Assembly: GCA_023434855.1 (NCBI GenBank)
Contig: JAEYSJ010000295.1
Span: forward strand, 1 to 5,110
Direction of reading: 5' to 3'
Source of the DNA: Bacillota bacterium
Lineage (GTDB): Bacteria; Bacillota_C; Negativicutes; JAEYSJ01
Length of the DNA stretch: 5,110 nt
Positions 1 through 5,110 of this stretch are shown here, piece after piece; positions within the stretch are counted from its first letter, which is position 1; each line of letters opens with the position of its first letter. The notes below the pieces were generated by a model. The model ran no database searches. It saw only the letters and a program-made list of their open reading frames with translations, and had not been told where the DNA came from. The translations under genes were made by a program, and so were the position numbers.

Positions 1-696
1 ATTATTTTGGCTGGTGCCAGCGAGGGATTGATGACTCCGTTTACCTTTGCTGCAATTTGCACAGAAGGCGTTGAAGAACCCGCTCACAGGATTTCTGAAA
101 ATGGTATTTATCAGGCCTTTGATAAAAAAAGAAGCGGTTGGATCCCCGGAGAGGGTGCTGCAATTTTGTTACTTGAAGAATATGAGCATGCAAAAAAGCG
201 CAACGCAAAAATTTACGCAGAAATAAAGGGTTTTAGCGAAATTGCCGGAGCATGTCATCCACGTTTCCTGGCTGATGATGAATTAGGTCTTGAATATACC
301 ATCGCTGAGGCACTTACTGATGCAGAATTGGACCAGAGTGATATTGACTTAATTGTGGCCGATGGATTAGGAACAATTCAGGGTGATTTAAATGAATACC
401 AGGCAATAAAGAAAAGCATGAGCACTGTGTACGCGAAAATTCCTGTCACCGCCCCTAAAACGATGACCGGTAATTTGTACGGTGCTGCCGGGGCATTAGA
501 TGCATTTTGGGCAACAATGTCTGTCGAGAACAATATAGCCTTGCCTACAATTAATTATAAAGAACAAGATCCCTTAATGGATTTGAACATAATTGATAGT
601 ACTAAAAGAAATATAGAGATTAACAACGTAATAATTAACGGACGGGGAAATGGCGGTATATGTGCAAGTTTAGCAATTGGATCGGTTAATAGCTAA
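1..696 (+). CDS. Ketosynthase beta subunit / chain length factor of a type II PKS (C-terminal part, 5' end outside window)
   Basis: The frame is open from base 1, so this is the C-terminal 231 codons of a ketosynthase-fold protein; the TTG at 7 is not a convincing start. The thiolase-fold C-terminal half is clear: a GEGAAILLLEEYEHA block (nt 148-192), then the two places where active ketosynthases carry catalytic histidines. Here the HGSGT-type motif reads ADGLGT (Asp codon at 361-363). The GHSLGA-type motif reads GNLYGA inside PKTMTGNLYGAAGALD (nt 454-501), with Asn at 472-474. ADGxG plus PKTMTGxLY is the signature of KS-beta/CLF, the non-condensing partner that dimerises with KS-alpha and helps set chain length in the cytoplasm. 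The active-site Cys/Gln position lies upstream of the window and cannot be read. The next gene starts 9 nt after the stop, so co-transcription is likely. Confidence is high for KS-fold and good for KS-beta over KS-alpha. Confidence 0.93.
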   Translation: MILAGASEGLMTPFTFAAICTEGVEEPAHRISENGIYQAFDKKRSGWIPGEGAAILLLEEYEHAKKRNAKIYAEIKGFSEIAGACHPRFLADDELGLEYTIAEALTDAELDQSDIDLIVADGLGTIQGDLNEYQAIKKSMSTVYAKIPVTAPKTMTGNLYGAAGALDAFWATMSVENNIALPTINYKEQDPLMDLNIIDSTKRNIEINNVIINGRGNGGICASLAIGSVNS

Positions 697-705
697 AAGT
701 AAGGT

Positions 706-1563
706 ATGGACGAGAATACTATGAATCTGAATTGTAAGTATACTATCATTGATTTAAGTGTTGCTGTTGACGTGAATAGCTGGGAGCCCAGTCCGGTAAA
801 AAGGAAAATCGTTGATCACAAAGCAGGAGCGGATTTACTTGGGAAAACTTTAGTTTCCATGAGAGGTTCAAACATTTTTTTAACAATTAAGGAACTTATA
901 AAACAAAAATTGGGTTTTGGGTTAGATCATCGAGATTTCCCGGAAGGAAAGGGCCTCTCATTATTTACTTATGAACTTACCACACATACCGGCACTCATT
1001 TGGACGCCCCATTTCACTTCGGTGACAAAGACGGAGAAGGAAAGAAAGCAAAGACAATAACAGATATTCCTTTGGAATGGTGTTTTGGCAATGGGGTACT
1101 GCTTGATATGGAAAATTCTGTCACTAATGAACCCATATCCCAAGAGGAGATTGTTGCAAAATTAGCGGAGATAAATTACCGGATAAAACCCTTTGACATT
1201 GTGTTATTAAAAACAGGGGGAGATGAATATATAGGAACACCTCGATACTTTACAAATTTTCGCGGTGTTAGTTTAGCGGCAACAGACTATTTGATTGATT
1301 GTGGAGTCAAAATCATCGGTATAGATAGTTTTGGCTTTGATCCCCCTTTTGGCAAAATGATTGGTAAATTTATCCAGAATAGAAATGAGAAATATTTATG
1401 GCCTGCTCATTTCCTGGGAAGGAAGAAAGAATATTGTCATATTGAACGGTTGACAAATTTAAATAAAATACCAAAGCCAACTGGATTTAAAGTATGTTGT
1501 TTTCCAATTAAATTAAGTGACAGTGATGCAGGTTGGTGTAGGGTTGTGGCCATTAATGAATAG
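706..1563 (+). CDS. Metal-dependent polyketide cyclase (PF04199 cyclase family, HxGTHxDxPxH type)
   Basis: The 285-residue protein has the family's metal-binding motif HTGTHLDAPFH at residues 94-104 (nt 985-1017). Other marks of the fold are FDIVLLKTGGDEYIGTP in the middle and a C-terminal WPAHFLGRKKEYCHIERLTN segment, followed by CCFPIKL and an AGW-R-VAI end. This C-terminal pattern fits the cyclases of type II PKS clusters (the DpsY/SnoaM/OxyN-like group, from memory) better than kynurenine formamidase, the other well-known member of the superfamily. The likely role is closure of a second or later ring on the aromatic polyketide. The start is uncertain: ATG 706 sits only 1 nt after a weak AAGG, and ATG 721 (MNLNCKYTI) is a realistic alternative that loses five residues. 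It follows KS-beta by 9 nt. Which ring it closes cannot be read from sequence. Confidence 0.9.
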   Translation: MDENTMNLNCKYTIIDLSVAVDVNSWEPSPVKRKIVDHKAGADLLGKTLVSMRGSNIFLTIKELIKQKLGFGLDHRDFPEGKGLSLFTYELTTHTGTHLDAPFHFGDKDGEGKKAKTITDIPLEWCFGNGVLLDMENSVTNEPISQEEIVAKLAEINYRIKPFDIVLLKTGGDEYIGTPRYFTNFRGVSLAATDYLIDCGVKIIGIDSFGFDPPFGKMIGKFIQNRNEKYLWPAHFLGRKKEYCHIERLTNLNKIPKPTGFKVCCFPIKLSDSDAGWCRVVAINE

Positions 1564-1627
1564 GCTTAATCTTTCCTGGAGGATGAAACCCAAAGGAAAA
1601 GAAAAATTCCGATGGAGGTGTTAGGGC
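1564..1627 (+). other. Intergenic spacer with two Shine-Dalgarno-like sites
   Basis: The 64-nt spacer between the cyclase and the aromatase holds the strong site GGAGGTG at 1614-1620, 7 nt before ATG 1628. A second GGAGG at 1578-1582 abuts an ATG at 1583 that would give only a 13-codon peptide (stop TAG at 1622-1624). No terminator-like hairpin with a T-tract is seen, so read-through from the upstream genes is expected. Confidence 0.6.
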
Positions 1628-2599
1628 ATGGAAGTTACTATGCATTCAATAGAAATTAATGCTGATATTAGCAGGGTTTATGAAATGTGTGCCAATGTGT
1701 TAAAATGGCCGGAATATTTTCCACCATGCAAAAAAGCCAGAATCATATCTGAAAACGATAACATTCAAATTATCGAAATAACGGCGCGGTCTAATGAAAC
1801 GGAATTTACGTGGCAGTCAGAGCGAAAATTATATCCAGACAGTTATCGAATCGATTTTCATCAGTCAAAACCAAGTCCTCTTGTGAAGTATATGCAAGGT
1901 ACATGGCGCGTGATTACGTTGAATAAAGGAGTACTTTTGACACTGGAGCATGTTTTTGAAGTAAAGGATGAAGTTGCCGGCTTGGTTGAAAATGTTGACA
2001 ACAAGGACGATGCCTTAGAATTTATGTTCCGGACAATTGAAAACAACAGCAAACAAGAATTAGGTTCTATCAAACAAATATTAGAAAAGGAAGGCTTAGG
2101 GAAGCTGGAGGCAATATTTAAAAACGGAATTGAAATCAATGCAACAGCTGAGCAAGTATTCAATTTATTATATAACGTTCAAGAATGGCCCCAACTGCTG
2201 CCTCACTGCAAAAAGATTAATATGCTCTATGAAGACGGCCATAATCAGGAATTTGAAATGACGGTTATCGGCGCCCAAGATAAATTGGAAGTCATGCGAT
2301 CAATTAGACACGGCCATGCCAATAATTTAATCGAGTATTTTCAGCCTTCTTTGCCTCCGGCATTAAAAAGGCATGAAGGTAAATGGCTCATTACTGAGAC
2401 AGAGCATGGAATATATCTTGAGGCATGGCACAGTATAACCTTATCAGAGGAAGGGGTTAAAAACTTCTGGGGAGATTTGGCAATGGAGCAAGCCTTAAAA
2501 TATGTTGAACAAGCTATTGAAAGAAACAGCATGACAACAATGCAAACTATAAAATCATATTTGGAGCGAAAAGATGAGAAAGTGCTACTAGTTGTATAG
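1628..2599 (+). CDS. Didomain aromatase/cyclase (two tandem SRPBCC/START-like domains)
   Basis: This 323-residue protein is an internal duplication of the helix-grip (SRPBCC, Bet v 1/START-like) fold of polyketide aromatase/cyclases. Domain 1 spans roughly residues 3-155 and domain 2 roughly 163-316. Matching landmarks recur at an exact 160-residue offset: W-P at 27-28 and 187-188, CKK at 34-36 and 194-196, and G-x-W at 91-93 and 251-253. The C-terminal helices also match (TIENNSKQELGSIKQILE versus AIERNSMTTMQTIKSYLE). Didomain ARO/CYCs such as ActVII-type enzymes act on C9-reduced polyketides, dehydrating and aromatising the first C7-C12 ring; the adjacent ActIII-like ketoreductase supports this. 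ATG 1628 is chosen because GGAGGTG lies 7 nt upstream; the ATG at 1640 would clip the first strand. No signal peptide or membrane segment is visible, so it should be cytoplasmic. The length agrees with the didomain subfamily, not with single-domain TcmN-like forms. Confidence 0.92.
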   Translation: MEVTMHSIEINADISRVYEMCANVLKWPEYFPPCKKARIISENDNIQIIEITARSNETEFTWQSERKLYPDSYRIDFHQSKPSPLVKYMQGTWRVITLNKGVLLTLEHVFEVKDEVAGLVENVDNKDDALEFMFRTIENNSKQELGSIKQILEKEGLGKLEAIFKNGIEINATAEQVFNLLYNVQEWPQLLPHCKKINMLYEDGHNQEFEMTVIGAQDKLEVMRSIRHGHANNLIEYFQPSLPPALKRHEGKWLITETEHGIYLEAWHSITLSEEGVKNFWGDLAMEQALKYVEQAIERNSMTTMQTIKSYLERKDEKVLLVV

Positions 2600-2664
2600 T
2601 TAGCCTGTTTTGATCGAGGGCTGCTAGCAAGTAATGAGAAAATGAAATTTTAAGAGGAGAGCAG

Positions 2665-3435
2665 ATGATGGCAAGGACAGCTTTGATTACAGGTGCGGGC
2701 AGAGGTATAGGCAGATCGATAGCTTTACAACTGGCGAAAGATGGTTTTTTTGTTGTCTTAGTATCAAGGACAGTTGAACAATTAGCACAAGTCGCTCATG
2801 AAATTTCGGAGCTTAAAGGGGAGTCCATATATTTTCCTTGTAATGTTTCCCGACAGGAAGATGTAGAGGAAATGATAAGGAAAGTGATGCAACAGGTATC
2901 GAAAATTGATGTGCTTGTTAACTGCGCCGGTCGAAGCGGTGGTGGCAGAACGGCGGAAATGGATGATGAACTTTGGCGTGATATTATAAATACCAATTTA
3001 AATAGTGTTTATTATGTCACTAAAGCAGTTTTAAACAAAGGCAATTTGGACGCTAACAGTGCAATAATTAATATTGCATCAACAGGGGGCAAACAGGGGG
3101 TACCTCTTGGTGCGGCATATAGTGCGTCTAAAGCTGGGGTTATTGGATTCTCAAAAGCGTTAGGCAAAGAAATTGCTAAGAAGGGAATAACAGTGAATGC
3201 CGTATGTCCGGGATTTGTTGAGAGCGATATGGCACAGAAAGTAAGAGAAGCAAGCAGCAAGTTGTTAAACATTCCGGTGGAAGAAGTAAAAAAGAAATTT
3301 GAAAGCTCTATTCCTCTCGGCAGATATATAGAAACTGATGAAGTGGCAGGGATGGTATCCTATTTAGCTTCCGATAAAGCACGAGGCATAACAATTCAGG
3401 CAATAAATGTTTGTGGTGGATTAGGCATCTTTTGA
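2665..3435 (+). CDS. ActIII-like SDR ketoreductase of a type II PKS (probable C9 ketoreductase)
   Basis: The 256-residue short-chain dehydrogenase/reductase is very close in pattern to actinorhodin ketoreductase ActKR. The NADP(H)-binding motif TGAGRGIG occupies residues 9-16 and an NCAG motif lies at 86-89. The catalytic tetrad is N111, S139, Y152 and K156 (in YSASK). Several blocks match ActKR nearly word for word: IASTGGKQGV (137-146), ITVNAVCPGFVE (175-186) and the C-terminal NVCGGLG (248-254). ActKR-type enzymes reduce the C9 carbonyl of the ACP-bound poly-beta-ketone before or with first-ring closure. One deviation is that the ActKR Pro-Gly-Gly motif reads Ser-Gly-Gly (S91-G93). GAGGAG at 2654-2659 serves ATG 2665 (5 nt) or ATG 2668 (8 nt), so the first Met is uncertain by one residue. 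It follows the aromatase by 65 nt with no terminator between. Confidence 0.95.
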   Translation: MMARTALITGAGRGIGRSIALQLAKDGFFVVLVSRTVEQLAQVAHEISELKGESIYFPCNVSRQEDVEEMIRKVMQQVSKIDVLVNCAGRSGGGRTAEMDDELWRDIINTNLNSVYYVTKAVLNKGNLDANSAIINIASTGGKQGVPLGAAYSASKAGVIGFSKALGKEIAKKGITVNAVCPGFVESDMAQKVREASSKLLNIPVEEVKKKFESSIPLGRYIETDEVAGMVSYLASDKARGITIQAINVCGGLGIF

Positions 3436-3473
3436 ATTTTGTGTAAATAACCAATAATCGAGCTAGCTAATTT

Positions 3474-3542
3474 GGCGGAAAGGGTTAACGGGATTTCGTT
3501 GCATCTGCTGCGAATGCTACAGTCCCCTTTGCCCTTTCTACC
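3474..3542. repeat. Long imperfect inverted repeat (potential RNA hairpin)
   Basis: The left arm 3478-3493 can pair with the right arm 3523-3538. Of 16 positions, 13 are Watson-Crick pairs, one is G-T and two are mismatches. A wobble and two G-C pairs extend the base to 3474/3542 around one mismatch. The 29-nt loop (3494-3522) may itself fold through TTCG/CGAA or GCAT/ATGC. No T-run follows the right arm, so it is not a canonical intrinsic terminator. It could be an mRNA-processing or stability element, an attenuator, or a remnant of a small mobile repeat. The pairing is seen directly; the function is unknown. Confidence 0.55.
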
Positions 3543-3569
3543 GGAGGCTGGCAAAAATCTGGAAAGTAT

Positions 3570-3575
3570 AAGGAG
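3570..3575 (+). promoter_or_regulatory. Ribosome binding site deciding the start at ATG 3585
   Basis: AAGGAG lies 9 nt before ATG 3585. The in-frame TTG at 3576 directly abuts this motif with no spacer, so it cannot be the start served by it. This rules in favour of the shorter 152-residue product. Confidence 0.75.
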
Positions 3576-3584
3576 TTGGATAAA

Positions 3585-4043
3585 ATGGAAAATGAGTCGT
3601 CAGGGCTGGAACGAACACTGGATTTTCAAGTGACAAACTACATTGTTTCTGCTGAATGGCTTCCTGTCGGGGATGAAGAAGGTCACATGATCGGTATACA
3701 GCAGCGTGAAGGAGAGGCCGTGTTTAATAACGGAGAAAATGCAAAATACTCTTTTGTCGGAGCCTTCGATGTTCCTTGTGCGAAAAATGGGACCGCCAAT
3801 GGTTATACCAAGCTGGACTTTGCAGACGGGTCCTTGATCATGGTTGCCTGGACGTCAGATTTACCCTGGGCCAACGGCGAGCTTCCGTCAAACAAGGGAC
3901 AGGGAACGATCATTAAAGGAACCGGCCGGTTTAACGGCATCAAAGGCATCTCTGTTTTTAGCGGCCGGCAGCTAAAGCCTGCGTCCCAGGACCCTAAGTT
4001 TACTGCGGTTGCTAATGTAACTCTTACATATACACTTCCTTAA
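3585..4043 (+). CDS. Small predicted beta-barrel protein (allene oxide cyclase-barrel / dirigent-like), function unknown
   Basis: The 152-residue protein has no signal peptide or membrane helix. Its sequence alternates short beta-strand-like segments with Gly/Asn/Asp turns: GEAVFNNGENAKYSFVG (43-59), GYTKLDFADGSLIMVAW (73-89), then KGQGTIIKGTGRFNGIKG (104-121), SVFSGRQL (123-130) and a final strand VANVTLTYTLP. The G-T-G-x-F-x-G-I-x-G pattern near the C-terminus recalls AOC-barrel, dirigent or DUF3224-like lipocalin-type barrels; this is fold-level resemblance, not a confident family call. Such barrels bind hydrophobic ligands or guide cyclisation, so a role in handling or folding a polyketide intermediate is conceivable but inferred. 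GC is about 49% over 3601-3960, against about 39% in the ketoreductase gene, suggesting separate acquisition. It follows a 149-nt gap with a hairpin. The start is set by AAGGAG at 3570-3575. Confidence 0.75.
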   Translation: MENESSGLERTLDFQVTNYIVSAEWLPVGDEEGHMIGIQQREGEAVFNNGENAKYSFVGAFDVPCAKNGTANGYTKLDFADGSLIMVAWTSDLPWANGELPSNKGQGTIIKGTGRFNGIKGISVFSGRQLKPASQDPKFTAVANVTLTYTLP

Positions 4044-4084
4044 TAGGGAGAACGTATTTGCCAGTACTCTTAACGATAGGGAGA
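4043..4084 (+). repeat. Nine-base direct repeat around the intergenic spacer, second copy containing the next gene's RBS
   Basis: ATAGGGAGA occurs at 4043-4051 and again at 4076-4084, 33 nt apart. The second copy supplies AGGGAG (4078-4083), 8 nt before the GTG start at 4092. The first copy begins on the last base of the upstream stop codon and serves no visible start. It may be a small local duplication or chance in a purine-rich spacer. Confidence 0.4.
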
Positions 4085-4091
4085 TGTTAGT

Positions 4092-4544
4092 GTGAATTAT
4101 AAACTGCTCCATCAGACAGCAGCAACGATTGCATTTGCCACAATTGCGTCTTTTTTACTGTCCACTTTAACAGCGGAGTTTATCGGCGACCATGAACTAA
4201 TTGCAGTTGTAAAAAAAGCCATTGTTTACGGATTGTCAATATTGATTATATGTATACCTTTGACTGTCATTTCCGGCAAAAGGCTGGCCGCCTTTTATCC
4301 CAATAACCTCTACGTCAAAGCGAAAACCAAACGAATGAAGTGGATTGGCATAAATGCGGTAATCTTTCTGATTCCCTTGGCGATTACATTGAATTATTTT
4401 GCCCAAAACAATCAATTAGATATGAGTTTTTATTCTTTGCAGGCTTTAGAAATAGTTTGCGGGTTAATAAATATTTTTCTCTTTATTAAAATGTTTGCCG
4501 ATGGGCGGCAAATAGATAGTAAAGTTCTTGCATTGAAAAATTAA
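4092..4544 (+). CDS. Small four-helix integral membrane protein of unknown function
   Basis: The 150-residue protein has four hydrophobic segments at about residues 9-30, 43-60, 84-103 and 116-134. The loop between segments 2 and 3 is strongly basic (KRLAAFYPNN then KAKTKRMK, about 63-83), so by the positive-inside rule it is cytoplasmic, with both termini also inside. A single His (H7) precedes helix 1, and D110/E120 lie around helix 4. I do not recognise a named family with confidence; the layout resembles uncharacterised four-helix proteins seen in many bacteria. It lacks the length and repeats expected of a full exporter. The GTG start at 4092 is supported by AGGGAG 8 nt upstream. The gene lies 48 nt after the barrel gene and 35 nt before the next, so it is probably in the same transcript. 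A role in product tolerance or membrane-associated redox is possible but unsupported. Confidence 0.8.
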   Translation: MNYKLLHQTAATIAFATIASFLLSTLTAEFIGDHELIAVVKKAIVYGLSILIICIPLTVISGKRLAAFYPNNLYVKAKTKRMKWIGINAVIFLIPLAITLNYFAQNNQLDMSFYSLQALEIVCGLINIFLFIKMFADGRQIDSKVLALKN

Positions 4545-4579
4545 TAAGACAATTTGAACTTATAAAAGGAGGAGAAAAA

Positions 4580-4870
4580 ATGAGTGAAAAAGAGATCTTA
4601 GTTAAAGTAACTTCCAGTGTAGGTGTTTGCAAGGTCGGACATAAAGAGGGAGATGTATTTAAAGTTTCACCGGCCGACCCAGGAGGACTATGCGGTGCTG
4701 CTTATCATACAATATTTCCTATTATAGCAGTATTAGCATGGGATGGGGTGTTACCTCTGGATGATCCCAATAAAATAGAAACATGCTGTCCAGATGTGAA
4801 AAATCTCGTGAGTTTTGAGATTGTTCGCCAAGAGGTAGAGGAATCAAAAAGTGTGAATGAGGTGAAATAA
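4580..4870 (+). CDS. TIGR04076-like small conserved protein, function unknown
   Basis: This 96-residue soluble protein has an excellent ribosome binding site (AAAGGAGGAG at 4565-4574; AGGAGG ends 7 nt before ATG). The pattern matches the uncharacterised TIGR04076 family as I recall it. An N-terminal strand is followed by CKVGHKEGDVFKV (17-29), then GLCGAAYHTIFPIIAVLAW (36-54), a VLPL turn, and CCPDVKNLVSFEI (69-81). Cysteines at 17, 38, 69 and 70 plus H21 and H43 could bind a metal or be redox-active, but no such function is established to my knowledge. The last 15 or so residues are charged and probably disordered. The following gene starts 1 nt after the stop, and its ribosome binding site lies inside this coding sequence, so the two are likely translationally coupled. 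The family assignment is from memory of its motif pattern. Confidence 0.8.
   Translation: MSEKEILVKVTSSVGVCKVGHKEGDVFKVSPADPGGLCGAAYHTIFPIIAVLAWDGVLPLDDPNKIETCCPDVKNLVSFEIVRQEVEESKSVNEVK
4859..4864 (+). promoter_or_regulatory. Ribosome binding site inside the preceding gene, deciding GTG 4872
   Basis: GAGGTG lies within the last codons of the preceding gene, 7 nt before GTG 4872. This favours the GTG over the later in-frame ATG codons at 4881 and 4899, which have no comparable site, and implies translational coupling. Confidence 0.65.
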
Positions 4871-4871
4871 C

Positions 4872-5110
4872 GTGACGACAATGTTAACAAAAAATTTGAT
4901 GAAGAATGATGCAATAACAGAGAACACTATAATGGAGAGTGAACCTGTGACAGAGAACAGGAAAATACCCAGAGGCCAAAATTTTAACAGGATGATGGCT
5001 GGTGGACTTGATCATACGGACTATACGAGGATAGTCGACAGAGTTGGGCGCGGTGAAGATCATGTACGGGTATGTGAGGAACTTGGGGACAAGTCTTATG
5101 CCTATGCTGA
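4872..5110 (+). CDS. N-terminal fragment of a possible alpha/beta hydrolase (FrsA/Ayg1-like), 3' end outside window
   Basis: A frame starting at GTG 4872 stays open for 79 codons to the right edge. It is too long and too well served by GAGGTG (4859-4864) to be dismissed, although a short partial frame could escape notice. Residues 1-33 are polar (Asn, Thr, Glu-rich) and look like a flexible extension. From about residue 34 the pattern RGQNFNRMMAGGLDHTDY, then a D-x-V-x-R-G-E-D-H stretch and CEELGDKSYAYA, recalls the helical cap region preceding the catalytic domain in FrsA/DUF1100-type alpha/beta hydrolases. That group includes fungal Ayg1 (a polyketide-shortening hydrolase) and pseudooxynicotine hydrolase. 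The nucleophile elbow (GxSxG) would be downstream, so the call cannot be confirmed here. Position in the cluster makes a tailoring or chain-release hydrolase plausible. Confidence 0.6.
   Translation, partial: MTTMLTKNLMKNDAITENTIMESEPVTENRKIPRGQNFNRMMAGGLDHTDYTRIVDRVGRGEDHVRVCEELGDKSYAYA

What the first reader, a model, noticed from the sequence alone, without database searches (positions are those of the whole stretch)
1..3435. Type II aromatic PKS core in a low-GC, probably Bacillota, genome
KS-beta, HxGTH cyclase, didomain aromatase/cyclase and ActIII-like ketoreductase appear consecutively with low GC and AGGAGG-type ribosome binding sites. The enzymes read like actinomycete type II PKS parts, yet composition and translation signals are Firmicute-like. 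Few such clusters are characterised outside Actinobacteria (clostrubin is the known anaerobe case), so the product is likely undescribed.
Basis: partly seen in the sequence, partly recalled or inferred. Interest (0 to 1): 0.78.

Follow-up and report, generated by a model that had tools for sequence, protein, structure and literature searches.

The report
Aromatic polyketide genes in low-GC anaerobe
This stretch carries part of a gene cluster for building aromatic ring compounds, apparently in a low-GC bacterium related to the anaerobe Methylomusa; it belongs to a little-studied branch of these systems outside the actinomycetes and is a new member of a known kind.

Summary
Window 1-3435 carries, on one strand, the C-terminal part of a chain-length factor (CLF, KS-beta), an HxGTH cyclase (PF04199), a didomain aromatase/cyclase and an ActIII-like ketoreductase. 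Database protein P0141 (413 aa), identical to the window over 231 residues, supplies the rest of the CLF: Arg replaces the active-site Cys, Asp and Asn the two His. The aromatase/cyclase's closest named relative (80%) is labelled Methylomusa anaerophila (Sporomusaceae, Bacillota), so the low-GC Bacillota reading is plausible. One correction: these are not actinomycete-like parts. The CLF groups with Desulfobacter and metagenomic CLFs; one clade with Streptomyces CLFs is rejected (p-AU 0.003), as is one with Priestia/Lactobacillus CLFs (p-AU 7e-6); Streptomyces CLFs have Gln where this one has Arg. The cyclase, aromatase/cyclase and reductase correspond to AntC, AntH and AntA of the Photorhabdus anthraquinone pathway; in three relatives the same trio precedes KS-alpha, CLF and ACP. 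Most likely the operon makes a reduced, aromatised polyketide of anthraquinone type. KS-alpha and ACP lie outside the window and were not seen. A probable AOC-barrel protein lies downstream and is the most unusual element. Verdict: new member of a known kind, moderately interesting.

The parts
1..696 (+). C-terminal 231 residues of a chain-length factor (KS-beta); its first 182 residues lie upstream of the window (P0141)
   Evidence: tree
706..1563 (+). HxGTH cyclase, PF04199, counterpart of AntC
   Evidence: 50-56% identical to cyclases in L001, L002, L008 and the Photorhabdus loci
1628..2599 (+). didomain aromatase/cyclase (two Polyketide_cyc stretches), related to BexL/StfQ and AntH
2665..3435 (+). 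ActIII-type polyketide ketoreductase, counterpart of AntA
   Evidence: 59% to L001, 48-49% to Photorhabdus AntA
3576..4043 (+). 155-aa protein with probable AOC-type beta-barrel fold; possible cyclase or tautomerase; membership in the cluster uncertain
4092..4544 (+). 150-aa small membrane protein; homologues in several proteobacterial type II PKS loci but also elsewhere; membership uncertain
4580..4870 (+). TIGR04076 family protein, function unknown; relation to the cluster unknown
   Evidence: 54.9 bits, cut-off 33
4872..5110 (+). N-terminal part of an unidentified protein, cut by the window end; relation unknown
   Evidence: no match to AntI-type hydrolases

Best explanation
Window 1-3435 is the CLF and early tailoring part of a type II aromatic polyketide synthase operon of the non-actinobacterial kind, in a low-GC bacterium probably near Sporomusaceae. 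Shown: the families of the four enzymes, their order, and the clade of the CLF. Inferred: a KS-alpha and an ACP outside the window pair with this CLF to build a poly-beta-ketone whose length the CLF helps to set; the ketoreductase reduces the C9 keto group; the didomain aromatase/cyclase closes and aromatises the first ring; the HxGTH cyclase closes the second ring; the product is an anthraquinone- or DMAC-type polyphenol, depending on whether an AntI-like trimming hydrolase is present.
For: Family and structure-database matches. CLF signature in full-length P0141, which contains the window fragment letter for letter at offset 182 and whose longest contig (23,118) equals that of the window's aromatase/cyclase P0001; in a 51-row alignment all 23 KS-alpha and FabF rows keep Cys-His-Lys-His while none of the 28 CLF rows has Cys. 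CYC-ARO/CYC-KR trio adjacent and in this order in L001, L002 and L008 (3 of 22 loci), followed there by KS-alpha and CLF and an ACP (weak in L008, 21.1 bits against a cut-off of 20.8). CLF and aromatase/cyclase of four relatives share contig lengths (12,116; 16,091; 48,956; 266,338), which suggests that they sit together. Roles of AntA, AntH, AntC and AntI come from knock-outs in E. coli (PMC6638757, section 11 and passages): without AntA SEK4/SEK4b, without AntH mutactin, without AntC SEK34, without AntI DMAC and aloesaponarin II; ActIII and ActVII replace AntA and AntH.
Against: KS-alpha and ACP are not in the window. One search (best 120 of 7956 listed) showed no KS-alpha with contig length 23,118; this is uninformative, because seven known KS-alphas that score 460-535 bits with the same profile were not recognisably listed although the list reaches down to 415 bits. 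No CLF with the Methylomusa contig length (4,781,198) was listed. The order differs from the relatives (CLF before, not after, the trio). By PDB score the CLF resembles FabF (239 bits) more than the actinorhodin CLF (196 bits). The aromatase/cyclase is only 31-34% identical to AntH's C-terminal part.
Confidence: 0.82

Rival explanations
1. An incomplete or decayed cluster: CLF and tailoring enzymes persist without KS-alpha/ACP and no aromatic polyketide is made.
For: KS-alpha and ACP are not visible; the window starts inside the CLF.
Against: The three complete core ORFs are intact; six near-relative CLFs, P0142-P0147, are 69.5-83.8% identical; 52 of 329 alignment columns are invariant over 18 aromatase/cyclases.
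Confidence: 0.1
2. An actinomycete-derived cluster recently transferred into a Bacillota genome.
For: The best solved relatives of the reductase and of the aromatase/cyclase are enzymes I know as Streptomyces or other actinomycete proteins (names; organisms recalled).
Against: One clade with three Streptomyces CLFs rejected, p-AU 0.003; Arg instead of Gln at the Cys position; the actinomycete rows split off at 100/100 in the CLF, KS-alpha, ARO/CYC and KR trees (they were the chosen outgroup in the ARO/CYC tree); low GC.
Confidence: 0.03
3. The KS-like protein belongs to a fatty-acid or aryl-polyene type II system rather than an aromatic PKS.
For: It scores higher against FabF structures than against the actinorhodin CLF; a published catalogue found many non-actinobacterial CLF hits classed as FAS-type (PMC10132072, Results section).
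Against: Loss of Cys and both His, placement among the 28 CLF rows with 100/100 support, and an aromatase/cyclase plus ActIII-type KR alongside, which such systems lack (general knowledge).
Confidence: 0.05

Closest known systems
Photorhabdus anthraquinone (ant) cluster
   Same: Homologues of AntA (KR, 48-49%), AntC (cyclase, 50-51%), AntH (aromatase/cyclase, 31-34% to its C-terminal part) and a CLF; names of the ant genes from PMC6638757 and recall
   Different: Window aromatase/cyclase is a 323-aa didomain, AntH is about 480 aa and called tridomain (PMC6638757, passage); gene order differs; no AntI-like match found in the window; the Photorhabdus CLF is very divergent (end branch 2.69) and has Asp where the window's has Arg
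Type II PKS loci of an uncultured gammaproteobacterium (L001), Zooshikella (L008) and Pyxidicoccus (L002)
   Same: Adjacent CYC-ARO/CYC-KR trio, KS-alpha, CLF and ACP
   Different: Trio lies upstream of KS-alpha/CLF; L001 and L008 also carry an AMP ligase and a FrsA-like hydrolase; other phyla
Desulfobacter sp. CLF P0178 and aromatase/cyclase P0011
   Same: Closest named CLF outside the window's own clade (52.3%; one set of 11 rows with three metagenomic CLFs, 97/92)
   Different: Seen at protein level only; cluster not read
Priestia megaterium and Lactobacillus gasseri plasmid type II PKS clusters
   Same: Type II PKS in Bacillota with cyclase-family and SRPBCC proteins; CLFs also have Arg at the Cys position
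   Different: Short SRPBCC proteins (about 150 aa), no ketoreductase annotated in the stretch shown, methyltransferases and AMP ligase; one clade with the window's CLF rejected (p-AU 7e-6)
Clostrubin and wexrubicin (Clostridium, Blautia)
   Same: Polyketides of anaerobic Bacillota; wexrubicin is called a type II polyketide (PMC11747023, passages); clostrubin's type II origin is recalled
   Different: Sequences not available here, not compared

Membership tests
Type II aromatic polyketide synthase | CLF (KS-like subunit without active-site Cys) | tested here: met
   P0141 has Arg for Cys, Asp and Asn for the two His; all 28 CLF rows on one side of a 100/100 branch
Type II aromatic polyketide synthase | KS-alpha with Cys-His-His | not testable with these tools
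   Outside the window; no genome held; uninformative (control)
Type II aromatic polyketide synthase | Discrete acyl carrier protein | not testable with these tools
   None recognised in the window; present after the CLF in L001, L002, L008
Type II aromatic polyketide synthase | Aromatase/cyclase, cyclase and polyketide ketoreductase | tested here: met
Canonical actinobacterial type II PKS clade | CLF in one clade with Streptomyces CLFs | tested here: not met
   p-AU 0.003 with three Streptomyces CLFs
Canonical actinobacterial type II PKS clade | Gln at the Cys position of the CLF | tested here: not met
   Arg in P0141; Gln in 3 of 3 Streptomyces CLFs
Bacilli-type (Priestia/Lactobacillus) type II PKS clade | CLF in one clade with these | tested here: not met
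   p-AU 6.6e-6
Photorhabdus-type anthraquinone pathway | AntA, AntC, AntH homologues | tested here: met
Photorhabdus-type anthraquinone pathway | AntI-type trimming hydrolase | tested here: inconclusive
   Only 79 aa of the last ORF are in the window; no match
Clostrubin/wexrubicin clusters | KS/CLF grouping with those clusters | not tested
   No reference sequences of these were fetched
AOC-barrel natural-product cyclases (window 3576-4043) | AOC-type beta barrel | tested here: inconclusive

The most novel reading that the evidence does not exclude
A strictly anaerobic Sporomusaceae lineage keeps its own type II PKS clade in which an AOC-barrel protein (3576-4043), of the fold of Diels-Alderases, dirigent proteins and pyocyanin demethylase, carries out a late ring-forming or oxygen-independent oxidation step that aerobic relatives leave to O2-dependent monooxygenases, giving an undescribed aromatic polyketide.
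Probability: 0.1. Interest if true: 0.72.

Novelty: new member of a known kind. Interest (0 to 1): 0.42.

Why it matters
Few aromatic polyketides from obligate anaerobes are described. A distinct, well-supported CLF clade (seven database CLFs including the window's, 100/100), with at least one likely host in Sporomusaceae, would be a testable source of new compounds made without oxygen. The Arg/Gln difference at the former Cys, seen here in 24 of 28 CLFs against the three Streptomyces ones, is a simple marker for tracing how these systems spread outside actinomycetes.

Tried and rejected
Actinomycete origin and common origin with the Bacilli clusters were tested and rejected for the CLF. The last ORF as an AntI-type hydrolase was a hunch from memory of such proteins; local alignment to AntI (score 33; 200 shuffles mean 26, maximum 40) and a profile of four such hydrolases (E 0.12 on a one-sequence search, negative score) gave nothing; its best PDB match (E 0.012) is to an unrelated chain and taken as chance. 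The 4TM protein as a cluster marker was weakened: homologues lie in 6 of 22 fetched loci plus a partial hit in L009 (in L006 some 5 kb past the CLF), in Azospirillum, and in 27 plasmid records, one of which I read and found without PKS genes in the stretch shown (Acetobacter). The AOC-like protein found no match in plasmids, none in PDB sequences below E 0.27 and none below E 0.203 in 12 genomes of related loci (genomes of 12 of the 22 loci were given). The whole window has no near match in plasmids. Viral contigs gave no relative. The first genome scan with the single aromatase/cyclase found nothing. The genome of L003 has no PF04199 match, with 8 of 14 controls ringing. TIGR04076 was not found in two relatives' genomes, but nothing rang in the controls either. 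A sample of 299 genomes of the phylum of L001 gave 138 with hits at E up to 1e-60; apart from L001's genome (382 bits) all listed hits had at most 245 bits, which I read as FabF level. The KR tree is unresolved apart from the actinomycete group. Protein search 2 was swamped by FabF and did not list the window's own full-length CLF. P0019, a 181-aa fragment, was left out of the alignment and the aromatase/cyclase tree.

Literature: searches for Sporomusaceae with aromatic polyketide, for type II PKS with Firmicutes, anaerobic and Desulfo, and for a five-term set found no paper; Negativicutes with type II polyketide gave two papers that look unrelated by their listing; Methylomusa with polyketide gave one, on Burkholderia, by its listing; Sporomusa with polyketide synthase gave six, of which I saw passages of one: the Sporomusa termitida genome note lists a type III, not type II, PKS (PMC7067948); the other five were seen as listing only.
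Full report
What is there. Eight same-strand ORFs cover most of the window. ORF 1-696 is the end of a ketosynthase-like protein. ORF 706-1563 is a PF04199 cyclase with the motif HTGTHLD (read by eye). ORF 1628-2599 is an aromatase/cyclase with two Polyketide_cyc stretches. ORF 2665-3435 is a short-chain reductase. Among solved structures the reductase is nearest to the actinorhodin ketoreductase, 239.7 bits, against 171 for the best FabG type; the alignment keeps the STGGKQGV, YSASK and NVCGGLG stretches. The aromatase/cyclase matches BexL and StfQ over nearly its whole length. The gaps between the four genes are 9, 64 and 65 bases, which fits one operon; the single terminator-like site in the window lies on the minus strand at 4494-4512, fewer than in shuffles (mean 4.1).

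The KS-like gene is a chain-length factor. In the window both catalytic His positions are changed (Asp in VADGLGT, Asn in KTMTGNLY). A search with a probe that holds the window fragment found P0141, 413 aa, identical to the window over 231 residues, with a longest contig of 23,118 bases, the same length as given for the window's own aromatase/cyclase. Its N-terminal part has Arg where KS-alpha has Cys (SSRASGL against TGCAAGL). In an alignment of 51 proteins, Arg stands there in 24 of 28 CLFs, Asp in the Photorhabdus one and Gln in the three from Streptomyces; all 23 KS-alpha and FabF rows have Cys, His, Lys, His.

Whose genome. No genome is held for the window. The aromatase/cyclase has 18 relatives besides itself at E up to 0.001. 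Eight are 68-80% identical; the only one of these with a name is labelled 'MAG TPA ... [Methylomusa anaerophila]', with a longest contig of 4.78 Mb; that species is in Sporomusaceae, Negativicutes, Bacillota. The other ten are at 41-57%, one of them a short fragment; organisms named there are Desulfobacter, Acidithiobacillus and Azospirillum. Bacillota is therefore likely, on one named neighbour plus composition.

Clade. A tree of 51 KS, CLF and FabF proteins puts the window's CLF with six metagenomic ones (100/100), then with Desulfobacter and three metagenomic CLFs (97/92), among non-actinobacterial CLFs. Holding the seven together with three Streptomyces CLFs costs 48 log units (p-AU 0.003) and with the Priestia and Lactobacillus CLFs 47 (p-AU 7e-6); several CLF branches are long, so the deeper order is unsure. 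In the aromatase/cyclase tree the three actinomycete rows, chosen as outgroup, split from the rest at 100/100, and nine rows including the window and Methylomusa form one group (100/100). The KR tree is unresolved except for the three actinomycete rows. So the parts are those of the non-actinobacterial type II PKS group, which a published catalogue calls a previously unexplored clade; it lists Firmicutes among 14 phyla (PMC10132072, Results section).

How it likely works. Of 22 loci fetched with the aromatase/cyclase profile, L001, L002 and L008 carry cyclase, aromatase/cyclase, ketoreductase, KS-alpha and CLF in a row, followed by an ACP; L001 and L008 add an AMP ligase and a FrsA-like hydrolase. 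The window has the CLF before the trio instead. The three enzymes correspond to AntC, AntH and AntA of Photorhabdus (50-51%, 31-34%, 48-49% identity), whose roles were set by knock-outs in E. coli (PMC6638757, section 11 and passages): KR at C9, aromatase/cyclase, cyclase. By analogy the product is a C9-reduced aromatic polyketide of anthraquinone or DMAC type. Chain length and starter cannot be told. In E. coli carrying the ant genes, loss of AntI, the trimming hydrolase (PMC11165489, abstract), turns the product from AQ256 to DMAC and aloesaponarin II; no AntI counterpart was identified in the window.

What could not be settled. KS-alpha and ACP lie outside the window. That one search listed no KS-alpha on a 23,118-base contig proves nothing: KS-alphas of L002, L003, L006, L007, L008, L010 and L025 score 460-535 bits with the same profile, above the list's lowest rows (415 bits), and were not recognisably listed. 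No CLF with Methylomusa's contig length was listed, each of which showed 120 of thousands.

Standing. Aromatic polyketides of anaerobic Bacillota are known from clostrubin and wexrubicin (PMC11747023, passages), and type II PKS genes in Bacilli lie on plasmids. The window is a further lineage of a known kind. The searches showed no paper on a type II PKS in Sporomusaceae, judged mostly from listings, and the library holds open-licence papers only.

Noticed in passing
window 3576-4043: Protein of unknown family with a probable AOC-barrel fold next to type II PKS genes; GC about 0.49 against 0.36-0.44 in the cluster genes.
   Followed up: yes
window 3489-3575: The reading frame of the AOC-like gene stays open for about 87 bases upstream of its first start codon and reads like coding sequence without a start, possibly a lost 5' end.
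   Followed up: no
window 4092-4544: Small membrane protein with homologues in proteobacterial type II PKS loci (L003-L007, L010, L025) and also on plasmids without such genes in the one stretch read.
   Followed up: partly
window 4580-4870: TIGR04076 family protein, above its curated cut-off; function unknown.
   Followed up: no
L027 8733-16124; L026 8727-16813: Lactobacillus gasseri and Priestia megaterium plasmids carry related compact type II PKS clusters (KS, CLF, ACP or ACP-sized protein, AMP ligase, cyclase, SRPBCC, hydrolase).
   Followed up: partly
P0149-P0177: A set of KS proteins of about 420 aa, several named Candidatus Omnitrophica; the two placed in the tree (P0149, P0163) fall with the non-actinobacterial KS-alphas.
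   Followed up: partly
tree alignment: Residue at the former Cys of the CLF: Arg in 24 of 28, Gln in the three Streptomyces, Asp in Photorhabdus; the Arg group includes Bacilli.
   Followed up: partly
plasmid search: One of 135 plasmid records with an aromatase/cyclase match is filed under Staphylococcus; it was not among the 20 rows shown and was not looked at.
   Followed up: no
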